Of a DNA stretch of 64,000 bases, positions 1 to 64,000 are shown piece by piece. The stretch lies in assembly GCA_017545865.1 (NCBI GenBank), contig JAFWXO010000008.1:116017-180016 (forward strand), written 5' to 3'. Source of the stretch: Clostridia bacterium (GTDB taxonomy: Bacteria > Bacillota > Clostridia > Christensenellales > Borkfalkiaceae). Position numbers and translations under genes: made by a program. The notes under the pieces were generated by a model. It made no database searches. It worked only from the letters and a program-made list of their open reading frames with translations, and had not been told where the DNA came from. Each line of letters begins with the position of its first letter. Positions within the stretch are counted from its first letter, which is position 1.

Positions 1-505
1 CGCTCAAGAGTTTAAGGACAAATATCCTTTGGTAACCCAACCCGTTAACTACCACTTTATCGGCACGCTCCAAAAAAATAAAGTTAAATACTTGATCGGA
101 AAGTGCTGTTTAATTCAAAGCGTTGATAGCCTTTCGCTTTTAGACGAGATTAACCGCCAAAGCGAAAATAAGGGCGTTGTAACGAACGTTTTACTTGAAG
201 TTAACTTGGGCGTTGAAGAACAAAAACACGGCTTTGATTATAGCGAACTTGAAAGCGCTTTATCATACGCAAAAACTTTAAACGGCGTTAAAGTTAAAGG
301 TCTTATGGCGATGCTCCCAGAATCAAGCGATGAAGAAATGCTCTTTAACCTTTCGATAGGTCTTAGAAAAGTTTACGATAGTTATAGAGAGATTTATGGT
401 TTTGAACACCTTTCTCTCGGCATGAGTAACGACTATAAAATTGCAATCAAGGCAGGCTCTAATATGGTAAGAGTCGGCTCGAAAATCTTTGGTAGAAGAT
501 ATTGA
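1..505 (+). CDS. yggS: YggS/PROSC-family PLP homeostasis protein (5' end outside window)
   Basis: The frame is open from base 2, so the N-terminus, including the PLP-binding lysine expected there, lies upstream of the window. Visible signatures are HFIGTLQKNK, close to the family HFIGxLQxNK motif, and a C-terminal block LGMSNDYKIAIKAGSNMVRVG followed by FGRRY, matching the conserved SMGMSxDxxxAIxxGSTxVRIGxxIFGxR ending. The family is a single-domain alanine-racemase-like TIM barrel that binds pyridoxal phosphate and buffers its level without known catalysis. The stop overlaps the next start (TATTGA), so the two genes are translationally coupled. yggS followed by sepF is a common Firmicute arrangement. 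Confidence 0.93.
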   Translation, partial: AQEFKDKYPLVTQPVNYHFIGTLQKNKVKYLIGKCCLIQSVDSLSLLDEINRQSENKGVVTNVLLEVNLGVEEQKHGFDYSELESALSYAKTLNGVKVKGLMAMLPESSDEEMLFNLSIGLRKVYDSYREIYGFEHLSLGMSNDYKIAIKAGSNMVRVGSKIFGRRY

Positions 506-741
506 AATACCCCCGTGATTTGATAGGCGGAAATAGCGTTAAAACCTTTACCGCTAACGGCACGGAAGACTGTTTAAAAGTTATAAATTATATAAAAGAA
601 AAACCCGCCCATATCGAGATAATATCAAGCGATAAGGCGGTTAAACAGCGGATTATTGACGTTTTGTGCGGTGCATCAGTAGCCCTTGATTTAGGCTTTT
701 GCCTAATTGATAAAAACAATATTTTAATAATAAAAAAGTAG
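502..741 (+). CDS. sepF: short SepF-like cell division protein
   Basis: 79 residues with a TTG start overlapping the yggS stop by 4 bp. Residues about 14-79 resemble the C-terminal SepF core: a helix with VINYIKEKP, then KQRIIDVLCGASVALD, which aligns with the SepF QRIIDFLxGAxyALDG signature, then a terminal strand NNILIIKK. SepF is a membrane-tethered protein that binds FtsZ and helps shape the division septum. Usual SepF is about 140-200 residues, with an amphipathic N-terminal membrane helix and a linker; both are missing here. Position after yggS supports the assignment. It could be a minimal SepF or a decayed copy. Similarity is recognisable but not strong. Confidence 0.6.
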   Translation: MKYPRDLIGGNSVKTFTANGTEDCLKVINYIKEKPAHIEIISSDKAVKQRIIDVLCGASVALDLGFCLIDKNNILIIKK

Positions 742-763
742 TGGTTTTGCCACTACTTTTTTT
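732..763. terminator. bidirectional terminator between sepF-like gene and atpC
   Basis: Stem AGTAGTGG (737-744), loop TTTTG, stem CCACTACT, flanked by A-tract and T-tract. It serves the converging yggS-sepF transcript and the ATP synthase operon. It overlaps the sepF-like stop, and its T-tract runs into the atpC stop. Confidence 0.9.
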
Positions 764-1028
764 ATTGTTTTTCCCATTTAAACGAGCCTGTAAGCATAGT
801 TACTTTTCCATCGTCACCAACGGTTAAAAGCCCGCCGTCAACGGTGGCAAGTTTTTCTTCGCCACCTTGATGAATTTTTATTTTGCAAGGAACGAGCGCA
901 GTTATAAACGGGATATGCCCTGCCATAATGGCAAACTCGCCCTCAACTCCCCTTGCGCTAATAAAGGTTACTTCGCCGTTAAACAAAGAGCCGTCGGGCG
1001 AAGATACGGTTAAACTAAAAGCTTTCAT
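762..1028 (-). CDS. atpC: F1Fo ATP synthase epsilon subunit, beta-sandwich domain only
   Basis: 88 residues covering only the N-terminal beta-sandwich of epsilon (FSLTVSSPDGSLFNGEV, GVEGEFAIMAGHIPF, ATVDGGLLTV). The subunit sits on the central stalk next to gamma and the c-ring. Typical bacterial epsilon is about 130-140 residues; the missing C-terminal helical hairpin is the part that inhibits ATP hydrolysis in many bacteria. The reading frame ends cleanly just before the operon terminator, so there is no sign of a frameshift. ATG start with AAGGTG upstream, 3 bp after atpD. Last gene of the operon. Confidence 0.93.
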   Translation of the reverse strand: MKAFSLTVSSPDGSLFNGEVTFISARGVEGEFAIMAGHIPFITALVPCKIKIHQGGEEKLATVDGGLLTVGDDGKVTMLTGSFKWEKQ

Positions 1029-1031
1029 AAA

Positions 1032-2444
<1,413 letters not shown>

Positions 2445-2461
2445 TTATCTTTTTTGTATTG

Positions 2462-2562
2462 TTTAGCCCATGGCTAAAAGTTAAATGCAACCTGCGGTTG
2501 CGCTAAATTACTGCGTAGCTAAATGTTGCTAACGCAACGCTAAATGCAAAACATAGTTTTGC
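2462..2562 (-). repeat. array of five short palindromes with GCTAAAT spacers, upstream of atpD
   Basis: On the + strand: TTTAGCC-CAT-GGCTAAA (2462-2478), GCAACC-TGC-GGTTGC (2487-2501), TAC-TGC-GTA (2509-2517), GTTGC-TAAC-GCAAC (2525-2538) and GCAAAAC-ATA-GTTTTGC (2546-2562). The last three gaps are exactly GCTAAAT, and the first is AGTTAAAT. Stem sequences differ while complementarity is kept. It lies inside the presumed atp transcript between atpG and atpD. Not CRISPR: the constant part is the 7-bp spacer and the variable part is palindromic. Confidence 0.85.
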
Positions 2563-2600
2563 GCTGTGGATGTTTTCTTTATTTACCTATTACAACAATT

Positions 2601-2915
2601 TTAAGACGTTAGAAACAAGCAAGACAAGACTTAATAAAGTATATACAAAGCGATTAGTTTAAGACGTTAGAAGCAAGTATTTCAAGGCTCGACAAGACTT
2701 TGTCGGGCACAATAGACCTTGTTGGTCATTGTGGTCGCAAAATCTTGGCAGTAACGCAGAAATACGCCGCTTATAAACTTAAAGTAATTTTGTTATCAAC
2801 AAAATACAAAACTTCGTTTTGTCGTAAAACCAAAGGTTTTACCTTTAAGTTTGCAAAGCAAAAAAATATCTATCCTTGCAAGCAAATTTCTATTTTTTTG
2901 CTTTATAACGGCTTA
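2601..2915. repeat. interspersed inverted-end element(s) downstream of atpG
   Basis: TTAAGACGTTAGAAACAAGC begins at 2601 and a second start TTTAAGACGTTAGAAGCAAG at 2658. The far end at about 2900-2915 reads, in reverse complement, TTTAAGCCGTTATAAAGCAA, so the unit has imperfect inverted ends. The final TTAA contains the atpG stop. Inside is a nested hairpin, CACAAT-A-GACC-TTGTT-GGTC-ATTGTG (about 2708-2732). It also holds a run of palindromes: ATTTTGTT-ATC-AACAAAAT (2787-2805), ACAAAAC-TTC-GTTTTGT (2806-2822), GTAAAACC-AAA-GGTTTTAC (2824-2842) and TTTGC-AAA-GCAAA (2850-2862). No convincing gene is present. Confidence 0.75.
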
Positions 2916-3710
2916 AACTCCTGCGATGATTTCGGTGATTTCCTGAGTAATAGCGCCTTGACGAGCACGGTTGTACTCTATACTTAAATCGTCAATCATT
3001 TGTTTTGCGTTCTTGCCAGCGGAATCCATAGCGGTACGGCGGGCGGAAATTTCAGATGCAAAACTTTCACGAACGGCGGAGATTATAACGCCTGCTAAAT
3101 ATTCAGGAACAACGGCTTCTAAAACGGACTTTTCGTCTGGCTCAAATACCATTGAGCAACTCTCGTTTGCAGTTATTTCAAAGGGGAGAACCCACTCAAC
3201 AACCGCTTCTTGAGAAAGCATTGAACGGTATTTCGTGCATACGATACCGAGTTTTCCGAACTTACCCTCTTGAAAATCAAGGAGCATTTGCTTAGATAAC
3301 TCAATGGCGTTTTGGTAGGTAAACTTTTCAGCGTAAACGGTAGTTTTACCGCCAAGTTTATCGCACGCGCGCTTGCCGATAGGGAAAAATTCAACGCCTT
3401 CAAAAGTTTTAACGAGCCTAAACACGTTAGCGTTGTAACCGCCTGCTAAACCCCTATCGCCCGCTATTACAATTAAGCGGACTTTATCGCTTGCGCTCTT
3501 TTTGAAAAAGACGTTCTCTCTCGTTTCCGAATCGCTTGCCAAGTTTTCAATAACTTTCTTAAAAGCGCTCGCGTAATCGGATGACTTGCGCATACCGTCC
3601 ATCGCGCGTTTGAGTTTAGAAGACGCAACGAGCCCCATAGCCTTGGTTAAGTGCAAGGTTGAATCAATGCTTTTTATTCTGTTTTTTAAAGCCCTGATAT
3701 CTGCTCCCAC
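2913..3710 (-). CDS. atpG: F1Fo ATP synthase gamma subunit
   Basis: 265 residues. Gamma is the rotating central shaft. The N-terminal helix MGADIRALKNRIKSIDSTLHLTKAM matches the family IKxRIxSVxxTxxITKAM pattern in layout, and the C-terminal helix has SARRTAMDSAGKNAKQMIDDL plus YNRARQGAITQEITEI, the conserved catch region. The start is GTG; its ribosome-binding site AAGGGG overlaps the atpA stop, leaving a 3 bp gap. Somewhat shorter than the usual 285 residues, mostly in the middle Rossmann-like part. Its stop codon is embedded in the end of an interspersed repeat. Confidence 0.98.
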   Translation of the reverse strand: MGADIRALKNRIKSIDSTLHLTKAMGLVASSKLKRAMDGMRKSSDYASAFKKVIENLASDSETRENVFFKKSASDKVRLIVIAGDRGLAGGYNANVFRLVKTFEGVEFFPIGKRACDKLGGKTTVYAEKFTYQNAIELSKQMLLDFQEGKFGKLGIVCTKYRSMLSQEAVVEWVLPFEITANESCSMVFEPDEKSVLEAVVPEYLAGVIISAVRESFASEISARRTAMDSAGKNAKQMIDDLSIEYNRARQGAITQEITEIIAGV

Positions 3711-3713
3711 TTT

Positions 3714-5207
3714 TTACCCCTTAAAACTATTAAGCGCGTTTTTAAGATTTTCAATATCTTCACTTTCAAAGTAACCTTGTTCAAACCTTATAAGCAAGTC
3801 GTTATACTTGCTTTCCATAAAGTCAAAAAGGTTCTTTTCGTATTCTTTAACTTTGTTTACTTCAACGCCGTTTAAATAACCGTTGATAACGGCGTAAACG
3901 ATAGAAACTTGAAGCCCAACTCTAACGGGCGCGTTTCTCTTTTGCTTTAATACTTCAACTATTCTTTCGCCAAGCGCAAGTCGGCTCTTAGTATCTTGGT
4001 CTAAATCGCTACCGAATTGAGCGAAAGATTTAAGTTCTCTATATTGAGAATAGATGAGTTTGAGTTCGCCTGAAACCTTTTTCATCGCTTTAAGTTGCGC
4101 CGAGCCACCAACACGGCTTACTGAAATACCGGGGTTGATTGCGGGCATAACGCCAGCGTGGAAAAGTTCGGTTTCTAAGAAGATTTGCCCGTCTGTAATC
4201 GAAATAACGTTGGTTGGAATATACGCCGAAACGTCACCCGCTTGGGTTTCGATTATGGGAAGAGCGGTTATCGAGCCACCGCCGTATTCATCGGCAACGC
4301 AAGCCGCTCTTTCTAAAAGACGGCTGTGAAGGTAGAATACGTCACCCGGGTATGCTTCACGGCCGGGCGGACGGCGAATAAGAAGGGAGAGGGCGCGGTA
4401 TGCAACGGCGTGTTTTGATAAATCGTCATAAATAATCAAAACGTCTTTCCCTTGTTCGCGGAAATATTCCGCCATAGCGCAACCTGAGTACGGCGCAACG
4501 TATTGAAGGGGTGCAGATTCCGATGCGGATGCCGAAACAACGATAGTATACGGCATAGCGCCTGCTCTTGTGAGTTCGTTAACTAAGCCTACTACCGACG
4601 AGTTCTTTTGACCGATTGCAACGTAAATACAAATAACGCCCGTGTTTTTTTGATTGATAATGGTATCTATTGCAATTTCAGTTTTACCCGTTTGACGGTC
4701 GCCGATGATAAGTTCTCTTTGACCGCGACCGATAGGAATCATACTGTCAATCGCTTTGATACCCGTTTGCAAGGGAACGCAAACGCTCTTTCTTTCAATA
4801 ATGCCAGGCGCTTCCGATTCGATGGGGCGAGTTTGTTTAGCGTTAATTTCGCCCTTACCGTCAATCGCAACGCCGAGCGCGTTTACAACTCTGCCAAGGA
4901 GCGCTTCGCCAACGGGAACGGATAAAACTTTGCCCGTTCTTTTAGCAAGCGTGCCTTCTTTTATATCGTTCTCGTTAGATAAAAGAGCAACGGAAACGGT
5001 TTCTTCTTCTAAGTTTTGGGCAAGACCAACGCTACCGTCTTCAAACTCAATGAGTTCGCTCGCCATACAAGCGCGAAGACCGTAAACCCTTGCAATACCA
5101 TCGCCAACCAAAACTACCGTGCCCGTTTCTTGCATTTCCAAGCGGGAATCGTAAGATTTGATTTGCTCTTTTATAATGTTTGATATTTCTTGAGATTTTC
5201 CGCTCAT
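3714..5207 (-). CDS. atpA: F1Fo ATP synthase alpha subunit
   Basis: 497 residues, family length. Non-catalytic nucleotide-binding subunit alternating with beta in the F1 head. P-loop [15 protein letters not shown], plus [10 protein letters not shown] and the C-terminal helical domain. The start ATG shares one base with the atpH stop (TAATG), with GGAG 8 nt upstream inside atpH, so translation is coupled. Confidence 0.99.
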
Positions 5208-5725
5208 TACAATATCTCCTTTAAACTGCGCAATTTTTGAGAAACGCTACCGTCAATCAAAGTATCGTCAACGATAACGGTTATGCCACCGATAAGTTTT
5301 TTATCGATTTCCGTTTCAAAAACCACGGTTTTGCCAGTAATTTGTTCAAGTTTTAATTTGAGCGCGTGCATTTGAACGGAAGTGAGTTCAACTGCGCTCT
5401 TTACCTTTGCGTGAGCAACGTTTTTTCTGTCTAACAAGAGTTTTTCATACTCGTTAACGCACTCTGGGAAAATTTTTATATTGCGCTTTTCAACTAAAAG
5501 TTTTAAAAACGCCAAAACTTCCCTTTCAATTTTACCGCCAAAGGCGGTATCTAACGCGTTAAGCCTTTCGCTCGCCTTTATAGACGGGGAAGATAAAAAC
5601 TCTAAATACTCGCTCGTAACCGAATTTTTAACTTCGGTTAAAGAGGTGAAAAACGCTTCTTCTTTGTTAAGTTCAAGCCCGAGAGAAAATAACGCTTGGG
5701 CGTATTCTACGTAAGCCCCCGTCAT
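5207..5725 (-). CDS. atpH: F1Fo ATP synthase delta subunit
   Basis: 172 residues. Delta links the top of F1 to the peripheral stalk. The N-terminal helical bundle ([14 protein letters not shown]) and a C-terminal [20 protein letters not shown] match the family ending GGxxixxgdxxiDgSvxxrL. The ATG overlaps the atpF stop by 4 bp (ATGA). Normal length. Confidence 0.96.
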
Positions 5726-6246
5726 TTATCTTCACCAAGCCCTGCAATAAATTCATCGATAAGCCTGTCGTGATCAGATTTGTTAACTTCTCTACCGAGC
5801 ATTTTTTCAGTAAGCGCGGTGGAAACTTCAACCACTTCGTTTTTAAATTCGCTCATCGCCTTTTCTTTTTCAAGTTTCGCTTCGTGTTTTGCTTGAGAAA
5901 TTATAATTTCCGCTTGACTGTCGGCAGTAGAAACGATTTCTTCCGCGCGTTTTTTAGCAACTACGGTTGCGTTACTAATAATCTCGTCTGCCCTGTCGTT
6001 TGCGGTGGATAACTTTTCTTCCCACGCCAAACGATCGGCGGCTGCCTTTTCTACAGCGTCGTCGGCTTGCTTGTACTTGTCGGCAAGTTGCTTTTCTCTC
6101 TCGGCAAAAAGTTTTTTTACCGGCTTAAAAAGAAACTTCTTTATTACAAGGAATAATAATACGAGATTTACTAGCGAGACGAGTATATGCCAAACGTTTA
6201 TAGATATAACGTCAAGCGACTGTGCAAGTAAGAGAAAAGTTTGCAT
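5722..6246 (-). CDS. atpF: F1Fo ATP synthase b subunit
   Basis: 174 residues. A hydrophobic N-terminal segment (about residues 13-39, VWHILVSLVNLVLLFLVIKKFLF) is followed by a long charged coiled coil with AEREKQLADKYKQADDAVEKA, typical of the peripheral stalk. The gene lies 3 bp after atpE. The upstream ribosome-binding site is weak, so translation may depend on atpE. Confidence 0.97.
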   Translation of the reverse strand: MQTFLLLAQSLDVISINVWHILVSLVNLVLLFLVIKKFLFKPVKKLFAEREKQLADKYKQADDAVEKAAADRLAWEEKLSTANDRADEIISNATVVAKKRAEEIVSTADSQAEIIISQAKHEAKLEKEKAMSEFKNEVVEVSTALTEKMLGREVNKSDHDRLIDEFIAGLGEDK

Positions 6247-6249
6247 AAA

Positions 6250-6528
6250 TTAGACCGCTGCAAGTAAAATATTTACTAAAAGATTAGGTGCTACGAAGAT
6301 TAAAAGTATTGCTATAACGAGCGCGTAAAGACCTGTCGTTTCCGCAATAGCGCAACCCATAAGCATAGTGGTGGTAACCGAACCTTTTGACTCTGGTTGA
6401 CGACCTATCGCTTGACACGCTGCCGCAACCGCGTTACCCTCACCGATACCAGGGCCGATACCCGCTATCATAGCAGTACCCGCTCCGAGCGCACAACAAC
6501 CTAATATAATACCGATTGCAATTTCCAT
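6250..6528 (-). CDS. atpE: F1Fo ATP synthase c subunit with two-carboxylate ion site
   Basis: 92 residues, two transmembrane helices joined by the polar loop GRQPESKG. It forms the ion-translocating ring. Helix 2 carries the ion-binding E63 in AETTGLY; the T64-T65-x-x-Y68 pattern is the one seen in Na+-translocating rings. Helix 1 has GPGIGEGNA, with E30 where classical Na+ rings have Gln. That pair of acidic residues matches the two-carboxylate motif described for Fusobacterium nucleatum. Na+ coupling is therefore inferred but not proven. ATG start with AAAGGAG upstream. Confidence 0.97.
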   Translation of the reverse strand: MEIAIGIILGCCALGAGTAMIAGIGPGIGEGNAVAAACQAIGRQPESKGSVTTTMLMGCAIAETTGLYALVIAILLIFVAPNLLVNILLAAV

Positions 6529-6539
6529 AATTATCTCCT

Positions 6540-7448
6540 TTAATTGTTTTTAGTTTGTAATTTTTTCTCCGCCCTTAATTGCTTTTTAAGGGCGTATTTT
6601 TCTTCGGGGAAAGCCCCTGCAACGTATAACATAGTTAACATTGCAAATATATACGCTTGTAAACATCCGCTGAACACGTCAAAATAAATTGACAATACTG
6701 CGGGAATACCTATTCCTAAGAAGGAAATATCGCCTAAAAACCCGGGTAACCAGCCAAACAACATATTCGATAAACCTTGTAACGCCGTTACCACCAACAC
6801 CGATATAACCGAACCTGACAAAACGTTGCCGTAATGACGGAACGCCATTGACACGGGCGTTGCTATCTCGCTTATAATATTTAAAGGCGCGAGAAGAGGA
6901 ACTGGGTCGCCAAAACTTTTGACGTATTGAACGGGACCACAAATTGCCTTGTAATAAGTGATGAGGGCAAACACGAGTATTGCCCACCCCGCCACTATGT
7001 TTATATCAGACGTTGGAGCGTAAAGCCCAAATAACGTCAACAAACTCGAAAAAGCGGATATCGCTAAGATTGAGGCTATAAACGGGCCAAATCCCTTAAA
7101 GAATTCACCCATATTGCCTCTCACCATCCCCTCCACCTTTTCAACTATCCACTCGGCGAGAATTTGACGTTTAGTTTCAACTTTGGCGCGTATACCGTGC
7201 GTTATATACAAGCAAAGAGAGGTTACCGTTATTATAACCGCAAGCGAGTTTACTTGGGACTCCGTTATCGGCATATCTTGAAGTGGCATAGGTATCGTAA
7301 AATAGATAAGCGCACCCGATATCTCGATGCCTTGGCTTGCAGGCGTAAATAATATTTTCAAAACTATAAGCGCGAGAATCGGCAGTATTGCTAACGCAAT
7401 TAAAAGCCCGTCCACCACCTTAAACGAAAGAGTAGGCTTTTTATTCAT
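6540..7448 (-). CDS. atpB: F1Fo ATP synthase a subunit
   Basis: About 302 residues from the ATG at 7448, which has GGCGGTGG just upstream; an in-frame GTG 9 bp earlier (7457) is the less likely alternative. A polytopic membrane protein forming the stator ion channel. SMAFRHYGNVLSGSVI contains the essential arginine next to the family GNxxxG pattern. The C-terminal helix region (GIPAVLSIYFDVFSGCLQAYIFAML) is typical, with Q in the usual LQAYIF position. It overlaps the upstream small membrane gene by 8 bp. Confidence 0.97.
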   Translation of the reverse strand: MNKKPTLSFKVVDGLLIALAILPILALIVLKILFTPASQGIEISGALIYFTIPMPLQDMPITESQVNSLAVIITVTSLCLYITHGIRAKVETKRQILAEWIVEKVEGMVRGNMGEFFKGFGPFIASILAISAFSSLLTLFGLYAPTSDINIVAGWAILVFALITYYKAICGPVQYVKSFGDPVPLLAPLNIISEIATPVSMAFRHYGNVLSGSVISVLVVTALQGLSNMLFGWLPGFLGDISFLGIGIPAVLSIYFDVFSGCLQAYIFAMLTMLYVAGAFPEEKYALKKQLRAEKKLQTKNN

Positions 7449-7845
7449 CTTGACCACCGCCGTTCGATTTTTTATTAAAAAGTGGCCTTAGCATTATGGA
7501 TATACGAGGGAAAAGCAACGGTAACACGGTTGCTATAATATTAAAACATCTAAGCACCGCGCCTAAAACACAAATTACAAATAACGTAAACAATCTTGCT
7601 ACTTGAGATAACTTCATGAATTGTTTTGCATCTTTTTCCTCTTTAGTAACCGCCTTTTGAACGGTAAGCCCTAACAAGAAAAAATTGCCAACTCCTGCAA
7701 CGAGAGATAAAACGTTGCCGAGAAGAACGGTGTAATCCCACTTTTTAATAAGTAAAAACACCGATTGCATAATCATACTGAAAATTACCGACCAGCACGC
7801 TATATATAAAGTTTCTTTTACGATAATCGGGTTTACTTTCTTCAT
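7441..7845 (-). CDS. AtpI-like small membrane protein, first gene of the atp operon
   Basis: 134 residues from the ATG at 7845, chosen because GGAG lies 6 nt upstream; an in-frame GTG at 7857 precedes that site. Four hydrophobic segments (about residues 14-33, 38-61, 79-97, 98-115) and a short polar C-terminus. Position ahead of atpB matches AtpI, which in other bacteria helps assemble the c-ring and may handle Mg2+ or Ca2+. Sequence similarity to AtpI is only general, so the name rests on context and topology. First gene after a good promoter. Confidence 0.65.
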   Translation of the reverse strand: MKKVNPIIVKETLYIACWSVIFSMIMQSVFLLIKKWDYTVLLGNVLSLVAGVGNFFLLGLTVQKAVTKEEKDAKQFMKLSQVARLFTLFVICVLGAVLRCFNIIATVLPLLFPRISIMLRPLFNKKSNGGGQDE

Positions 7846-7900
7846 AAAAGTCTCCACTTGAATTTTGCCATTTAATATAAAATATTAAACAATTACAATT

Positions 7901-7929
7901 ATTTTACACGAATATGCCCCGTTCGTCAA
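7901..7929 (-). promoter_or_regulatory. promoter of the ATP synthase operon
   Basis: Read on the minus strand: TTGACG (7929-7924), 17 bp, TAAAAT (7906-7901). The predicted start is near 7894, giving a leader of about 50 nt before the AtpI-like gene. Confidence 0.7.
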
Positions 7930-7979
7930 TAGATAGGCAAAATAAAATAATAAAATACAATAATTTTCATTTTTTTAAC

Positions 7980-8006
7980 AAAAAAAATGCGTGCTTTTGC
8001 ACGCAT
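7980..8006 (-). terminator. galE terminator
   Basis: Minus-strand stem ATGCGTGC, loop AAAA, stem GCACGCAT, followed by eight T. It separates galE from the downstream atp operon promoter. Confidence 0.92.
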
Positions 8007-8011
8007 TTCAA

Positions 8012-9028
8012 TTATTTATCATAACCTTGAGGGTTGTTAATTTGCCAACGGAGCGCATCTTTACACATATCGTCCAAAGTTTTTTGCGCTTTAAAGCCTA
8101 AAAGTTCGTAAGCGTAAGCGGGATCGGCGTAGCACTCTGCAATATCGCCCGGGCGACGATCAACGATTTTATAAGGAATTTCCTTGCCGAGCGCTTTGGA
8201 GAAAGATTTAACCATTTCTAAAACGCTATAACCCGTGCCTGTGCCAAGGTTAACAACGAATAAACCGCTACCCGACAAGATTTTGTTTACCGATAAAACG
8301 TGGCCAACCGCTAAGTCAACAACGTGAATATAATCTCTAACGCCAGTACCGTCTTTAGTTGGATAGTCGCCACCGAAAACGTTGAGATAAGGAAGTTTGC
8401 CAACCGCAACTTTGGTGATATACGGGCAAAGATTGTTGGGAATACCGTTCGGGTCTTCACCGATAGTGCCCGATTCGTGAGCGCCAACTGGGTTGAAATA
8501 TCTAAGGATTGCAATATTCCAAGAATTATCAGACTTATAAAGGTCTTTTAAAATATATTCAATGAAAAGTTTGGTGCTACCATAGGGGTTGGTTGTTGAT
8601 AAGGGGAAATCTTCTCTAATGGGAACGGTGTGCGGATCGCCGTAAACGGTGGCGGAAGACGAGAATACTAAGTTTTTGCAGTTGAATTCCTTCATAACTT
8701 CAACGAGCGCGATTAAACCGCCGATGTTGTTGTGATAGTATTCAATGGGTTTTTGAACGGATTCGCCAACCGCTTTGTATCCTGCGAAATTGATAACCGC
8801 GTCAATCTTATAATCGGTGAAAACTTTGCGGATAGCATCTTTATCTAAAATGTCCGCTTCGATAAAGGGAATCTCTTCTCCAACGATTTTTTCAACGCGC
8901 TTAACCGCTTCGTATTTACTGTTAGAAAGGTTATCAACGATAACCGCTTTGTTGCCTGCTTTTAAAAGTTCAATAACGGTGTGGCTACCGATATAGCCTG
9001 CGCCACCCGTAACTAAAATAGTGCTCAT
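8012..9028 (-). CDS. galE: UDP-glucose 4-epimerase
   Basis: 338 residues, family length. Interconverts UDP-glucose and UDP-galactose using bound NAD. The N-terminal Rossmann motif is VTGGAGYIGSHT. Catalytic elements are FSSSATVYG (Ser) and NPYGSTK (Tyr-x-x-x-Lys). The sugar-nucleotide pocket has LRYFNPVGAHESGTIGEDP. ATG start with AAGGAG 5-6 nt upstream. Monocistronic: it has its own promoter and terminator. It probably supplies galactose units for envelope polysaccharide or serves galactose catabolism; no Leloir partners are adjacent. Confidence 0.98.
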   Translation of the reverse strand: MSTILVTGGAGYIGSHTVIELLKAGNKAVIVDNLSNSKYEAVKRVEKIVGEEIPFIEADILDKDAIRKVFTDYKIDAVINFAGYKAVGESVQKPIEYYHNNIGGLIALVEVMKEFNCKNLVFSSSATVYGDPHTVPIREDFPLSTTNPYGSTKLFIEYILKDLYKSDNSWNIAILRYFNPVGAHESGTIGEDPNGIPNNLCPYITKVAVGKLPYLNVFGGDYPTKDGTGVRDYIHVVDLAVGHVLSVNKILSGSGLFVVNLGTGTGYSVLEMVKSFSKALGKEIPYKIVDRRPGDIAECYADPAYAYELLGFKAQKTLDDMCKDALRWQINNPQGYDK

Positions 9029-9056
9029 AAAAACTCCTTGATTAGTCAGTAAAACT

Positions 9057-9085
9057 ATTATACAATTTTTTATATTTTTTTACAA
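9057..9085 (-). promoter_or_regulatory. galE promoter
   Basis: Minus strand TTGTAA (9085-9080), 17 bp, TATAAT (9062-9057). Back to back with the murG promoter, with the two -35 boxes about 8 bp apart. Confidence 0.75.
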
Positions 9086-9093
9086 TATATTTT

Positions 9094-9122
9094 TTGCTCT
9101 TTTTTTTACAAAAAACTATATT
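9094..9122 (+). promoter_or_regulatory. probable murG promoter giving a very short leader
   Basis: TTGCTC (9094-9099), 17 bp, TATATT (9117-9122). Start expected near 9129, only about 13 nt before the murG ATG, with no Shine-Dalgarno sequence in between. Confidence 0.5.
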
Positions 9123-9141
9123 TTTTGCATATTATACTATT

Positions 9142-10176
9142 ATGAAATCAATAGTTTTGACCGGTGGCGGAACTGCGGGGCACTGCCTTCCCCACTTTGC
9201 GCTTATAAAAGAATTAAAAAAGCATTTTGACAAAATCTACTATATCGGCTCTACTTCTGGAATAGAAAAATCTATCGCCGAAAAACACTCTATCCCCTAC
9301 TTTTCTATCCCCACCGTAAAACTCAAAAGAAAGTTTACGCTTGAAAACTTAAAAATTCCATTTGCGTTTAAAAAAAGCGTTAAAAAGGCGGAAGAAATTT
9401 TAAGAGAAATAAAGCCGAGCGTTATTTTTTCAAAAGGCGGTTTCGTTGGCTTACCCGTAACTATTGCGGGCAAAAAACTTAAAATTCCAGTTATTATTCA
9501 CGAGTCGGATAGAAGTTTAGGGCTTGCAAACAAGATTGCAAAACGCTTTGCAAAAAAGGTTTTAACAACCTTTAGTGAAACCGCCACCACCCTAAATAAC
9601 GGCGAATACGTTGGCGCGATAATTAGCAGCGAACTTTTCACGGGGGACAAAAGGGAAATTTTAAATGAGTTTGGGTTTGATTTTAGCAAAAAAACCTTGC
9701 TTATAACGGGCGGTTCGCAAGGCGCGAAAGCAATTAACGAACAGGTGTTTTCTATCCTTGATAAACTTCTTAAGAAGTTTAACGTGTTGCATATTACGGG
9801 TAAAAACAACTTGCCCGCCTTTTCTAAAAATGGATATAAAGCCGTTGAGTTTATCGATATGAAAAAGGCTTACTCCGTTAGTGATTTATGCGTTTCAAGG
9901 GCGGGATCTAACACGCTTTTTGAACTGATTGCGCTAAAAATTCCAACCCTTTTTATACCGCTACCAAAAACGGAATCTCGCGGGGATCAGATTGAAAACG
10001 CCGAGTATTTTCACAAAAAAGGGCTTTCTGAAATTTTATACCAACAAGATATTAACGCCCTTTACGATAGAATTATATCTTTAAATGAAAAATCTAATTT
10101 ATTAAAGCAAAAACTAAGCGCCTACGAAACGATTATCGCGAACGATAAAATTATAAAAATATTGACAAGCGTGTGA
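9142..10176 (+). CDS. murG: MurG-like UDP-GlcNAc:lipid I N-acetylglucosaminyltransferase
   Basis: 344 residues from the ATG at 9142 (MKSIVLTGGGTAGHC). Upstream in-frame codons encode an unlikely hydrophobic stretch over the promoter. N-domain glycine loop GGGTAGHCLPHFALI corresponds to MurG GGGTGGHxxPAxA. FSKGGFVGLP and HESDRSLGLANKIAKRFAKKV match the acceptor-domain blocks. The C-domain has TGGSQGAKAIN and ESRGDQIENAEYF, the UDP-sugar-binding region. It converts lipid I to lipid II at the inner membrane face. Unusually it stands alone, away from a dcw cluster, next to galE. No ribosome-binding site is visible. A second MurG paralogue elsewhere in the genome cannot be excluded. Confidence 0.9.
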   Translation: MKSIVLTGGGTAGHCLPHFALIKELKKHFDKIYYIGSTSGIEKSIAEKHSIPYFSIPTVKLKRKFTLENLKIPFAFKKSVKKAEEILREIKPSVIFSKGGFVGLPVTIAGKKLKIPVIIHESDRSLGLANKIAKRFAKKVLTTFSETATTLNNGEYVGAIISSELFTGDKREILNEFGFDFSKKTLLITGGSQGAKAINEQVFSILDKLLKKFNVLHITGKNNLPAFSKNGYKAVEFIDMKKAYSVSDLCVSRAGSNTLFELIALKIPTLFIPLPKTESRGDQIENAEYFHKKGLSEILYQQDINALYDRIISLNEKSNLLKQKLSAYETIIANDKIIKILTSV

Positions 10177-10193
10177 CAGTATTATATAATACT
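10162..10193 (+). promoter_or_regulatory. consensus promoter with 16-bp palindrome over the -10 box
   Basis: TTGACA (10162-10167), 17 bp, TATAAT (10185-10190): a perfect consensus pair inside the end of murG. The perfect palindrome AGTATTATATAATACT (10178-10193) covers the -10 box, where a bound repressor would block RNA polymerase. Autoregulation by the downstream WYL regulator is inferred. Confidence 0.8.
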
Positions 10194-10210
10194 TTCAAAG
10201 GAGAACGGTT

Positions 10211-11137
10211 ATGAAATACTCGTTAATGCTTAAAATTTTATTCTTACTCTTATCGCGAAAAAAAGTATCGGCAAAGTACATTTCGGATAGGTTTGAAATT
10301 TCAGTTAGAACGGTTTATCGCTATATTGATGAACTCTCACTTGCGGGCGTTCCCATATACAACGAAAGGGGAAGAAACGGCGGTTACTCTATTTCAGACA
10401 CCTATAAACTACCTGCAAATTACTTAAACGAAGAAGAGATTGAAAACGTTATCAACGCCTTATCCGGAATCAACAACGATTTGCGCTCCAACGTTTTAGA
10501 AAGCGCCATTTTAAAAATTTCGGCTATAACTAAACCCGTTGACAATACAAGCGCTTTAAGTTTTGGCAACCTTGTTATCGACGGAACTGCTTGGGGCTCT
10601 TCCAACAATTACTCTGAAACACTCAAAGTTATCCAAAAGGCGATTGAAGAAAACTTACTTATTCAAATAGAATATTTAGACCGTGACGGTAAAACTTCTA
10701 ATAGAATTATCGAACCGCACGTTCTTGCGCTTAAACAAGGGCTTTGGTACGCCTACTCTTATTGCCACGAAAGAAAAGATTTCCGCCTATTCAAAATAGG
10801 TAGAATTCACTCCCTTAAAATAACGAGCGAAAATTTTATTAGGCGAGATATTTCCGATATGAACGAAGTATTTTCTAAATGGTACGGCGAAACGGAAGAA
10901 GATATCGACCTTTTAGTTGAAAAATCTGCGGTTGACGACGTTATCGAGTGGCTTGGAGTTGATAAAATCTCCTCATCGCCAAGCGGAAAGATAACCGCTT
11001 CAACAAGCCTACCTATCAACGATTATTTAACGGCAAAAATATTGTCGTTTGGAAACAAAGTTAAAGTATTATCGCCCAAAAAGTTAAAGGACGCTGTGTT
11101 AAAAACCGCTCGTTCAATAGAAGATCTTTACAAATAA
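10211..11137 (+). CDS. YafY-type transcription regulator (HTH + WYL domain)
   Basis: 308 residues. An N-terminal winged helix-turn-helix (about 6-60: LSRKKVSAKYISDRFEISVRTVYRYIDEL) ends in the RGRNGGY wing typical of YafY-like proteins. The WYL domain (about 145-225) carries LIQIEYLDRDGK, EPHVLALKQGLWYAYSYC and RLFKIGRIHSL, followed by a WCX-like C-terminal region. WYL regulators sense small ligands or nucleic acids, and some control defence or DNA-damage genes; the ligand here is unknown. Clear AAAGGAG at 10197-10203. No operon partner follows, so its targets lie elsewhere. Confidence 0.93.
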   Translation: MKYSLMLKILFLLLSRKKVSAKYISDRFEISVRTVYRYIDELSLAGVPIYNERGRNGGYSISDTYKLPANYLNEEEIENVINALSGINNDLRSNVLESAILKISAITKPVDNTSALSFGNLVIDGTAWGSSNNYSETLKVIQKAIEENLLIQIEYLDRDGKTSNRIIEPHVLALKQGLWYAYSYCHERKDFRLFKIGRIHSLKITSENFIRRDISDMNEVFSKWYGETEEDIDLLVEKSAVDDVIEWLGVDKISSSPSGKITASTSLPINDYLTAKILSFGNKVKVLSPKKLKDAVLKTARSIEDLYK

Positions 11138-11142
11138 AAAAC

Positions 11143-11176
11143 AACCCGAAAGCAAGTTCGCTTTCGGGTTTTAATT
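11143..11176. terminator. bidirectional terminator between WYL regulator and mscL
   Basis: AACCCGAAAGC, loop AAGTTC, GCTTTCGGGTT, then TTAATTTT. Serves the converging regulator and mscL transcripts. Confidence 0.9.
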
Positions 11177-11752
11177 TTACTTTTTGTTTTTTAATTCTTC
11201 TAAAATCATAGTTAAAAGTTGATCGGTTGTGGGCGGAGCGTTTTTCTTCGCTTCTTCTTCGGCAAGTTTCTTTTGCTCTAAAAGTTCTTGCTTTTTAGCA
11301 GCAATAATCTTTTTGATTTCCTTTTTCTTCTTGCCTTGCTTTCTAAGTTCAAAGTATTCTTTAGAGTAAAGTTCTTTGCTTTCCTTCTTTAACTCTTTCC
11401 AACCTTCGTTAATGTGGTTGATAGTTCTAACTATCATAAACAACACGATAGCGATAAGTAAGAAGTTGATAATCGCGCTTATGAACGCACCCCAGTCGAT
11501 ATAGATTGAGTGCGCAAGGTCTAACGCGCCAGTCGTTGCATCGTAAGCAGGTGAAAGCATTGTGATTGCGCCACTTAAACCCTCATCACCGAGCATTAAC
11601 GCTAAAAGCCAGTTAATAATAGGTCTTAAAATGTTGTTCGAAAGAGCGTTTACAATACCTGTGAACGCACCGCCGATAATAACGCCGACAGCAAGGTCAA
11701 GAACGTTACCACGAGTTATAAATTTTTTAAATTCTCCAAAAAATTTTTTCAT
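11177..11752 (-). CDS. mscL: large-conductance mechanosensitive channel
   Basis: 191 residues. The N-terminal helix and TM1 (EFKKFITRGNVLDLAVGVIIGGAF) hold the conserved RGNVxDLAVGVIIG pore segment. TM2 is about residues 88-110 (FISAIINFLLIAIVLFMIV). It opens under membrane tension to release solutes during hypo-osmotic shock. The C-terminal part (about 115-191) is longer than usual (family about 130-150 residues) and very rich in Lys and Glu, forming a likely coiled coil that ends in a conserved-looking LLTMILEEL helix. ATG start with AAAAGGAG upstream. Confidence 0.96.
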   Translation of the reverse strand: MKKFFGEFKKFITRGNVLDLAVGVIIGGAFTGIVNALSNNILRPIINWLLALMLGDEGLSGAITMLSPAYDATTGALDLAHSIYIDWGAFISAIINFLLIAIVLFMIVRTINHINEGWKELKKESKELYSKEYFELRKQGKKKKEIKKIIAAKKQELLEQKKLAEEEAKKNAPPTTDQLLTMILEELKNKK

Positions 11753-11763
11753 AGTTACTCCTT

Positions 11764-12417
11764 TTAAAATTTTAAAATTTTATCTAAAAGTTCGCTTGCA
11801 GTATCTGCAAAGCAAGTACAGCCCGCGTCAACAAGAATTTGCTTAGGGCGGAAACCCCAAGTAACGCCAACCCCGTCAAGCCCGGCGGATATAAACGTTT
11901 TAACGTCAACTTCACTATCGCCAACGTAAACTGCTTCTTCTTTTTTAATTCCTAAACTGTTAAGGCAGTATTCAACGCACGATTTATCGGGTTTTGGGTT
12001 AAATAGTTCGGGGCGGTTGCCCGTTATAAAATCAAAACCGTATTTTTCAAGTTTTTGCTTGCATACGATTTGAGTTACGCTATCGGGTTTGTTGGAAACA
12101 ACGGCGAGCATATACCCGCTTGCCTTTAATTCCTTCAAAACTCCGTCAAGCCCGTCGTACAAAACGGTTTTTGAGTTATCACTCTTTGCTTGCAAGGGAA
12201 CGTAATCGTTAAACACCTTTTCAATAAGTTGTTTATCATCGCTTGGAACGGCAAGTTCAACGAGTTTTTTAGCGCCAAAACCAAGCCTTTTTAAAGTTTC
12301 TTCCTTAGATAAAACGGGAAAGCCGTATTTAGATAAAGCGATATTTAAACACTCTCTAATATCTTCAATGGTATTAAGTAAAGTTCCGTCTAAATCAAAA
12401 ATAATAAGTTTTTTCAT
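11764..12417 (-). CDS. HAD-family phosphatase, phosphoglycolate phosphatase-like
   Basis: 217 residues, HAD superfamily. Motif I IFDLDGTLLNT provides the nucleophile and acid/base aspartates, motif II is VVSNKP, motif III is NPKPDKSCVEYC, motif IV is VYVGDSEVDV. The helical cap inserted after motif I puts it with Gph/PpaX-type small-molecule phosphatases. Likely substrate is 2-phosphoglycolate, but relatives act on pyrophosphate or sugar phosphates. Starts 1 bp after the argS stop, so co-transcribed with it; the association looks positional, not functional. Confidence 0.88.
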   Translation of the reverse strand: MKKLIIFDLDGTLLNTIEDIRECLNIALSKYGFPVLSKEETLKRLGFGAKKLVELAVPSDDKQLIEKVFNDYVPLQAKSDNSKTVLYDGLDGVLKELKASGYMLAVVSNKPDSVTQIVCKQKLEKYGFDFITGNRPELFNPKPDKSCVEYCLNSLGIKKEEAVYVGDSEVDVKTFISAGLDGVGVTWGFRPKQILVDAGCTCFADTASELLDKILKF

Positions 12418-12418
12418 A

Positions 12419-14104
12419 TTACATTTTCTCCGGCGCTTTTATACCAAGCAACGAAAGAGCGTTCTTGATAACCGTTTTAGTTGCGAACGTGAGCGCTAAA
12501 CGGAAGTTCTTAACCCCTTCTTCTTCGCCTAAAATCTTGCAGTCGAAATAGAATTTGTTAAACGCCTCGGAAACGTCAACCGCGTAACGCGTTATCATGC
12601 TCGGTTCGTATTTTTCAGCCGATTGTTTGATAATTTCAGGGTACTCGGCAAGCAAGGATAAAAGATTATACTCATCGTCGTTAAGCGCATAATTATCGTC
12701 GTATAAGCCGATTTCTCCACCTTTTCTTAAAACGGATAAAGCCCTTGCGTATGTGTATTGACAATAAGGACCTGTTTCCCCGTCAAAGTTCAAAACTTTA
12801 TCATAAGAGAATACTATATCTTTAATTCTGCTACTTGAAAGAGCGCCGAATATAACCGCGCCAACGCCAACGGCGTTTGCAGTTTCTTCCTTGTTTTCAA
12901 GGTCGGGGTTTTTCTCGTTGATAACGGATAGTGCCTTTTCGCAGCACTTATTGATAACGTCTTCTAAAAAGACTACTTTGCCCTTTCTTGTGGACATAGT
13001 TCCGTCTTCAAGTGAAACCATACCGAAAGCAACGTGAACCATATCTTTTGCCCAAGGCTTTCCTAAAAGTTCTAACACCTTGAAAAATTGCTTAAAGTGA
13101 AGGTTTTGTTGATACGCTACAACGTATAAGCACTTGTCAAAGTCGTATTCCTTTTTTCTATAATAAGCCGCCGCCAAGTCACGCGTGGCGTATAAAGACG
13201 CTCCGTCTGAACGGAGAATTAAGCAAGGTGGCATACCGTATTCTTCTAAGTTAACGATTTTTGCCCCTTCGCTCTCTACTAAAAGACCGCTTTGTTGAAG
13301 TTCATCGATAACAACGCCCATCTTGTCGTTAAAGAAACTTTCGCCGTTGTAACTATCGAAAGTTATGCCGAGTTGCTTGTATACCTTGTCAACGTCTAAA
13401 AGGGTGAGTTCTTTAAACCACTTGAAAAGTTCGTTGCACTCTTTGTCGCCTTGTTCGATAAGTTTGAAATACTCTCTCGCCTTATCGTCCATAGACGGAT
13501 TTTTCTCCGCCTCGTCGTGATACTTAACGTATAAGCGCATAAGTTCTTTAACTCTGCCCTTTTCAACGGCTTCACGATCGCCCCACTCTTTATACGCGTA
13601 AATAAGTTTACCAAACTGAGTACCGTAATCACCAAGGTGGTTGATACCCACCACGTTGTAACCGAGTTTTTTATAAATTTTATAAAGAGCGCCACCGATA
13701 ACGGTTGTTGATAAGTGACCGATATGGAAGGGCTTTGCAACGTTTATAGACGAATAGTCAATACAAACGGTTTTGCCGTTGCCAAGCGTTGACGAGCCGT
13801 ATTCTTCGCCCTTTAACAAAATTTCTTTTAAAACTGCGCTCGCTTTGCCTTGGCGGTTAACGGTAAAGTTTAAATAACCGTTAACGGCGGTAACCTTAAC
13901 GATAACGTCGTCAATTTCAAAAGAGTTTTTTAGTTCAGTTGCAATAGCCACGGGGGGCTTTCTTAAAATTTTGGCGAACTTAAAGCAAGGGAGCGCGTAA
14001 TCTCCCATAGAGTTATCGGGCGGGGTAACGATTAAAGAAGTTATTTCTTCTTTAGTTGCGCCTTCGATGTTTAATTTTTCAGCAATATAACTTTTGTAAT
14101 CCAT
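12419..14104 (-). CDS. argS: arginyl-tRNA synthetase
   Basis: 561 residues, class I synthetase of family length. HIGH motif is PFHIGHL in NVAKPFHIGHLSTTVIGG; the KMSKS equivalent is MSTRKGKVV. An N-terminal Add-1 domain and a C-terminal anticodon-binding helical domain (YARALSVLRK onward) are present. Charges tRNA-Arg. ATG start with TTAGGAG upstream. A possible promoter TTGCAG-17-TAAACT (14140-14112) ends only 7 bp before the ATG, which would make the transcript nearly leaderless, so the real start site may lie further upstream. Confidence 0.98.
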   Translation of the reverse strand: MDYKSYIAEKLNIEGATKEEITSLIVTPPDNSMGDYALPCFKFAKILRKPPVAIATELKNSFEIDDVIVKVTAVNGYLNFTVNRQGKASAVLKEILLKGEEYGSSTLGNGKTVCIDYSSINVAKPFHIGHLSTTVIGGALYKIYKKLGYNVVGINHLGDYGTQFGKLIYAYKEWGDREAVEKGRVKELMRLYVKYHDEAEKNPSMDDKAREYFKLIEQGDKECNELFKWFKELTLLDVDKVYKQLGITFDSYNGESFFNDKMGVVIDELQQSGLLVESEGAKIVNLEEYGMPPCLILRSDGASLYATRDLAAAYYRKKEYDFDKCLYVVAYQQNLHFKQFFKVLELLGKPWAKDMVHVAFGMVSLEDGTMSTRKGKVVFLEDVINKCCEKALSVINEKNPDLENKEETANAVGVGAVIFGALSSSRIKDIVFSYDKVLNFDGETGPYCQYTYARALSVLRKGGEIGLYDDNYALNDDEYNLLSLLAEYPEIIKQSAEKYEPSMITRYAVDVSEAFNKFYFDCKILGEEEGVKNFRLALTFATKTVIKNALSLLGIKAPEKM

Positions 14105-14168
14105 ACTCCTAAGTTTAACATATTTTTACTCTAACTGCAATTATTTTTAAACTTTAACCTTAAAAAGT

Positions 14169-14196
14169 TTGAAATATTAAAAATTTTTGGTATAAT
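14169..14196 (+). promoter_or_regulatory. ychF promoter
   Basis: TTGAAA (14169-14174), 16 bp, TATAAT (14191-14196) with an extended TGG element before the -10 box. Ribosome-binding site AAAAGGAG ends at 14213, 8 nt before the ATG at 14222. Confidence 0.75.
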
Positions 14197-14221
14197 AAAC
14201 GAGTAAAAAGGAGCAAAAAAT

Positions 14222-15319
14222 ATGAAACTCGGTGTCGTTGGTCTTCCAAACGTTGGAAAATCTACCTTATTTAACGCAATAACTCACGCGGGAGCGCAAG
14301 CTGCAAACTTCCCGTTCTGCACTATCGAGCCAAACGTTGGCGTGGTGGCAGTGCCTGACGAAAGGCTTGATAAACTTGCTAACTTATATCAAAGCAAAAA
14401 AGTAACCCCCGCTACTATTGAGTTCGTTGATATTGCAGGGCTTGTTAAAGGCGCGTCTAAGGGCGAAGGTCTTGGCAATAAGTTTTTATCGCACATTAGA
14501 GAAGTTGACGCTATCGTTCACGTTGTTAGATGTTTTGAAGATGAAAACGTTGTTCACGTTGAGTCGGGCGTTGACCCTATAAGAGATATTGAAACTATAA
14601 ACTTAGAACTTATCTTATCGGATATGGAAAGCGTGCAAAAACGCTACGATAAGGCGTTTTCTATGATAAAAACGGGCGATAAAAAATATCAAATCGAAGC
14701 CGATTTATTAAAGAAGATTTTAACTTGTTTAGAAAGCGAAAAACCCGTTAGAAGTTTGGAGTTTGATGAAGAGCAACAAAAGTACGTTAACGGTTTATTC
14801 CTTATCACTTCTAAACCCGTTATATATGCTGCAAATATATCAGAGAGCGATATTGCGCTTGATATAAACGATATTCCGCTTGCTAAAAAAGTTCAAGAAT
14901 ACGCTAAAAACGAAGGTAGCGAAACGCTTATTATCTCCGCTAAAACTGAAGAAGAGATTTCCGAACTTGAACCCGAAGAACAACAAATGTTCTTAGATGA
15001 TTTAGGGCTTAAAGAAAGCGGGCTTAACCGTTTGGTAAAAGCAAGTTACCGTCTACTCGGTCTTATCAGTTATTTAACGAGCGGTGAACCCGAAACGAGA
15101 GCGTGGACTATTAAAGACGGAACTAAAGCGCCACAAGCGGCAGGCAAAATCCACACCGACTTTGAAAAGGGCTTCATCAGAGCCGAAGTTGTTGATTACG
15201 AAGTTTTATTAGAGTGCGGTAGTTACGTTAAGGCAAAAGAACTTGGCAAAGTTCGCTCGGAAGGTAAAGATTACGTTATGAAAGACGGTGACGTTGTTTT
15301 ATTTAGATTTAACGTTTAA
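14222..15319 (+). CDS. ychF: redox-regulated ribosome-associated P-loop ATPase/GTPase YchF (OLA1 family)
   Basis: 365 residues, family length. G1 [15 protein letters not shown], switch region [15 protein letters not shown]3 [17 protein letters not shown]. Where Obg-family GTPases have NKxD, this has YAANISESD, consistent with the altered specificity that lets YchF bind ATP. C-terminal TGS domain (about 280-365) ends in [17 protein letters not shown]. Binds ribosomes and takes part in stress responses. Single gene with its own promoter and terminator. Confidence 0.97.
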
Positions 15320-15329
15320 TAGTTATTTT

Positions 15330-15359
15330 GAAGGAGCAATTTTGCTCCTTCTTTTTTTA
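15330..15359 (+). terminator. ychF terminator
   Basis: GAAGGAGCA, loop ATTT, TGCTCCTTC, then TTTTTTT. Confidence 0.92.
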
Positions 15360-15417
15360 TACTTTTTTCAAGTTATTTAATCGTTTTTAATTATTTTTAT
15401 GTTTTTTTTAAAACTTA

Positions 15418-15446
15418 TTTACTTTTAGTAAATATTGTTTTATAAT
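15418..15446 (+). promoter_or_regulatory. promoter with palindromic -35 region for the DUF5107 gene
   Basis: TTTACT (15418-15423), 17 bp, TATAAT (15441-15446). The inverted repeat TTTACT-TTT-AGTAAA (15418-15432) covers the -35 box and could be a repressor site. Confidence 0.6.
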
Positions 15447-15481
15447 TGAACTGTTCCTTTTTTTACATCTTAGGAGGATTT

Positions 15482-17497
15482 ATGGGTTTAAAAGTAACCA
15501 AAATGACGATTCCGTCAGCAAACTTTAACGGTGTTTCAACACTTCCTACCATTTATTCGCTCGACAACGTTCAACACAAAACCGAAAGTTGTTTAGGTGA
15601 GTACGAAGGGTTGTTTATCAAATACGGCTTTACTAAATATACTTTCCCCTACACTATGCAAGACCGTTACGATAGAGCGTCCGTTAATAAAGAATATTTA
15701 GCAATCGAACTTGAAAACGAATACTTAAAAGCGATATTTTTACCCGAACTTGGCGGTAGAATTTGGTCGCTTTACGATAAAAAAGCGGAAAGAGAACTCC
15801 TTTACGTAAACTCTATTATTCGCCCGGGCAACCTTGCGCTTAGAAACGCTTGGTTTTCAGGCGGTATTGAATATAACGTTGGCGTTATTTCCCACTCGGC
15901 GTACACTTGCGATAAACTTCACACCGCAATAACTTCTCTTGACGACGGTACGCCCGTTCTTCGTTTTTATCAACACGAAAGAATAAGAAACGCCGTTTTC
16001 CAAATGGACTTTTTCCTTCCAAACGATAGCAAGGTTTTACTTGCCCGTATGCGAATCGTAAACCCGAACGAAGAAGTTACGCCTATGTATTGGTACACGA
16101 ATATCGCTATGCCCGAAGGCGAAGAGTATAGAAACGTTATGAACGCTCACTCGGCTTATACCTTTGGTTACTTTAACCCCACCGAACGCGCAATCATCCA
16201 CCCTGACGTTCCCGTTGATAAAAAATTCGTTCACGCGAGAACTTTTAATACTGACGTTACTTATCCAACTAACATCAACACGGCTGGAGATTTCTTTTGG
16301 AAAATTCCCGAAGGGGAGAGAAAATACACGTCTTATCTCAATAAAGACGGCTACGGTTTCTTCCAAACTTCAACTTCCAGACAAATAGGTAGAAAACTTT
16401 TCGTTTGGGGGCTTGGAGAAGGCAGTAGAAAGTGGCAAGAGTATTTGACTAGCGACGGCAGAAAAGACGGTTACGTTGAAATTCAAGCAGGCATTACCCA
16501 CACTCAATATGAAACTATACCTATGCCACCCAAAACTACTTGGGAGTGGGTTGAGTGTTACGGCGCTATTCAAGGCGACGCTAAAAAAGTTCACGGCGAG
16601 TGGGACGGCGCTATTAGTGAAATTAGTTGCCGTTTAAATGAAATCGTTACCGAAGAATATTTAGAAAAGTTACTTCATGACACGAGAAAAATGGCAACAT
16701 CGCCTGCAAAAGAAGTCGTTTTATACGGCGACCCGTGGGGAGCGCTTGAAAATATCCGCAGAGAAAAAGAAGGTAAACCACCCGTTTGCCCCCACCTTGA
16801 TTTTGGTAAACTTACCGACGAACAGTTGCCGTTTATAAAACTCTTAAACGAAAATTCGTTTGGAAACGCTTGCGATTTAGTTCCGCCAAAGGCGTGGATG
16901 CGTCAACCTGAGTGGACTAAAATCATTGAAAAATCTGAAGACTGTTACTTGAAATATTTGCATTTATCGGCAATTTATCTTTCTTACGACCAACTTGAAA
17001 AGGCGGAAAGCGCGTCGCTTAAAGCGCTTGAATATAGCAAAATGCCAACCGCTCTATTTATACTTGCCCAAGTTAAAATTCAACAAGAAAAGATTGACAA
17101 AGCGTGCGACCTTTTAATTGAATCGTGCTCCCTTCTCAACAGCGATTTAACCTTGGCGCGTGAAACGCTTAGAACTTTGGTTAACGCTAAACGCTATGAT
17201 GACGTTATTAGCGTTTATAAAAATCTTGACGGCTCTATAAGTAATGATGGCAGAATTTTGATGTACTACTGCTACGGCTTACTTGGAATAGGCGAAGTTG
17301 ACAAGTCCTTTGAACTTTTGAATAAAGGCGGCGGTATCGTAGTTAGCGATATTCGTGAAGTTGAAACGACTATAACCGAGCTTTATATCGACATTATGGA
17401 AGCGTTTGCAAAAAGGGAAAACAAGCCGTTTAACCCCGAAGAAGTAGACGTACCTAAGAAATTTGATTTTAGAATGTTTTCTAAAAAGAAAATTTAA
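15482..17497 (+). CDS. DUF5107-type carbohydrate-binding/mutarotase-fold protein with C-terminal TPR
   Basis: 671 residues from the ATG at 15482, chosen for the strong TAGGAGG site 7 nt upstream. The first 370 residues or so form a galactose-mutarotase-like beta-sandwich of the DUF5107 type (EYLAIELENEYLKAIFLPELGGRIWSLYDKK, NAWFSGGIEYNVGVISH, FYQHERIRN). The C-terminal part (about 470-640) is helical with TPR-like pairs (YLHLSAIYLSYDQLEKAESA and similar). No signal peptide, so cytosolic. Such proteins occur in carbohydrate-use loci; the substrate is unknown and no transporter is adjacent. It has its own promoter and terminator. Confidence 0.8.
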   Translation: MGLKVTKMTIPSANFNGVSTLPTIYSLDNVQHKTESCLGEYEGLFIKYGFTKYTFPYTMQDRYDRASVNKEYLAIELENEYLKAIFLPELGGRIWSLYDKKAERELLYVNSIIRPGNLALRNAWFSGGIEYNVGVISHSAYTCDKLHTAITSLDDGTPVLRFYQHERIRNAVFQMDFFLPNDSKVLLARMRIVNPNEEVTPMYWYTNIAMPEGEEYRNVMNAHSAYTFGYFNPTERAIIHPDVPVDKKFVHARTFNTDVTYPTNINTAGDFFWKIPEGERKYTSYLNKDGYGFFQTSTSRQIGRKLFVWGLGEGSRKWQEYLTSDGRKDGYVEIQAGITHTQYETIPMPPKTTWEWVECYGAIQGDAKKVHGEWDGAISEISCRLNEIVTEEYLEKLLHDTRKMATSPAKEVVLYGDPWGALENIRREKEGKPPVCPHLDFGKLTDEQLPFIKLLNENSFGNACDLVPPKAWMRQPEWTKIIEKSEDCYLKYLHLSAIYLSYDQLEKAESASLKALEYSKMPTALFILAQVKIQQEKIDKACDLLIESCSLLNSDLTLARETLRTLVNAKRYDDVISVYKNLDGSISNDGRILMYYCYGLLGIGEVDKSFELLNKGGGIVVSDIREVETTITELYIDIMEAFAKRENKPFNPEEVDVPKKFDFRMFSKKKI

Positions 17498-17501
17498 ATA
17501 G

Positions 17502-17534
17502 AAAACACGCTACGACAAGTAGCGTGTTTTTTTT
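17502..17534 (+). terminator. terminator of the DUF5107 gene
   Basis: AAAACACGCTAC, loop GACAA, GTAGCGTGTTTT with further T residues. Confidence 0.93.
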
Positions 17535-17540
17535 GAGTTA

Positions 17541-17611
17541 AATCCTTGCGGATTAAATCTGACGGCAGTCAGATGAAATCGCTCCGCGATGAAATCTTGC
17601 TTTTGCAAGGT
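17541..17611. repeat. array of four short palindromes with (G)AAATC-type junctions
   Basis: AATCC-TTGC-GGATT (17541-17554), ATCTGAC-GGCA-GTCAGAT (17557-17574), ATCGC-TCC-GCGAT (17578-17590) and a CTTGC-TTTT-GCAAG stem at 17596-17609. Junctions are AA or GAA placed before ATC, so each hairpin starts within an AAATC repeat. Stem sequences are unrelated to one another. Same design as the arrays near atpD and guaA. Confidence 0.8.
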
Positions 17612-17628
17612 TATGGATTGTTTTTTGT

Positions 17629-18027
17629 TTTAAGACGTTAATAACGAGCAAGGCGGTTATTTTAGACAAAGTACGCGTACTCTTAGTCTATTTCAACTAT
17701 TTTTAGCCCTTAGAAGCAAGCAAGACAAGGCACACAAAAAACCGCGCGGATACAACTATTTTAAGACGTTAATAACGAGCAAGGCGGTTATTATAGACAA
17801 AGTACGCGTACTTTTGTACGGAATCTTTGGCTATACCTACTCATAGTTTATTCCAACTACTTTTAAGACGTTAGAAGCAAGCAAGACAAGGCACACAAAA
17901 AACCTTGCTTGATAGAATATTTTAAGACGTTAATAACAAACAAGGCGGTTATTATAGACAAAGTACGCGTACTTCTGTACGGAATCTTTGGCTAAATAAC
18001 CGATTTGCGAAGTTAGTAACGGATTAA
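17629..18027. repeat. tandem/nested cluster of interspersed TTTAAGACGTTA elements next to rnpB
   Basis: Element starts TTTAAGACGTTA at 17629, about 17760, 17861 and 17920. The core GACAAAGTACGCGTACT occurs three times (about 17664, 17793, 17957). A second module GAAGCAAGCAAGACAAGGCA occurs at about 17713 and 17874. Only the last unit (17920-18027) is complete, with ends TTTAAGACGTTAATAAC and, in reverse complement, TTTAATCCGTTACTAAC; it stops 1-2 bp from the 3' end of the RNase P RNA. No gene is visible in this 530-bp gap. Confidence 0.8.
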
Positions 18028-18028
18028 A

Positions 18029-18366
18029 AGAGATGGTCTGTAAGCCGAGTTCTGTCATTTAATACGGCTATCTATCTAGGCCTACCGTTACCGATAGGCT
18101 CGAGCGAATAAAACGAGCGGAGAGTCGTAGCGCCTATAATCTCCGTTCCTATCTTGCTTCGGGTGGGGTTTACACTGCTCCCTGCGTTACCGTAGGGACG
18201 GTGAGCTCTTACCTCGCCTTTTCATCCTTACAACTTGCGTTGCGGTAGTTTTCTGTTGCACTTTCCTTGAAGTCACCTTCACCGGCCGTTAGCGCGGCAC
18301 CCTGCTACGTGAAGCTCGGACTTTCCTCGTGAATATAAATTCCCGCAGCCGTACAACCATCTCTTT
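18029..18366 (-). ncRNA. rnpB: RNase P RNA (bacterial)
   Basis: Catalytic RNA that trims tRNA 5' leaders. On the minus strand the conserved 5' P4 region GAGGAAAGTCCGAGC (about 18318-18332) and 3' region ACAGAACTCGGCTTACAGACC (about 18035-18055) are present. P1 closes between AGAGATGG at the 5' end and CCATCTCT at the 3' end, which sets the boundaries. Length about 338 nt fits the common type. Ends are accurate to a few bases. A repeat element abuts the 3' end. Confidence 0.96.
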
Positions 18367-18381
18367 GGGTAGTATACCACC

Positions 18382-19518
18382 TTAATTATTTCTTGTCAAT
18401 CGCTTGCCACCCTTTGCCCCTTCCACTTTTAAAACTCCAGAAGTGTAAGAGAAAATTTTAGTGCTTTTGCCGTTAAAGTTTGCCACCGCTTTTTCTATAA
18501 GCGAAGTTAGTAGCGTTTTGAACTCTTTAACGCTATCGCAAAAAAGATAATAGGAAAGCGAGCCTGGAATTGAATTTATCTCATTTAAATAAAGTTTGTT
18601 TTGAGAATATATGTAATCAATGCGGATAACGCCCGAAAACCCACACGATTTATACACTTTTTCGGTTATAGCGTTTATTTTCGACTTTAAATTTTTGCTA
18701 ATTTTAGCGGGAAACTCTTTACTTTCGCCAACGAGCGTGTTTTCATATTTATCTTGAAAAGATAAAATATCGCTACTTTTAATGGGTTTTTCCACGCTTG
18801 AAAGGATAATTCCATCTTGAGTTTCAAGCGCGCCTATATTATATTCGGTAAAATCTTGAAGGTATGGCTCTATTACCACTTTCTCATCAAAAATAAAAGC
18901 GTTTTTAACGGCTATAACGAGTTCGGACTTGTTGTTGGCGGTTGAAATACCGATGGAACTGCCTAAGTTTGCAGGTTTTATAATAACGGGATAGGAAAGT
19001 TTACTTTCAACCTTTTCAATATATTCTCCGCCCGATAAATACTCCGCTTTCGTTACCGAAACGAAAGGTAAAACGGGAATTTTTAGCCCGTTTAACACAA
19101 ACTTTTGGTATTCTTTATCCATTGAAAGAGAACTTGCAAAAAGTGGCGAGCCAACGAGCGGAATTCCGTTTAACTGCATAACGCCTGAAATAGCCCCGTC
19201 TTCCCCGTTAAGACCGTGAAGGCAGTTTATAGCGCAGTACGCGTCAATTATCTTTTTGAGTTTTTTGCCGCTCTTATAATAAAGAGAGCGTTCGCCGTTT
19301 ATAAAAGTTATTTTTTTAAGTTTTGAAAAGTTGTTGCATTTATAAAAGGAAAGGTCGAATAATTCTTCGCCCGTTAACCACTCGCCGTTTTTTGATATAT
19401 ACACGGGAAATGGGTTGTATTTTTGCTTATCAATGCTGTTTAGCGTTAAAACGCCGATTATAATTGAAATTTCGTGCTCACACGATTTGCCACCAAATAC
19501 TACAATAACGTTCTTCAT
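18382..19518 (-). CDS. ddl: D-alanine--D-alanine ligase
   Basis: 378 residues, ATP-grasp ligase. N-terminal FGGKSCEHEISI, ATP-binding KPANLGSSIGIS, metal-binding end RIDYIYSQNKLYLNEINSIPGSLSYYLF. Joins two D-alanines for the peptidoglycan stem; the upstream MurF then adds the dipeptide to the UDP-MurNAc-tripeptide. ATG with GGAG upstream. A terminator-like hairpin lies directly before the ribosome-binding site, so expression may depend on read-through from murF or an unseen start within the hairpin region. Confidence 0.96.
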   Translation of the reverse strand: MKNVIVVFGGKSCEHEISIIIGVLTLNSIDKQKYNPFPVYISKNGEWLTGEELFDLSFYKCNNFSKLKKITFINGERSLYYKSGKKLKKIIDAYCAINCLHGLNGEDGAISGVMQLNGIPLVGSPLFASSLSMDKEYQKFVLNGLKIPVLPFVSVTKAEYLSGGEYIEKVESKLSYPVIIKPANLGSSIGISTANNKSELVIAVKNAFIFDEKVVIEPYLQDFTEYNIGALETQDGIILSSVEKPIKSSDILSFQDKYENTLVGESKEFPAKISKNLKSKINAITEKVYKSCGFSGVIRIDYIYSQNKLYLNEINSIPGSLSYYLFCDSVKEFKTLLTSLIEKAVANFNGKSTKIFSYTSGVLKVEGAKGGKRLTRNN

Positions 19519-19529
19519 AAATCTCCATT

Positions 19530-19570
19530 AAAAAACACCAACGCGGTTACTTTCGCTTTGGTGTTTTTAA
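19530..19570 (-). terminator. terminator-like hairpin between murF and ddl
   Basis: Minus strand: AACACCAA ... TTGGTGTT with an inner GCG/CGC pair, followed by a T-run, then AATGGAG, the ddl ribosome-binding site. It may end murF transcripts or act as an attenuator for ddl. Confidence 0.75.
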
Positions 19571-19573
19571 AAT

Positions 19574-21304
19574 TTAATTTATGTGTATATCCATAACGTC
19601 GTTTGCAAAAAGAACGGTGTCGCCCGAAACTAAAATATCTTTTAGTTTTTCCTTGGCTTCGTTTAAGTCTTTCACCATAACGATTTTATCGGTAGGATAG
19701 CCTTTACTTAAAAGCCCTTCGCGAATTTGCAAACTACCATCTCTTCCGATTAAGATAACCCCGTCACAAACGTCGGCAATAATTCTACCCGCTTCGTAGT
19801 TAAAGCGGAAACCGAGAATTCCAAGTTCTATAATGCCTGGGGTTACAACGTATTTTTTACCGCTGAACGAACTTAAAACCTTTAAAGCGTACCTAATACC
19901 ATCGGGGTTAGAATTGTAGCCGTCGTCTAAAACCTTAACGCCGTTTTCAGCCTTTATAAGTTGAAGGCGATGCTCAACTTGTTCAAGTTTTTCAACCGCT
20001 AAGCCTATTTGTTTGAGCGTTACCCCAAGGCTGAGCGCAACTGACGCGGCAAGCGCAATATTGCTAACGTTATGTTCGCCTAAAAGTTTTGTTTTTATCT
20101 TTTGTTCTTCTCCGTTATAAACTAAAGTAAACTCCGTGCCGTTTTCAGAAACGGAAACGTTCTTAGCGTAAACCAACGCGCCGTTTGAGTTATCTAAGCC
20201 CGCTAAGTATTTTTCGCAAGACGCTTTTTCATAAATTTCAAGCGCATATTTACTATCCGAAGAAATAAAGGCTTTGCCTTTAAAATCGCCTTTTAAAATT
20301 TCACTTTTCGTTCTTATAATATTTTCAATGGTTACAAACGATTCAAGGTGTTGATGATTAACGCCCGTTATCACGGCAATATTTGGGTTTATTAAAGCGG
20401 AAAGTTCTTTAATATCACCGCTCTTTCTTGCGCCCATTTCACAAATTAAAACTTGATGATTATCCTTTAAAAGTTTTGCCGTTTTTACCATACCCATAGG
20501 GGTGTTAAACGACTTTGGCGATGCAAGAACGGAATATTTTTCCGAAAGCATAGCGGTTAAAACGTTTTTAACGGTTGTTTTAGCGTAACTACCGGTTATA
20601 CCTATCTTGATAAGGTCTGGGCGCTTGGATAGGGCAACCTTCAACCCGTCGTAATACTTTTTATTGATAAGTTTTTCAATGGGTTTGTTAACGGCGTTTG
20701 CTAAAAGCACCACGTAAGGCACTGCTATCGGGCATAAACATAAAACGCCGTATCTAAAGTTTGCAAGCAAGTTTTCCTTAAACGGAATTGCCAAAAGGTT
20801 TATGCCAAGAATTAAAATAACGGATAATAACACAGTTAAAACGCCGAACGAAATTATAAGCCTAAGCGCTTTTTTGGTAAACTTGAAGGGAACTTTTGAT
20901 TTTTTTCTAAGTTCTTTAATATCCGTGCTAAAATAAACGAATAGAAAAATAAAGTAAACGAAAAAGCCTGTGTATTTGATAAACGGGTGGTTTATAAACG
21001 ACAACGCCATATTTACAAGAATAAAGCCTAAAAGCGAAAGCATTGAAAGGGTTAAAATTCGAGTAAAATAAACGTTATCTTTCTTTTTAAGCCATTTGAA
21101 ATAATCCCCACCTTTATAACCGCATTGTTGAATTGCTTGGAAAAACTTAAAGGCAATCAAAATCATCAAACACGCGTTTAAAATGCCTATTAAGAAAAAT
21201 CCACCGATTTGATACGGAGCAAAAAGTTCTTCAGGCGCGTTAATTTCTTCTACGGGTAAAATTCCGCTCGTTAAAACGGCTTTTTGTAAAAGGTTAAATA
21301 ACAT
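19574..21304 (-). CDS. murF: MurF-type Mur ligase with N-terminal membrane domain
   Basis: 576 residues from the ATG at 21304 (MLFNLLQKAVLTSG), preceded by GGGAGAAGG; an upstream in-frame start would overlap the previous gene by 74 bp. Residues about 33-204 hold five hydrophobic segments. The Mur ligase ATP domain follows (GITGSYAKTTVKNVL near 234-248, EMGARKSGDIKEL, GVNHQHLESF), then the ligase C-domain with LDDGYNSNPDG, the MurF signature. The usual N-terminal substrate domain of MurF is not recognisable and appears replaced by the membrane part. Predicted reaction: adding D-Ala-D-Ala to the UDP-MurNAc peptide. ddl lies downstream. Confidence 0.88.
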   Translation of the reverse strand: MLFNLLQKAVLTSGILPVEEINAPEELFAPYQIGGFFLIGILNACLMILIAFKFFQAIQQCGYKGGDYFKWLKKKDNVYFTRILTLSMLSLLGFILVNMALSFINHPFIKYTGFFVYFIFLFVYFSTDIKELRKKSKVPFKFTKKALRLIISFGVLTVLLSVILILGINLLAIPFKENLLANFRYGVLCLCPIAVPYVVLLANAVNKPIEKLINKKYYDGLKVALSKRPDLIKIGITGSYAKTTVKNVLTAMLSEKYSVLASPKSFNTPMGMVKTAKLLKDNHQVLICEMGARKSGDIKELSALINPNIAVITGVNHQHLESFVTIENIIRTKSEILKGDFKGKAFISSDSKYALEIYEKASCEKYLAGLDNSNGALVYAKNVSVSENGTEFTLVYNGEEQKIKTKLLGEHNVSNIALAASVALSLGVTLKQIGLAVEKLEQVEHRLQLIKAENGVKVLDDGYNSNPDGIRYALKVLSSFSGKKYVVTPGIIELGILGFRFNYEAGRIIADVCDGVILIGRDGSLQIREGLLSKGYPTDKIVMVKDLNEAKEKLKDILVSGDTVLFANDVMDIHIN

Positions 21305-22022
21305 ATCCTTCTCCCAAAAACTCAAAAAGATAAAAATTAAAAACGGTGGGGTTATCAATAAAAGCAAAATGCCCTGCCCCTTTTATTATTTTTAACTTGG
21401 AGTTTTTTATTTTCGAGTTGAATTTTTTTGCCGAGCAAACTGGAGTTTCTCTATCGAGTTCGCCGTGGATAATAAGCGTTTTTGCGCTAATTTTAGAAAC
21501 TTCATTATCCAAATGCTCGTTCACTATTTTAACAAAACTCTCTTTCATAACGGGCGATAACTTCTTGTAATCGCTACTGCCAAACCGTTTGAGTTTTGCA
21601 TTTTTAAATATCTTTTTTAGCGTTTTGTATAGGTAAACTTTAAAATAGTATTTTAAAGTTCTTTTGGGTTTTAAACCCGCCCCACCCGTTATAACGAGTT
21701 TTTTAATTCGCCTATCCTTTTGGCAAAGCCTTATTGCAATTCTTGCGCCGAACGAGTGCGCCACCACCGAGTAACTATCAAGGTTTAACTTATTTATAAG
21801 TTTTAAAACCTCGCAAACGTAATCGTCAAGCGAATAGGCAAAGGGGAGTTCATCGCTCCCTCCAAACCCCGTTAAATCAGGGGCGATCACTCTAAACCGC
21901 TTTGATAACGGCTTAGTTTGATAAATAAAACTTTCCTTTGACGAGAGATAGCCGTGCAAAAACAACACCGCTTCACCATCGCCTTCATCGTAAGTAACGA
22001 GCCTACCGATTTTTTTAACTAT
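21294..22022 (-). CDS. alpha/beta hydrolase, probably starting at an ATA codon
   Basis: About 242 residues if it begins at the ATA at 22022, which sits 6 nt after AAGGAG; the first conventional in-frame start (GTG at 21968) would cut off a normal family N-terminus (KKIGRLVTYDEGDGEA). Core: VLFLHGYLSSKESF oxyanion region, nucleophile elbow VVAHSFGARIA (Ser), acid HGELDRETP, catalytic His in KGAGHFAFIDNP. Cytosolic; substrate unknown. Lies between rimI and murF in one direction, with 9 bp and overlapping junctions. An alpha/beta hydrolase next to murF is recalled from related Clostridia, but a wall role is inference. Confidence 0.85.
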   Translation of the reverse strand: MVKKIGRLVTYDEGDGEAVLFLHGYLSSKESFIYQTKPLSKRFRVIAPDLTGFGGSDELPFAYSLDDYVCEVLKLINKLNLDSYSVVAHSFGARIAIRLCQKDRRIKKLVITGGAGLKPKRTLKYYFKVYLYKTLKKIFKNAKLKRFGSSDYKKLSPVMKESFVKIVNEHLDNEVSKISAKTLIIHGELDRETPVCSAKKFNSKIKNSKLKIIKGAGHFAFIDNPTVFNFYLFEFLGEGYVI

Positions 22023-22031
22023 AACCGCTCC

Positions 22032-22457
22032 TTACAAACTTTTAAACATAACGAGCGCGTCTTCAACGCCTTCGTAATACTTTTCTCTAATGCCAACCAC
22101 TTTAAAACCCAACTTTTCGTAAAGGTTTTTTGCTCGTTCGTTAGAAACCCTAACTTCCAAATAAACGTTTTTAACGCCACGCTCTAAAAACAAACTTTCA
22201 GCCGATTTTAAAAGGTTGGTTGCCACTTGGTTTCTCCTAAACTTAGGCCTAACCGCCACCCTATCGATATTTGCTTCGTCTAAAACAACGGTAGCAAAAA
22301 CGTAGCCTCTAACTTCGCTATCCTTATCTAAAAGACCGAAAAACGTTGGGGCTAAAAAGGAACTTTCAAGCATTTTTTCAGCGTACGGCACGCGGAAACA
22401 CTCCCTTTCAATTTGAGAAATCTCGTTTAAATCTTCCCGCTCAAACTGCCTTATCAT
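22032..22457 (-). CDS. rimI: ribosomal-protein-S18-alanine N-acetyltransferase-like GNAT
   Basis: 141 residues, GNAT fold. Motif A VRPKFRRNQVATNLLKSAE corresponds to the acetyl-CoA pyrophosphate loop (R/Q-x-x-G/A). YLEVRVSNERAKNLYEKLGF is the RimI-type motif B. RimI acetylates the N-terminus of ribosomal protein S18; Firmicute homologues may have other targets. Start ATG overlaps the tsaB stop by 4 bp. tsaE-tsaB-rimI is a standard cluster, which supports the name. Confidence 0.92.
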   Translation of the reverse strand: MIRQFEREDLNEISQIERECFRVPYAEKMLESSFLAPTFFGLLDKDSEVRGYVFATVVLDEANIDRVAVRPKFRRNQVATNLLKSAESLFLERGVKNVYLEVRVSNERAKNLYEKLGFKVVGIREKYYEGVEDALVMFKSL

Positions 22458-23041
22458 TTGCGTTCTTCCTCCGCTTGGCTCTTTTTAACGTATAGGGGAA
22501 TTAAACTTTCTCTATCGCTTGTTGCAAGGGAGAGTTTTGCCTTTACTGCGGAAATTAAGCCGCCAAGAATATCCCCGTCACCACCACTTAAAAGGAAATA
22601 TTCTTTGGAAAGTTCGGCTACTTTAGTTTCATCGATATAGCAAGGGGGCAAAACCACTTGTAAATTATCGTAACCACAAGCGTAATAATGCCCGTGTTTC
22701 GCGTCAATTAGCGTTAAAACTTTGGCGCTCGGTTTATTATATGCCAAAACGTCAAAAGAAGTAACTTGTAAAACTTTTTTATCAAAAGCGTAAGCAAGCG
22801 CTTTCACGGTGGAAACGCCTATTCTTATCCCAGTGAACGAGCCAGGGCCTACTACCGAACAAAAAACGTCAATCTCCGAAAGGGAAACACCGTTATTTTC
22901 AAGCATATCTTCAAGCGCAGGAAGAAGGGTTACGGAGTGTTTTAAATTGATATTTTTATCGTGCGAAGAATAAACCTTATCGTTATAGAACAAAACTATG
23001 GATAAGTGATTTCCGCTCGTATCAATCGCTAAAATGTTCAT
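22454..23041 (-). CDS. tsaB: tRNA t6A synthesis protein TsaB
   Basis: 195 residues. ASKHA-fold N-terminal part MNILAIDTSGNHLSIVL, SVVGPGSFTGIRIGVSTVKALA and the DVLAYN region match TsaB. It is a non-catalytic partner that, with TsaD and TsaE, transfers threonylcarbamoyl to A37 of ANN-decoding tRNAs. Overlaps tsaE and rimI by 4 bp each (ATGA). tsaD is not in the window. Confidence 0.96.
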   Translation of the reverse strand: MNILAIDTSGNHLSIVLFYNDKVYSSHDKNINLKHSVTLLPALEDMLENNGVSLSEIDVFCSVVGPGSFTGIRIGVSTVKALAYAFDKKVLQVTSFDVLAYNKPSAKVLTLIDAKHGHYYACGYDNLQVVLPPCYIDETKVAELSKEYFLLSGGDGDILGGLISAVKAKLSLATSDRESLIPLYVKKSQAEEERK

Positions 23042-23436
23042 AAAGTAATCTTCCTTTCCGTTTCGCTAAGTTTTTCTATGGTTACCGTTTTGCAAGTATT
23101 TGGCAAAACGTCAGATATATTTTCGCTCCACTCGATAACGCAAATACCGCCCGCGTAAAAATAATCGGTTAAGCCTAATGCCTCAGCGTCTTCCCCGCTT
23201 GACAAGCGATAACAATCGTAATGATATAAAACGCCGTTATAATCGTTCATATACGCATACGTTGGGCTTAAAACTTCACTTTCAATTCCAAGCCCTTTTG
23301 CGATGCCTTTAGTGAAAGCGGTTTTGCCTGCGCCAAGGTCGCCGTTTAATAAAACAACGTCACCTTTAACAAGCGTTTTAGCGTATTTAATACCGAAATT
23401 AACGGTGTCTTCAAAGTTTTTCGAGATAAATTCCAT
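23038..23436 (-). CDS. tsaE: tRNA t6A synthesis ATPase TsaE
   Basis: 132 residues from the ATG at 23436 (MEFISKNFEDTVNFG); an upstream in-frame extension lies over ribU and is not homologous. Walker A LNGDLGAGKTAFTKGIAKGL, SPTYAYMNDY, HYDCYRL and VCVIEWSENI-type Walker B (ICVIEWSENI) are all TsaE hallmarks. ATPase that drives turnover of the TsaB-TsaD complex. Starts 2 bp after ribU; its ribosome-binding site is weak, so coupling is likely. Confidence 0.95.
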   Translation of the reverse strand: MEFISKNFEDTVNFGIKYAKTLVKGDVVLLNGDLGAGKTAFTKGIAKGLGIESEVLSPTYAYMNDYNGVLYHYDCYRLSSGEDAEALGLTDYFYAGGICVIEWSENISDVLPNTCKTVTIEKLSETERKITL

Positions 23437-23438
23437 AA

Positions 23439-24002
23439 CTAAAAACTTAAAACCTTTTTTACCTTTTTGTATAAAAGAATAGTTAAAGCGGAAGTTGAAA
23501 CCGCTTTTATCGCGTTGAAAATTAAAACGTACCACCAAGTTTTATAAAACATCATAACTGAAAGTGAGTTTTGAACGAAAGGTACGCTGCCCATAAAGAA
23601 AGGATAGTTTATAAAGTAGTTTACGGGAAGTGATATTGCGCTCATTAAAACTGAACCGATAACCAAAGTGATAAGCGCCGTTTTAAAGGACTTTTTAAAA
23701 CGGTAAATTAAAAAGGGAACTAAAACGTAAGAAAGCCCTATTATAACGTTGGCAATTTGCCCAACGATAGTGGTTGTTTTAAGCAAACAAAGCGCTTCCT
23801 TTACAACTAAAATTATAACGCCGGGCACAGCGCCGAGCGAAAAACCGCCTATAAGCACGAAAACGTTAGAAAAATCAAGTTTCAAAAAGGGAGTTGCAGG
23901 GAAAATGGGAAATTCTAAAAAGGTGAGCGCGAAAGAAAGCGCAGTGAAAATTCCCATTTTTGCAATAAGTTTGGCGTTAAATTCTAATCTTTTTTTCTCC
24001 AT
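23439..24002 (-). CDS. ribU: riboflavin ECF transporter S component RibU
   Basis: 187 residues from the ATG at 24002 (MEKKRLEFNAKLIAKMG); an upstream frame extension runs through the terminator hairpin and is rejected. Five to six hydrophobic helices, with the RibU-like stretch FPATPFLKLDFSNVFVLIGGFSLG matching the substrate-binding family motif FPxxPxLKxDFSDVPALI. It captures riboflavin and works with a shared EcfA-EcfA'-EcfT module not present here. An FMN riboswitch with a terminator precedes it, direct support for riboflavin specificity. Confidence 0.94.
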   Translation of the reverse strand: MEKKRLEFNAKLIAKMGIFTALSFALTFLEFPIFPATPFLKLDFSNVFVLIGGFSLGAVPGVIILVVKEALCLLKTTTIVGQIANVIIGLSYVLVPFLIYRFKKSFKTALITLVIGSVLMSAISLPVNYFINYPFFMGSVPFVQNSLSVMMFYKTWWYVLIFNAIKAVSTSALTILLYKKVKKVLSF

Positions 24003-24012
24003 AATATTTAGG

Positions 24013-24042
24013 GCAAAAATAAAAGGGATACTCGTATCCCTT
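24013..24042 (-). terminator. riboswitch-controlled terminator of ribU
   Basis: Minus strand AAGGGATA-CGAG-TATCCCTT followed by TTATTTTT, between the FMN aptamer and ribU. This is the expression platform: FMN binding should favour this terminator. Confidence 0.88.
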
Positions 24043-24052
24043 GAAAGCCCTC

Positions 24053-24178
24053 TCCTTTTCCTATCCGGACTATACCGTCGGTTACGGAATTTCACCGCAT
24101 CGGGGCGCTCATAAAATATTTAAGCGCCTTTGCAGACTTTACTGCCGGTGGGGAGTTTCACCCCGCCTCAAAGAACGC
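24053..24178 (-). promoter_or_regulatory. FMN riboswitch (RFN element)
   Basis: Minus strand carries the conserved RFN blocks: TTTGAGGCGGGGTGAAACTC, CCCCACCGGCAGTAAAGTC, GCGGTGAAATTCCG, ACCGACGGTATAGTCCGGAT, and a closing AGGAAAAGGA that pairs with TTCTTT at the 5' side. Senses FMN and controls ribU by transcription termination. It begins about 10 bp after the stop of the DeoC-like gene. Confidence 0.96.
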
Positions 24179-24188
24179 TTTTATTGTA

Positions 24189-25064
24189 TTATTCTTTAAC
24201 GGTTTTGTCAAGCGCTTGAACGTCTTCACTATCGCACGCGTTGATTTTTTTTGAAAAATCAAGAACTATATCTTCGCAGTATTCACTCGTGATAACGTCA
24301 ACCCCACCAAGCAAGGTGGAAACGGCAACTTCAGAACAGTTTATATCGTCAAAGCACTCAATTTTTATTTTACCGTTAAAAACGCTTGCAAGTTCGCCGA
24401 GTAAATTTTTGTCAAGCACGCCTTTACTCCTTGATAAAACCACCGAATAAACGCCACTACTTTCCACTAAATTTATAACTCTTTCAATCTCGGCTTTTGA
24501 TAAAATTGCAGTGTCTAAAAGGAGTGAAAGATTGCCGTCCCCCGCAGTTTTAACGAGTTTTTGAACGCTTTTTACAAAATCTTTTTCATCGGCGTTTTTG
24601 ATAAGGTAAGATGAAACGCACACCAAACACTCGTTAGCCCCACCCTTTATCGCGCGCTTTATTTCAGAGCGTTTGCTTTTTAAAGTGCTTTCTCCATAAG
24701 GATAGTCTATTAAAACTCTAATCTTAACGCTATCGCCATAAAGCAAAGAAACGGCGAGCGGTAAAACGGTTGGGTAAACGGTAACCCCGTAAAACCCATA
24801 CTTAGTGGCGGTGTTTAAAATATCTAAAACGTCGCCGTTTAATCTAAACCTGCCGTCGATAAAGTAGTTTAGTTTTTTGTAAACTTTTTTTGCCTTAAAA
24901 GACGCAAATTCTTTTTTAAGTTCTAATTCGCTTTGACCGAAAAGATCGGCAAGTTTTTTGATTTTTCCGCCTTGATCTTCTTTGAAATAATCTTTTATAA
25001 GCGAAGTTTCGCTTGCGCTATCAATCTTAATTTCTTCAATATCATTTTTTAAACTTTCTTCCAT
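24189..25064 (-). CDS. DeoC-like TIM-barrel protein lacking catalytic residues
   Basis: 291 residues. From about residue 68 onward the order of blocks follows deoxyribose-phosphate aldolase (FIDGRFRLNGDVLDIL, GVTVYPTVLPLA, VLIDYPYGESTLKSKRSEIKRAIKGGA, LLLDTAILSKAEIERVINLVESSGV). By eye alignment the DeoC catalytic positions are lost: EVDMV becomes ECLVC, the Schiff-base KTSTG becomes VLSRS, and the VKASGG lysine becomes IECFDD. An extra N-terminal region of about 70 residues is charged. Catalysis as an aldolase is therefore unlikely. Strong AAGGGGG ribosome-binding site. It sits just upstream of the FMN riboswitch; whether it is co-transcribed with ribU is unknown. Confidence 0.7.
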   Translation of the reverse strand: MEESLKNDIEEIKIDSASETSLIKDYFKEDQGGKIKKLADLFGQSELELKKEFASFKAKKVYKKLNYFIDGRFRLNGDVLDILNTATKYGFYGVTVYPTVLPLAVSLLYGDSVKIRVLIDYPYGESTLKSKRSEIKRAIKGGANECLVCVSSYLIKNADEKDFVKSVQKLVKTAGDGNLSLLLDTAILSKAEIERVINLVESSGVYSVVLSRSKGVLDKNLLGELASVFNGKIKIECFDDINCSEVAVSTLLGGVDVITSEYCEDIVLDFSKKINACDSEDVQALDKTVKE

Positions 25065-25170
25065 AACAACCCCCTTTTTAAAAGTATTGTTGACCTAAAA
25101 ACAACAAAATATACTCAAAAACGGGCAAAACTCTCACTTTTTTACCATAGATTTACGGTAAATTGTGCTT

Positions 25171-25389
25171 ATGAAAGGTTTTATAGCGATTGCAATAATT
25201 TATCTATTAACGGTTGGCGTTTGCGCAATAGTAAAAATTCTCGGTAAAAAATACGGCGCAAATAATAACGGCGGTGAAAAATCACCGCCGAAAATTTACT
25301 ATATCACTAAGGCTCGCCGAAAAAAGGAAACGCCAAGCGTTATCCCCATAAAAGCGAGCGTTATTGAAAAGGAAGATATAATTGAGTAA
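25171..25389 (+). CDS. small single-pass membrane protein, unknown
   Basis: 72 residues from the ATG at 25171. One N-terminal transmembrane helix (about 2-24, FIAIAIIYLLTVGVCAIVKIL) and a basic then acidic cytoplasmic tail with KIYYITKARRKKE. I do not recognise a family. Divergent from the DeoC-like gene. An imperfect inverted repeat, TTTACC ... GGTAAA (25141-25163), lies just before the start and may be regulatory. Codon use looks like the neighbours, so it is probably real. Confidence 0.6.
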   Translation: MKGFIAIAIIYLLTVGVCAIVKILGKKYGANNNGGEKSPPKIYYITKARRKKETPSVIPIKASVIEKEDIIE

Positions 25390-25397
25390 CAACAAAA

Positions 25398-25501
25398 ACT
25401 GTCAAACACGAGCAAGGTGGTTATTATAGCCAAAGTACGCGTACTCTTTGTACGGAATCTTTGGCTAAATAGCCGATTTGCGAAGTGTTTTACGGGTTTT
25501 A
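25398..25501. repeat. interspersed inverted-end element downstream of rsfS
   Basis: About 104 bp, fully foldable. The arm with CAAACACGAGCAAGG and TTATTATAGCCAAAG pairs with an arm that in reverse complement reads AAAACACTTCGCAAATCGGC and TATTTAGCCAAAG. The loop holds GTACGCGTACTCTTTGTACG. The far end merges with the rsfS stop (TTAA). Outer arms differ from other copies but still match each other. Confidence 0.8.
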
Positions 25502-25840
25502 ATCGTTGGGAATAATTTCTCCCTCACCCCACAAACGTTCAAGGTGGTAAAAGAGCCTTGTTTCATCGTTGAATAAGTGAAGAATAACGTCACCAAAGTC
25601 TAAAACTATCCAGCGCGCGTCTTGAACGCCTTCACGGCGAAGAACGTTACCGCCGTTTTTCTCGACTACTTCTTCAACGTGTTCGGATAAAGATTTCACT
25701 TGAGTTGACGAACGAGCGGACGCAACGATAAAATAATCGGCAACGGTCGTTTTTTCTTCAACGTTAATTTTAACTATATCAAACGCCTTTCTTTCTTTGA
25801 GCGCCGATAAAATAACTTCTGCTAAAACTTTTGATTCCAT
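25499..25840 (-). CDS. rsfS: ribosome silencing factor RsfS
   Basis: 113 residues, family length. KAFDIVKINVEEKTTVADYFIVASARSSTQVKSLSEHVEE and WIVLDFGDVILHLFNDETRLFYHLERLW match the RsfS/Iojap core. It binds ribosomal protein L14 and blocks subunit joining when nutrients fall. The ribosome-binding site AAGGAG lies inside the end of nadD-yqeK, 1 bp before the start region, so the two are coupled; nadD-yqeK-rsfS is a standard Firmicute cluster. Confidence 0.97.
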   Translation of the reverse strand: MESKVLAEVILSALKERKAFDIVKINVEEKTTVADYFIVASARSSTQVKSLSEHVEEVVEKNGGNVLRREGVQDARWIVLDFGDVILHLFNDETRLFYHLERLWGEGEIIPND

Positions 25841-25841
25841 A

Positions 25842-26966
25842 CTAATTCTCCTTGTAATAATTTAACGCGTCAAGCGTTAGGGGGTAAACTTCAGTTCCCG
25901 TTTTTAATAAAAATTCAACGATTTCTTCAAGGCAAATTTTAAAACCTTTGAAGAAATCTTTTTTTATTTCTTGCCTTAATTCTTCAACACCTAAAAACTT
26001 TCTTGACGGCTCTATAATATCCGCAACGTAAATTATCTTTTCCAGTAGCGACATATTTGGGCGACCAGTCGTGTGGTATTTGATAGCCGTTAAAACTTCA
26101 TTATCTAAAACTTCTAAAACCGTTTTTGCAATATACTCGCCAAGGTATTGATGAACTATATCTTTTGGCGTTTCGCTCGGCAAAGAAAAATTAGGAAAGT
26201 TTGATAGATTTTCATATTTGGCAACGTCATGCAAAAGGGCTGAAAGTTCAGCCTTTTTTTCATCCGCGCCAAGTTTTTTTGCTAAACTTATTGCCGTTAA
26301 AATTACGCCTGCTATATGATACTTTCTCTTTTCGGGGATATTTTTTGCGATATATTCGTAATACTTATCCCCTTTATATAAACCGTTTGATTTAATATAA
26401 TCTTCAACTTTTTTATCTGTTAACCCGTCAAGCGAAAGCCCAAGTTTTAAATAAACTCTAAGCTTGGTGCTCGATACCGTTTCGCCGTGAACTTTAACGG
26501 TTGTAACGCCCTTATCGTAAAGTGATTTTATGGCGATAATCGCCTTATCGTCTTGGTTTTCGCCGTTTCTTCTCTCCACCAACACGAGTGACGCTTTGTC
26601 TAAAATTCTCTCCGGATATTTCCACGTGGGGAAATTTTCAAGCATATCGCTACCGACTATGAAGTAGAGTTTTTCGGGCTTTAACGTATCGTAAAAATGC
26701 TCAACCGTTTGATATGAATAACTAACGCCTTGTTTCATAAGTTCATAGTCACTTACTTCTATTTTATCTTCCCCTTCAAATGCAAGTTTGAGCATATTTA
26801 ACCTATGCTCACCACTAACCGCTCCCATATTTTTTTTGTGCGGAGCGATGAAGGTTGGGATAATATAAAGTTTATCAAGGCAAAGTTCATAAACCAAAGT
26901 TTTTGCAATCTTTATATGGTCTAAATGAACGGGATCAAACGAACCGCCGAAAATAGCAACTTTCAT
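25842..26966 (-). CDS. nadD-yqeK: fusion of NadD (nicotinate-nucleotide adenylyltransferase) and YqeK (HD-domain Ap4A hydrolase)
   Basis: 374 residues. Residues 1 to about 190: NadD with FGGSFDPVHLDH nucleotidyltransferase motif and VSSTKLR, making NaAD from nicotinate mononucleotide and ATP. Residues about 195-374: HD domain with HIAGVILTAISLAKKLG, ALLHDVAKYE, HQYLGEYIA and YHTTGRPNMSLLEKIIYVADIIEPSR, the YqeK signature, a symmetrical Ap4A hydrolase. In most Firmicutes these are adjacent separate genes; here the frame is continuous. No Shine-Dalgarno: a promoter TTGCTA-17-TAAAAT places the transcript start at the ATG. Confidence 0.95.
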   Translation of the reverse strand: MKVAIFGGSFDPVHLDHIKIAKTLVYELCLDKLYIIPTFIAPHKKNMGAVSGEHRLNMLKLAFEGEDKIEVSDYELMKQGVSYSYQTVEHFYDTLKPEKLYFIVGSDMLENFPTWKYPERILDKASLVLVERRNGENQDDKAIIAIKSLYDKGVTTVKVHGETVSSTKLRVYLKLGLSLDGLTDKKVEDYIKSNGLYKGDKYYEYIAKNIPEKRKYHIAGVILTAISLAKKLGADEKKAELSALLHDVAKYENLSNFPNFSLPSETPKDIVHQYLGEYIAKTVLEVLDNEVLTAIKYHTTGRPNMSLLEKIIYVADIIEPSRKFLGVEELRQEIKKDFFKGFKICLEEIVEFLLKTGTEVYPLTLDALNYYKEN

Positions 26967-26972
26967 ATTTTT

Positions 26973-27001
26973 ATTTTAACATAAAAAACAAAGTTTAGCA
27001 A
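26973..27001 (-). promoter_or_regulatory. probable leaderless promoter of nadD-yqeK
   Basis: Minus strand TTGCTA (27001-26996), 17 bp, TAAAAT (26978-26973). Six bases then separate the -10 box from the ATG, so the expected start base is the A of ATG. Confidence 0.65.
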
Positions 27002-27027
27002 GACGAAAAAGTGTAAATAATTATACT

Positions 27028-27813
27028 ATGAAAAAAATTAAACTATCAACTTTTTTAGACGGAATATTTATATTCTTTTTATCGTTTTTTATCTTTTACT
27101 CGCTCATAAAAGGTGGCGTTAGAAAAATATCAACCGCAAGTTTAGTATCGGCAATATTTTCTTCGATTATAACCCTTTTATTTTGCTATCTATCGGAAAA
27201 ATTCTTTGCAAAAAAGGACGTTTCTCTCCTTGAAAAAAACCGTTACGATGCATTTTGCCGTACGCTTTATTTTTTATCCGACAAGGAAATTTTTGCGCTT
27301 ATAAAAGATTACTATTTGAAAAAGGAGTTAAAGGGCGTTATCAAAAGCGGTGGGTATTTTATTGAAGGTAAACTATTCGTATTTTATTCGTTCACGCCTG
27401 AAAACGTTAGTTTTGATAAGGTTATATCCGCCTATAAAAAAACGCCGAAAGGCTTGAGCACGGTGTTTTTAGCAAGCGGTTACGACGGGGCTTGCTTAGA
27501 GTTTTTCGCCCCGTTTGAAAAGGTTAAATTATACACGATAAAAGATTTTTACCTTTGTTTAAAAGAAGAAGACTTGCTCCCCGAAATTGAACTACCTTAT
27601 AAAAAGCGCAAACTAAAAAACCCCTTTAAAGGGGTTTTAAAAAGGGAAAACTCTAAAAAATTCTTTTTGTGGGGCGCGGTGTTTACGGTATTTTCAACGG
27701 TAACTTTTTACAAGTGGTTATATCTATTTATCGGCGTTATATTTCTTTTTATATCGTGCTATCTTAGGTTTTTTAAAAACTTTAGCGAAAAACAAAAAAC
27801 TGAACTTATATGA
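27028..27813 (+). CDS. membrane protein of unknown function, 4 TM with central cytosolic domain
   Basis: 261 residues. Two N-terminal hydrophobic helices (about 11-31 and 37-59), a central soluble part (about 65-205), then two C-terminal helices (about 210-228 and 231-247). The central part (KVISAYKKTPKGLSTVFLASG, ACLEFFAPFEKVKLYTIKDFYLCL) has the alternating beta/alpha look of restriction-endonuclease-like folds, but the catalytic D/E-x-K pattern is not evident. No ribosome-binding site; a TAAATA box (27014-27019) is about 8 bp from the ATG, suggesting a leaderless mRNA. Function unknown. Confidence 0.75.
   Translation: MKKIKLSTFLDGIFIFFLSFFIFYSLIKGGVRKISTASLVSAIFSSIITLLFCYLSEKFFAKKDVSLLEKNRYDAFCRTLYFLSDKEIFALIKDYYLKKELKGVIKSGGYFIEGKLFVFYSFTPENVSFDKVISAYKKTPKGLSTVFLASGYDGACLEFFAPFEKVKLYTIKDFYLCLKEEDLLPEIELPYKKRKLKNPFKGVLKRENSKKFFLWGAVFTVFSTVTFYKWLYLFIGVIFLFISCYLRFFKNFSEKQKTELI
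27617..27638 (+). repeat. 22-bp perfect palindrome inside a coding region
   Basis: AAAACCCCTTT and its exact reverse complement AAAGGGGTTTT, then AAAAAGGG, within codons of the unknown membrane protein. It resembles an intrinsic terminator stem but has only a minimal loop. Confidence 0.55.
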
Positions 27814-27814
27814 A

Positions 27815-27840
27815 AAAAGAGTGGTAAAACCACTCTTTTA
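27815..27840 (+). terminator. terminator of the 4-TM membrane protein gene
   Basis: AAAAGAGTGGT, loop AAA, ACCACTCTTTT. Confidence 0.9.
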
Positions 27841-27859
27841 ATTTGTTTGTTTTTAAAAT

Positions 27860-28039
27860 GTTTTAAGGCGTTAGAAACAAGCACAAGTAGGCTCGTTTGC
27901 CTATTACAACATATTTAAGACGTTAGTTGCAAGTTAGACGAGGCACAAGATTTTTTAACGCTGAGTTAGACCTTGCTGGTCAACGAAGTGTTAAAAAGTT
28001 GCAGTAACAAAGTATAACGACGCAAATAACGGATTAAAA
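27860..28039. repeat. interspersed inverted-end elements downstream of yhbY
   Basis: A partial start TTTTAAGGCGTTAGAAACAA at 27860 and a second element from 27914 (TTTAAGACGTTAGTTGCAAG). The latter ends next to the yhbY stop, where the reverse complement reads TTAATCCGTTATTTGCG. Inside is a nested hairpin with apical GACC-TTGCT-GGTC and outer AACGCT/AGTGTT, the same shape as in the atpG element but with different stem bases. No gene seen in the 227-bp gap. Confidence 0.75.
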
Positions 28040-28333
28040 TTAAAATTTGATGTGGACGATACCCTTTTTGTTAGAACGGCGATAAAGAACTATTTTGTGA
28101 CCGATGGTGCAAACTACTTCTGCACCGAGTTTTTGGGCAAGTTCAATGGAAACTGATTTAATTTCTTCATCGGAATTGTTTAAAAGGGTGAGTTTGATAA
28201 GTTCACGGCTTTCAAGCGCATCTGAAAAACTTTTAACCATATTGTCAGACACACCGCCCTTTCCTATTTGACCGATAGGCTCAATCGTTTGAGCCATACT
28301 TCTAAGCACGCTTCTTTGTTTTGAAGTAAACAT
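28040..28333 (-). CDS. yhbY: YhbY-type RNA-binding protein (CRM domain)
   Basis: 97 residues, family length. LRSMAQTIEPIGQIGKGGVSD carries the CRM/KH-like GxxG-type loop. LESRELIKLTLLNN and the VVCTIGHKIVLYRRSNKKG ending are standard. It binds pre-50S rRNA and acts in ribosome assembly. Position downstream of obg and nth is typical. ATG preceded by AGGAGAA. Confidence 0.95.
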   Translation of the reverse strand: MFTSKQRSVLRSMAQTIEPIGQIGKGGVSDNMVKSFSDALESRELIKLTLLNNSDEEIKSVSIELAQKLGAEVVCTIGHKIVLYRRSNKKGIVHIKF

Positions 28334-28372
28334 TATTTTCTCCTAATTTTTATTCGTTTTTAGTAATCGTAA

Positions 28373-28479
28373 TTAAGACGTTAGAAACAAGCAAGGCGGA
28401 TATTATAGCCAAAGTACGCGTACTCCTTGTACGGAATCTTTGGCTAAATAGCCGATTTGCGCCGTTTATAACGGCTTAA
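28373..28479. repeat. interspersed inverted-end element between yhbY and obg
   Basis: The best complete copy, 107 bp. Left arm TTAAGACGTTAGAAACAAGC, then CAAGGCGGATATTATAGCC. The right arm in reverse complement reads TTAAGCCGTTATAAACGGCG, then CAAATCGGCTATTTAGCC. Inner stem TAGCCAAAG/CTTTGGCTA with loop core GTACGCGTAC and GTACGGAAT. Its last bases TTA are the obg stop codon. Confidence 0.85.
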
Positions 28480-29750
28480 TTTATAAATTCGAACTCAATA
28501 TCGCCGATAACAACCGTGTCGCCATCCTTACAGCCTTGATCGCGAAGTTTTTTGATAACGCCTTTATCGCGGAGATATTTTTGCATGTAAGCCATACTGT
28601 CCATATCGTCTAAAACGACGTTGCGAGAAAGAGTTTTAACGATATCGCCGTCAACAACGAAAGCGCCGTCTTCATCGATAAAGATTTCAAAACTATCGCT
28701 ATTTTCTTTATCGTATGTAAAGCCTAAATCTTCTTGCGGTTCGTAAACGGGGATATCTCTTAACTTTTCGGCGAGAATTTTGATAAGTTCTTCCTTACCG
28801 TCACCCGTCAAAGCGGAAACGGTGAGAATTTTTTTGCCTTTAACTTTCTTCTTAAACTCTTTAACGTTTTCTTCAGCGCCGAAAATATCGCACTTATTTA
28901 AAACGATAATTTGTTCAAGCCCCGCTAAAGTTTTGCTATATGACTTTAACTCTTTGTTGATGGTTTTATAGTCTTCAATCGGGTTTCTTCCTTCAACGCC
29001 ACTTATATCAACAACGTGGCAAAGAAGCCTTGTTCTTTCAATATGGCGAAGGAAATCGTGCCCTAAACCAAGCCCGTCCGCCGCGCCTTCAATAAGACCT
29101 GGGATATCGGCGGCTACGAAACTCTCGTCGTAGTAGTTTACCACGCCTAAATTAGGCGATAAGGTGGTAAAGTGGTAGTTTGCAATCTTTGGCTTAGCGC
29201 CTGAAATCTTAGAAAGTAGAGTTGATTTGCCAACGTTAGGAAAGCCTATAAGACCAACGTCTGCAATAACTTTGAGTTCAAGTTTAACCCTTTTAACTTC
29301 CGTTTTTTCGCCCTTTTGAGCAAAGTGCGGACAATGACGGCGAGAAGTTGTGAACTTTGCGTTGCCCTTTCCGCCCTTGCCACCGCTCATTACTAAACGG
29401 GTTTGCCCGTCGTAAAAAATATCGCAGATAAAAGCGCCGGTTTCCGCATCGGTAATAACAGTTCCGAGCGGAACGGGAATATAAAGATCTTCACCGTTTT
29501 TGCCGTGGCAATTCTTAGTGTCACCCTTTCCACCGTTTTCGGCAACGAATTTGTGTTTAAAGCGGAAGTCGATTAAACTCGTTTTATGCCTGTCCCCTAT
29601 AAAATACACGCTACCGCCGTTGCCACCGTCACCACCGTCCGGTCCGCCTGCGGAAACGCCTTTGTAACGGATGAACGACGTTATACCATCGCCACCGTCA
29701 CCCGATTTTACAAGTATACTTTCTTTGTCTAAAAAATTTTCAAGTATCAT
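28476..29750 (-). CDS. obg: GTPase Obg
   Basis: 424 residues from the ATG at 29750 (MILENFLDKESILVKSGDGGDG), 1 bp after the nth stop; an in-frame extension of 10 codons lies inside nth. Three domains: glycine-rich Obg fold (1-160), G domain with [35 protein letters not shown] and NKCD, and the C-terminal OCT domain (about 345-424). Essential GTPase for 50S maturation and growth or sporulation control. Its stop codon coincides with the end of a repeat element. Confidence 0.98.
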   Translation of the reverse strand: MILENFLDKESILVKSGDGGDGITSFIRYKGVSAGGPDGGDGGNGGSVYFIGDRHKTSLIDFRFKHKFVAENGGKGDTKNCHGKNGEDLYIPVPLGTVITDAETGAFICDIFYDGQTRLVMSGGKGGKGNAKFTTSRRHCPHFAQKGEKTEVKRVKLELKVIADVGLIGFPNVGKSTLLSKISGAKPKIANYHFTTLSPNLGVVNYYDESFVAADIPGLIEGAADGLGLGHDFLRHIERTRLLCHVVDISGVEGRNPIEDYKTINKELKSYSKTLAGLEQIIVLNKCDIFGAEENVKEFKKKVKGKKILTVSALTGDGKEELIKILAEKLRDIPVYEPQEDLGFTYDKENSDSFEIFIDEDGAFVVDGDIVKTLSRNVVLDDMDSMAYMQKYLRDKGVIKKLRDQGCKDGDTVVIGDIEFEFIN

Positions 29751-29751
29751 T

Positions 29752-30387
29752 TTACACCTTTGACTTGCCTTTATATTCACACTCGGCTTTTATAACGCAA
29801 TCACTGCACTTTGGGTTTCTTGCTAAGCATACCCTTCTTCCGTGAAAGATAAGGTAGTGATGCGCTTTTGACCACTTGTCCTTATCGATAATTTTCATAA
29901 GTTGTTTTTCCGTTTCCAAGGGGGTTTTAGCCTTTGCTAAACCGATGCGGTTTGAAACCCTGAAAACGTGAGTGTCAACGGCGATAGCGTCACCGCCGAA
30001 AGCAACCGAATAAACAACGTTTGCAGTCTTTCGCCCAACGCCTGGGAGAGATAAAAGTTCTTCATAAGAACTTGGAACTTTGCCACCAAAATCGCTAACT
30101 ATCTTTTCGCTTGCGCCTAAGATATGCTCGGCTTTAGAGTTGTTAAGACCGCAAGGAAGGATAATTTTTGCAAGTTCTTCTCTACTTAGCGTTAACATTT
30201 TTTCGGGCGTATTATACTCTTTGAACAAAACTCTCGTTACTTCGTTAACTCGTTTATCCGTGCATTGAGCGGAGAGTATAACGGCAACCAAAAGTTCGTA
30301 TTCACTTGAAAATTCAAGTTCGGGGCGAGCGTTTGGATATTCAGTTGAGAGTTTTGAAACGATAAGCCGTGCTTTTTGTTTGTTCAT
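29752..30387 (-). CDS. nth: endonuclease III
   Basis: 211 residues. Helix-hairpin-helix LPGVGRKTANVVYSVAFG contains the catalytic Lys, and VDTHVFRVSNRIGL the catalytic Asp. The [4Fe-4S] loop C-x6-C-x2-C-x5-C is present at the C-terminus (CLARNPKCSDCVIKAEC). Bifunctional glycosylase/AP lyase removing oxidised pyrimidines. Heads the nth-obg pair. Confidence 0.98.
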   Translation of the reverse strand: MNKQKARLIVSKLSTEYPNARPELEFSSEYELLVAVILSAQCTDKRVNEVTRVLFKEYNTPEKMLTLSREELAKIILPCGLNNSKAEHILGASEKIVSDFGGKVPSSYEELLSLPGVGRKTANVVYSVAFGGDAIAVDTHVFRVSNRIGLAKAKTPLETEKQLMKIIDKDKWSKAHHYLIFHGRRVCLARNPKCSDCVIKAECEYKGKSKV

Positions 30388-30460
30388 AAAAAACGCCTAA
30401 GTATTTAATAACTAATGTTATTTTAACACACGTAGGCGCAAAAGAGCAATCTTTTTTAAG

Positions 30461-30718
30461 TTAAATTTTAACGGTTAGCGTTCTTCCGCCACGATTTTCA
30501 ACGGAAACGAAGGAATAAAAAGACGGAAAGTTACCCGTGTTTATTAGTTTTTTTGCAAGAGCAAGGCTACTATTTGAAAATTCGGCGGAAATTCCACAGC
30601 CGAGTTTTAACTCTTTGGGGGTTGGAACGGTTTTAGCGAAAACGCCCTTTTCTCTAAGGCGTTCAATAAAAAACAAAACGTCCGTTCTCGAACGGAAAAC
30701 GGCGAGATATTTTTTCAT
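30461..30718 (-). CDS. DUF3343 protein (putative Se/S carrier-like)
   Basis: 85 residues. LAVFRSRTDVLFFIERLREKG and TPKELKLGCGISAEF contain the conserved (P)TPxxLxxxCGxxxxF pattern of DUF3343, with a single cysteine positioned as in putative sulfur or selenium carriers. It is divergent from a class V aminotransferase-type cysteine desulfurase 50 bp away, a pairing that fits sulfur transfer. The carrier role is inferred from family description and neighbour. Confidence 0.82.
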   Translation of the reverse strand: MKKYLAVFRSRTDVLFFIERLREKGVFAKTVPTPKELKLGCGISAEFSNSSLALAKKLINTGNFPSFYSFVSVENRGGRTLTVKI

Positions 30719-30768
30719 AATTTTCTCCTTTGTGAATATAAATAAATTAAAAACTTTTAAGGTGAAAA

Positions 30769-31896
30769 ATGATTTATCTTGATAATTCAGCGACTAGCGG
30801 GCATAAACCCGCAAGCGTTATCGATACCGCTTGCTCGGTTATCAAATACCTAAACGCAAACGGTGGAAGGAGCGGACATAGGCTTTCTAAAACGGCTTCA
30901 AATTACGTTTATTCTTGCCGAAAAAAACTTAGCGAATTCTTCGGAGCGGATAACCCCAGCCGAGTTATTTTTACGAAAAACTGCACGGAAGCATTGAATA
31001 TTGCTATTCACGGCGGTATTACGGGTGGAAGGGTTTTAACTTCCGCCCTTGAACACAACAGCGTTTTGCGCCCGCTTTACACTATGGAAAAAAACGGGAT
31101 TATATCTTTGACGGTTATAGAGCCTGAAAATAAGCGATTCGTTACGGTAAGCGACGTTAAAAAACACTTCTCCCCGTCAGTTACCGCCGTTTGTTTAAAC
31201 GCCGTTTCTAACGTTACGGGCGAAAGCGCAAACCTTAATGAAATAGGCGAATTTTTAAAAGATAAAAACGCCCTTTTTATCGTTGACGGGGCGCAATGCG
31301 CGGGGCATATTAAGATTGATATTAAACGGTTAAATATCGATATGCTTGCGGTTGCGGGGCATAAAGGTTTGCACTCAATACAAGGCGTTGGGGCGCTAAT
31401 CCTATCAAAACGGGCAAACCCAAACCCCATTATGCAAGGGGGAACGGGAACGGAAAGCTTTAACACCTTTCAACCCGATTGCTACCCAGAAAAACTTGAG
31501 AGCGGAACGCTTAACCTTCCTGCTATTTGCTCGCTTGAAGAAGGCGTTTCTTACGCCGAAAAGAATCTTTCTTTTTCCGCAGGCATACTTTTATCGCAAA
31601 CAAAATATCTAATTGAAAATTTAAATCAAATAGACGGCGTTAAGTGTTACTCTACCCCAAACAAATTCGGCATCGTTTCCTTTTCAATTAAAGGCTTTCC
31701 GTCAAACGAAGTTTCTGAGATTTTATCCGATAAGTTTGATATTGCCGTTCGCGGTGGGTATCATTGCGCTCCGCTAACGCATAAACTTTTAAAGACGGAG
31801 CAAGACGGGTTAGTTCGCGTTTCATCATCGCTATTTAACACCAAACGCGAACTTAACCTTCTGTTATCGGCAGTAAGGAAAATTAGTTGTTTTTAA
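30769..31896 (+). CDS. cysteine desulfurase-family PLP enzyme
   Basis: 375 residues, class V aminotransferase fold. Substrate loop NSATSGHKP, PLP-phosphate contacts TKNCTEALN, IVDGAQCAGH, Schiff-base K199 in AVAGHKGLHSIQGVGAL, and active-site C333 in RGGYHCAPLTHK. It takes sulfur (or selenium) from cysteine as a persulfide. This subgroup is the CsdB/SufS-like 'cysteine desulfurase family protein' of Clostridia and lacks an adjacent IscU or SufU; the divergent DUF3343 protein may receive sulfur. Ends overlapping the converging small gene by 14 bp. Confidence 0.92.
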   Translation: MIYLDNSATSGHKPASVIDTACSVIKYLNANGGRSGHRLSKTASNYVYSCRKKLSEFFGADNPSRVIFTKNCTEALNIAIHGGITGGRVLTSALEHNSVLRPLYTMEKNGIISLTVIEPENKRFVTVSDVKKHFSPSVTAVCLNAVSNVTGESANLNEIGEFLKDKNALFIVDGAQCAGHIKIDIKRLNIDMLAVAGHKGLHSIQGVGALILSKRANPNPIMQGGTGTESFNTFQPDCYPEKLESGTLNLPAICSLEEGVSYAEKNLSFSAGILLSQTKYLIENLNQIDGVKCYSTPNKFGIVSFSIKGFPSNEVSEILSDKFDIAVRGGYHCAPLTHKLLKTEQDGLVRVSSSLFNTKRELNLLLSAVRKISCF

Positions 31897-32146
31897 TCTT
31901 TTTAACAACCTTTTCAAGTTTTTCTCTTTGGCGAGCGTTAAGCATAGGATAGAGCATATTTTTAAACCTATCAATATCCGAATCGGATAGCGTTCCGTTT
32001 CTTCTACCCTTTTGCGCTTCAAGTAAAATTTGAGAGATGATCTCATCTTCACTTGCGCCTTCGTACTTTTTGGCAAACGCTTTAAGATCGTTTAACTGGT
32101 TAACGCTCTCGTTTTCATTTTGATTATAACTATTAAAATCGCGCAT
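31883..32146 (-). CDS. small acidic/helical protein, unknown
   Basis: 87 residues from the ATG at 32146, with AAGGAG 6 nt upstream; a longer in-frame extension has no homology signal. The sequence is a charged helical protein: QLNDLKAFAKKYEGASEDEI, IDRFKNMLYPMLNARQREKL, and a lysine-rich end. No transmembrane segment, no motif recognised. It is divergent from the next small gene with 61 bp between starts, so the two may be one functional unit. Converges with the desulfurase gene. Confidence 0.75.
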   Translation of the reverse strand: MRDFNSYNQNENESVNQLNDLKAFAKKYEGASEDEIISQILLEAQKGRRNGTLSDSDIDRFKNMLYPMLNARQREKLEKVVKKIKNN

Positions 32147-32207
32147 AAAAATCTCCTTCAACATAATTGTATGCTCGATTAAAATATAATGTGAATATAG
32201 GTTAAAT

Positions 32208-32561
32208 ATGAGTTTTTTACCGATAATTTTAACAATAGTTTTTTTACTTAATAAAAACGCCAACTTTAAAGACGTTTTATCCGGGTTTGACGTTGAAAGC
32301 ATCGCACCCTTATTATCTTTATTCGGCGTGCCTGAAAGCGCCGTTGAATCGCTTAAAAGCGAAGAGTTTAAAAACGTTTTAAACGGCTCGCTTGACGTTA
32401 AAACGATTCTACCGCTTATCACTAATTTAATATCGAGTTTTAAAACGGCTTCAACCGCTAACACGAGTGAAAACCCTTTGATAACGCCTGAGTATTTAAA
32501 CCCGATAAAAGACGTTGCAAGCCCTGAAATTCTATCTTCGCTTGGAAGTTATTTCAATTAA
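32208..32561 (+). CDS. small membrane-anchored protein, unknown
   Basis: 117 residues. Short N-terminal hydrophobic stretch (about 2-14, FLPIILTIVFLL) and a mostly helical remainder with GFDVESIAPLLSLFGVP, SLKSEEFKNVLNGS and KTILPLITNLIS, which looks like repeated short helical hairpins. No family recognised. A TATAAT box lies about 20 bp before the ATG. Divergent from the 87-residue protein; ends in a strong terminator. Confidence 0.72.
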   Translation: MSFLPIILTIVFLLNKNANFKDVLSGFDVESIAPLLSLFGVPESAVESLKSEEFKNVLNGSLDVKTILPLITNLISSFKTASTANTSENPLITPEYLNPIKDVASPEILSSLGSYFN

Positions 32562-32586
32562 AAAAACGCCCTATTGGGCGTTTTTT
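32560..32586. terminator. bidirectional terminator
   Basis: AAAAAACGCCC, loop TATT, GGGCGTTTTTT. Shared by the small gene ending at 32561 and the S41 peptidase gene ending at 32594. Confidence 0.93.
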
Positions 32587-32593
32587 AGTTGGT

Positions 32594-33844
32594 TTATATA
32601 ATTTCCAAAGCGAGTGAATAAGCGGTTTTATCAACGGCTTTTACCACCTTGTTCGACGCGGCTTCCGTAACGCCAACCCCGTGGATTGAAACGTTTGATT
32701 TTGGCCAAAAAACCTTAGCCGTGGTAACCTTTACGGCGCTTCCGTCAGGATACTTATAAGTCGTTTGCAGTATGCCTTTGCCGTACGTTTTATATACCGT
32801 TTCGCCGTTGCGATTATACCCGTCGATTATAACTTGAACGGCGTTATTATCATCGTAATCAAGCATTGCTCCGATAAGCATTTCAGAGGCGGATGCGGTG
32901 TTGATGTTTGCTAATATTATTATTTTTTCAATCCCGTAATCATCGCTTATATTGCCGTTTAGATAGTAGTATTTTTTATTGCCATCTCTATCTTCGCTAA
33001 TGGCAAAGCATTGTTTTGATTGTCGTTTTTTAATAAGCATTGAACTAACGCTTGAAACAACTTCCATATCTCCGCCACCGTTATTTCTAAGGTCTAAGAT
33101 AAGTTTTTTATTCCCGTCTTGCTTAAATTTTTCAAGAGCGGTTTTCATTTGGTAAACAACGCCGTAACTATTATCGGCTTTTCCGCTAAATGAATTGAGT
33201 TTGATATACCCAACCCCTTCACCGCTTATAACGGCGTTTGAGTCTTTTTCAAACTGCATTGAATTATCTTTTTCGTGGAAAACGTAAGCCCCGATTGAGT
33301 TCATATACGTAACGTAAGAAAGCCCATATCTACTTTTTAAAACGTTATAGGTTTCAACGTTTCCGCCGTAGTCAATGCCGATGCTCACTTCTTCGCCTTC
33401 GCTTAAATTTTCAAGCGTTTCTTTTGCTTCAAAGCCGTTTGTTAACACTCCGCCTTTGGTAGCCGATACCAAAGTTCCACCCGCTTTTACGCCTGCTTTA
33501 TAGCAAGGGGAGTTAACGTCAACGTTATAAATATCTAAAGTTCCAGTATAAAACGATAAGCCTACACCGAAGTTTTTACCGTTATTTTTGCTTGTAATTT
33601 GAGCGTATTCGGGAGCGGTGTAATAAGTGGAATAGTCGTCAAAAATAGCGTCGGCAATTTCATCAACCACTTCGTCGCTTTTAAAATAATAATGCTTTTC
33701 GTAAATTTCTAATATCTTTAAAACGTCCTTTACGACGCTTGAGCGAGTCCATCTATAACTAAAAAACCCTAAAAAATACACGCCTGCCGTAAGCACTAAC
33801 ACCAATAAAGTTGTAAATACTCTTTTTAAATTTTTATTCTTCAT
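32594..33844 (-). CDS. C-terminal processing-type S41 serine peptidase, membrane-anchored
   Basis: 416 residues. One N-terminal transmembrane helix (about 9-28), a PDZ-like region (about 90-160: FGVGLSFYTGTLDIYNVD, SPCYKAGVKAGGTLV) and the S41 protease core: LILDLRNNGGGDME, the serine in NINTASASEMLIGAMLDYD, and the lysine in KTYGKGILQTTY. Catalytic Ser/Lys pair is intact. Located outside the membrane, where CtpA-type enzymes trim proteins; in spore formers relatives act in signalling proteolysis, but its substrate is unknown. Overlaps the upstream PucR-like gene by 11 bp. Confidence 0.94.
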   Translation of the reverse strand: MKNKNLKRVFTTLLVLVLTAGVYFLGFFSYRWTRSSVVKDVLKILEIYEKHYYFKSDEVVDEIADAIFDDYSTYYTAPEYAQITSKNNGKNFGVGLSFYTGTLDIYNVDVNSPCYKAGVKAGGTLVSATKGGVLTNGFEAKETLENLSEGEEVSIGIDYGGNVETYNVLKSRYGLSYVTYMNSIGAYVFHEKDNSMQFEKDSNAVISGEGVGYIKLNSFSGKADNSYGVVYQMKTALEKFKQDGNKKLILDLRNNGGGDMEVVSSVSSMLIKKRQSKQCFAISEDRDGNKKYYYLNGNISDDYGIEKIIILANINTASASEMLIGAMLDYDDNNAVQVIIDGYNRNGETVYKTYGKGILQTTYKYPDGSAVKVTTAKVFWPKSNVSIHGVGVTEAASNKVVKAVDKTAYSLALEII

Positions 33845-34877
33845 AATTTATCGTCTTATATAGTATATACAAAATTCTAAAATTTAAGGCATCTGAAAAC
33901 TTTTTTATATCAAGCCCAGTGAGTTTTTCAATCTTTTCAAGCCTATAAGTTAAAGTGTTTCTATGAATATACATCTCGCGCGCAGTTTCCGAAAGGTTGA
34001 GATTGTTCCTTAAAAAACAATCGCCCGTTTCCAAAAGTTCAACGTCACTAAAAATTTCGTTACCATTATCGAAAACTAAAGCGCTTAAAAACTTGGAAAG
34101 GTTTTGTTTTGGCACGTCTTTAACGATTTTGTTTAAAAGGTAATCTTTATAAGCGTAAACCCCGTCACCACCGAAAATCTCGCTAACAGATTCGGCGTAA
34201 CGCGCTTGCATAAAGGAATCGGAGATATCTAAAAAATTATCAACGGTTGCGCCAACGTAAACGGAAACGTTAACGCCAAGTTCTTCAAATACCGAACGCT
34301 TTAAAATTTCCGCCTGCTTTACGGGCGATATAACGAAAGATTTATCGCTCTCATCAACGTAACTTACGATTGCGCAAGAATCTTGCGAAAGTTGAACTGA
34401 CGAGCCAAAAGAACCGTAATAACTTGATAAAAACTCCAAAACGTCGTTAACGCTACCGCTACCAAGTTTTATTATCATTATATAAACGGGGGTTTTGGGA
34501 ATTGAATATTCAGCAATAAATTCCGCAGTTTTAGTCTTTGGCGAATTGCCCGTTATTATAAGGGATAACCTTTCTTCATAAGAAAGTTCTTTGGGTTTCA
34601 CGTTTGCCATTTCAATAAAACTTGAAATAAGCTCAGCGTAACGCCGTTCGGATATAGTGTCGCCTAAAATTAGCCCGTAAAAATCTTCCCCCAAAAACTT
34701 GAAGGTGAAAATCGTTTTACCGTTTGATTGCGTAACGCCGTTTAAATTATCGTTATCAATAGGCGTAAACTCCGAAAGAGTGCTTGCATAAACACTCCCG
34801 CTTTTTGAAACCGCTTGAACGAGCAAGCCAGTTTTTTCTTTTATCGTTTGAAGTATCCTTGTAAGTTCTTTTTCCAT
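33834..34877 (-). CDS. PucR/CdaR-type transcription regulator
   Basis: 347 residues. The C-terminal PucR-family helix-turn-helix (about 285-343) reads LRNNLNLSETAREMYIHRNTLTYRLEKIEKLTGLDI. The middle GGDEF-like region (about 110-270) is typical of CdaR relatives, and the N-terminus (about 10-80) looks like a small sensor domain. CdaR relatives respond to sugar acids, purines or amino acids; the ligand here is unknown. Co-transcribed with the S41 protease. The 10-mer TTTGCACAAA lies in its leader and also upstream of the MsmX-like ATPase gene. Confidence 0.9.
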   Translation of the reverse strand: MEKELTRILQTIKEKTGLLVQAVSKSGSVYASTLSEFTPIDNDNLNGVTQSNGKTIFTFKFLGEDFYGLILGDTISERRYAELISSFIEMANVKPKELSYEERLSLIITGNSPKTKTAEFIAEYSIPKTPVYIMIIKLGSGSVNDVLEFLSSYYGSFGSSVQLSQDSCAIVSYVDESDKSFVISPVKQAEILKRSVFEELGVNVSVYVGATVDNFLDISDSFMQARYAESVSEIFGGDGVYAYKDYLLNKIVKDVPKQNLSKFLSALVFDNGNEIFSDVELLETGDCFLRNNLNLSETAREMYIHRNTLTYRLEKIEKLTGLDIKKFSDALNFRILYILYKTINYEE

Positions 34878-34887
34878 TTTATACCTT

Positions 34888-34897
34888 TTTGTGCAAA
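34888..34897 (-). promoter_or_regulatory. TTTGCACAAA motif in the leader of the PucR-like gene
   Basis: Minus strand TTTGCACAAA, just downstream of the predicted transcription start; the same near-palindromic 10-mer is at 36442-36451. Possible autoregulatory site. Confidence 0.45.
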
Positions 34898-34915
34898 TTG
34901 CATAAATTTAAGTTT

Positions 34916-34944
34916 ATTATATATCATTTATTAGTAATTTTCAA
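34916..34944 (-). promoter_or_regulatory. promoter of the PucR-like regulator/S41 protease pair
   Basis: Minus strand TTGAAA (34944-34939), 17 bp, TATAAT (34921-34916). Confidence 0.8.
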
Positions 34945-34955
34945 GCATTTTGAAC

Positions 34956-34984
34956 AAAAAAAACGCTACCCGATTGGGTAGCGC
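34956..34984 (-). terminator. terminator of the MsmX-like ATPase gene
   Basis: Minus strand CGCTACCC, loop AATC, GGGTAGCG, then a T-run. Confidence 0.93.
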
Positions 34985-34997
34985 ATTTTAAACTTTA

Positions 34998-36371
34998 TTA
35001 GTTTTCGCTATCTGCGTTTTCTTCAACAACTTCTTCGTTAGCAGTTGCTTCAGCTTTAGCAAGTTTAGCGGCAGCCTTTGCTTCCTTTGCTGCTTGCTTT
35101 GCGGCAAGTTTAGCAGCCTTTTGTTCTGCTAAAATTCTTTCTTCTTCAGCGCGTTTTGCTTGTCTTTCAAGTTCAACAACGGGAACGTAAGCCTTAGTGC
35201 CTTCGCCTTCTAAGATAGAAAGTTCAGTTTCTTTATCGAAAAGGTGAATGTGGTTCATATCGATTGCAAGGTCAACCATAGTGTGCGCTTGAGTTGCGGA
35301 ACGAGCGTCAATCTTAGCGATAAGTTGAGTTGCAGTTTCAGTTAAAGATGCGATTTGATCGCCGTCTTCTTGAAGTTCACCGAACGCGCAGTAAAGTAAG
35401 CTTTCTGCGCCGAGTTTTTCAAGAACGTCAACCCTAACGTTGATAACTGACTTTTTAGATTTTTCGATAAATTCTACTTCATCGTGGAAATCTTCAGGAC
35501 GAACGCCGAGTACTACGGGCTTGCCAGTGTTAAGATATTCTTCAAGGCAAGCAAATCTTGCGGTAGTTTCTTTGCTGATAGCAAGTTTTTGACCTTCAAA
35601 TTCTACGCAGGGGTTAGCCTTAGTACCAGTGATAACTGCATCGAAGAAGTTCATTTGCGGAGTGCCGATGAAACCTGCTACGAAGATGTTTGCAGGATAA
35701 TCGTAAAGTTTTTGAGGAGCGTCAACTTGTTGAATAAAACCGTCTTTCATAACTACGATTCTCGTACCCATAGTCATTGCTTCAACTTGGTCGTGTGTTA
35801 CGTAAATGAAAGTGGTTGCAAGTCTGTGGTGAAGCTTGGTAATTTCAGTACGCATTTGACCACGGAGCTTAGCGTCAAGGTTTGAAAGAGGTTCGTCAAG
35901 AAGGAATACCTTAGGTTCACGAACGATTGCACGACCGAGCGCTACACGTTGACGTTGACCACCAGATAACGCCTTGGGCTTTCTGTTAAGATAAGTTTCA
36001 AGACCTAAAATACGAGCAGCTTCTTTAACTCTCGCGTCAATTTCAGCGCGGGGGAATTTACGAAGCTTTAAGCTGAACGCCATATTGTCGTATACGGTCA
36101 TGTGGGGATAGAGCGCGTAGTTTTGGAATACCATCGCGATATCTCTATCTTTAGGTTGAATAAGGTTAACCTTTCTACCGTCGATAACTAAGTCACCGTC
36201 AGTAATTTCTTCAAGACCTGCAATCATACGAAGAGTAGTAGACTTACCGCAACCGGAAGGTCCTACGAATACGATGAATTCTTTATCTTGAATATCAAGA
36301 GTGAAGTCCGTTACGGCTTGTACGCCAGACGGATAAATTTTGTAAATGTGGTCAAGTAATAAACCAGCCAT
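34998..36371 (-). CDS. MsmX/UgpC-type sugar ABC transporter ATPase with Ala/Lys-rich tail
   Basis: 457 residues. ABC ATPase domain: Walker A FVGPSGCGKSTT, Q-loop VFQNYALYPHMTVYDN, signature ALSGGQRQRVALGRAI, Walker B VFLLDEPLSNLDAKLR, H-loop YVTHDQ. The C-terminal TOBE/regulatory domain (about 240-385) matches MalK/UgpC/MsmX. No permease or binding-protein gene is adjacent, as with MsmX, a shared ATPase serving several sugar importers. Residues about 405-457 are an extra alanine, lysine and glutamate tail not present in MsmX. Promoter TTGCAA-17-TAAAAT and a strong GGAGG site precede it. Confidence 0.95.
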   Translation of the reverse strand: MAGLLLDHIYKIYPSGVQAVTDFTLDIQDKEFIVFVGPSGCGKSTTLRMIAGLEEITDGDLVIDGRKVNLIQPKDRDIAMVFQNYALYPHMTVYDNMAFSLKLRKFPRAEIDARVKEAARILGLETYLNRKPKALSGGQRQRVALGRAIVREPKVFLLDEPLSNLDAKLRGQMRTEITKLHHRLATTFIYVTHDQVEAMTMGTRIVVMKDGFIQQVDAPQKLYDYPANIFVAGFIGTPQMNFFDAVITGTKANPCVEFEGQKLAISKETTARFACLEEYLNTGKPVVLGVRPEDFHDEVEFIEKSKKSVINVRVDVLEKLGAESLLYCAFGELQEDGDQIASLTETATQLIAKIDARSATQAHTMVDLAIDMNHIHLFDKETELSILEGEGTKAYVPVVELERQAKRAEEERILAEQKAAKLAAKQAAKEAKAAAKLAKAEATANEEVVEENADSEN

Positions 36372-36405
36372 TTCATTACCTCCAAAAAAATTTTTCTACC
36401 CTAAA

Positions 36406-36434
36406 ATTTTAACATATATATAAGGATATTGCAA
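36406..36434 (-). promoter_or_regulatory. promoter of the MsmX-like ATPase gene
   Basis: Minus strand TTGCAA (36434-36429), 17 bp, TAAAAT (36411-36406). Confidence 0.75.
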
Positions 36435-36441
36435 CAGTTAT

Positions 36442-36485
36442 TTTGCACAAATTTTATTATTTTAATGTGGATAAATATGTGCAAA
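36442..36485 (-). promoter_or_regulatory. inverted TTTGCACA motif pair upstream of the MsmX-like promoter
   Basis: TTTGCACAAA (36442-36451) and TGTGCAAA (36478-36485) form an 8-bp inverted repeat flanking 28 bp, just upstream of the -35 box. It shares the 10-mer with the leader of the PucR-like gene. Confidence 0.45.
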
Positions 36486-36543
36486 CTGCCCAAAAATACA
36501 GGAAAGTAATAAACCGACTGTGAAACGAAGGTGAAAATGTGGG

Positions 36544-37218
36544 TTAAAAGGTTTTTTCGGCTAAGATTTCGCCGTTTGCCCCGTCAACTAAAAAGGCAAT
36601 AGTTTCGCCTTTTTGGTCTGTTACCGAAACGAAATAGTAAACGCTTTTATCTTCGTTTAAAATTCTAACGCGCGTTTCAATGGTTGCGCCTTTACTTGAG
36701 AGCATTTTTTTAATCTCTTTTTCTTTATAATAGGAAACTTTATCGAGCGCGGTTTGGTAATTGATTGCGCCGCTAACGCTTAGTTTTTCTAAGGTGAAAA
36801 CTTCCTCCTCGCCGTTTGATTTTAACTTTATGGTAATTTCGTTTGCAATCGGCAGTTTATTAGTTTCAATCTCGGTTATAAACTTGCCGTCTAACGGGCT
36901 GTAATTAAACTTACCAAAACACTCGGTATTACCAAAAATCACGATAACGGTAGCATCGTTTAGCGCCAAGCGGTAGTCTTCAACCCTAACGGTAACGTAC
37001 TTTTTCATCTCCCCAACGAACCCGTCTGAAAGGTATGGGGTTTCCTTTTCTTCAACGTAAACGGACAGGGAATAGTTATCAAATTTGCCGTAATACACGG
37101 CGCTTCTAATTTCAGAAAGATAAAGGTCTAAACTCACGGCGTTTTTGCACGAAGTAAACGCGATAGAAAAAGCGATAGAAAGGATAACGAGCGTTAAAAT
37201 TGAACAAAATTTTTTCAT
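36544..37218 (-). CDS. putative lipoprotein, unknown function
   Basis: 224 residues. Signal peptide with a lipobox-like AFTSC, cysteine 24 the likely lipidated residue, so anchored on the outer face of the membrane. The mature part has no family I recognise; the last 60 residues (VRILNEDKSVYYFVSVTDQKG, FLVDGANGEILAEKTF) resemble PepSY-type strand-turn-strand endings. Monocistronic and divergent from the next gene. Confidence 0.75.
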   Translation of the reverse strand: MKKFCSILTLVILSIAFSIAFTSCKNAVSLDLYLSEIRSAVYYGKFDNYSLSVYVEEKETPYLSDGFVGEMKKYVTVRVEDYRLALNDATVIVIFGNTECFGKFNYSPLDGKFITEIETNKLPIANEITIKLKSNGEEEVFTLEKLSVSGAINYQTALDKVSYYKEKEIKKMLSSKGATIETRVRILNEDKSVYYFVSVTDQKGETIAFLVDGANGEILAEKTF

Positions 37219-37296
37219 AGTCGGTTTATTTTATTTGATAATTTGAAAAAATATCACTTTTTTACTAAAAAATATTATATTATTTTTTGTAAATTG

Positions 37297-37325
37297 TTGC
37301 ATTTTTTTTGCGGTTTTGCTAAAAT
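37297..37325 (+). promoter_or_regulatory. promoter upstream of the TM-anchored gene and guaB
   Basis: TTGCAT (37297-37302), 17 bp, TAAAAT (37320-37325). AAAAAGG then lies about 10 nt before the ATG at 37346. Confidence 0.65.
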
Positions 37326-37345
37326 GTTAAAAAGGTTTATTTATA

Positions 37346-37912
37346 ATGAGAAAACTTATAGCAAAAACAATCGCTTTTTCACTTGTTATTTTGTTGGTTG
37401 CCGTTTCCGCTTTTTATCTTATCTTGGCGGTGGCAACACCAAAAACGCTCGGTAATTTTTACTTTAGCACGGGCAGTGAGAATTTGGCGATTAAGTACTC
37501 TGAAAGGGCTTACGATAAAAGCGGGGATATAAGCGACCTTGCAACGCTTGTTGAACGCTCGGCTTACTTTAAAAACCACTCGCTCGTAAAAAAATATGGT
37601 CTTATTTTGTTAAGTGACGGGGATTTTGAAGAATTTGCCGATATTAACGGCTCGGGTTACAAATACTATATTGCAGGTAGCGTTGTTCAATCGCTTTACG
37701 CGCTTAATGAAAAGCAAGCGTCGATTGACGTGGCGTTTAATTCAACCGCAAATTATAGCCAAGTTAACCCCGTTCGCGTTTTAATTTCGCTGGGGGTTGA
37801 AAGTGGCGATAACGAAACGCTTTCCGCTGTGCTTTCAAGGCTAGAACTTAAGGAAAACAAAAACGAAAATTGTCAAAACGATATCTCTAAACTTAGAGAT
37901 TACTTGAAATAA
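37346..37912 (+). CDS. membrane-anchored TPR-like protein, unknown
   Basis: 188 residues. One N-terminal transmembrane helix (about 9-30) followed by a helical part with TPR-like spacing (NLAIKYSERAYDKSGDISDLATLVER, VSLGVESGDNETLSAVLSRLE-like repeats near the end). Probably faces outward. No named family recognised. It lies 27 bp upstream of guaB and is likely co-transcribed, though a functional link is not obvious. Confidence 0.7.
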   Translation: MRKLIAKTIAFSLVILLVAVSAFYLILAVATPKTLGNFYFSTGSENLAIKYSERAYDKSGDISDLATLVERSAYFKNHSLVKKYGLILLSDGDFEEFADINGSGYKYYIAGSVVQSLYALNEKQASIDVAFNSTANYSQVNPVRVLISLGVESGDNETLSAVLSRLELKENKNENCQNDISKLRDYLK

Positions 37913-37927
37913 ACTACGAGAATTTAA

Positions 37928-39394
<1,467 letters not shown>

Positions 39395-39397
39395 TCT

Positions 39398-39501
39398 TCA
39401 TTACTTTGTAATGAGTGATATGCAAACTGCGTTTGCGTGATATGTTGGCGTTGCCAACGTTATATTCGCCTTATGGCGAGTGATATGCAAACTGCGTTTG
39501 C
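39398..39501 (+). repeat. array of five short palindromes with GTGATAT spacers between guaB and guaA
   Basis: TCATTAC-TTT-GTAATGA (39398-39414), GCAAAC-TGC-GTTTGC (39422-39436), GTTGGC-GTT-GCCAAC (39444-39458), TCGCC-TTAT-GGCGA (39466-39479), GCAAAC-TGC-GTTTGC (39487-39501). Spacers GTGATAT, GTGATAT, GTTATAT, GTGATAT. Four different stems, one used twice. It fills almost all of the 140-bp gap; the guaA ribosome-binding site AGAAGG follows at about 39521. Confidence 0.9.
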
Positions 39502-39534
39502 GTTATTGATTTTTATTAAAAGAAGGTAAAATTT

Positions 39535-40518
39535 ATGGTACTTAGCAATAAAAGACCAGATGATATGGCTCGTATAACCACCAAAGAACTTGCTCAAAAA
39601 TTTATAGACGAGCAAATTAAAGAAATTAAACAACAAGTTGGCGATAGAAAGGTTTTACTCGCTCTTTCGGGCGGGGTTGACTCGTCAGTCGTTGCAGCGT
39701 TACTTATCAAAGCAATCGGCAAAAACCTTTACTGCGTGCACGTTAACCACGGCTTGCTTAGAAAGGGCGAACCCGAACAAGTAGTTAAAGTTTTCCGTGA
39801 CGAAATGAACGCTAACCTTATCTACGTTGACGCGGTTGATAGATTCTTAGATAAACTTGCCGGCGTTGACGAACCTGAAAAGAAAAGAAAGATTATCGGC
39901 GCTGAATTCATTAGAGTTTTTGAAGAAGAAGCAAGAAAACTTGAAGGCATTGATTTCTTAGCGCAAGGAACTATTTATCCTGACATCTTGGAAAGCGGTC
40001 CTGTTAAAGCGCACCACAACGTTGGCGGTCTTCCCGATGATCTTCAATTTGAACTCGTTGAACCTATTAGACTTTTGTTTAAAGATGAAGTTAGACTCGT
40101 TGGTAGCGAACTTGGTCTTCCAGACGGTATGGTTTACCGTCAACCCTTCCCAGGTCCTGGTCTTGGCGTAAGATGCCTTGGCGCAATCACTCGCGATAGA
40201 CTTGAAGCGCTTAGAGAGTCCGATGCTATTTTGCGTGAAGAATTCGATAAGAACAGACTTTGCGATAAGGTATGGCAATATTTCACCATTGTTCCCGATT
40301 TCAAAACGGTTGGCGTTAAAAACGATCTCCGCTCTTACGAGTGGCCCGTTATCATCCGCGCGGTAAACACCGTTGACGCGATGACCGCAACTATCGAAGA
40401 AATTCCTTACGATATTTTGCATCATATTACCGAAAGAATTACTCACGAAGTTAAAGGCGTTAACAGAGTTTTATACGATTTAACACCAAAGCCGACCGGC
40501 ACTATTGAGTGGGAGTGA
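39535..40518 (+). CDS. guaA: GMP synthase, ATP-pyrophosphatase subunit only
   Basis: 327 residues. PP-loop [16 protein letters not shown], then [50 protein letters not shown] and the terminal KPTGTIEWE, all GuaA C-terminal blocks. The usual 190-residue glutamine amidotransferase domain (about 510 residues in total) is absent, as in the archaeal two-subunit enzyme. It would aminate XMP using free ammonia or ammonia from a separate GuaA glutaminase subunit not seen here. ATG at 39535; a second ATG 10 codons on is possible. Confidence 0.95.
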
Positions 40519-40620
40519 TTTGATTTTATCAAATCAGTTATGATTGCCTAACGGCAAGTTATGATACTCGCTAATATTTTTAGAATAAAAATACCATTTC
40601 GCGCCAACTTGCTTGGCGCG
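40516..40620 (+). repeat. array of four palindromes starting on the guaA stop codon
   Basis: TGATTTGAT-TTT-ATCAAATCA (40516-40536, first three bases are the stop), spacer GTTATGA, TTGCC-TAAC-GGCAA (40544-40557), spacer GTTATGA, TATTTTTA-GAA-TAAAAATA (40575-40593) and CGCGCCAA-CTTGC-TTGGCGCG (40600-40620). The last stem has no clear T-run, so termination is uncertain. Confidence 0.8.
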
Positions 40621-40637
40621 ATTTAATTAAGATAACT

Positions 40638-41471
40638 ATGTATAACAAAGTTTACGTTGAGATTACGAATATTTGCAATATGAACTGCTCGTTTTGCCAC
40701 GGGCATAGTAGACCGCCAAAACAAATGACTATGGCGGAATTTTCGCATATCTTAACGCAATTAAAAGATAAAACTAAATTTATCTACTATCACTTGATGG
40801 GCGAACCGTTAACCCACCCGTTGCTACCAGATTTTTTAAAACTTGCTAAAGAAAAGGAATTTAAGTCGATTATCACAACTAACGGAACGCTTTTAAAAGA
40901 GCGTGGTGGCGAGATTTTGTCCGCTGGCGTTCATAAAATAAACGTTTCCCTTCACAGCCAAGAAAACGGGAGTGAAAGCGAACACGTTAAATACCTTTTA
41001 GAAGTTGCCGAGTTTGCAAAGCAAGCATCAAATAAAGGCGTTATCGTTGTGTTTAGGCTTTGGAATAACGGGTTTGACGGCGATAAGAACGACACCGCTC
41101 TAAAAGTTTTGAAAGAGTGTTTTAGCGGAGAGTGGCAAGAGCACCGCCACGGCACGAAAATTTGCGATAACATATACCTTGAATACGGCGAGCGGTTTGA
41201 GTGGCCCGATAAAAACGAGGATATAAAAGGCGAAAGGTTTTTTTGTTACGGACTTAAAGATCAGTTTGGAATACTCTCAGACGGAACGGTTGTTCCCTGC
41301 TGTTTAGATAGCGACGGCGTTATTGAACTTGGCAACGTTTTCACTTCTAACGTTGATAGCATTTTAAACTCTAAACGGGCAACCGATATGGTAAAAGAAT
41401 TTAAATCAGGAAAAGCAAGTGAAGACCTTTGCAAAAGGTGTGGTTTTGCTCAAAGATTTATAAACAAGTAA
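40638..41471 (+). CDS. radical SAM protein with SPASM-like C-terminus
   Basis: 277 residues. C13-x3-C17-x2-C20 (CNMNCSFC) binds the SAM [4Fe-4S] cluster; YYHLMGEPLTHP and IITTNGTLL are the following radical SAM blocks. A C-terminal set of cysteines (CYGLKDQFGILSDGTVVPCCLD, then CKRCGF) looks like a SPASM/twitch auxiliary cluster site. Such proteins modify peptides or enzymes, but no precursor peptide gene was found nearby. No clear ribosome-binding site. Follows guaA by 120 bp and may be read through from it. Confidence 0.87.
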   Translation: MYNKVYVEITNICNMNCSFCHGHSRPPKQMTMAEFSHILTQLKDKTKFIYYHLMGEPLTHPLLPDFLKLAKEKEFKSIITTNGTLLKERGGEILSAGVHKINVSLHSQENGSESEHVKYLLEVAEFAKQASNKGVIVVFRLWNNGFDGDKNDTALKVLKECFSGEWQEHRHGTKICDNIYLEYGERFEWPDKNEDIKGERFFCYGLKDQFGILSDGTVVPCCLDSDGVIELGNVFTSNVDSILNSKRATDMVKEFKSGKASEDLCKRCGFAQRFINK

Positions 41472-41485
41472 ATACGTTAAACAAC

Positions 41486-41524
41486 AAAAAAACACGCAAG
41501 ATTTAACTCTTGCGTGTTTTTATA
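41486..41524 (+). terminator. terminator of the radical SAM gene
   Basis: AAAAACACGCAAG, loop ATTTAACT, CTTGCGTGTTTTT. Confidence 0.93.
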
Positions 41525-41584
41525 CTTTATTACTGCTTGATATGTATAAAAAAAGCGATTTTTTAATTAAAATATAATTGCATG

Positions 41585-41613
41585 TAGACAATTATATCTT
41601 ACAATGGTACAAT
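41585..41613 (+). promoter_or_regulatory. promoter of the AraC-family regulator
   Basis: TAGACA (41585-41590), 17 bp, TACAAT (41608-41613). AATTG ... CAATT inverted repeat around the -35 box (41577-41594). Confidence 0.55.
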
Positions 41614-41683
41614 ACTGTCTGTGGCACGCTATTTTTGGCTTTTTTCGTTTTTACACTTTATTATCACATAAAAGGAAAAACTT

Positions 41684-42553
41684 ATGAAAACTTTGCACTA
41701 CCGCTCGTTTGAAGATAAAAACAAGCACTCGATATACGCTTGCAACGTATCCTCGAACGACTATCCACTAATTATCAATACGGCGGGCTCAACTTCTTTA
41801 AAATGGCCGTTTAGAACCGTGAATCCAACGGGGCGAGAAGACTATTACTTTATGTATTTAAAGCTTGGAGAACTCACCGTTAAAATTAACGGCAAAACGT
41901 TCACGGCAAAAGAGGGGTCTTTAATTATTATTCCGCCAAACACCCCGTACGAATACTATCAATTAACCGATAAAGAGTTGTTTTATTACTGGGTGCATTT
42001 TACGGGTTCTGCAACAACCCAAATTTTAGCGAAGCTTGGTTTTAATAACCTTCCGATTCTTAGGGAAACGCCAAAATCTTCATCGCAAGTTACCTATCAA
42101 ATGACGAGAATATTCAACTGCTATATTAAAAACGGCGTTCATCGTGACGTTGAACTTGCGCACTTTTTAGACGCTATGCTTATTGATATTGCCAAAAACG
42201 CTAGCGAACCTGAAAACAAAATTCAAAAACTTTCAACTTCTATCAACTATATCAACGAGAACTACACCAAAGAGTTAAACGTTCCAGAACTTGCAAAAAT
42301 GGAATTTTTAAGCGTTTCAAGATACATAGCGCTATTTAAAGAAGTAACTGGCTCGTCGCCTTATCAATACGTTATTTCTCTAAGGCTTAACACCGCTTGC
42401 GAAATGCTTAGAGATAGTAGTTTAAGCGTTACTCAAATTGCGGAAGTTTTAGGCTTCCAAAACTGTTTCTTCTTTAGCAAACTGTTTAAAAAGCACCTAA
42501 AAATGTCCCCCACGCAATACAAAAAACAATCGTTAAATATAAAAGCGGATTGA
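41684..42553 (+). CDS. AraC-family transcription regulator with cupin sensor
   Basis: 289 residues. N-terminal cupin-like sugar-sensing domain (about 25-140: YYFMYLKLGELTVKINGKTF, SLIIIPPNTPYEYYQ). C-terminal double helix-turn-helix (about 185-285) with LNVPELAKMEFLSVSRYIALFKEVTG and LSVTQIAEVLGFQNCFFFSKLFKKH, ending MSPTQYKKQ, the AraC signature. Probably controls carbohydrate use, with targets elsewhere. AAAGGAAAA site before the ATG; single gene. Confidence 0.95.
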   Translation: MKTLHYRSFEDKNKHSIYACNVSSNDYPLIINTAGSTSLKWPFRTVNPTGREDYYFMYLKLGELTVKINGKTFTAKEGSLIIIPPNTPYEYYQLTDKELFYYWVHFTGSATTQILAKLGFNNLPILRETPKSSSQVTYQMTRIFNCYIKNGVHRDVELAHFLDAMLIDIAKNASEPENKIQKLSTSINYINENYTKELNVPELAKMEFLSVSRYIALFKEVTGSSPYQYVISLRLNTACEMLRDSSLSVTQIAEVLGFQNCFFFSKLFKKHLKMSPTQYKKQSLNIKAD

Positions 42554-42567
42554 TTCCGCTTTTTTTA
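42542..42567 (+). terminator. terminator of the AraC gene
   Basis: AAAGCGGA, loop TTGA, TTCCGCTTT with further T residues; overlaps the last codons. Confidence 0.88.
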
Positions 42568-42584
42568 TTTTAGCAACATTTTAC

Positions 42585-42616
42585 TTGAACTTTAATTTAA
42601 TTTATGTTAACATAAA
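42585..42616 (+). promoter_or_regulatory. leaderless-type promoter with 16-bp palindrome
   Basis: TTGAAC (42585-42590), 17 bp, TAACAT (42608-42613); expected start at the ATG (42620). The perfect palindrome TTTATGTTAACATAAA (42601-42616) covers the -10 box and ends 3 bp before the ATG. Confidence 0.6.
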
Positions 42617-42619
42617 TAT

Positions 42620-43606
42620 ATGGCTAATTTCAAAATGAAATGCCCTGAGTGCGCGCACGAATTTTTGGGCGAATCAACAATTGAATATATTGCTTGCCCG
42701 TCTTGTAACGCCCAAATTAGCGTTAACAAAGCGATAAAATATTATCAATCGCTTAGTAAAATTAAAACGGAAAAAAAGGCGATAGCAAGGGGTGAAGCGT
42801 ACGCTAAGGTTGATTTACTATTAGAAGAAGCAAAGTGGTATATCGATAACGGCGACTATGAAACCGCCCTTTTAAAAACTGACGAGGCGTTAACCTTAAC
42901 AAACGTTGACAGTAGAGTTTATTTGACGCGCGTTTATGCAAAAACTAAAAACTTTACCGATTACGACGATACAACTCATTTTAAAGACCTTAAAAAAGCG
43001 CTTGACTTATCACCCGTTTTTGAAAAGGAAAGAATTCGCGATCTTTATTCCGTTTACTATAAAAAAACAAAAATTCCAAAAGAAGAAATGCTTGAATACG
43101 AAAATCAAGAAACTGCAAGTAGGTTAAGCCGTGTTGAAACGTTACTTAAAGATAGTATTCCCGCGCATTTTTCAAGAGAAAAAACGATAAAGCGTTTTTG
43201 GGCTTTTGAAGCCCCAGCGCTTGCCGTTGCGGTTGCCTTACTTATTTTATCGGTAACCCTTCAAATAACCGCCCTTTCTATCGTTGGAGCAATTATTTTG
43301 CTTGCGGGCGCGTTTGCGTTCATTAAATATTTCGACCTTAAAAATAGAGTGAGATGTTTCAACGGCGTTTTGGATCTTTACGATAATTTTGAAAAGTTAA
43401 ATTTAAAGCCGAAAACAAGGTTTAACACGTCAAAAACACTTGAAAAACTCGCCGTTTCGGAAATCAACAACGAATCAACTTATAAAACTGACGAACTCGT
43501 TATTGAACTTCTAAACGAACTTATCGCAAGCGATGAAGAAACTGCTTTAAACTTTATTTTAAATCACCCGTCGTTTAAAAAATACGTTAAAAAAGAGCAA
43601 GACTAA
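42620..43606 (+). CDS. zinc-ribbon, TPR-like membrane protein, unknown
   Basis: 328 residues. N-terminal zinc ribbon with two CPxC knuckles (CPECAHEF and CPSCNAQI), a helical TPR-like region (about 55-150: EEAKWYIDNGDYETALLKTDEAL), then two adjacent transmembrane helices (about 195-232) and a helical C-terminal domain. Likely cytosolic on both sides of a membrane hairpin. No specific family recognised. No ribosome-binding site; see the leaderless promoter. Its stop overlaps that of rsmI within a terminator loop. Confidence 0.78.
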   Translation: MANFKMKCPECAHEFLGESTIEYIACPSCNAQISVNKAIKYYQSLSKIKTEKKAIARGEAYAKVDLLLEEAKWYIDNGDYETALLKTDEALTLTNVDSRVYLTRVYAKTKNFTDYDDTTHFKDLKKALDLSPVFEKERIRDLYSVYYKKTKIPKEEMLEYENQETASRLSRVETLLKDSIPAHFSREKTIKRFWAFEAPALAVAVALLILSVTLQITALSIVGAIILLAGAFAFIKYFDLKNRVRCFNGVLDLYDNFEKLNLKPKTRFNTSKTLEKLAVSEINNESTYKTDELVIELLNELIASDEETALNFILNHPSFKKYVKKEQD

Positions 43607-43618
43607 TCTTGCTCTTTT
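43591..43618. terminator. bidirectional terminator whose loop holds two overlapping stop codons
   Basis: Perfect 12-bp stem AAAAGAGCAAGA (43591-43602), loop CTAA (43603-43606), TCTTGCTCTTTT (43607-43618). The loop carries the TAA of the + gene and the TAG of rsmI on the minus strand. Confidence 0.93.
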
Positions 43619-44412
43619 TCTATTGTGTATTTATACAAGGAATTTTTGCTAACTCCCCTTTCTTCAGCCACTATCTTGATAGCATCTTTTTTAGAATAGC
43701 CTTTTTCAAGATAATACTCGATATGCTCTTTCTCACTCATCTCAAAATCGGTTGCCACTTCTTTCGCTCCGTCAACCACGATAACAAATTCCCCTTTCGG
43801 CTCGTTTATCTCAATTGAGCCCAGTACTCCGCTATACACCGTTTCGTGAAGTTTAGTTATCTCTTTAACGAGCGCAACTTTCCTTTCCCCTAAGCCTTCG
43901 TGTAGATAAGCAAGCGTTTTTTCAACGTCATGCGGGGCGGAATAAAAAATAAGCGTTTCGGGGCGAGAGTCGTATCTTTTTAAAAGCGCTTTTCTATCTT
44001 TATTCTTTTCGGGTAAAAAGCCAACGAAGGTGAAATTTGACGCGGAAAGCCCCGAAAGTATAAGCGCGGGTACAAATGCGGTTGCGCCGGGAATAACCGT
44101 ATAATCAACGCCCTTTTCCCTTAAAGCCGTGCTTAAAACGTTACCGGGATCTGAAATAACGGGAGTGCCTGCATCTGAAATAACAGCCACGTTCTTTCCT
44201 TTAGATAAATACGAAACTATCTCTTCAACTCTTTCCTTTTCATTGAACTTGTGATAAGATTTGAGCGGTTTTTTTATACCGTAAAAATCAAGCAGTTTTA
44301 AGGAGTGGCGAGTATCTTCACAAAGAATTAAATCAACTTCTTTAAGCGTTTCAACGGCTCTATAACTCATATCTTTTAAGTTGCCGATAGGCGTTGCCAC
44401 AAAGTAAAGCAT
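43603..44412 (-). CDS. rsmI: 16S rRNA (cytidine1402-2'-O)-methyltransferase
   Basis: 269 residues. SAM-dependent tetrapyrrole-methylase fold: LYFVATPIGNLKDMSYRAVETLK, LCEDTRHSLKLL, VISDAGTPVISDPG and YSAPHDVEKTL are the RsmI signatures. It methylates the ribose of C1402 in the decoding centre. Starts 1 bp after the TrmN6-like stop, a common RsmI neighbourhood. Normal length. Confidence 0.97.
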   Translation of the reverse strand: MLYFVATPIGNLKDMSYRAVETLKEVDLILCEDTRHSLKLLDFYGIKKPLKSYHKFNEKERVEEIVSYLSKGKNVAVISDAGTPVISDPGNVLSTALREKGVDYTVIPGATAFVPALILSGLSASNFTFVGFLPEKNKDRKALLKRYDSRPETLIFYSAPHDVEKTLAYLHEGLGERKVALVKEITKLHETVYSGVLGSIEINEPKGEFVIVVDGAKEVATDFEMSEKEHIEYYLEKGYSKKDAIKIVAEERGVSKNSLYKYTIEKEQD

Positions 44413-44413
44413 A

Positions 44414-45088
44414 TTAAACCCCCTCGTTTACGAATTCAGGCAAAATTTTAAGTTGCGGTTTAACGCCTTTTACCGCTTCGATTAAGAATAGATAAGGCGC
44501 TCCGCCTTGTTTTGTTACAACGAATTGAACTTTCGTTGGGCTAAGCCCAACGCTTGCCATTTTCAAAACCATATCGGTAAAACGCTCAGTTCTTTGGCAC
44601 ATACAAAGCCTACCGCCGTGTTTGAGTTTTTTAGCGGAAATTTCAATAATTTCTTCCTGCGTTACCGTGATTTCGTGACGGCACATTGCAATTTTCCTAT
44701 CCCCGTTAACTTCTCCGCTACCCGCTTTTTTATACGGCGGATTGCAAAGTATCAACGAGTATTTGCCGTTTAAATCGTTTGGAAGGTCTTGAATAGGCTT
44801 GTTTATAACGGTGAAAATTTCGCCCAAACCGTTAACGTCAACCGTCTTTTGAGAAAGGGCGGAAAGTTCAGGTTGAATTTCAATAAGGTCAACTGATTTT
44901 GCGTTTTTATTGAGCGCGTAATAGTGAACGCCAACGATTCCAGAGCCAGCGCAAAAATCGGCAACAACGTCACCTTTCTTAGCAGACGCAAACTTTGATA
45001 AAATCACCGCGTCACTCGTAAAGCGGTAAAGCTCGTCGTCTTGATAAATTTTTAAATTGTCGATAAGTAATTCTTCTACTACTATCAC
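44414..45088 (-). CDS. TrmN6-like tRNA adenine-N6 methyltransferase
   Basis: 224 residues starting at GTG (45088) with GGGAG 6 nt upstream. Class I methyltransferase: SAM loop VADFCAGSGIVGVHYYAL and catalytic LILCNPPYKKAGSG (NPPY motif for amino-group methylation). Bacterial relatives modify A37 of tRNA-Val; in Firmicutes (YabB) the assignment is by homology. Paired with rsmI. A MITE-like element sits directly upstream of its ribosome-binding site. Confidence 0.92.
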   Translation of the reverse strand: MIVVEELLIDNLKIYQDDELYRFTSDAVILSKFASAKKGDVVADFCAGSGIVGVHYYALNKNAKSVDLIEIQPELSALSQKTVDVNGLGEIFTVINKPIQDLPNDLNGKYSLILCNPPYKKAGSGEVNGDRKIAMCRHEITVTQEEIIEISAKKLKHGGRLCMCQRTERFTDMVLKMASVGLSPTKVQFVVTKQGGAPYLFLIEAVKGVKPQLKILPEFVNEGV

Positions 45089-45102
45089 TGGAAACTCCCA
45101 AA

Positions 45103-45267
45103 AGACTAAGTCACAATTTATAACTGATATAAAGAGAAGGCATCAAATGCGGTGGAAGACAAGGCAAAGCCCGAAAGCAATACTTGCCGTATTGTCGAGT
45201 GGCTTTAACGCAGTATTACGCCACGTTTCAGGACTTATCTTATCAGTTATAGATTGTGACTTAGTCT
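45103..45267. mobile_element. MITE-like element with 27-bp terminal inverted repeats
   Basis: 165 bp. Left end AGACTAAGTCACAATTTATA plus ACTGATA; right end in reverse complement AGACTAAGTCACAATCTATA plus ACTGATA, one mismatch in 27. AAA flanks both sides (possible 3-bp duplication). The interior has hairpins such as CAATAC-TTGCC-GTATTG inside AAAGCC/GGCTTT. No coding capacity, so non-autonomous. Lies between trmN6-like and ferredoxin genes. Confidence 0.85.
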
Positions 45268-45271
45268 AAAT

Positions 45272-45302
45272 AAAAAACGGGTTTCAAGCGAAACCCGTTT
45301 TT
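45272..45302. terminator. ferredoxin gene terminator
   Basis: AAAAACGGGTTTC, loop AAGC, GAAACCCGTTTTT, just beyond the ferredoxin stop on the minus strand. Confidence 0.93.
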
Positions 45303-45308
45303 CGGTTC

Positions 45309-45479
45309 TTATTCTTCTTCAGGCGCGCCAACGGGGCAAGTATCTGCGCAAGCACCGCAAGAAATGCAAGTGTCTTTATCGATAACGTAGAATTCTTCGC
45401 CTTCAGTAATTGCTTGAACGGGGCAAGCTTCAGCGCAAGCACCACAAGAAATACAACTGTCTTTAATGATATATGCCAT
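45309..45479 (-). CDS. 2[4Fe-4S] ferredoxin
   Basis: 56 residues, a complete clostridial-type ferredoxin. Two matching cluster motifs: C9-I-S-C-G-A-C-A-E-A-C19-P and C38-I-S-C-G-A-C-A-D-T-C48-P. Start ATG with GGAG upstream (MAYIIKDSCISCGAC). Carries low-potential electrons in anaerobic metabolism. Monocistronic, highly expressed in relatives. A longer frame in another phase covers it but is not coding. Confidence 0.97.
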   Translation of the reverse strand: MAYIIKDSCISCGACAEACPVQAITEGEEFYVIDKDTCISCGACADTCPVGAPEEE

Positions 45480-45566
45480 AATTTTTCTCCTTGAAAATAT
45501 TTATAGTCGTTTTGACTTTTTAATTTTAGCACAAATTTTTTAATTTGTACAGCGTTTTTATTGATT

Positions 45567-46424
45567 TTATTCTTCGTTATGCTCGTCTTCTAAATCTTCT
45601 TCTTTGATTTTGTTGTTTTTAAACTTCAAATCTTTAAGTTCGTAATCTTTATAAACGATAGTTCCGTCTTTATGCGTGGTTTTGGTTTTAACGAGCATTT
45701 TGAGCATATTGTTGGAAATAACAACCGCTTTTCCATCAGGCGTTGTTACTTCAGAGCCAACTTTGGGCATCTTCTTATAAACGTCTGCATAATATTCGTT
45801 TTCATACTCTAAACAACACATAAGCCTACCGCAAAGACCGCTTATTTTCGATGGATTGAGCGATAAACCTTGATTTTTTGCCATTTTTATAGTAACCGTT
45901 TTAAAGTCAGGCAAGAAACTGTTACAGCAACACACCCTACCGCAAGGCGCAATTCCGCCAATAAGTTTCGCTTCATCACGGCTTCCAATTTGGCGAAGGT
46001 CTATCTTATGCTTTAATGCAGTTGCAAGCGATTTTACCAAATCTCTAAAATCAATCCTTGCAGGCGCTGTAAAGTAAATAACGATTTTAGACCCGTCAAA
46101 CGGAAGTTCAACGCTCGTAATTTTCATATCAAGCCCAGATTTTTCAACTTCTTTTTTAGCAATTTCTAAAATAGTTGGCAATCTTCTCTCGTTATCTTCA
46201 ACGCGTTGCGCGTCCTTTTTCGTGGCGCGCCTAACAATCGGCTTTAAGGGTTTGAAAACTTCGCTATCTTCAACTTCCTTTGTTGTAACTGCAATAACGC
46301 CGTATTCCGTGCCCCTTGCAGTATCAACGATAACGCCCTCGCCTTCTTTATAATCTTCGCCGTTTGGGTCGAAGTAATATACTTTACAGGAGTGATTAAA
46401 TTTTACTCCTACTATTTTGACCAT
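45567..46424 (-). CDS. ricT: RicT (YaaT/PSP1 domain) Y-complex protein
   Basis: 285 residues. PSP1 domain: VDTARGTEYGVI, IYFTAPARIDFRDLVKSLA, RQIGSRDEAKLIGGIAPCGRVCCCNSFL, KISGLCGRLMCCLEYE. The cysteine pattern is that of Fe-S-binding RicT. In Bacillus the RicAFT complex stimulates RNase Y processing and affects sporulation and competence. Overlaps holB by 13 bp; holB-ricT is a conserved Firmicute order. The C-terminal tail is acidic. Confidence 0.96.
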   Translation of the reverse strand: MVKIVGVKFNHSCKVYYFDPNGEDYKEGEGVIVDTARGTEYGVIAVTTKEVEDSEVFKPLKPIVRRATKKDAQRVEDNERRLPTILEIAKKEVEKSGLDMKITSVELPFDGSKIVIYFTAPARIDFRDLVKSLATALKHKIDLRQIGSRDEAKLIGGIAPCGRVCCCNSFLPDFKTVTIKMAKNQGLSLNPSKISGLCGRLMCCLEYENEYYADVYKKMPKVGSEVTTPDGKAVVISNNMLKMLVKTKTTHKDGTIVYKDYELKDLKFKNNKIKEEDLEDEHNEE

Positions 46425-47377
46425 TTAAATTTTCCCTCCAAAATACCGAACAAAATTCCATCAACCACCGCTTGATGATTTCCGTTGAAAAACATTGCCT
46501 TTTCGGCAACTTGAATCTTGTCCGATATAAAAAGCAACGCGCCGATGCTCACGGAATTTGCAATTTCTTCAATCATTTCTAAAAAAACTTCCGCCTTATT
46601 TCCGCCAGCGCTTACTTTAATGGCAACTTGCGTTAGTTTGGCAAGCGCCGTAATAAAATCTTTTAATATTTCTTTCGTTATTTTTGCCGAAAATTCGGCT
46701 ACTTGTTTGCTTGATTTTAAGTTTACGAGCGCATTTTTTGCAAGCTCTAAAACTTCCCCGCTTTCGTTTAATTCAATCTTTTTAACGGCATCTGAAAGCC
46801 TGCCGTTAGCAAAAGGCAAAACTTGATTTATCTTATCGCTTTCATAACCGTTTGAAAGCAAAAACGATTTAAGCTCCCCGTCTGAAAAAGCGGGAATATC
46901 AAGCCTTTTAACACGCGATAACACCGTTGATAAAAGTGGATAAACACTCGTTGTTCCCATTATTATAAAGGTGTTTTCGGGCGGTTCTTCAAGCGTTTTT
47001 AACAATTTGTTTTGCGCTTGAACGGTCATCTTAGAAATATCCACTAAAACGAACGCTTTAACTGGTAATTCTAAGGGTTTATAGTAACTTTTTTCAATAA
47101 TCTCATCAACGTCCGACACGACGATTTTTGAGCCTGATTTTGGATAATAAATAACGTCCGTATGCGTTTTAGCCTCAACGAGTTTACAGGTTCTACACTT
47201 TCCGCACGGCTCACTCTCTTCACACGTTAACGCCTTTGCAAAAATTGACAAAGCACTACTAAGTAACCCCTCGTCTTCACACGAAATTAAATACGCGTGC
47301 GACAAAGTGCCACGAGCCTTGTCCGCTTGAAAAATCTTATAGGCGTTTGTGTTTTTTAAAAGAGAATAAACGTCCAT
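46412..47377 (-). CDS. holB: DNA polymerase III delta-prime subunit
   Basis: 321 residues. AAA+ clamp-loader fold without a functional P-loop. The zinc site C-x5-C-x2-C-x2-C (CEESEPCGKCRTC), LLKTLEEPPENTFIIMGT and the SRVKR arginine finger (VLSRVKRLDIP) match delta-prime. Loads the sliding clamp with DnaX and delta. Starts at the tmk stop (1-bp overlap). Confidence 0.95.
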   Translation of the reverse strand: MDVYSLLKNTNAYKIFQADKARGTLSHAYLISCEDEGLLSSALSIFAKALTCEESEPCGKCRTCKLVEAKTHTDVIYYPKSGSKIVVSDVDEIIEKSYYKPLELPVKAFVLVDISKMTVQAQNKLLKTLEEPPENTFIIMGTTSVYPLLSTVLSRVKRLDIPAFSDGELKSFLLSNGYESDKINQVLPFANGRLSDAVKKIELNESGEVLELAKNALVNLKSSKQVAEFSAKITKEILKDFITALAKLTQVAIKVSAGGNKAEVFLEMIEEIANSVSIGALLFISDKIQVAEKAMFFNGNHQAVVDGILFGILEGKFKWSK

Positions 47378-47997
47378 TAACCCAAAATATCCTTAATTGA
47401 CTCTATTATTTTGGCGTGAGTTTCCGCCTTAGTTCCCGTTGGGTCAATGCTTATAAACCTTTCGGGATATTTTTCAACGAGTTTTTTATACCCTTCGTAT
47501 ACTCTTTCGTGGAATTCAATTCCAGAAAGTTCAAGCCTATCGTCTTTATCCGCTCCGCCCTTTCTTTCAAACGCTACCTTTGGCGAAATATCCAAAAATA
47601 CCGTTTTATCGGGCATACAACTATCTATTGCGTATGAATTGATTTTTTCAATAAAATCAATGCCGAGCCCACGAGCGTAACCTTGATATGCAAAAGACGA
47701 GTCTATATACCTATCAACGACAACGAGTTTGCCTTCGTTTAACGCTGGAATAATCTTTTCAGTTATAAGTTGCGCTCTTGCAGCCGCGTATAAAAGCGCT
47801 TCCGCTCTATCGCACATCTCTTTATTCTCAACGTCGAGTATAATGCTTCTTATTTTTTCGGAAATAGAAACGCCACCCGGCTCTCTTAAAAAGATATAGT
47901 CTATTCCGTTTCTATCTAAATATTCTTTAAACAATGCAACGTGAGTAGACTTGCCACTACCTTCGCACCCTTCAAAAGTTATAAATTTCCCTTTCAT
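47377..47997 (-). CDS. tmk: thymidylate kinase
   Basis: 206 residues. P-loop FEGCEGSGKSTHVALF, DRYIDSSFAYQGYARGL (DRY motif), LREPGG, and a LID region with RKGGADKDDRLE. Converts dTMP to dTDP. Overlaps the upstream unknown gene by 4 bp and holB by 1 bp, so translationally coupled in one operon. Confidence 0.98.
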   Translation of the reverse strand: MKGKFITFEGCEGSGKSTHVALFKEYLDRNGIDYIFLREPGGVSISEKIRSIILDVENKEMCDRAEALLYAAARAQLITEKIIPALNEGKLVVVDRYIDSSFAYQGYARGLGIDFIEKINSYAIDSCMPDKTVFLDISPKVAFERKGGADKDDRLELSGIEFHERVYEGYKKLVEKYPERFISIDPTGTKAETHAKIIESIKDILG

Positions 47998-48899
47998 AAA
48001 TAATTCGTGTAATTCTTAATTAACGTGTACATAACGGCGAGCATTTCGTAATATAAATCGCCGTTTTCACTCTTATTGTTGCCGATTGCAAGGTAAACCC
48101 CGTCAGCCGTGTAGTAAATCTTACCGCCTTCATCAACTTTATCAACGGAGAAAAGGTCGGTAATCTTCATACCGTCTTTACCCTTTAACCCGCCTAAGTT
48201 TAACGCGTAAACACCCGTTTCCTTTTTGCCAAGCCTTGTGATTTCTCTTTCCTTGTCTAAAAGGTCTTTGTGATCTTTAAAACATTGTTCAAGGGCGTTT
48301 GCCATAAGCCATAAGCCTTTAAACCTTTCAACTTCATCACGCCTGCCTTGTTCTTTTTCGGCTTTAGTTCTAAAGCGACCGTCACGCTTTCTCGTTCTGT
48401 TAAAGTAATCGTGAATTTTGCTTTCGCTAAACTCGCCGTTTTCCATAGCGTTTTCAGTAACGAAATTCTTAGCGTCAGCAATATAAACGTTTATATCGGT
48501 TGCCATATTAGAGTTGATGTAAGTAACGTATAACTCTTCAAGCAAAATAACAACGTCGTCATAATTAAGGTCGCCGTAGACTGCCCTTAAAAGATAGTCT
48601 TCAGGGTTTTCTTCCGAGCCGTACATAAACATCGTGTCACCACGGAGCATCTCGTAAGAAAAACCGCCTTCGGTGGGTTTACGGGTAAACAAGTCTTCAA
48701 AAAGATCGTTCGCGTCGTTCCCCATAATAACGTCACCACTTATTAAAATTTTAAAGTCTTGCCCGTCGGTGGGTTTTTTTGCAACGAAGTTAAACGCTAA
48801 CAAAAAAACGGCGCACACCAAAACGCACGCGATTAAAGCCTTCCATAAATCGTAATACAAAAAGGACTTTAAACTGCGCTTGGTAATCTTGTTAACCAT
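47994..48899 (-). CDS. single-pass membrane protein, unknown
   Basis: 301 residues. Basic N-terminus, one transmembrane helix (about 19-39, LIACVLVCAVFLLAFNFVA), and a large, probably extracellular, helical domain (LEELYVTYINSNMATDINVYI, RKRDGRFRTKAEKEQGRRDEVERFKGLWLMANALEQC). No family recognised. Lies between greA and tmk with 8-bp and overlapping junctions, so expressed with them. Might be a lineage-specific partner in this replication/transcription operon, but no functional evidence. Confidence 0.75.
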   Translation of the reverse strand: MVNKITKRSLKSFLYYDLWKALIACVLVCAVFLLAFNFVAKKPTDGQDFKILISGDVIMGNDANDLFEDLFTRKPTEGGFSYEMLRGDTMFMYGSEENPEDYLLRAVYGDLNYDDVVILLEELYVTYINSNMATDINVYIADAKNFVTENAMENGEFSESKIHDYFNRTRKRDGRFRTKAEKEQGRRDEVERFKGLWLMANALEQCFKDHKDLLDKEREITRLGKKETGVYALNLGGLKGKDGMKITDLFSVDKVDEGGKIYYTADGVYLAIGNNKSENGDLYYEMLAVMYTLIKNYTNYL

Positions 48900-48907
48900 A
48901 AACTATA

Positions 48908-49375
48908 TTATCCTAAAATTTCTAATACTTTTACTTGGTAGTTTCCGCCCTTTGGAGCAATAACGGTGCAAACGTCACCCGCTTTTTTGCCCATCAATAC
49001 TTGACCTAAGGGAGATTCGTTGGAGATTTTGCCTTTAGTAAGATCTGCTTCGGCAGTACCAACGATAGTGTATTCGTATTCTTCGTTTTCTTCTAAGTCA
49101 AGATATCTAAACTTAGTGCCAACTTCAATATAATCTTTTTTAGATGATTCGATAACTTCGCCAAACTTGAGTTTGTTTTCAATATCTTGCTTTTCACCTT
49201 CAAGTTTTGCTTGTTCGTCTCTTGCGGAAGTGTATTCAGCGTTTTCAGACAAGTCGCCTTGTTCTCTTGCTACTTTAATTCTTTGAACTACTTGAGGAAT
49301 AAGTTCGTTTTTCAATACGTTAAGTCTTGCTTCAAGTTCTTTTTTACCTTCAGCGGTAAGAATAATCTTTTCCAT
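48908..49375 (-). CDS. greA: transcription elongation factor GreA
   Basis: 155 residues, family length. N-terminal coiled coil with ARLNVLKNELIPQVVQRIKVAREQGDLSENAEYTSARDEQ, including the acidic tip (D and E of GDLSENAEY) that stimulates RNA cleavage by RNA polymerase. C-terminal FKBP-like domain with ESPLGQVLMGKKAGD. Rescues backtracked polymerase. ATG at 49375. Confidence 0.98.
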   Translation of the reverse strand: MEKIILTAEGKKELEARLNVLKNELIPQVVQRIKVAREQGDLSENAEYTSARDEQAKLEGEKQDIENKLKFGEVIESSKKDYIEVGTKFRYLDLEENEEYEYTIVGTAEADLTKGKISNESPLGQVLMGKKAGDVCTVIAPKGGNYQVKVLEILG

Positions 49376-49416
49376 TTTAAATAATTCCTTTTACTTTTTT
49401 ACTGTTATAACGGGTT

Positions 49417-49444
49417 AAAAGACGTGATTAAATCACGCCTTTTA
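49417..49444 (-). terminator. terminator of the two-gene membrane protein operon
   Basis: Minus strand AAAAGGCGTGATT-T-AATCACGTCTTTT, between the stop at 49490 and greA. Confidence 0.7.
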
Positions 49445-49489
49445 CCTTTTTAAATACAAATTCAATAACTTGACTTTTGTTATTACGTT

Positions 49490-50962
49490 TTAGTTTTTAA
49501 TTCTGTAACCGAAGCCACAGTTAACGTCAATCTTATCATCGAGAGAAATTTCCGCTTTCGCAGGATTTCTCATCATACCGAACCTTGCCATAAGTTTATC
49601 GATAAGTTCGTTTGCTTTAAGGAAATCTTCGCTTGACTTGATTTCAAGCATAGCGGGAGTATCCATAAAGTTCTTATCAAAACTTACGTTAGCAAGATTT
49701 TCAGAGGACGGATCAAGCGCAAGGTAAACGTAAACGAGTTCGTCCTTCTTGTAAATCTTTAAAATCATTCTGTTTAAAAGATTTTCGGGTATCTTAACGT
49801 TTTCTTTCTTTTGATAACTTAAAACGGTTGCTCTTAAAAGCCTATAATAGTCTTCAGCGGTGGTTGCAACGTTTTCGTTCTTAACGAAGAAGGCAAAGCC
49901 ACTTCTTCTCGACGCTTCGTCACTAACCGGTCTTTGCATGAAACTAATATCGCTCTTAACAAGGTTGTTAATAGTCATCGTTTCTCTAACGAGCGCTAAC
50001 GCTTCTTCTAAATCTTCCTTAGAATTGATTGCCTTCTTGCAAGGAACGATTTCAAATTGAGATTCGGTAAATCTTTCAACCTTAAAGCCCTTTTCAGCCA
50101 TAACCATAGGATCAACGTTAAGGTAAAGGTATACCGTTTGATCTTTTTGGAACATTTCAGCGATAACTTGCTTTCTTTGAACGCCAAGTTTTTTAAATTG
50201 AGGCGATCTTTCGTAACCAAGCATAGCAAATCTAATTTCATCGTAGTAGTATGCAGGGCCGTATTCAATAGGAGCGGGTTGAGGCTCAGCAACGGGAGCA
50301 GGCTCGGCAACGGGCGCGGGCGCAGGCTCAGCAACGGGAGCAGGAGCAGGTTGAGGCGCAGGTTGAACTGGCGCGGGTTGCGGCGCGGGAGCATACGGTT
50401 GAGCAAAAGGCGATGGAACGAAATTAGGAACTACGAATTGCGGAACGATAAATTGCGGAACAACGTATTGCGGAGCAGGTTGAACGGGCGCGGGCGCTGG
50501 CGCAGGCGCTTCCACCTTAACGGGTTGTTCAACTTCGGGTTCTTTTGCCTTTGCAGGTTCAAAAATAGCGTAAAGTTCAAGTTTCTTCTTTCTATCAAGA
50601 ACGGTTTTAACGTAAGGCTTTTTGCCTGCTTTGTCAACCGCCCAAGTTACGAAATCAAAACCTTCTTTAACGGGAACTTCGGGGAAAGCGATAGGCTTTT
50701 TAAATTTAGCCTTAACGGTTGAAATAACCTTGCCGTCAACGAAGAATTTAACTTTTCTCTTCTTCTTTTTCTTAATTATGCTACAAATCAAGATTAAGAT
50801 TAAAAGTACGATGAAAGCGCAGATAGCGTAAAACATCCACGATTTACACCAACTCATAAACTTTAACTTACCGATTTTTTCAGCATAGAAAGCGTCCATT
50901 TTACCCCAAATGCCTAAGATCCAAGCCCAAATTTTTAAAGCAAGTTCTTTAATCTTTTCCAT
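49490..50962 (-). CDS. membrane protein with InlB-like repeat, Pro/Ala linker and a duplicated unknown domain
   Basis: 490 residues. One transmembrane helix (about 45-63) followed by KKKKKRK, which by the positive-inside rule puts the C-terminal bulk in the cytosol. Residues about 70-118 resemble a Listeria-Bacteroides (InlB B) repeat (VKFFVDGKVIST, PVKEGFDFVTWAVD). A Pro/Ala/Val-rich linker (about 140-240) has APAPVAEPAP-type repeats. Then come two related domains (about 245-350 and 370-470) sharing RxxxLxY, VYLYLNVDP / VYVYLALDP and KSxEDxxxA. I do not know this domain. Forms an operon with the next gene upstream. Confidence 0.85.
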   Translation of the reverse strand: MEKIKELALKIWAWILGIWGKMDAFYAEKIGKLKFMSWCKSWMFYAICAFIVLLILILICSIIKKKKKRKVKFFVDGKVISTVKAKFKKPIAFPEVPVKEGFDFVTWAVDKAGKKPYVKTVLDRKKKLELYAIFEPAKAKEPEVEQPVKVEAPAPAPAPVQPAPQYVVPQFIVPQFVVPNFVPSPFAQPYAPAPQPAPVQPAPQPAPAPVAEPAPAPVAEPAPVAEPQPAPIEYGPAYYYDEIRFAMLGYERSPQFKKLGVQRKQVIAEMFQKDQTVYLYLNVDPMVMAEKGFKVERFTESQFEIVPCKKAINSKEDLEEALALVRETMTINNLVKSDISFMQRPVSDEASRRSGFAFFVKNENVATTAEDYYRLLRATVLSYQKKENVKIPENLLNRMILKIYKKDELVYVYLALDPSSENLANVSFDKNFMDTPAMLEIKSSEDFLKANELIDKLMARFGMMRNPAKAEISLDDKIDVNCGFGYRIKN

Positions 50963-50972
50963 AAATATCTCC

Positions 50973-52115
50973 TTATTCTTCTATTTCATTTGTTTTATTT
51001 TTACGTTCGCTCTTTAACTGTTTAACGAACGATTTGTAACTTTTTTTGCGCCTACGCCTTTTTACTGCGAATATTATTTGGAATACTATAAATACGACCA
51101 AAAGTACGGAAACGCCAACTATAACGTAAGTAAGTATAGGCAAGTTTTTCTTTTGGTAGCCTTTTGCAACGATTGCAAAATCTAAAGAAAAATCGCTTTC
51201 AATATCCGTGCCGAAACTATCGAGAGTGAACACCAAGTTCCCGTCCACCACGCTTGCGCTAATAAATTCAACTTCGCCTTGACCTAAATATCTTGCAAGT
51301 TGAATATCTTCGGCATCGCTAAGGCTTATATCTTCAAGGTTAATCGAAAGAGTTACCGCGCTATCGGGAACGGACTCCCCTTCCATAACAACGCCGTTTC
51401 TTATCCACTTAATCGAGATAAAATAAGCAATACCGCTATCTTCGTTTAAAAGTTCTTCGCTATCACTAATCGCTTGAGCGGTGTTTTTAATGATAACGGT
51501 ATCTAAAAACTTGGAAACGGCAAGCTCATCGTCTTCGGCAAAAATCAACTGATCGGAGTTTACTTTAACTGAAATTTCACCATTTGACGATAACTTGTTT
51601 ACTTTAAGCGAAGGTTCGTTAGACCCTATAAAAGCGAGCCAGTCGCTATACGCCCCTGCAATCTCGGAATAAGTGGTTGCGTTAGCGATTTTAGTTGAAA
51701 ATTCGTAAACCTTGTTGTGAACTAAAACTATGCCCCCGTCCGACGGAGAGTAAATATCGGGATCGTATCCGTTTTCAATCTTGAATACGTGGGAGTTTTT
51801 GCAAACCTTCAAAACGTCCGTATGGGCGTTTCTATACTTCACGTCGTACTCTTCTTTAGTTACAGAGTTTTTTAAATACTCTGCCGAGATAACCGCGGAA
51901 GAAGAAGCGGTTAACAATCTGTCAACGTTTTCATTTGTATAAATACCGCCTGCGTTCATAAAGGCAACAACGGTTGCGTGTCCGTTTGAAAGAGTGGTTT
52001 CAAATTTCGTTAAATCAACGCCTTCCGCCTTAGCGGTGAACGTTGACGGCAAGAGAGCGAACACACTAAGCATTACTGCCATTATCACAGTGGTAAAACA
52101 TTTTTTTAAGCTCAT
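50973..52115 (-). CDS. secreted, C-terminally anchored membrane protein, unknown
   Basis: 380 residues. Signal peptide (about 1-31, ending FTAKAEG), extracellular domain with repeated beta-strand-like stretches (GEVEFISASVVDGNLVFTLD, SDFSLDFAIVA), one transmembrane helix (about 325-350) and a basic cytoplasmic tail (KRRRRKKS). Type I topology. No named family, although the last extracellular part resembles domains of surface proteins. Starts the operon; the next gene follows after 10 bp. Confidence 0.8.
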   Translation of the reverse strand: MSLKKCFTTVIMAVMLSVFALLPSTFTAKAEGVDLTKFETTLSNGHATVVAFMNAGGIYTNENVDRLLTASSSAVISAEYLKNSVTKEEYDVKYRNAHTDVLKVCKNSHVFKIENGYDPDIYSPSDGGIVLVHNKVYEFSTKIANATTYSEIAGAYSDWLAFIGSNEPSLKVNKLSSNGEISVKVNSDQLIFAEDDELAVSKFLDTVIIKNTAQAISDSEELLNEDSGIAYFISIKWIRNGVVMEGESVPDSAVTLSINLEDISLSDAEDIQLARYLGQGEVEFISASVVDGNLVFTLDSFGTDIESDFSLDFAIVAKGYQKKNLPILTYVIVGVSVLLVVFIVFQIIFAVKRRRRKKSYKSFVKQLKSERKNKTNEIEE

Positions 52116-52143
52116 ATTTCACCGAAAAATATTTATTACTATT

Positions 52144-52172
52144 ATATTAACATATATTTATAAATATTTCAA
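52144..52172 (-). promoter_or_regulatory. promoter of the two-gene membrane protein operon
   Basis: Minus strand TTGAAA (52172-52167), 17 bp, TAATAT (52149-52144). An upstream inverted repeat TTACCCC-TAT-GGGGTAA at about 52211-52227 may be regulatory. Confidence 0.7.
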
Positions 52173-52254
52173 TACCTTTCTTTCGTTTTTTTAATTGATT
52201 TTTTATATTTTTACCCCTATGGGGTAAGTTTAGTATACCCCAAACGATAATTTT

Positions 52255-52298
52255 TATAAAAAAAACGGATAGCCTAACAAACCGTTAGATTATCCGCT
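52255..52298 (-). terminator. terminator of the ABC transporter gene
   Basis: Minus strand CGGATAATCTAAC, loop GGTTT, GTTAGGCTATCCG, then eight T. Confidence 0.9.
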
Positions 52299-52309
52299 AA
52301 AAAATTTTA

Positions 52310-55048
52310 TTATTCAGTTCTAAGCGCAATAACGGGATCTTTCTTCGCGGCGCTTCTTGCAGGAATTAAACCTGAAATCAACGTGAGCAATACGCTAAGG
52401 CCTATCAAGAAGAAGGCGTTAGAAACAGGTAAAACTGCTATTCGCCTAATGTTGATAAGCGGATGAAGTATTGCATTTATTCCTTCCGCCAACCCTATTG
52501 AACAAAGTATACCTATAATACCAGCCAACAAGCCGATAATAAACGTTTCCGCATTGAAAAGGTGCGAAACGTCTTTCTTTCTACCGCCGAGCGAACGAAT
52601 AACGCCGATTTCTTTAATTCGCTCTACTACCGAAACGTAAGTTATAATACCTATCATTACGGTGGAAACTAAAAGCGAAACGGACGTGAACGCTATGAGC
52701 GCATAAGAAACGATATCAATCATAGTGTTAATAAGGTCGATTATAAGCGAAAGAGTATCCGTGTACTTAACGTCTTGACGGTCGGTTGCAACTATTTCAA
52801 CACCGCCAACGGTTATCGCTTCATCGCCGTTCCACTTATCAAGATAGCTAGTTACCAAATCTTTACTTTCAAAGGTGTGGGGATAAATGCTAACTTCGTT
52901 TGCAAGGGAATTGCCACCGAGAGTTCTAACAACCGTTTTCAAAACGTCATCCGCGGTGACGGAACTTTGACCGCCCATAAACATAGACATAAGAGCGGAA
53001 TTGCCACCCAAAGAAACGTATTGCAAAGTGGGCGTTTGCATAACCCCTTCAAACGAGAAGGGCAACATATAAGTGGTTACGCCTATGCTTGCAACTTGTT
53101 CGGGAGTAACGAAACTTGAAACGTCTAAATTTTTATAATAATCGATAATGCCGTTTTCTTCAGCGCCGTTAACGCTTAAAACGTAATCGGTGAAGGCTTG
53201 AGTGTAATATATACCAGACGAGAGAGAGCCGAACATTATATTTTCGTTAGGCTTTAAAATACCAACCACTTTGAGTTTTAACTCTTTATCGGTGTTTTCG
53301 TTCCAGCTTTCATCGGCAACCGCGTTGTACGCGTACGGCATAACGGGAATACCAGACGCTCTAAATACTTGTGAGTTTGGATACCAGTAAAATTCTTTAT
53401 TTAAAAGTTCTTCGTAGTCGAAATATTGCTTGTAGAGATCTGGATTATACTTAACGTAATCGGTAAGTTCGCCCTTTTCAATCTTTAAATCTTCATCGGC
53501 TTTGTAAACGACGTTCATAAACTCTTCTTGAGTGTAATAGCCAAGCCTTGCAAGTAAAAGGTCGGAAAGTTGCTCTTCTTTGTTGATAACGAGCATAACT
53601 TCGTCTTTTTCTTTAGCGATATCGCCGTAAACGGTGTATTGCGAAGAAATATACTCTTCACTATCGGGCGCTTGTTCCATATTAGGAATAAACATACTAA
53701 CGTATTGCGCGTATTCTTCAAAAGAAGATTTCTTTAAAACTTCGGTATATAAAGCGGTGAGCGCCGTTATAGACATAACGGTATCTTCATCTTTTCCTTC
53801 TTCTCTAACTGTGGTGTAAACGTTATTATGAACGTCAATCCCGTAACCGAGTTTCATAGCGCCGTAATATTCAGACGGCATTTCTTTAACGTAATTTATG
53901 TAATTTTCAGTCAAGTCGTTTTTAATAAGCAAACTGTCAGCCTTGTCGCCCATCTTGATAAAGTATTCAACCATTGAGTCAACGGCAACTTTGTTTGGCT
54001 GTTTTGCAATTTTAACTTTTTGGCTTGCATCCATCATACCCGTAAGGGCTTCTAAATCGTAAGTTTGCTCGGAAATGGTTATGGGGTTACCAGATAACAT
54101 ATCGTCTTGCATGGACGCGATATACGCTTTTATTCCCGCCGAGAAAGCAAGAACGAGCGCTATGCCCACAATACCGATAGAACCTGCAAAGCCAACCATT
54201 ATGGTTCTGCCCTTTTTAGTTATCAAGTTCCTTGCCGAAAGCCTAAACGCCGTGAAGAAGGACATTTTTGCCTTTTCTTTCTTCTTTTTCTTTTGAACGA
54301 TAGGCTCTACTTCTTGCTCTTTTTCCTCAACAACTGCAAGTTCTTCACACTCTTTAACCTCTTCTTCATCAGAATACGGCATCGTGTCTTCAATGAGTTC
54401 ACCGTCGAGCATTCTTACAATTCTAGTGGAATACTTTTCGGCAAGTTCGGGGTTGTGCGTTACCATAATAACTAAACGCTCTTTGGAAATCTCTTTGATA
54501 AGTTCCATAATTTGAACGCTCGTTACGGTATCTAAAGCGCCGGTGGGCTCGTCGGCAAGAAGAATTTCGGGATTGTTTACGAGCGCTCTTGCAATAGCAA
54601 CTCTTTGGCATTGACCACCTGAAAGTTGGTTAGGTCTTTTCTTATACTGACCTTTAAGCCCAACTCTATCAAGCGCTTCCTTTGCCCTTTTAACCCTTTC
54701 TTCCTTGCTAATACCTGCAATAGTCAATGCAAGTTCAACGTTTGACAAAACCGTTTGGTGTGGAATAAGGTTGTAACTTTGAAAAATAAAGCCAACTCTA
54801 TGGTTACGATAAACGTCCCAATCCCTATCTTTGTAAGTCTTAGTGCTTTTGCCGTTGATAACAAGATCGCCAGCCGTGTACCTATCAAGACCGCCAACGA
54901 TGTTTAATAAAGTGGTTTTTCCGCACCCGGAAGGACCGAGCACGGAAACGAATTCACTCTTTCTAAAATTTATTGATACGTTTTTTAACGCGTGGACGGT
55001 TTCACTTGCTACGTGATAATCCTTAACGATATTTTTTAAAGCAAGCAT
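52310..55048 (-). CDS. MacB-like ABC transporter, ATPase fused to FtsX-type permease
   Basis: 912 residues. N-terminal ATPase (about 1-225): Walker A LGPSGCGKTTLL, signature LSGGQCQRVAIARAL, Walker B ILLADEPTGALD. A charged linker (about 230-265) leads to TM1 (about 290). A large extracytoplasmic domain (about 310-770) and three C-terminal helices (about 780-905: YALIAFTSVSLLVSTVMIGII, FIIGLLAGIIGILCSIGLAEG, FFLIGLSVLLTLISGLIPA) give FtsX/MacB topology. Type VII mechanotransmission systems export or detoxify peptides and lipoproteins; the cargo is unknown. Monocistronic. Confidence 0.93.
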   Translation of the reverse strand: MLALKNIVKDYHVASETVHALKNVSINFRKSEFVSVLGPSGCGKTTLLNIVGGLDRYTAGDLVINGKSTKTYKDRDWDVYRNHRVGFIFQSYNLIPHQTVLSNVELALTIAGISKEERVKRAKEALDRVGLKGQYKKRPNQLSGGQCQRVAIARALVNNPEILLADEPTGALDTVTSVQIMELIKEISKERLVIMVTHNPELAEKYSTRIVRMLDGELIEDTMPYSDEEEVKECEELAVVEEKEQEVEPIVQKKKKKEKAKMSFFTAFRLSARNLITKKGRTIMVGFAGSIGIVGIALVLAFSAGIKAYIASMQDDMLSGNPITISEQTYDLEALTGMMDASQKVKIAKQPNKVAVDSMVEYFIKMGDKADSLLIKNDLTENYINYVKEMPSEYYGAMKLGYGIDVHNNVYTTVREEGKDEDTVMSITALTALYTEVLKKSSFEEYAQYVSMFIPNMEQAPDSEEYISSQYTVYGDIAKEKDEVMLVINKEEQLSDLLLARLGYYTQEEFMNVVYKADEDLKIEKGELTDYVKYNPDLYKQYFDYEELLNKEFYWYPNSQVFRASGIPVMPYAYNAVADESWNENTDKELKLKVVGILKPNENIMFGSLSSGIYYTQAFTDYVLSVNGAEENGIIDYYKNLDVSSFVTPEQVASIGVTTYMLPFSFEGVMQTPTLQYVSLGGNSALMSMFMGGQSSVTADDVLKTVVRTLGGNSLANEVSIYPHTFESKDLVTSYLDKWNGDEAITVGGVEIVATDRQDVKYTDTLSLIIDLINTMIDIVSYALIAFTSVSLLVSTVMIGIITYVSVVERIKEIGVIRSLGGRKKDVSHLFNAETFIIGLLAGIIGILCSIGLAEGINAILHPLINIRRIAVLPVSNAFFLIGLSVLLTLISGLIPARSAAKKDPVIALRTE

Positions 55049-55141
55049 AATTTTACCTCTTAATAATATTATTTGTAAATAAATAATATATTAACTATTG
55101 TAATTTGTCAACACGTGTTCAAAATTTTCTTCTAAATTTCA

Positions 55142-56596
55142 CTAAGTTAGTAAAACGCCTTCGGTTGTTTCAACCACTTTAAAAATATCGAGTTCTTTGC
55201 CCGTTTGTGCGCAAACGTAAATATAATAGTACCCGTCTTCCGCCTTGCCGTAAAACTCGTAAGCAAGTTTTTCCGCGCTTTGACCGATAGGAATTATCGC
55301 TAAGCGCGAAGTTTCAACCGAAATTTCCCCGTCAACTTTCTTTTTGGCAACCGCTAAACTTATACTTGCCGTTTCAACTTCACGCGGGTGATGATTGTAG
55401 ATATAAGAAGACGCTTCAAGCCCCGAAACAACTCCCCTTTCACGGCAAACGTTAACTTTAATTAAATCTGGATAGCAAATAACGCCGTTAACAAGCGAGG
55501 CGAAATTTATAGTTATAACGTTTCCGCCACCCGTAGTCCACACCGCTTTAAGATTATCGTAACCAACTTTTTTCAAAAAGTTTTCGGCAATTTCTCTTGC
55601 GGCGGCTTGGTCAATTTTATCTTCACTGCAATCTTTAAAGTAATTAAACTCAACGAGTAGCCCGCCTTTTTTAGAAATTTGAGCGTAAATTTCAACCCCG
55701 TTCCCGTCAACCGCTTCAAAGTTGTAAGTTTCTATAACCTTGCCTTTCGACTCGCCGATAAGTTCAACCTTTTTAACGCCGTAAGAAGAAAAATATTTTT
55801 TAAACGTTTCTTCGGCTTGCATTTTGCTAACTTCGCTCTTGCCTTCTAAAAACTTTGCCGTTTTGCCGTCAACCCCGTCGGAAAAAGCCCCGTCGTAAAT
55901 CATGTGCGGATATTCGGTAGCCATAAGTTCTAAGTCTTTAAACTTTGAAATTATCTCGTCGCCGTCGTCCCCTTCTAAAAGCCCTTTAAAATCGTAACCA
56001 ACGTTTAAATTTATAGCAAGTTCGGATAGGTTTTTCTTAAGCGTTGAGTTTATCTCTTTTATCGTTTTAAGCGTTTCAATATCACTTGAAGAAAAGGTTT
56101 CCCCGTCGATCAACTTCTCGCTTAAATACCTTGAATAGTCGCTCACTTGATTGATAAATTTAACGGTATAATACTTATGCTCGTCACGCAAGGCAAGCCT
56201 CGTTACGCTATCGGAAGCAAGGCTTGATTGCACTCTCACTTCGCCAAGTAATTTTTGCCGTTTTTCATCGTCTTTGGAAACGACGAGTTTTGAAAGGTTT
56301 GTATCCATACCGTCAACGTAGCCAACGAGCTCGTAAAAACTTTGCTGTTCGGTAACGGATGAACTTATATACTCGTCAAGCGGGGTTAGCAAACTAAAAC
56401 CGAGTAGCGTTCCAAGCGCTATGACAACAGCGCTTAAACTAACTATTGCCGCAATATAGCCACCCCTTTTACTTTTCTTCCCGTTTTTACGGCTATTTTT
56501 TCTGCGCTCATCGGCTAAATCTTGCCTTATAAGGCGATTTTCGGCGTTTTTTTCGCGCTCTTGCTCGTTTTTATAAAACTCTTTATTATCTTCCAT
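55142..56596 (-). CDS. ypeB: germination protein YpeB
   Basis: 484 residues. Charged N-terminus, one transmembrane helix (about 47-70), a helical YpeB domain with EYPHMIYDGAFSDGVDG, a family hallmark, then PepSY-like repeats (AREIAENFLKKVG, SLAVAKKKVDGEISV) at the C-terminus. YpeB and the lytic enzyme SleB stabilise each other in the spore inner membrane and cortex. It follows sleB by 9 bp, the standard operon order. Marks this organism as an endospore former by gene content. Confidence 0.95.
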   Translation of the reverse strand: MEDNKEFYKNEQEREKNAENRLIRQDLADERRKNSRKNGKKSKRGGYIAAIVSLSAVVIALGTLLGFSLLTPLDEYISSSVTEQQSFYELVGYVDGMDTNLSKLVVSKDDEKRQKLLGEVRVQSSLASDSVTRLALRDEHKYYTVKFINQVSDYSRYLSEKLIDGETFSSSDIETLKTIKEINSTLKKNLSELAINLNVGYDFKGLLEGDDGDEIISKFKDLELMATEYPHMIYDGAFSDGVDGKTAKFLEGKSEVSKMQAEETFKKYFSSYGVKKVELIGESKGKVIETYNFEAVDGNGVEIYAQISKKGGLLVEFNYFKDCSEDKIDQAAAREIAENFLKKVGYDNLKAVWTTGGGNVITINFASLVNGVICYPDLIKVNVCRERGVVSGLEASSYIYNHHPREVETASISLAVAKKKVDGEISVETSRLAIIPIGQSAEKLAYEFYGKAEDGYYYIYVCAQTGKELDIFKVVETTEGVLLT

Positions 56597-56605
56597 ATTA
56601 CCCCC

Positions 56606-57313
56606 TTATAATGCAAAGACGTGTTGACCTATGGTTACCACCGTCTTTCTCGAATATATCCACTTGCTCGTTGCAACTTTCGGGTTGTAATAGTATAAAC
56701 AGCCGTAAGTTGGATCCCAACCGTTCATAGCGTCGTTAGCGGCGTTAATTGCCGTTTGGTTTGGCGATAAATTTATCTGCCCGTCGTTAACGCAAGTGAA
56801 AGCGTAAGGCTGATAGATAACGCCTGAAATAGTGTTTGGAAAAGAAGAACTTTTAACCCTATTTAAAACGACCGCTCCCACCGCTACTTGACCTTGATAA
56901 GGCTCTCCGCGAGCCTCGGCGTAGATGAGCCGAGCGAGAAGCTTAACGTCGGAACTTGAAAACTTGCTGTTTGTTGAAGAACTTCCGCCCGATAGCATAC
57001 TGCTTGATATTCCCATCGCCTTTAGCGTTTTATTGCCCACAATTCCATCAACGGTTAAACCGTTTCTTCGTTGAAAATACTTGACAGCCGCTTTGGTTTT
57101 AGAACCGTAAATGCCGTCAACCGAGCCCGTGTAGTAACCCCAGTTTTTAAGTTTTTGCTGGATAAGTTTTATATCGCTTTTGCTACTTGACGCGCCCACT
57201 ATCGCAACTTCCATTGCAGGCTCGTTTGCAACAGATACCGCCACCGCAGTGCTAACGCCAACTACCGCAAGCGAAACAAAAAGCATTAAATATATCTTCC
57301 ACTTTCTTTTCAT
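56606..57313 (-). CDS. sleB: spore cortex-lytic enzyme SleB
   Basis: 235 residues. Signal peptide (about 1-25), peptidoglycan-binding domain (about 48-105: IKLIQQKLKNWGYYTGSVDG, VKYFQRRNGLTVDGIVGNKT), serine-rich linker, and hydrolase_2 catalytic domain (about 122-235) with LLARLIYAEARGEPYQGQVA containing the catalytic Glu. A lytic transglycosylase that opens cortex muramic-delta-lactam peptidoglycan in germination. Starts 2 bp after spoIIR. Confidence 0.97.
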   Translation of the reverse strand: MKRKWKIYLMLFVSLAVVGVSTAVAVSVANEPAMEVAIVGASSSKSDIKLIQQKLKNWGYYTGSVDGIYGSKTKAAVKYFQRRNGLTVDGIVGNKTLKAMGISSSMLSGGSSSTNSKFSSSDVKLLARLIYAEARGEPYQGQVAVGAVVLNRVKSSSFPNTISGVIYQPYAFTCVNDGQINLSPNQTAINAANDAMNGWDPTYGCLYYYNPKVATSKWIYSRKTVVTIGQHVFAL

Positions 57314-57315
57314 TT

Positions 57316-57843
57316 TTACCCCCTATGTACCTTTTTAAAGGAGTTTATTATCTCGTAAATTTTAGATTTATAGGTAACGTTTTTAGTTGCCGTAAAGCAT
57401 AAGGGCGGATAGACGACGCACCACCAATTATCGCCCTTACCTTCACCGAGCTCGACTATTATCGCATCGTAAACGCCTTCTTCGAGCGTAAAATCTCCGT
57501 AAACCCTCGTAGGAAAATTTTCTTTTCTTACCGCAACCTTGCTCGTATAATTAAAACCGCTTTCCCTAAGCGTTTGGTCGGCTATACTTTCAAGGTCTTT
57601 ACGCTTGCTTTCTAACATACTTATCGCTTGGTTTTTAGTTTTGCACTCGGCTATATACGGCGTGAGATATTCAACCATTGCGCCTTTAACTCGATATTTA
57701 ACGTTTTGATCTTCAATCTCGTTCGAGTTTGCGCGGATATGGATGCGAAGGTATTCTACGTTGTTCGGGCGTTCGTTTGCGCCCACGATAACAACCGTTG
57801 AAATTATTGCCAAAAATATTAAACTTATACCGATTTTTTTCAT
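57316..57843 (-). CDS. spoIIR: stage II sporulation protein R
   Basis: 175 residues. N-terminal signal/anchor (about 1-22), then EYLRIHIRANSNEIEDQNVKYRVKGA and YGDFTLEEGVYDAIIVELGEGKGDNWWCVVYPPLCF, the SpoIIR signature. Made in the forespore, it is secreted to trigger SpoIIGA processing of pro-sigma-E in the mother cell. In sporulating relatives it is sigma-F dependent. Here a terminator-like hairpin ends 7 nt before the ATG and its GGGGG 3' arm is the only ribosome-binding site. Confidence 0.97.
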   Translation of the reverse strand: MKKIGISLIFLAIISTVVIVGANERPNNVEYLRIHIRANSNEIEDQNVKYRVKGAMVEYLTPYIAECKTKNQAISMLESKRKDLESIADQTLRESGFNYTSKVAVRKENFPTRVYGDFTLEEGVYDAIIVELGEGKGDNWWCVVYPPLCFTATKNVTYKSKIYEIINSFKKVHRG

Positions 57844-57850
57844 AAAAAAA

Positions 57851-57889
57851 CCCCCGAGAGTGATAACTTGATTGTTACCGCTTTCGGGG
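57851..57889 (-). terminator. terminator/attenuator directly upstream of spoIIR
   Basis: Minus strand CCCCGAAAGCGGTAAC, loop AATCAA, GTTATCACTCTCGGGG, then GTTTTTTT and the spoIIR ATG. It can end ispE transcripts and also masks the spoIIR ribosome-binding sequence. Confidence 0.85.
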
Positions 57890-57911
57890 AATTTTATTCA
57901 ATTATTTAATT

Positions 57912-58823
57912 TTAAACGTGATTTGGCGGATAAAAGCCCAACATTTTATCCCAAACGCCTAACGCATCGGGGTTATAAAAGCGAACCACTTCAACGTTTT
58001 TTCCATAAGCCTTTTTGAGTTTTGATTCCGCCCACTTTGCCATTTCGTAATGGTCGTACATCGCAAAGCAACTTGCACCGCTACCCGTCATACCGCAAAC
58101 TAACGGCGATAATTGTTTTAAAGCGTTTAAGTTCTTTTCAATTTGCGGGTTTAACTTGATTGCTGGAAGATATAAATCGTTGCCCGCATACTTACTAACG
58201 AGTTCTAAATCATCGTTTATTATCCCTTCAATAACCTTATCGCAATCAACGGTTGACAATGTTGAAGAAAACTCTTTATCGTATAGAGCGAAACAATCTT
58301 TAGTTAAAACACCGCTCGTTTCATAGATAACAACGAAATAATATTTGTGATCGGAAGTTAAGCGTTCAACCTTATCACCTCTACCCTTAAGCCTTGCAAA
58401 ACCACAGTCGAGCAGATACCCCGAGTCACTGCCGAGCATATCCGAAAGAGGTTTAATATCTTCATCAACTTTGAAAAGTTTTTTCATTGCGCCTAAAACG
58501 CCTGCAATATCGGCAGAAGAACTACCCAAACCGCCACCCGTTGGAATATTTACCTTAACGGTAACGTCAACGCCACGGGTGTTAAAGGTATCTTTAAACA
58601 GTTTAGCCGCCTTATAGGCGTTGGTTTCTTCTTGAACTTTAGGCGTAACGGCGTACGGTCCAACGAAAGTTACGAGTATTTTATCGTCACGGCGTTTTTT
58701 TACGGTAACAACGTCATACTTATCAACGGACATAACGACGCTATCGAGATCGTGATAGCCGTTTGACACTCCCGTTACTTTCAATGCAATATTGAGTTTT
58801 CCAAAACACTTTTTCTTAACCAT
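57912..58823 (-). CDS. ispE: 4-diphosphocytidyl-2-C-methyl-D-erythritol kinase
   Basis: 303 residues, GHMP kinase. KLNIALKVTG at the N-terminus, the ATP loop IPTGGGLGSSSADIAGVL, and the C-terminal GMTGSGASCFAMYD match IspE. It phosphorylates CDP-ME in the MEP isoprenoid pathway. A linker insertion gives the usual length. Located between sipL and spoIIR, as recalled for clostridial genomes; AAGGAAA upstream of ATG. Confidence 0.96.
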   Translation of the reverse strand: MVKKKCFGKLNIALKVTGVSNGYHDLDSVVMSVDKYDVVTVKKRRDDKILVTFVGPYAVTPKVQEETNAYKAAKLFKDTFNTRGVDVTVKVNIPTGGGLGSSSADIAGVLGAMKKLFKVDEDIKPLSDMLGSDSGYLLDCGFARLKGRGDKVERLTSDHKYYFVVIYETSGVLTKDCFALYDKEFSSTLSTVDCDKVIEGIINDDLELVSKYAGNDLYLPAIKLNPQIEKNLNALKQLSPLVCGMTGSGASCFAMYDHYEMAKWAESKLKKAYGKNVEVVRFYNPDALGVWDKMLGFYPPNHV

Positions 58824-58840
58824 AGTATTTCCTTAGCAGT

Positions 58841-60319
58841 TTACTTAATCTCTCTATATATAACTATTCTTTCTTCTCCGCTTAAAGGGAACTGTAAATC
58901 GGGGTTGGTTTTTAAAACTTCTTCTTCGGAAACGCCCAAACTCTTAGCAACGTCCCACAATAAATCGCCTGCGGTTGGAATAAACACGCTGATAGCAGAA
59001 GTTGACGCTTTGCGCTGTTTTACCTTTGAAACTTCTCTTATAAATTGGCAGTCAACTGTTTGCGACCTTTCCACCCAACCAACGAGAGTAAACTGAGCGT
59101 CAACCCCATGTTCAACTGCGGTGACGCTAAAATTGCAAACGTTTAAACTTAAAAGTTCAGTTTCTTCAAAATCTACTGCCGTTTCAAAGGGAAGAAGCGC
59201 AGTTTCAAGCGAGTAAACCCCGTCTTGGCTAACGAGCGCGCCGATTTTTAAAACGCCTTTTAAATATAACCCGTTGCTATTTTTAGTAATATCTCTTTCT
59301 TCTATTTTAGCAAACAACGGGCATAATAGTAAAGTACTTTTTTCAAATTTTATACCGCCTTGAACGTTAAACGACTTTTCAAACCGTTCGATTGCGATTA
59401 ACTTCTTAATGGGGCGAACGTCTTTTTCAAAGGTTAAGCACTCAGTTTGAGAGTAAGCGTCACTCAAATAAACGAGTTGTTCGTTATCGTACGCGCACGT
59501 ACACGCGTTAACCTTTAATAAAACGCCAACCGAACTTTTGGTTTTAGCGGAATCAACAACCACTTTTAAGTTAGCGTCTGAAACGGAAAGGAAACTACTT
59601 GCAATAGACGACGGCATAACCGATTTTAACTCGTGCTCAAAGTTGAAAGGAATTTCCTTTTTCGTAAACTCAAGTTTACCATCGTCAGTTAAAACCGCAA
59701 TGGAAATTTCCGCATCGCCGTCTATTGAAACCGAGCCTATCCCAGCGGTAACCGACTTTACTTTTAAATTTTCGCCGTGCCATAAAACTTCGTTAACGGC
59801 AAAATCTAAATCAAACTCGTCTTCAAGATTGAAAACGTTTTTACCGCAACCCGTTAGCGTTGCGCTTTCAACTTGAGATTTTTTTGAGTAAAAATTATCA
59901 ATATCGCAAGCGTAAGCAAAAGGTTGTTTTTTAAATAGCGTTCCCTTTAATAAAACTACCGCCGTTGCGGTGGGTATGCCGTTGTTTGAACTAACCCTAA
60001 CGTTTTCAACCGTTAAAGTGGCGGAGAGCAAATCACCGCTAGCAGCGCCTTGATGTTCTTGCTTGAACGAAAACTCCACACCCGCTTCGCATTTTTTAAG
60101 CCCACCGCTACTCAAAATAGCGTAAAAAGTAACTCTACCGCCGTAACGAATTTCTCCGTTTAAAACTTCAGTTTCATCAAGAGTTGCTTTCGCCATGCAA
60201 TAAGCGATTGCAGGTATTTCTTCTTCACTAATTGAAAGCTTGCACTCAACGGTGTTTTTAGCCGAAACTAAAACGGAATTTAAAAGTTCCGCATTTATAA
60301 TTTTAGGTGTAATGGACAT
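58841..60319 (-). CDS. sipL: SipL-like spore morphogenesis protein (SPOCS/DUF3794 + LysM)
   Basis: 492 residues. An N-terminal SPOCS domain (about 20-150: NTVECKLSISEEEIPAIAYC), further DUF3794-like beta-strand regions (about 160-420: LKGVLKIGALVSQDGVYSLE), and a C-terminal LysM (about 445-490: FIPTAGDLLWDVAKSLGVSEEEVLKTNPDL). This architecture and length match SipL of Clostridioides difficile, which binds SpoIVA through its LysM to assemble the coat. Synteny with ispE and spoIIR agrees. Presumably made in the mother cell under sigma-E. Confidence 0.9.
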   Translation of the reverse strand: MSITPKIINAELLNSVLVSAKNTVECKLSISEEEIPAIAYCMAKATLDETEVLNGEIRYGGRVTFYAILSSGGLKKCEAGVEFSFKQEHQGAASGDLLSATLTVENVRVSSNNGIPTATAVVLLKGTLFKKQPFAYACDIDNFYSKKSQVESATLTGCGKNVFNLEDEFDLDFAVNEVLWHGENLKVKSVTAGIGSVSIDGDAEISIAVLTDDGKLEFTKKEIPFNFEHELKSVMPSSIASSFLSVSDANLKVVVDSAKTKSSVGVLLKVNACTCAYDNEQLVYLSDAYSQTECLTFEKDVRPIKKLIAIERFEKSFNVQGGIKFEKSTLLLCPLFAKIEERDITKNSNGLYLKGVLKIGALVSQDGVYSLETALLPFETAVDFEETELLSLNVCNFSVTAVEHGVDAQFTLVGWVERSQTVDCQFIREVSKVKQRKASTSAISVFIPTAGDLLWDVAKSLGVSEEEVLKTNPDLQFPLSGEERIVIYREIK

Positions 60320-60400
60320 ACTAAATCCCCCTTTTTATTAAACGCTATAACCTATGCTAAAACTTTAAAAAATATTCCTAAGCGCTTTTAACTAACGCTA

Positions 60401-60448
60401 TTTACTTTTTCACAGTTTTATGATATAATAAAATACGTATTTTATTAT
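60401..60448 (+). promoter_or_regulatory. promoter with 24-bp palindrome for the SGNH lipoprotein gene
   Basis: TTTACT (60401-60406), 17 bp, TATAAT (60424-60429). A perfect 24-bp palindrome (60425-60448; half-site ATAATAAAATAC) begins inside the -10 box and spans the start site, a classic repressor position. GTGATAAATCAC follows. Confidence 0.7.
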
Positions 60449-60491
60449 GTGATAAATCACCTAATTAAACTTAACACGGTAAGGAGATTTT

Positions 60492-63400
60492 ATGAAAAAA
60501 TCGTTTCTCACTTTAATATTAGCGTTTACCGCGATATTAACTTTTACTTTAGGGCTAACAGCCTGCAACAAATCAGATGACGGTGAAAAGCACGTTTGCG
60601 CTTTTAATAAACAAGTTAAAACTCAAGCGTACTGCTTAAATAACGCAACTTGTACTGAAAAGGCAAAGTACTACTACTCTTGCGAATGCGGTAAAATGGG
60701 CGAAGAAACTTTTGAAGACGGCGAGGCTTTAGGTCACCTTTTCAAAGTTTACACGCCAAACAGCGACGGTACTTGTGATAGTAACGGCACTAAAACCGCC
60801 GTTTGCGCCCGCAACTGTGGGGAAATTCACACTATTCAAGATGAAAATTCCACACTTGGTCATAATTACACTACTTGGATGTATAACGGCAACGGCACGC
60901 ATAAAAAAGTCTGCTTAAACGATAAAAATCACGTTATCGTTGAAGATTGCCACGGCGGTACTGCAACCGAAACGACAAGAGCTATTTGTGACGATTGCTT
61001 TGCAGAATACGGCTCATTTTTAGGCCACACCCACGTTTACGATCAAAAAGTTAAAACTCAAGCGTACTGCTTAAATAACGCAACTTGTACTGAAAAGGCA
61101 AAGTACTACTTCTCTTGCGAATGCGGTAAAATGGGCGAAGAAACTTTTGAAGACGGCGAAGCGTTAGGTCACCTTTTCAAAGTTTACACGCCGAATAACG
61201 ACGCTACTTGTGAGAAAAACGGAACTAAAACGGGATCTTGTAGCCGAAACTGTGGCGAGGTGAGAACGGTTGTTGATACGGGCACTATCTTAGGCCACGA
61301 TTTTAGCGTTTACGTTTCTAATAACGACGCTACTTGCGAAAGCGACGGAACTAAAACCGCAGTTTGCGCTAACAACTGTGGCAAATCTGAAACCGTTACC
61401 GACGTTGGCTCTATGTTAGGCCACTCTTATGGCGAGTGGTTATACGATAGCGCGAAAGGTCACTTCCAAATTTGCAACAACGATGAATCTCACGTTGTTT
61501 ATGCAGGTAACGTTATTGAAGATAAAGTTTTATACTCCGCTAACGACAAGGCGCTTGATATTACGTCACTTAACTTAGCGCTTGCAAAGGAAGATATTTC
61601 CATTTCTTCTCTTGATGAGATTGACGGATATATCGTTAACAACCAAACGGTTAGCGTTTTAGATTTACCCGTTACCGTTAGCGGTACTTCTAAAAATAGA
61701 GCCGTTACCACCGCTCAAACTATTTCAATAGTGATACGCGAAAAAACTATCCTTTTAACTAACGTTTACGCTTACACTAAGATTATTGACGAGGCGGAAG
61801 ACCTTCACTACTTTACCTTAGACGGCGTTAGACCTTATAACGAAGTTGACGGCTATTTTATCTTAACTAAAGATATCGATGCTAAAAACTTAAAACTTAA
61901 AGACCACGTATTCAACAATTCTAACCAAAGTTACCCGGGAAACGGCTATAACGTTGACGTTGGCTTTAGAGGCGTTCTTGACGGGCAAGGTCACACTATT
62001 GATAACTTAACCGTTAAAACAACGGGGCTTTTCGGCAACTCAAACGCGCCCGTAATTAAAAATATAGCCTTTACTAACGCCACTATTGGCGGGCAATACC
62101 CCACGTTATTTGCTCAAGGCATTTTAAGGGGTAAAGATTACAACAATAGTTTTAACGGCTACGAAGCCTTAATTTCTAACGTTTACGTTTCAATTAAGTC
62201 TATCGCTAAGGCGTCAAACTGCTCGAGAGTTGGCATTTTAATAAACAATCTTTTACCCTCAACTTCAAGGCTTGAAAACGTTATCGTTGATTACTCTAAC
62301 GTTAGCGATGATATTCAAACTTTTATAAGTAGCGGTAAATCGTTCTATACGTTCGGCTCAAGTGGCGCAAGTATGGCGAAGGAAACTTCAACCTATAAAA
62401 ACTGTTACGCTATCTCCACCGCGCCCGTGTTATCTCGTTCAACTATGCCGGGCTTTGCTGAAAACCAAGTTGAACACACAATAACAAGCAACGTGGTAAC
62501 AGCAGTAGGCAAAGTTCTTGACGAGCAAGTTACAACTATTTTAGGCTATCACAACAAACAATTATCCGTTGACCACGTTATCGTTGGTATGCGCAAATAC
62601 AACGATTATTCCGCAATGGCTAACGATAGCGCTATCTCTGAAAAACTTAAAAACTTTAACGAACGCTACTGGTCGATAATTAACGGCGTTCCCCGTTTTA
62701 AAACCGCTTATTATAAAGACGCGCACACCTACACTGAAAAAATCATAACCCCAGCAGCGTTAAAGAGTGAAGCAAGTTGCGGTAAAAACGCAACGTATTA
62801 CTATTCTTGCGTTTGCGGTGCGATCGGAAACGTTAACTCTTTCGAAGCGGTTGGAACGGCAACTTTAAACCATACCTATACCGAAGAAGTTATTAAAGAT
62901 GAAGCCTTAAAAACTCAAGGCGAAGGCGATGAACTTTCAGTTTACTATAAGTCTTGCGCTTGCGGTGCGGTTGGCGACACGGAAGTTTTTGAAATCAAAA
63001 CAATGGTTGGCAAAAACGTGCTTATCTTTGGCGACAGTTACTCCTCTTACACGGGCACTATCCCTGAAGACTGGATATATAGAGTTTATTACGACGGAAC
63101 TAATATCTTATCAAGCCCAGACCAAATGTGGTGGAATCTTCTCGTTGAAGAACGCGGTGGTACTGTTGTTAGAAACGACAGTTCAAGCGGTTCTACCATA
63201 GGCTACACGGGTTATAGCGGAAACGACTACTCTAACTCTTATTCGTTCATCAACAGGCTTGAAAAATTGATTCAAAGCGGTTACTTTGAACAAAACCAAA
63301 TTGACGTTGTTTTCGTTTTCGGCGGTACTAACGATAGTTGGTGCGGCGCGGAACTCGGCGAAGAAATGTATGAAGGATGGGAAAAAGAAGATTTATATAA

Positions 63401-63671
63401 AGTTCTCCCTGCAATAACTTATTTCTACAATAGACTTCGCGAAGTGTTGCCAAACGCTGAAATTTACGGTATTTCAAACTGCGTTTCCGTTGAAGACGGT
63501 GACGGCGGTATAAAACCCGAAGTTTCTCAAGCAATTAAAAACGCTTGTGAATCCGTTAATGGTAAAGCCATTATCCTTGAAGATATTCATAAACAAAGCA
63601 ATCACCCCTCTGAAACGGGTATGATTCAAATTAAAGACCAAATTTTAGAAGTGTTTGATAAAAAAGAATAA
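60492..63671 (+). CDS. large lipoprotein with Cys-rich repeats, GLUG-like region and C-terminal SGNH hydrolase
   Basis: 1059 residues. Lipobox LTAC, Cys 25. Residues about 35-340: repeated Cys/Gly modules with GTKTAVCxxNCG and LGHxF/Y; one stretch of about 70 residues is duplicated almost exactly (near 40-107 and 189-256), both in protein and DNA. Residues about 430-560: beta-helix/GLUG-like (FRGVLDGQGHTIDNLTVK). Two more C-rich modules (about 755-835). Residues about 838-1059: SGNH/GDSL hydrolase with GDSYSS (Ser), GGTND and SNHPSETG (His). Extracellular, probably a carbohydrate or glycan esterase. AAGGAG before ATG; own promoter and terminator. Confidence 0.9.
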   Translation: MKKSFLTLILAFTAILTFTLGLTACNKSDDGEKHVCAFNKQVKTQAYCLNNATCTEKAKYYYSCECGKMGEETFEDGEALGHLFKVYTPNSDGTCDSNGTKTAVCARNCGEIHTIQDENSTLGHNYTTWMYNGNGTHKKVCLNDKNHVIVEDCHGGTATETTRAICDDCFAEYGSFLGHTHVYDQKVKTQAYCLNNATCTEKAKYYFSCECGKMGEETFEDGEALGHLFKVYTPNNDATCEKNGTKTGSCSRNCGEVRTVVDTGTILGHDFSVYVSNNDATCESDGTKTAVCANNCGKSETVTDVGSMLGHSYGEWLYDSAKGHFQICNNDESHVVYAGNVIEDKVLYSANDKALDITSLNLALAKEDISISSLDEIDGYIVNNQTVSVLDLPVTVSGTSKNRAVTTAQTISIVIREKTILLTNVYAYTKIIDEAEDLHYFTLDGVRPYNEVDGYFILTKDIDAKNLKLKDHVFNNSNQSYPGNGYNVDVGFRGVLDGQGHTIDNLTVKTTGLFGNSNAPVIKNIAFTNATIGGQYPTLFAQGILRGKDYNNSFNGYEALISNVYVSIKSIAKASNCSRVGILINNLLPSTSRLENVIVDYSNVSDDIQTFISSGKSFYTFGSSGASMAKETSTYKNCYAISTAPVLSRSTMPGFAENQVEHTITSNVVTAVGKVLDEQVTTILGYHNKQLSVDHVIVGMRKYNDYSAMANDSAISEKLKNFNERYWSIINGVPRFKTAYYKDAHTYTEKIITPAALKSEASCGKNATYYYSCVCGAIGNVNSFEAVGTATLNHTYTEEVIKDEALKTQGEGDELSVYYKSCACGAVGDTEVFEIKTMVGKNVLIFGDSYSSYTGTIPEDWIYRVYYDGTNILSSPDQMWWNLLVEERGGTVVRNDSSSGSTIGYTGYSGNDYSNSYSFINRLEKLIQSGYFEQNQIDVVFVFGGTNDSWCGAELGEEMYEGWEKEDLYKVLPAITYFYNRLREVLPNAEIYGISNCVSVEDGDGGIKPEVSQAIKNACESVNGKAIILEDIHKQSNHPSETGMIQIKDQILEVFDKKE

Positions 63672-63675
63672 CAAA

Positions 63676-63705
63676 AAAACGCAAAGGTTTAAGCCTTTGC
63701 GTTTT
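63676..63705. terminator. bidirectional terminator between lipoprotein and veg-like genes
   Basis: AAAACGCAAAGG, loop TTTAAG, CCTTTGCGTTTT; it overlaps the last codons of the Veg-like gene. Confidence 0.9.
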
Positions 63706-63940
63706 GTTTTTCTTTTATACGGACTAATCCGCACATATACTCCGAGTATGAAAACGAAGTTTTGCCGTTAAAGTAAGAAGCGGGCGTTACTTGAAACAAC
63801 GCTGGATAAACGTTCGTAACCGTTCCCGTGTAACACGCGAACTTGTTCCTACCTAAACTCACCTTAATTTCCAGTTCCTTTCCCAAAAAACTTTTAATCT
63901 TTTCTTTGGTTTCGTTTAAACTACCTTTACTCTTTATCAT
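63689..63940 (-). CDS. veg: Veg-like protein (DUF1021)
   Basis: 83 residues. LNETKEKIKSFLGKELEIKVSLGRNKFACYTGTVTNVYPALFQVT follows the Veg pattern (GxxVxLxxNxGRxKxxxxxGxLxxxYPSVFxV), and SFSYSEYM replaces the usual SYSYxDvLT. Small SH3-like protein; in Bacillus it influences biofilm genes and spore outgrowth. No promoter clearly seen; the next gene upstream ends 29 bp away. Confidence 0.82.
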   Translation of the reverse strand: MIKSKGSLNETKEKIKSFLGKELEIKVSLGRNKFACYTGTVTNVYPALFQVTPASYFNGKTSFSYSEYMCGLVRIKEKQNAKA

Positions 63941-63969
63941 AAAGTTAGTTTGCTCAAAAAAAGGGAAAA

Positions 63970-64000
63970 TTATTCTTCGTCTTCTTCCTCTTCATCTTCC
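63970..64000 (-). CDS. C-terminal end of an unknown gene with acidic tail (truncated by window)
   Basis: Only nine codons and the TAA (63970-63972) are visible, reading EDEEEEDEE. The open frame continues past the window edge. The acidic ending alone does not identify a family. Confidence 0.5.
   Translation of the reverse strand, partial: EDEEEEDEE

Follow-up and report, generated by a model that had tools for sequence, protein, structure and literature searches.

What is a row of hairpins whose stems change from one unit to the next and whose linker stays constant, and does it serve the genes on either side of it? This question was raised by the gap between guaB and guaA in the 64-kb stretch of clostridial DNA analysed here (the window). 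Sequence reading and a hairpin scan placed five perfect hairpins of four distinct sequences at 39398-39501 on the + strand. Hairpin 1 (TCATTAC-TTT-GTAATGA, 39398-39414) is followed by a GTGATAT linker (39415-39421), hairpin 2 (GCAAAC-TGC-GTTTGC, 39422-39436), a second GTGATAT (39437-39443), hairpin 3 (GTTGGC-GTT-GCCAAC, 39444-39458), a GTTATAT linker (39459-39465), hairpin 4 (TCGCC-TTAT-GGCGA, 39466-39479), a third GTGATAT (39480-39486) and hairpin 5 (39487-39501), which repeats the GCAAAC arm and TGC loop of hairpin 2. The first-pass annotation, made from the letters alone, had described this layout exactly, in its coordinates, its five hairpins of four sequences, its three GTGATAT and one GTTATAT linkers and its recurrent GCAAAC-TGC-GTTTGC unit. 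It had also set CRISPR aside, and rightly so: a CRISPR array needs a conserved repeat and variable spacers, whereas here the linker is constant and the hairpins vary.

Local context and other arrays in the window

The 5' neighbour of the array is guaB (IMP dehydrogenase, 484 aa, Pfam PF00478; 37940-39394, +). Its 3' neighbour (39535-40518, +; Pfam PF00958) is a guaA-type GMP synthase of 327 aa, composed of the ATP-pyrophosphatase and C-terminal parts only and displaying no glutaminase match in Pfam. The array ends short of the ribosome-binding site AGAAGG at 39521-39526. The 327-aa glutaminase-less synthase directly followed guaB in all eight genomes of the genus that were read; at loci L047, L049, L052, L054 and L059, the SGGVDS motif was located 674-737 nt past guaB, which leaves room for a glutaminase domain.

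Clusters of at least five perfect stems (≥5 bp) within 104 nt were restricted to two sites of the window, this array and 17505-17609, and the maximum in 30 Markov copies of the window was three stems (19 copies) or four (11 copies). The array folded as RNA with a z of -5.6 relative to shuffles, and its opposite strand, folded as single-stranded DNA, gave a z of -6.4. In the RNA fold, hairpins 2 and 5 were able to pair mutually over a distance. Hairpin 5 received one weak terminator-like call at 39485-39503 (one found, against 0.6 in shuffles). Neither inverted element ends (see below) nor an enclosing terminator were found at the guaB-guaA array.

Related rows occurred elsewhere in the window. 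A mini-array composed of a hairpin, GTTATGA, TTGCCTAACGGCAA and GTTATGA (40516-40564, +) starts directly at the guaA stop codon, and TTGCCTAACGGCAA doubles as a hairpin of GTGATAT arrays. Another array occupies 2462-2562 (+) and comprises five hairpins, one with a stem of just 3 bp. Its linker GCTAAAT (the first being GTTAAAT) differs from GTGATAT and is uniform inside that array. The array is followed by GTGGATGTTTTCTTTATTT, as is also seen beside arrays L016 and L021. At 17541-17609 (+), four hairpins stand in a row with linkers of the GAA/GATGAAATC type, downstream of a 683-aa ORF and of a terminator (17505-17527). Repeated TTTTAAGACGTTA..AGCAAG sequences come after this row and again near 2600, with a similar form in L016 and L017, and four hairpins stand nearly back to back, with no linker, at 2787-2862. 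Rfam further recognised a class A RNase P RNA (18025-18364, -) and an FMN riboswitch (24049-24179, -); a tRNA search of the 64 kb found none.

The guaB-guaA gap in related genomes

The gap was compared in the eight genomes of the genus that displayed orthologous guaB then guaA, including the window genome (G000); the ninth, G006, was left out as it harbours only a distant guaB homologue, and the gap of G005 was read from a contig beginning inside guaB. Five hairpins were counted in G000 and two each in G003 and G002, and the remaining five gaps (G007, G004, G005, G001 and G008) were short and hairpin-free. Hairpin 1 was found again in G003 with the loop TAT, and in G002 with a C.A mismatch adjoining the loop, beside a decayed linker. 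The second stem of G003 reads GCAATA..TATTGC in place of GCAAAC..GTTTGC, a compensatory change. According to the first-pass annotation, absence from close relatives or uncompensated decay would mark the array as a neutral insertion. Absence from five of eight gaps largely bears this out; G003 does display a compensated stem, and G002 the decayed linker and the mismatch.

The array, present in three gaps and absent from five, thus undergoes turnover inside the genus. A guaBA-specific role, which the first-pass annotation had put forward as one possibility, is unlikely as judged from these gaps and from the many unrelated genes that similar arrays adjoin.

Arrays in other genomes and the match to Gut-1

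Two GTGATAT words 10-30 nt apart occurred 18 times in the 1.59-Mb G000 genome, against one occurrence of the reversed-pattern control. The pattern was recorded in 23 of 41 genomes and was commonest in G000, G005, G007, G011, G033 and G036, although a number of the occurrences in other genomes do not form hairpins. Among GTDB species genomes, at least 118 stretches chosen solely by three GTGATAT linkers were found; of the 118 listed, both inter-linker spans were self-complementary (≥3 bp) in 72 and not in 46. For 50 of these 72 a title was listed, and all 50 titles name Clostridia, Clostridiales, Oscillospiraceae, Ruminococcus, Firmicutes or Bacillota.

A perfect stem of at least 4 bp was displayed by 258 of 430 distinct GTGATAT-to-GTGATAT spans, compared with 0.6% in shuffles; the spans came from 213 loci, some of which were found via the Gut-1 model (see below), which favours hairpins. 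Stems of at least 3 bp were present in 296 of the 430 spans and comprised 209 distinct hairpins with 131 distinct arms. Likewise, stems of at least 4 bp occurred between other linkers (GTGAAAT, 33 of 57 spans; GTTATAT, 16 of 30; GCTAAAT, 4 of 7), and control 7-letter words yielded 0-3 spans each. The pattern first noticed at guaB-guaA, variable stems that are each exactly complementary around a constant linker, was upheld by this survey and by the covariation described below.

Arrays of this kind adjoined unrelated genes at many loci. Between G000 and the other genomes, no orthologous array locus other than guaB-guaA was found under a rule of alignments >350 nt; when 10 array loci of G000 were compared with 30 foreign ones, only two alignments exceeded that length, both between copies of the element described in the next section. 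Several contigs of G011 and G033 end inside elements (L027, L028, L032, L421), so that short-read assemblies probably understate their number. Virus-borne spread was considered and rejected: viral contigs displayed at least 120 three-linker stretches, of which six had two self-complementary spans and only three (L230, L244, L295) were judged by eye to be real arrays, among the matches listed. With GCTAAAT as linker, viral contigs gave at least 120 raw pattern stretches.

The first-pass annotation could name no described family for the array. Yet Rfam family RF01706 (Gut-1), whose consensus consists of three hairpins with GUGAAAU linkers, matched 39413-39491 (+) with 50.4 bits, marginally above the gathering score of 50; as the score exceeds the cut-off, the array has a named family. 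Gut-1 was published as a noncoding RNA, and from the human gut only as far as the accessible part of the paper goes (Weinberg et al. 2010, PMC2864571). In the literature consulted, the family is described only as an RNA. Judging by titles, that paper was the only one on this RNA among the matches listed, and a search on terminator-loop elements and palindrome arrays returned nothing on the present element by title and start of abstract, again among the matches listed. Of 151 genomes of the order, 38 gave an RF01706 match, which exceeded the cut-off in 27; one of 14 named control genomes also gave one (E. coli, under cut-off). When 19 array loci were scanned with Rfam, nine Gut-1 matches appeared in eight loci; eight of the nine fell on the first half-array of the element, the ninth being a second match in L136. 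From such comparisons, Gut-1 looks like the three hairpins of the element's array core, i.e. a piece of a larger whole.

A larger element with inverted ends

Complete elements measured about 300-415 nt and were composed of a forward array with GTGATAT linkers, a reverse array with ATATCAC linkers, and inverted ends. They start with a left end hairpin (CCGAGTCCCTACAAGGGATT...), followed by TAAATAAATCC, which is able to pair with a later GGATTTATTTA. About three GTGATAT hairpins and then about three ATATCAC hairpins form the middle. An AT-rich terminator-like hairpin precedes the right end, which repeats the left one imperfectly and in inverted orientation. Twelve such pairs of terminal inverted repeats, 307-415 bp apart, delimited complete type-A elements in four genomes; in seven genomes, none of the matches listed was an inward-facing pair spaced by 0.5-5 kb. 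Allowing up to three mismatches, the type-A left end was counted seven times in G000, six in G001, four in G011 and 11 in G033, and was not found in G002, G003, G005 and G007. Copies of G003 bear a different end (L346, L348).

Five copies from G000 and three from G011, a genome of another genus, displayed 78-91% identity over matched pieces of at least 200 nt, and type-B copies were 97-98% identical between G011 and G033, the latter belonging to another family. Sixteen further loci (GTDB scan and G036), selected for outer arms of at least 9 nt, differed in sequence and ranged from 343 to 412 nt; by eye, all but L163 followed the same plan. Nested insertions, namely a GCCGAGCAACTTTAGTTGC..GCCAACTGCC module and extra hairpin-linker units, were observed in the arrays of several of the copies L419, L420 and L425-L428, and L033 displayed tandem hairpin-linker units as well.

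The array of the window, devoid of both element ends and terminator arms, was termed a solo array. From its linker, hairpins and Gut-1 match, we infer that it derives from this element.

Elements in terminator-like stems

At locus L022 of G000 (G000:C23), the element sits between CATACCCTT and GGGTATGTTTTTT. In G003, G002 and G007, this site holds an empty terminator whose arms are identical and whose loop measures 4 nt; G005 displayed a terminator with a compensated stem and G004 one with another stem (the comparison left out G001 and G006, and G008 gave no match). The junction is compatible with a short target duplication or a 2-bp core. At L025 (G000:C32), the outer arms AAAACGCG/CGCGTTTT are identical to those of the empty terminator of G002, and at the L023 site relatives carry empty terminators with stems unlike the G000 arms. 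The element was missing from the L023 and L025 sites in all eight other genomes of the genus; a flank search for L024 returned short matches only.

Among type-A copies with both flanks, 13 of 20 displayed outer arms of at least 7 bp and a T tail, as did 18 of 380 pairs of mismatched flanks. These 13 outer stems differ, except for two alike (L031, L346) and three similar ones, so that part of the similarity could be due to the element itself. In a wider set of 104 array clusters, outer arms of at least 11 nt enclosed 17 (control mean 1.09, maximum 5 in 200) and arms of at least 9 nt enclosed 22 (control 2.03). By the rules used, no outer stem was found for seven of the 20 type-A copies, nor for 87 (≥11 nt) or 82 (≥9 nt) of the 104 clusters. 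Divergent genes flanked 7 of 84 classed array-bearing gaps, a depletion relative to the 55 of 194 counted for other gaps (p 1.4e-4). No orientation preference was observed in co-directional gaps (12 vs 9 complete elements, 14 vs 12 single-sense arrays). The two bases preceding the type-A left end were TA in 12 of 25 copies and AA in 11.

Stem complementarity and strand

In 14 aligned type-A cores with six hairpins, 94.1% of 473 cells paired, compared with 84.1% in shuffles, and two-sided change was seen at 14 of 34 pairs. Cells, which count sequences and not events, comprised 52 two-sided and three one-sided changes and 28 unpaired ones, 24 of the latter in the partly misaligned helix 5. The covariation score (0.306 vs 0.132) was reached by none of 500 shuffles; further pair types were fewer than in shuffles (18 vs 22.1). 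Stems were perfect in 295 of 336 classed cases from 343 loci. That complementarity itself is kept or created, as the first-pass annotation had supposed, is upheld by these two-sided changes and by the predominance of perfect stems. In template switching during replication, one arm can be repaired from the other. The scarcity of one-sided changes is compatible both with strong selection for the folding of one strand and with such arm repair.

Two signs bear on the strand concerned. On the GTGATAT strand, which is also that of Gut-1, single mismatches were G.T in six cases, A.C in 21 and other in 14 (p 0.006 for 6 vs 21, a rough value because the units are related); an earlier, smaller set of 301 stems gave 8, 16 and 14, respectively. 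Loops on the ATATCAC strand were GNA in 90 of 180 triloops and GNNA in 82 of 133 tetraloops, compared with three and none on the other strand. Both the scarcity of G.T and the type of loop thus favour the strand opposite to that of the Rfam model.

These observations weigh on the view that Gut-1 is an expressed structured noncoding RNA, as first published, with the guaB-guaA copy as its gene or a 3' UTR form. Such an RNA would account for the model match, the strong stem covariation and the low z of the RNA fold. It would also predict tolerance of G.U on the modelled strand, which failed, G.T being rarer there than A.C, and it is the opposite strand that carries the GNA/GNNA loops (172 vs 3), again contrary to prediction. 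Furthermore, the number of hairpins varies, both senses occur within one element, orientation relative to transcription is unbiased and five of eight orthologous gaps lack the array; we regard this view as unlikely. Slightly less credible still is a cis-acting mRNA device of the guaBA operon, whose hairpins would halt 3' exonucleases or determine the proportion of guaB to guaA. The array is intra-operonic and its last hairpin weakly terminator-like, as such a device would have it, but it is missing in five of eight congeners with the same gene order and the same arrays adjoin unrelated genes. Most likely, the array has no dedicated regulatory role at guaB-guaA and is tolerated between the stop codon and the ribosome-binding site.

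Candidate mobilisers

The 20-bp left end CCGAGTCCCTACAAGGGATT also terminates an element carrying a large serine recombinase in three genomes. The full gene was found in G006 (553 aa, with Resolvase, Recombinase, Zn ribbon and DUF4368 matches) and fragments of it in G033 and, where a contig ends, in G000. One end of the recombinase element is known and equals the type-A 20-bp end; in the three genomes (L431, L434, L460), it abuts an apparent terminator 3' arm and T run. The recombinase match was not found in G001 and G011, though type-A copies are present there, and the three linker-pair matches of G006 included no clear hairpins. As judged from the shared end, the recombinase element is a candidate mobiliser. 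In the vicinity of arrays (126 loci, 2515 ORFs), no transposase or recombinase was recognised by eye in the 25 largest ORF clusters.

IS630-type DDE transposases display a preference for TA targets. A classical MITE mobilised by a DDE transposase of this kind, or by a stem-loop-targeting IS1182-type enzyme such as IS1272, is a serious if doubtful alternative, consistent with the inverted ends and with TA in front of about half of the type-A left ends. IS1272 is reported, in the accessible part of its description, to target inverted repeats or stem-loops (PMC5678879). Against both stand the lack of inward-facing end pairs 0.5-5 kb apart in the seven genomes, among the matches listed, and of any transposase recognisable in the large ORF clusters near arrays. 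REP/BIME-like repeats moved by a Y1 (HUH) RAYT transposase would likewise be intergenic palindromes in arrays, and Y1_Tnp matches were present in three array-rich genomes (G098, G106, G118). Yet the domain occurred in none of nine genomes of the genus and in 11 of 41 overall, and it was missing in the array-rich G033, G036, G079, G084, G124, G144, G157 and G171, which contradicts such an origin unless the enzyme was lost or falls outside the Pfam model. Moreover, stem sequence is not conserved, the 209 hairpins and 131 arms counted above including no conserved palindrome; REP/RAYT was rejected as highly improbable.

Proposed identity and significance

We consider it probable, with some reserve, that the array of the window is a solo copy of the palindrome-array core belonging to a mobile element that is dispersed in gut Clostridia, non-autonomous and dependent on structure, and that Gut-1 corresponds to three hairpins of this core. 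Recurrence at unrelated loci, inverted ends, paired arrays, terminator-loop sites and two-sided stem changes, all established by sequence comparison, argue for it. As to the mobiliser and the origin of complementarity, we infer a scheme in which the element would insert at the centre of a terminator dyad via a recombinase guided by symmetry or by DNA folding. The stems would remain complementary because copying, recognition or tolerance concerns the folded strand, and/or because one arm is restored from the other by template switching, and arrays may lengthen or shorten by gain and loss of hairpin-linker units.

A wider proposal, put forward tentatively and somewhat short of an even chance in our eyes, is that of a structure-defined class of mobile elements: gene-less, landing at the symmetry centre of terminators, probably moved in trans with the large serine recombinase, and having complementarity created or restored as its units diversify. 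Gut-1 would then be its half-array and not an RNA gene, with the Rfam strand as the less likely one.

The finding matters since a catalogued RNA of unknown function looks like part of a roaming element, and an orphan Rfam family would thereby gain a concrete, testable identity. It also offers an example of a repeat whose stems turn over with base pairing retained, and suggests that terminators serve a mobile element as landing sites at which it causes little damage. Array-rich genomes, together with the empty terminators of sister species, provide natural before/after pairs for tests on the origin and persistence of perfect palindromes.

Comparison with known systems

REPs form sequence families, most of them with a GTAG or CGTC tag. 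The present arrays share with REPs and BIMEs the clustering of short intergenic palindromes, but their stems vary within one array and no Y1 transposase accompanied them in the genus genomes searched. RUP, BOX, Correia and ERIC are MITE-type bacterial repeats with conserved sequence; like these, the element appears non-autonomous and intergenic, with inverted ends and hairpin potential, and differs in array stems that turn over with complementarity kept.

A large serine recombinase can act in trans on elements that have attachment sites but no integrase, and so mobilise them; the identity of the 20-bp end with that of the recombinase element recalls such systems, with the difference that only one end of the recombinase element is known here. 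As for IS1272/IS1182, the accessible part of the IS1272 report (PMC5678879) likewise describes a target picked by inverted-repeat structure rather than by sequence; IS1272 has its own transposase and replaces the target hairpin, whereas the gene-less element described here keeps both terminator arms.

Gut-1 itself likewise has variable, covarying stems, in three hairpins, and a constant GUGAAAU-type linker, and the array of the window scores just over its cut-off. In contrast to the human-gut noncoding RNA as published, these hairpins here belong to an element of about 300-415 nt that is dispersed in many clostridial genomes, adds a reverse array and inverted ends, and occurs in both orientations.
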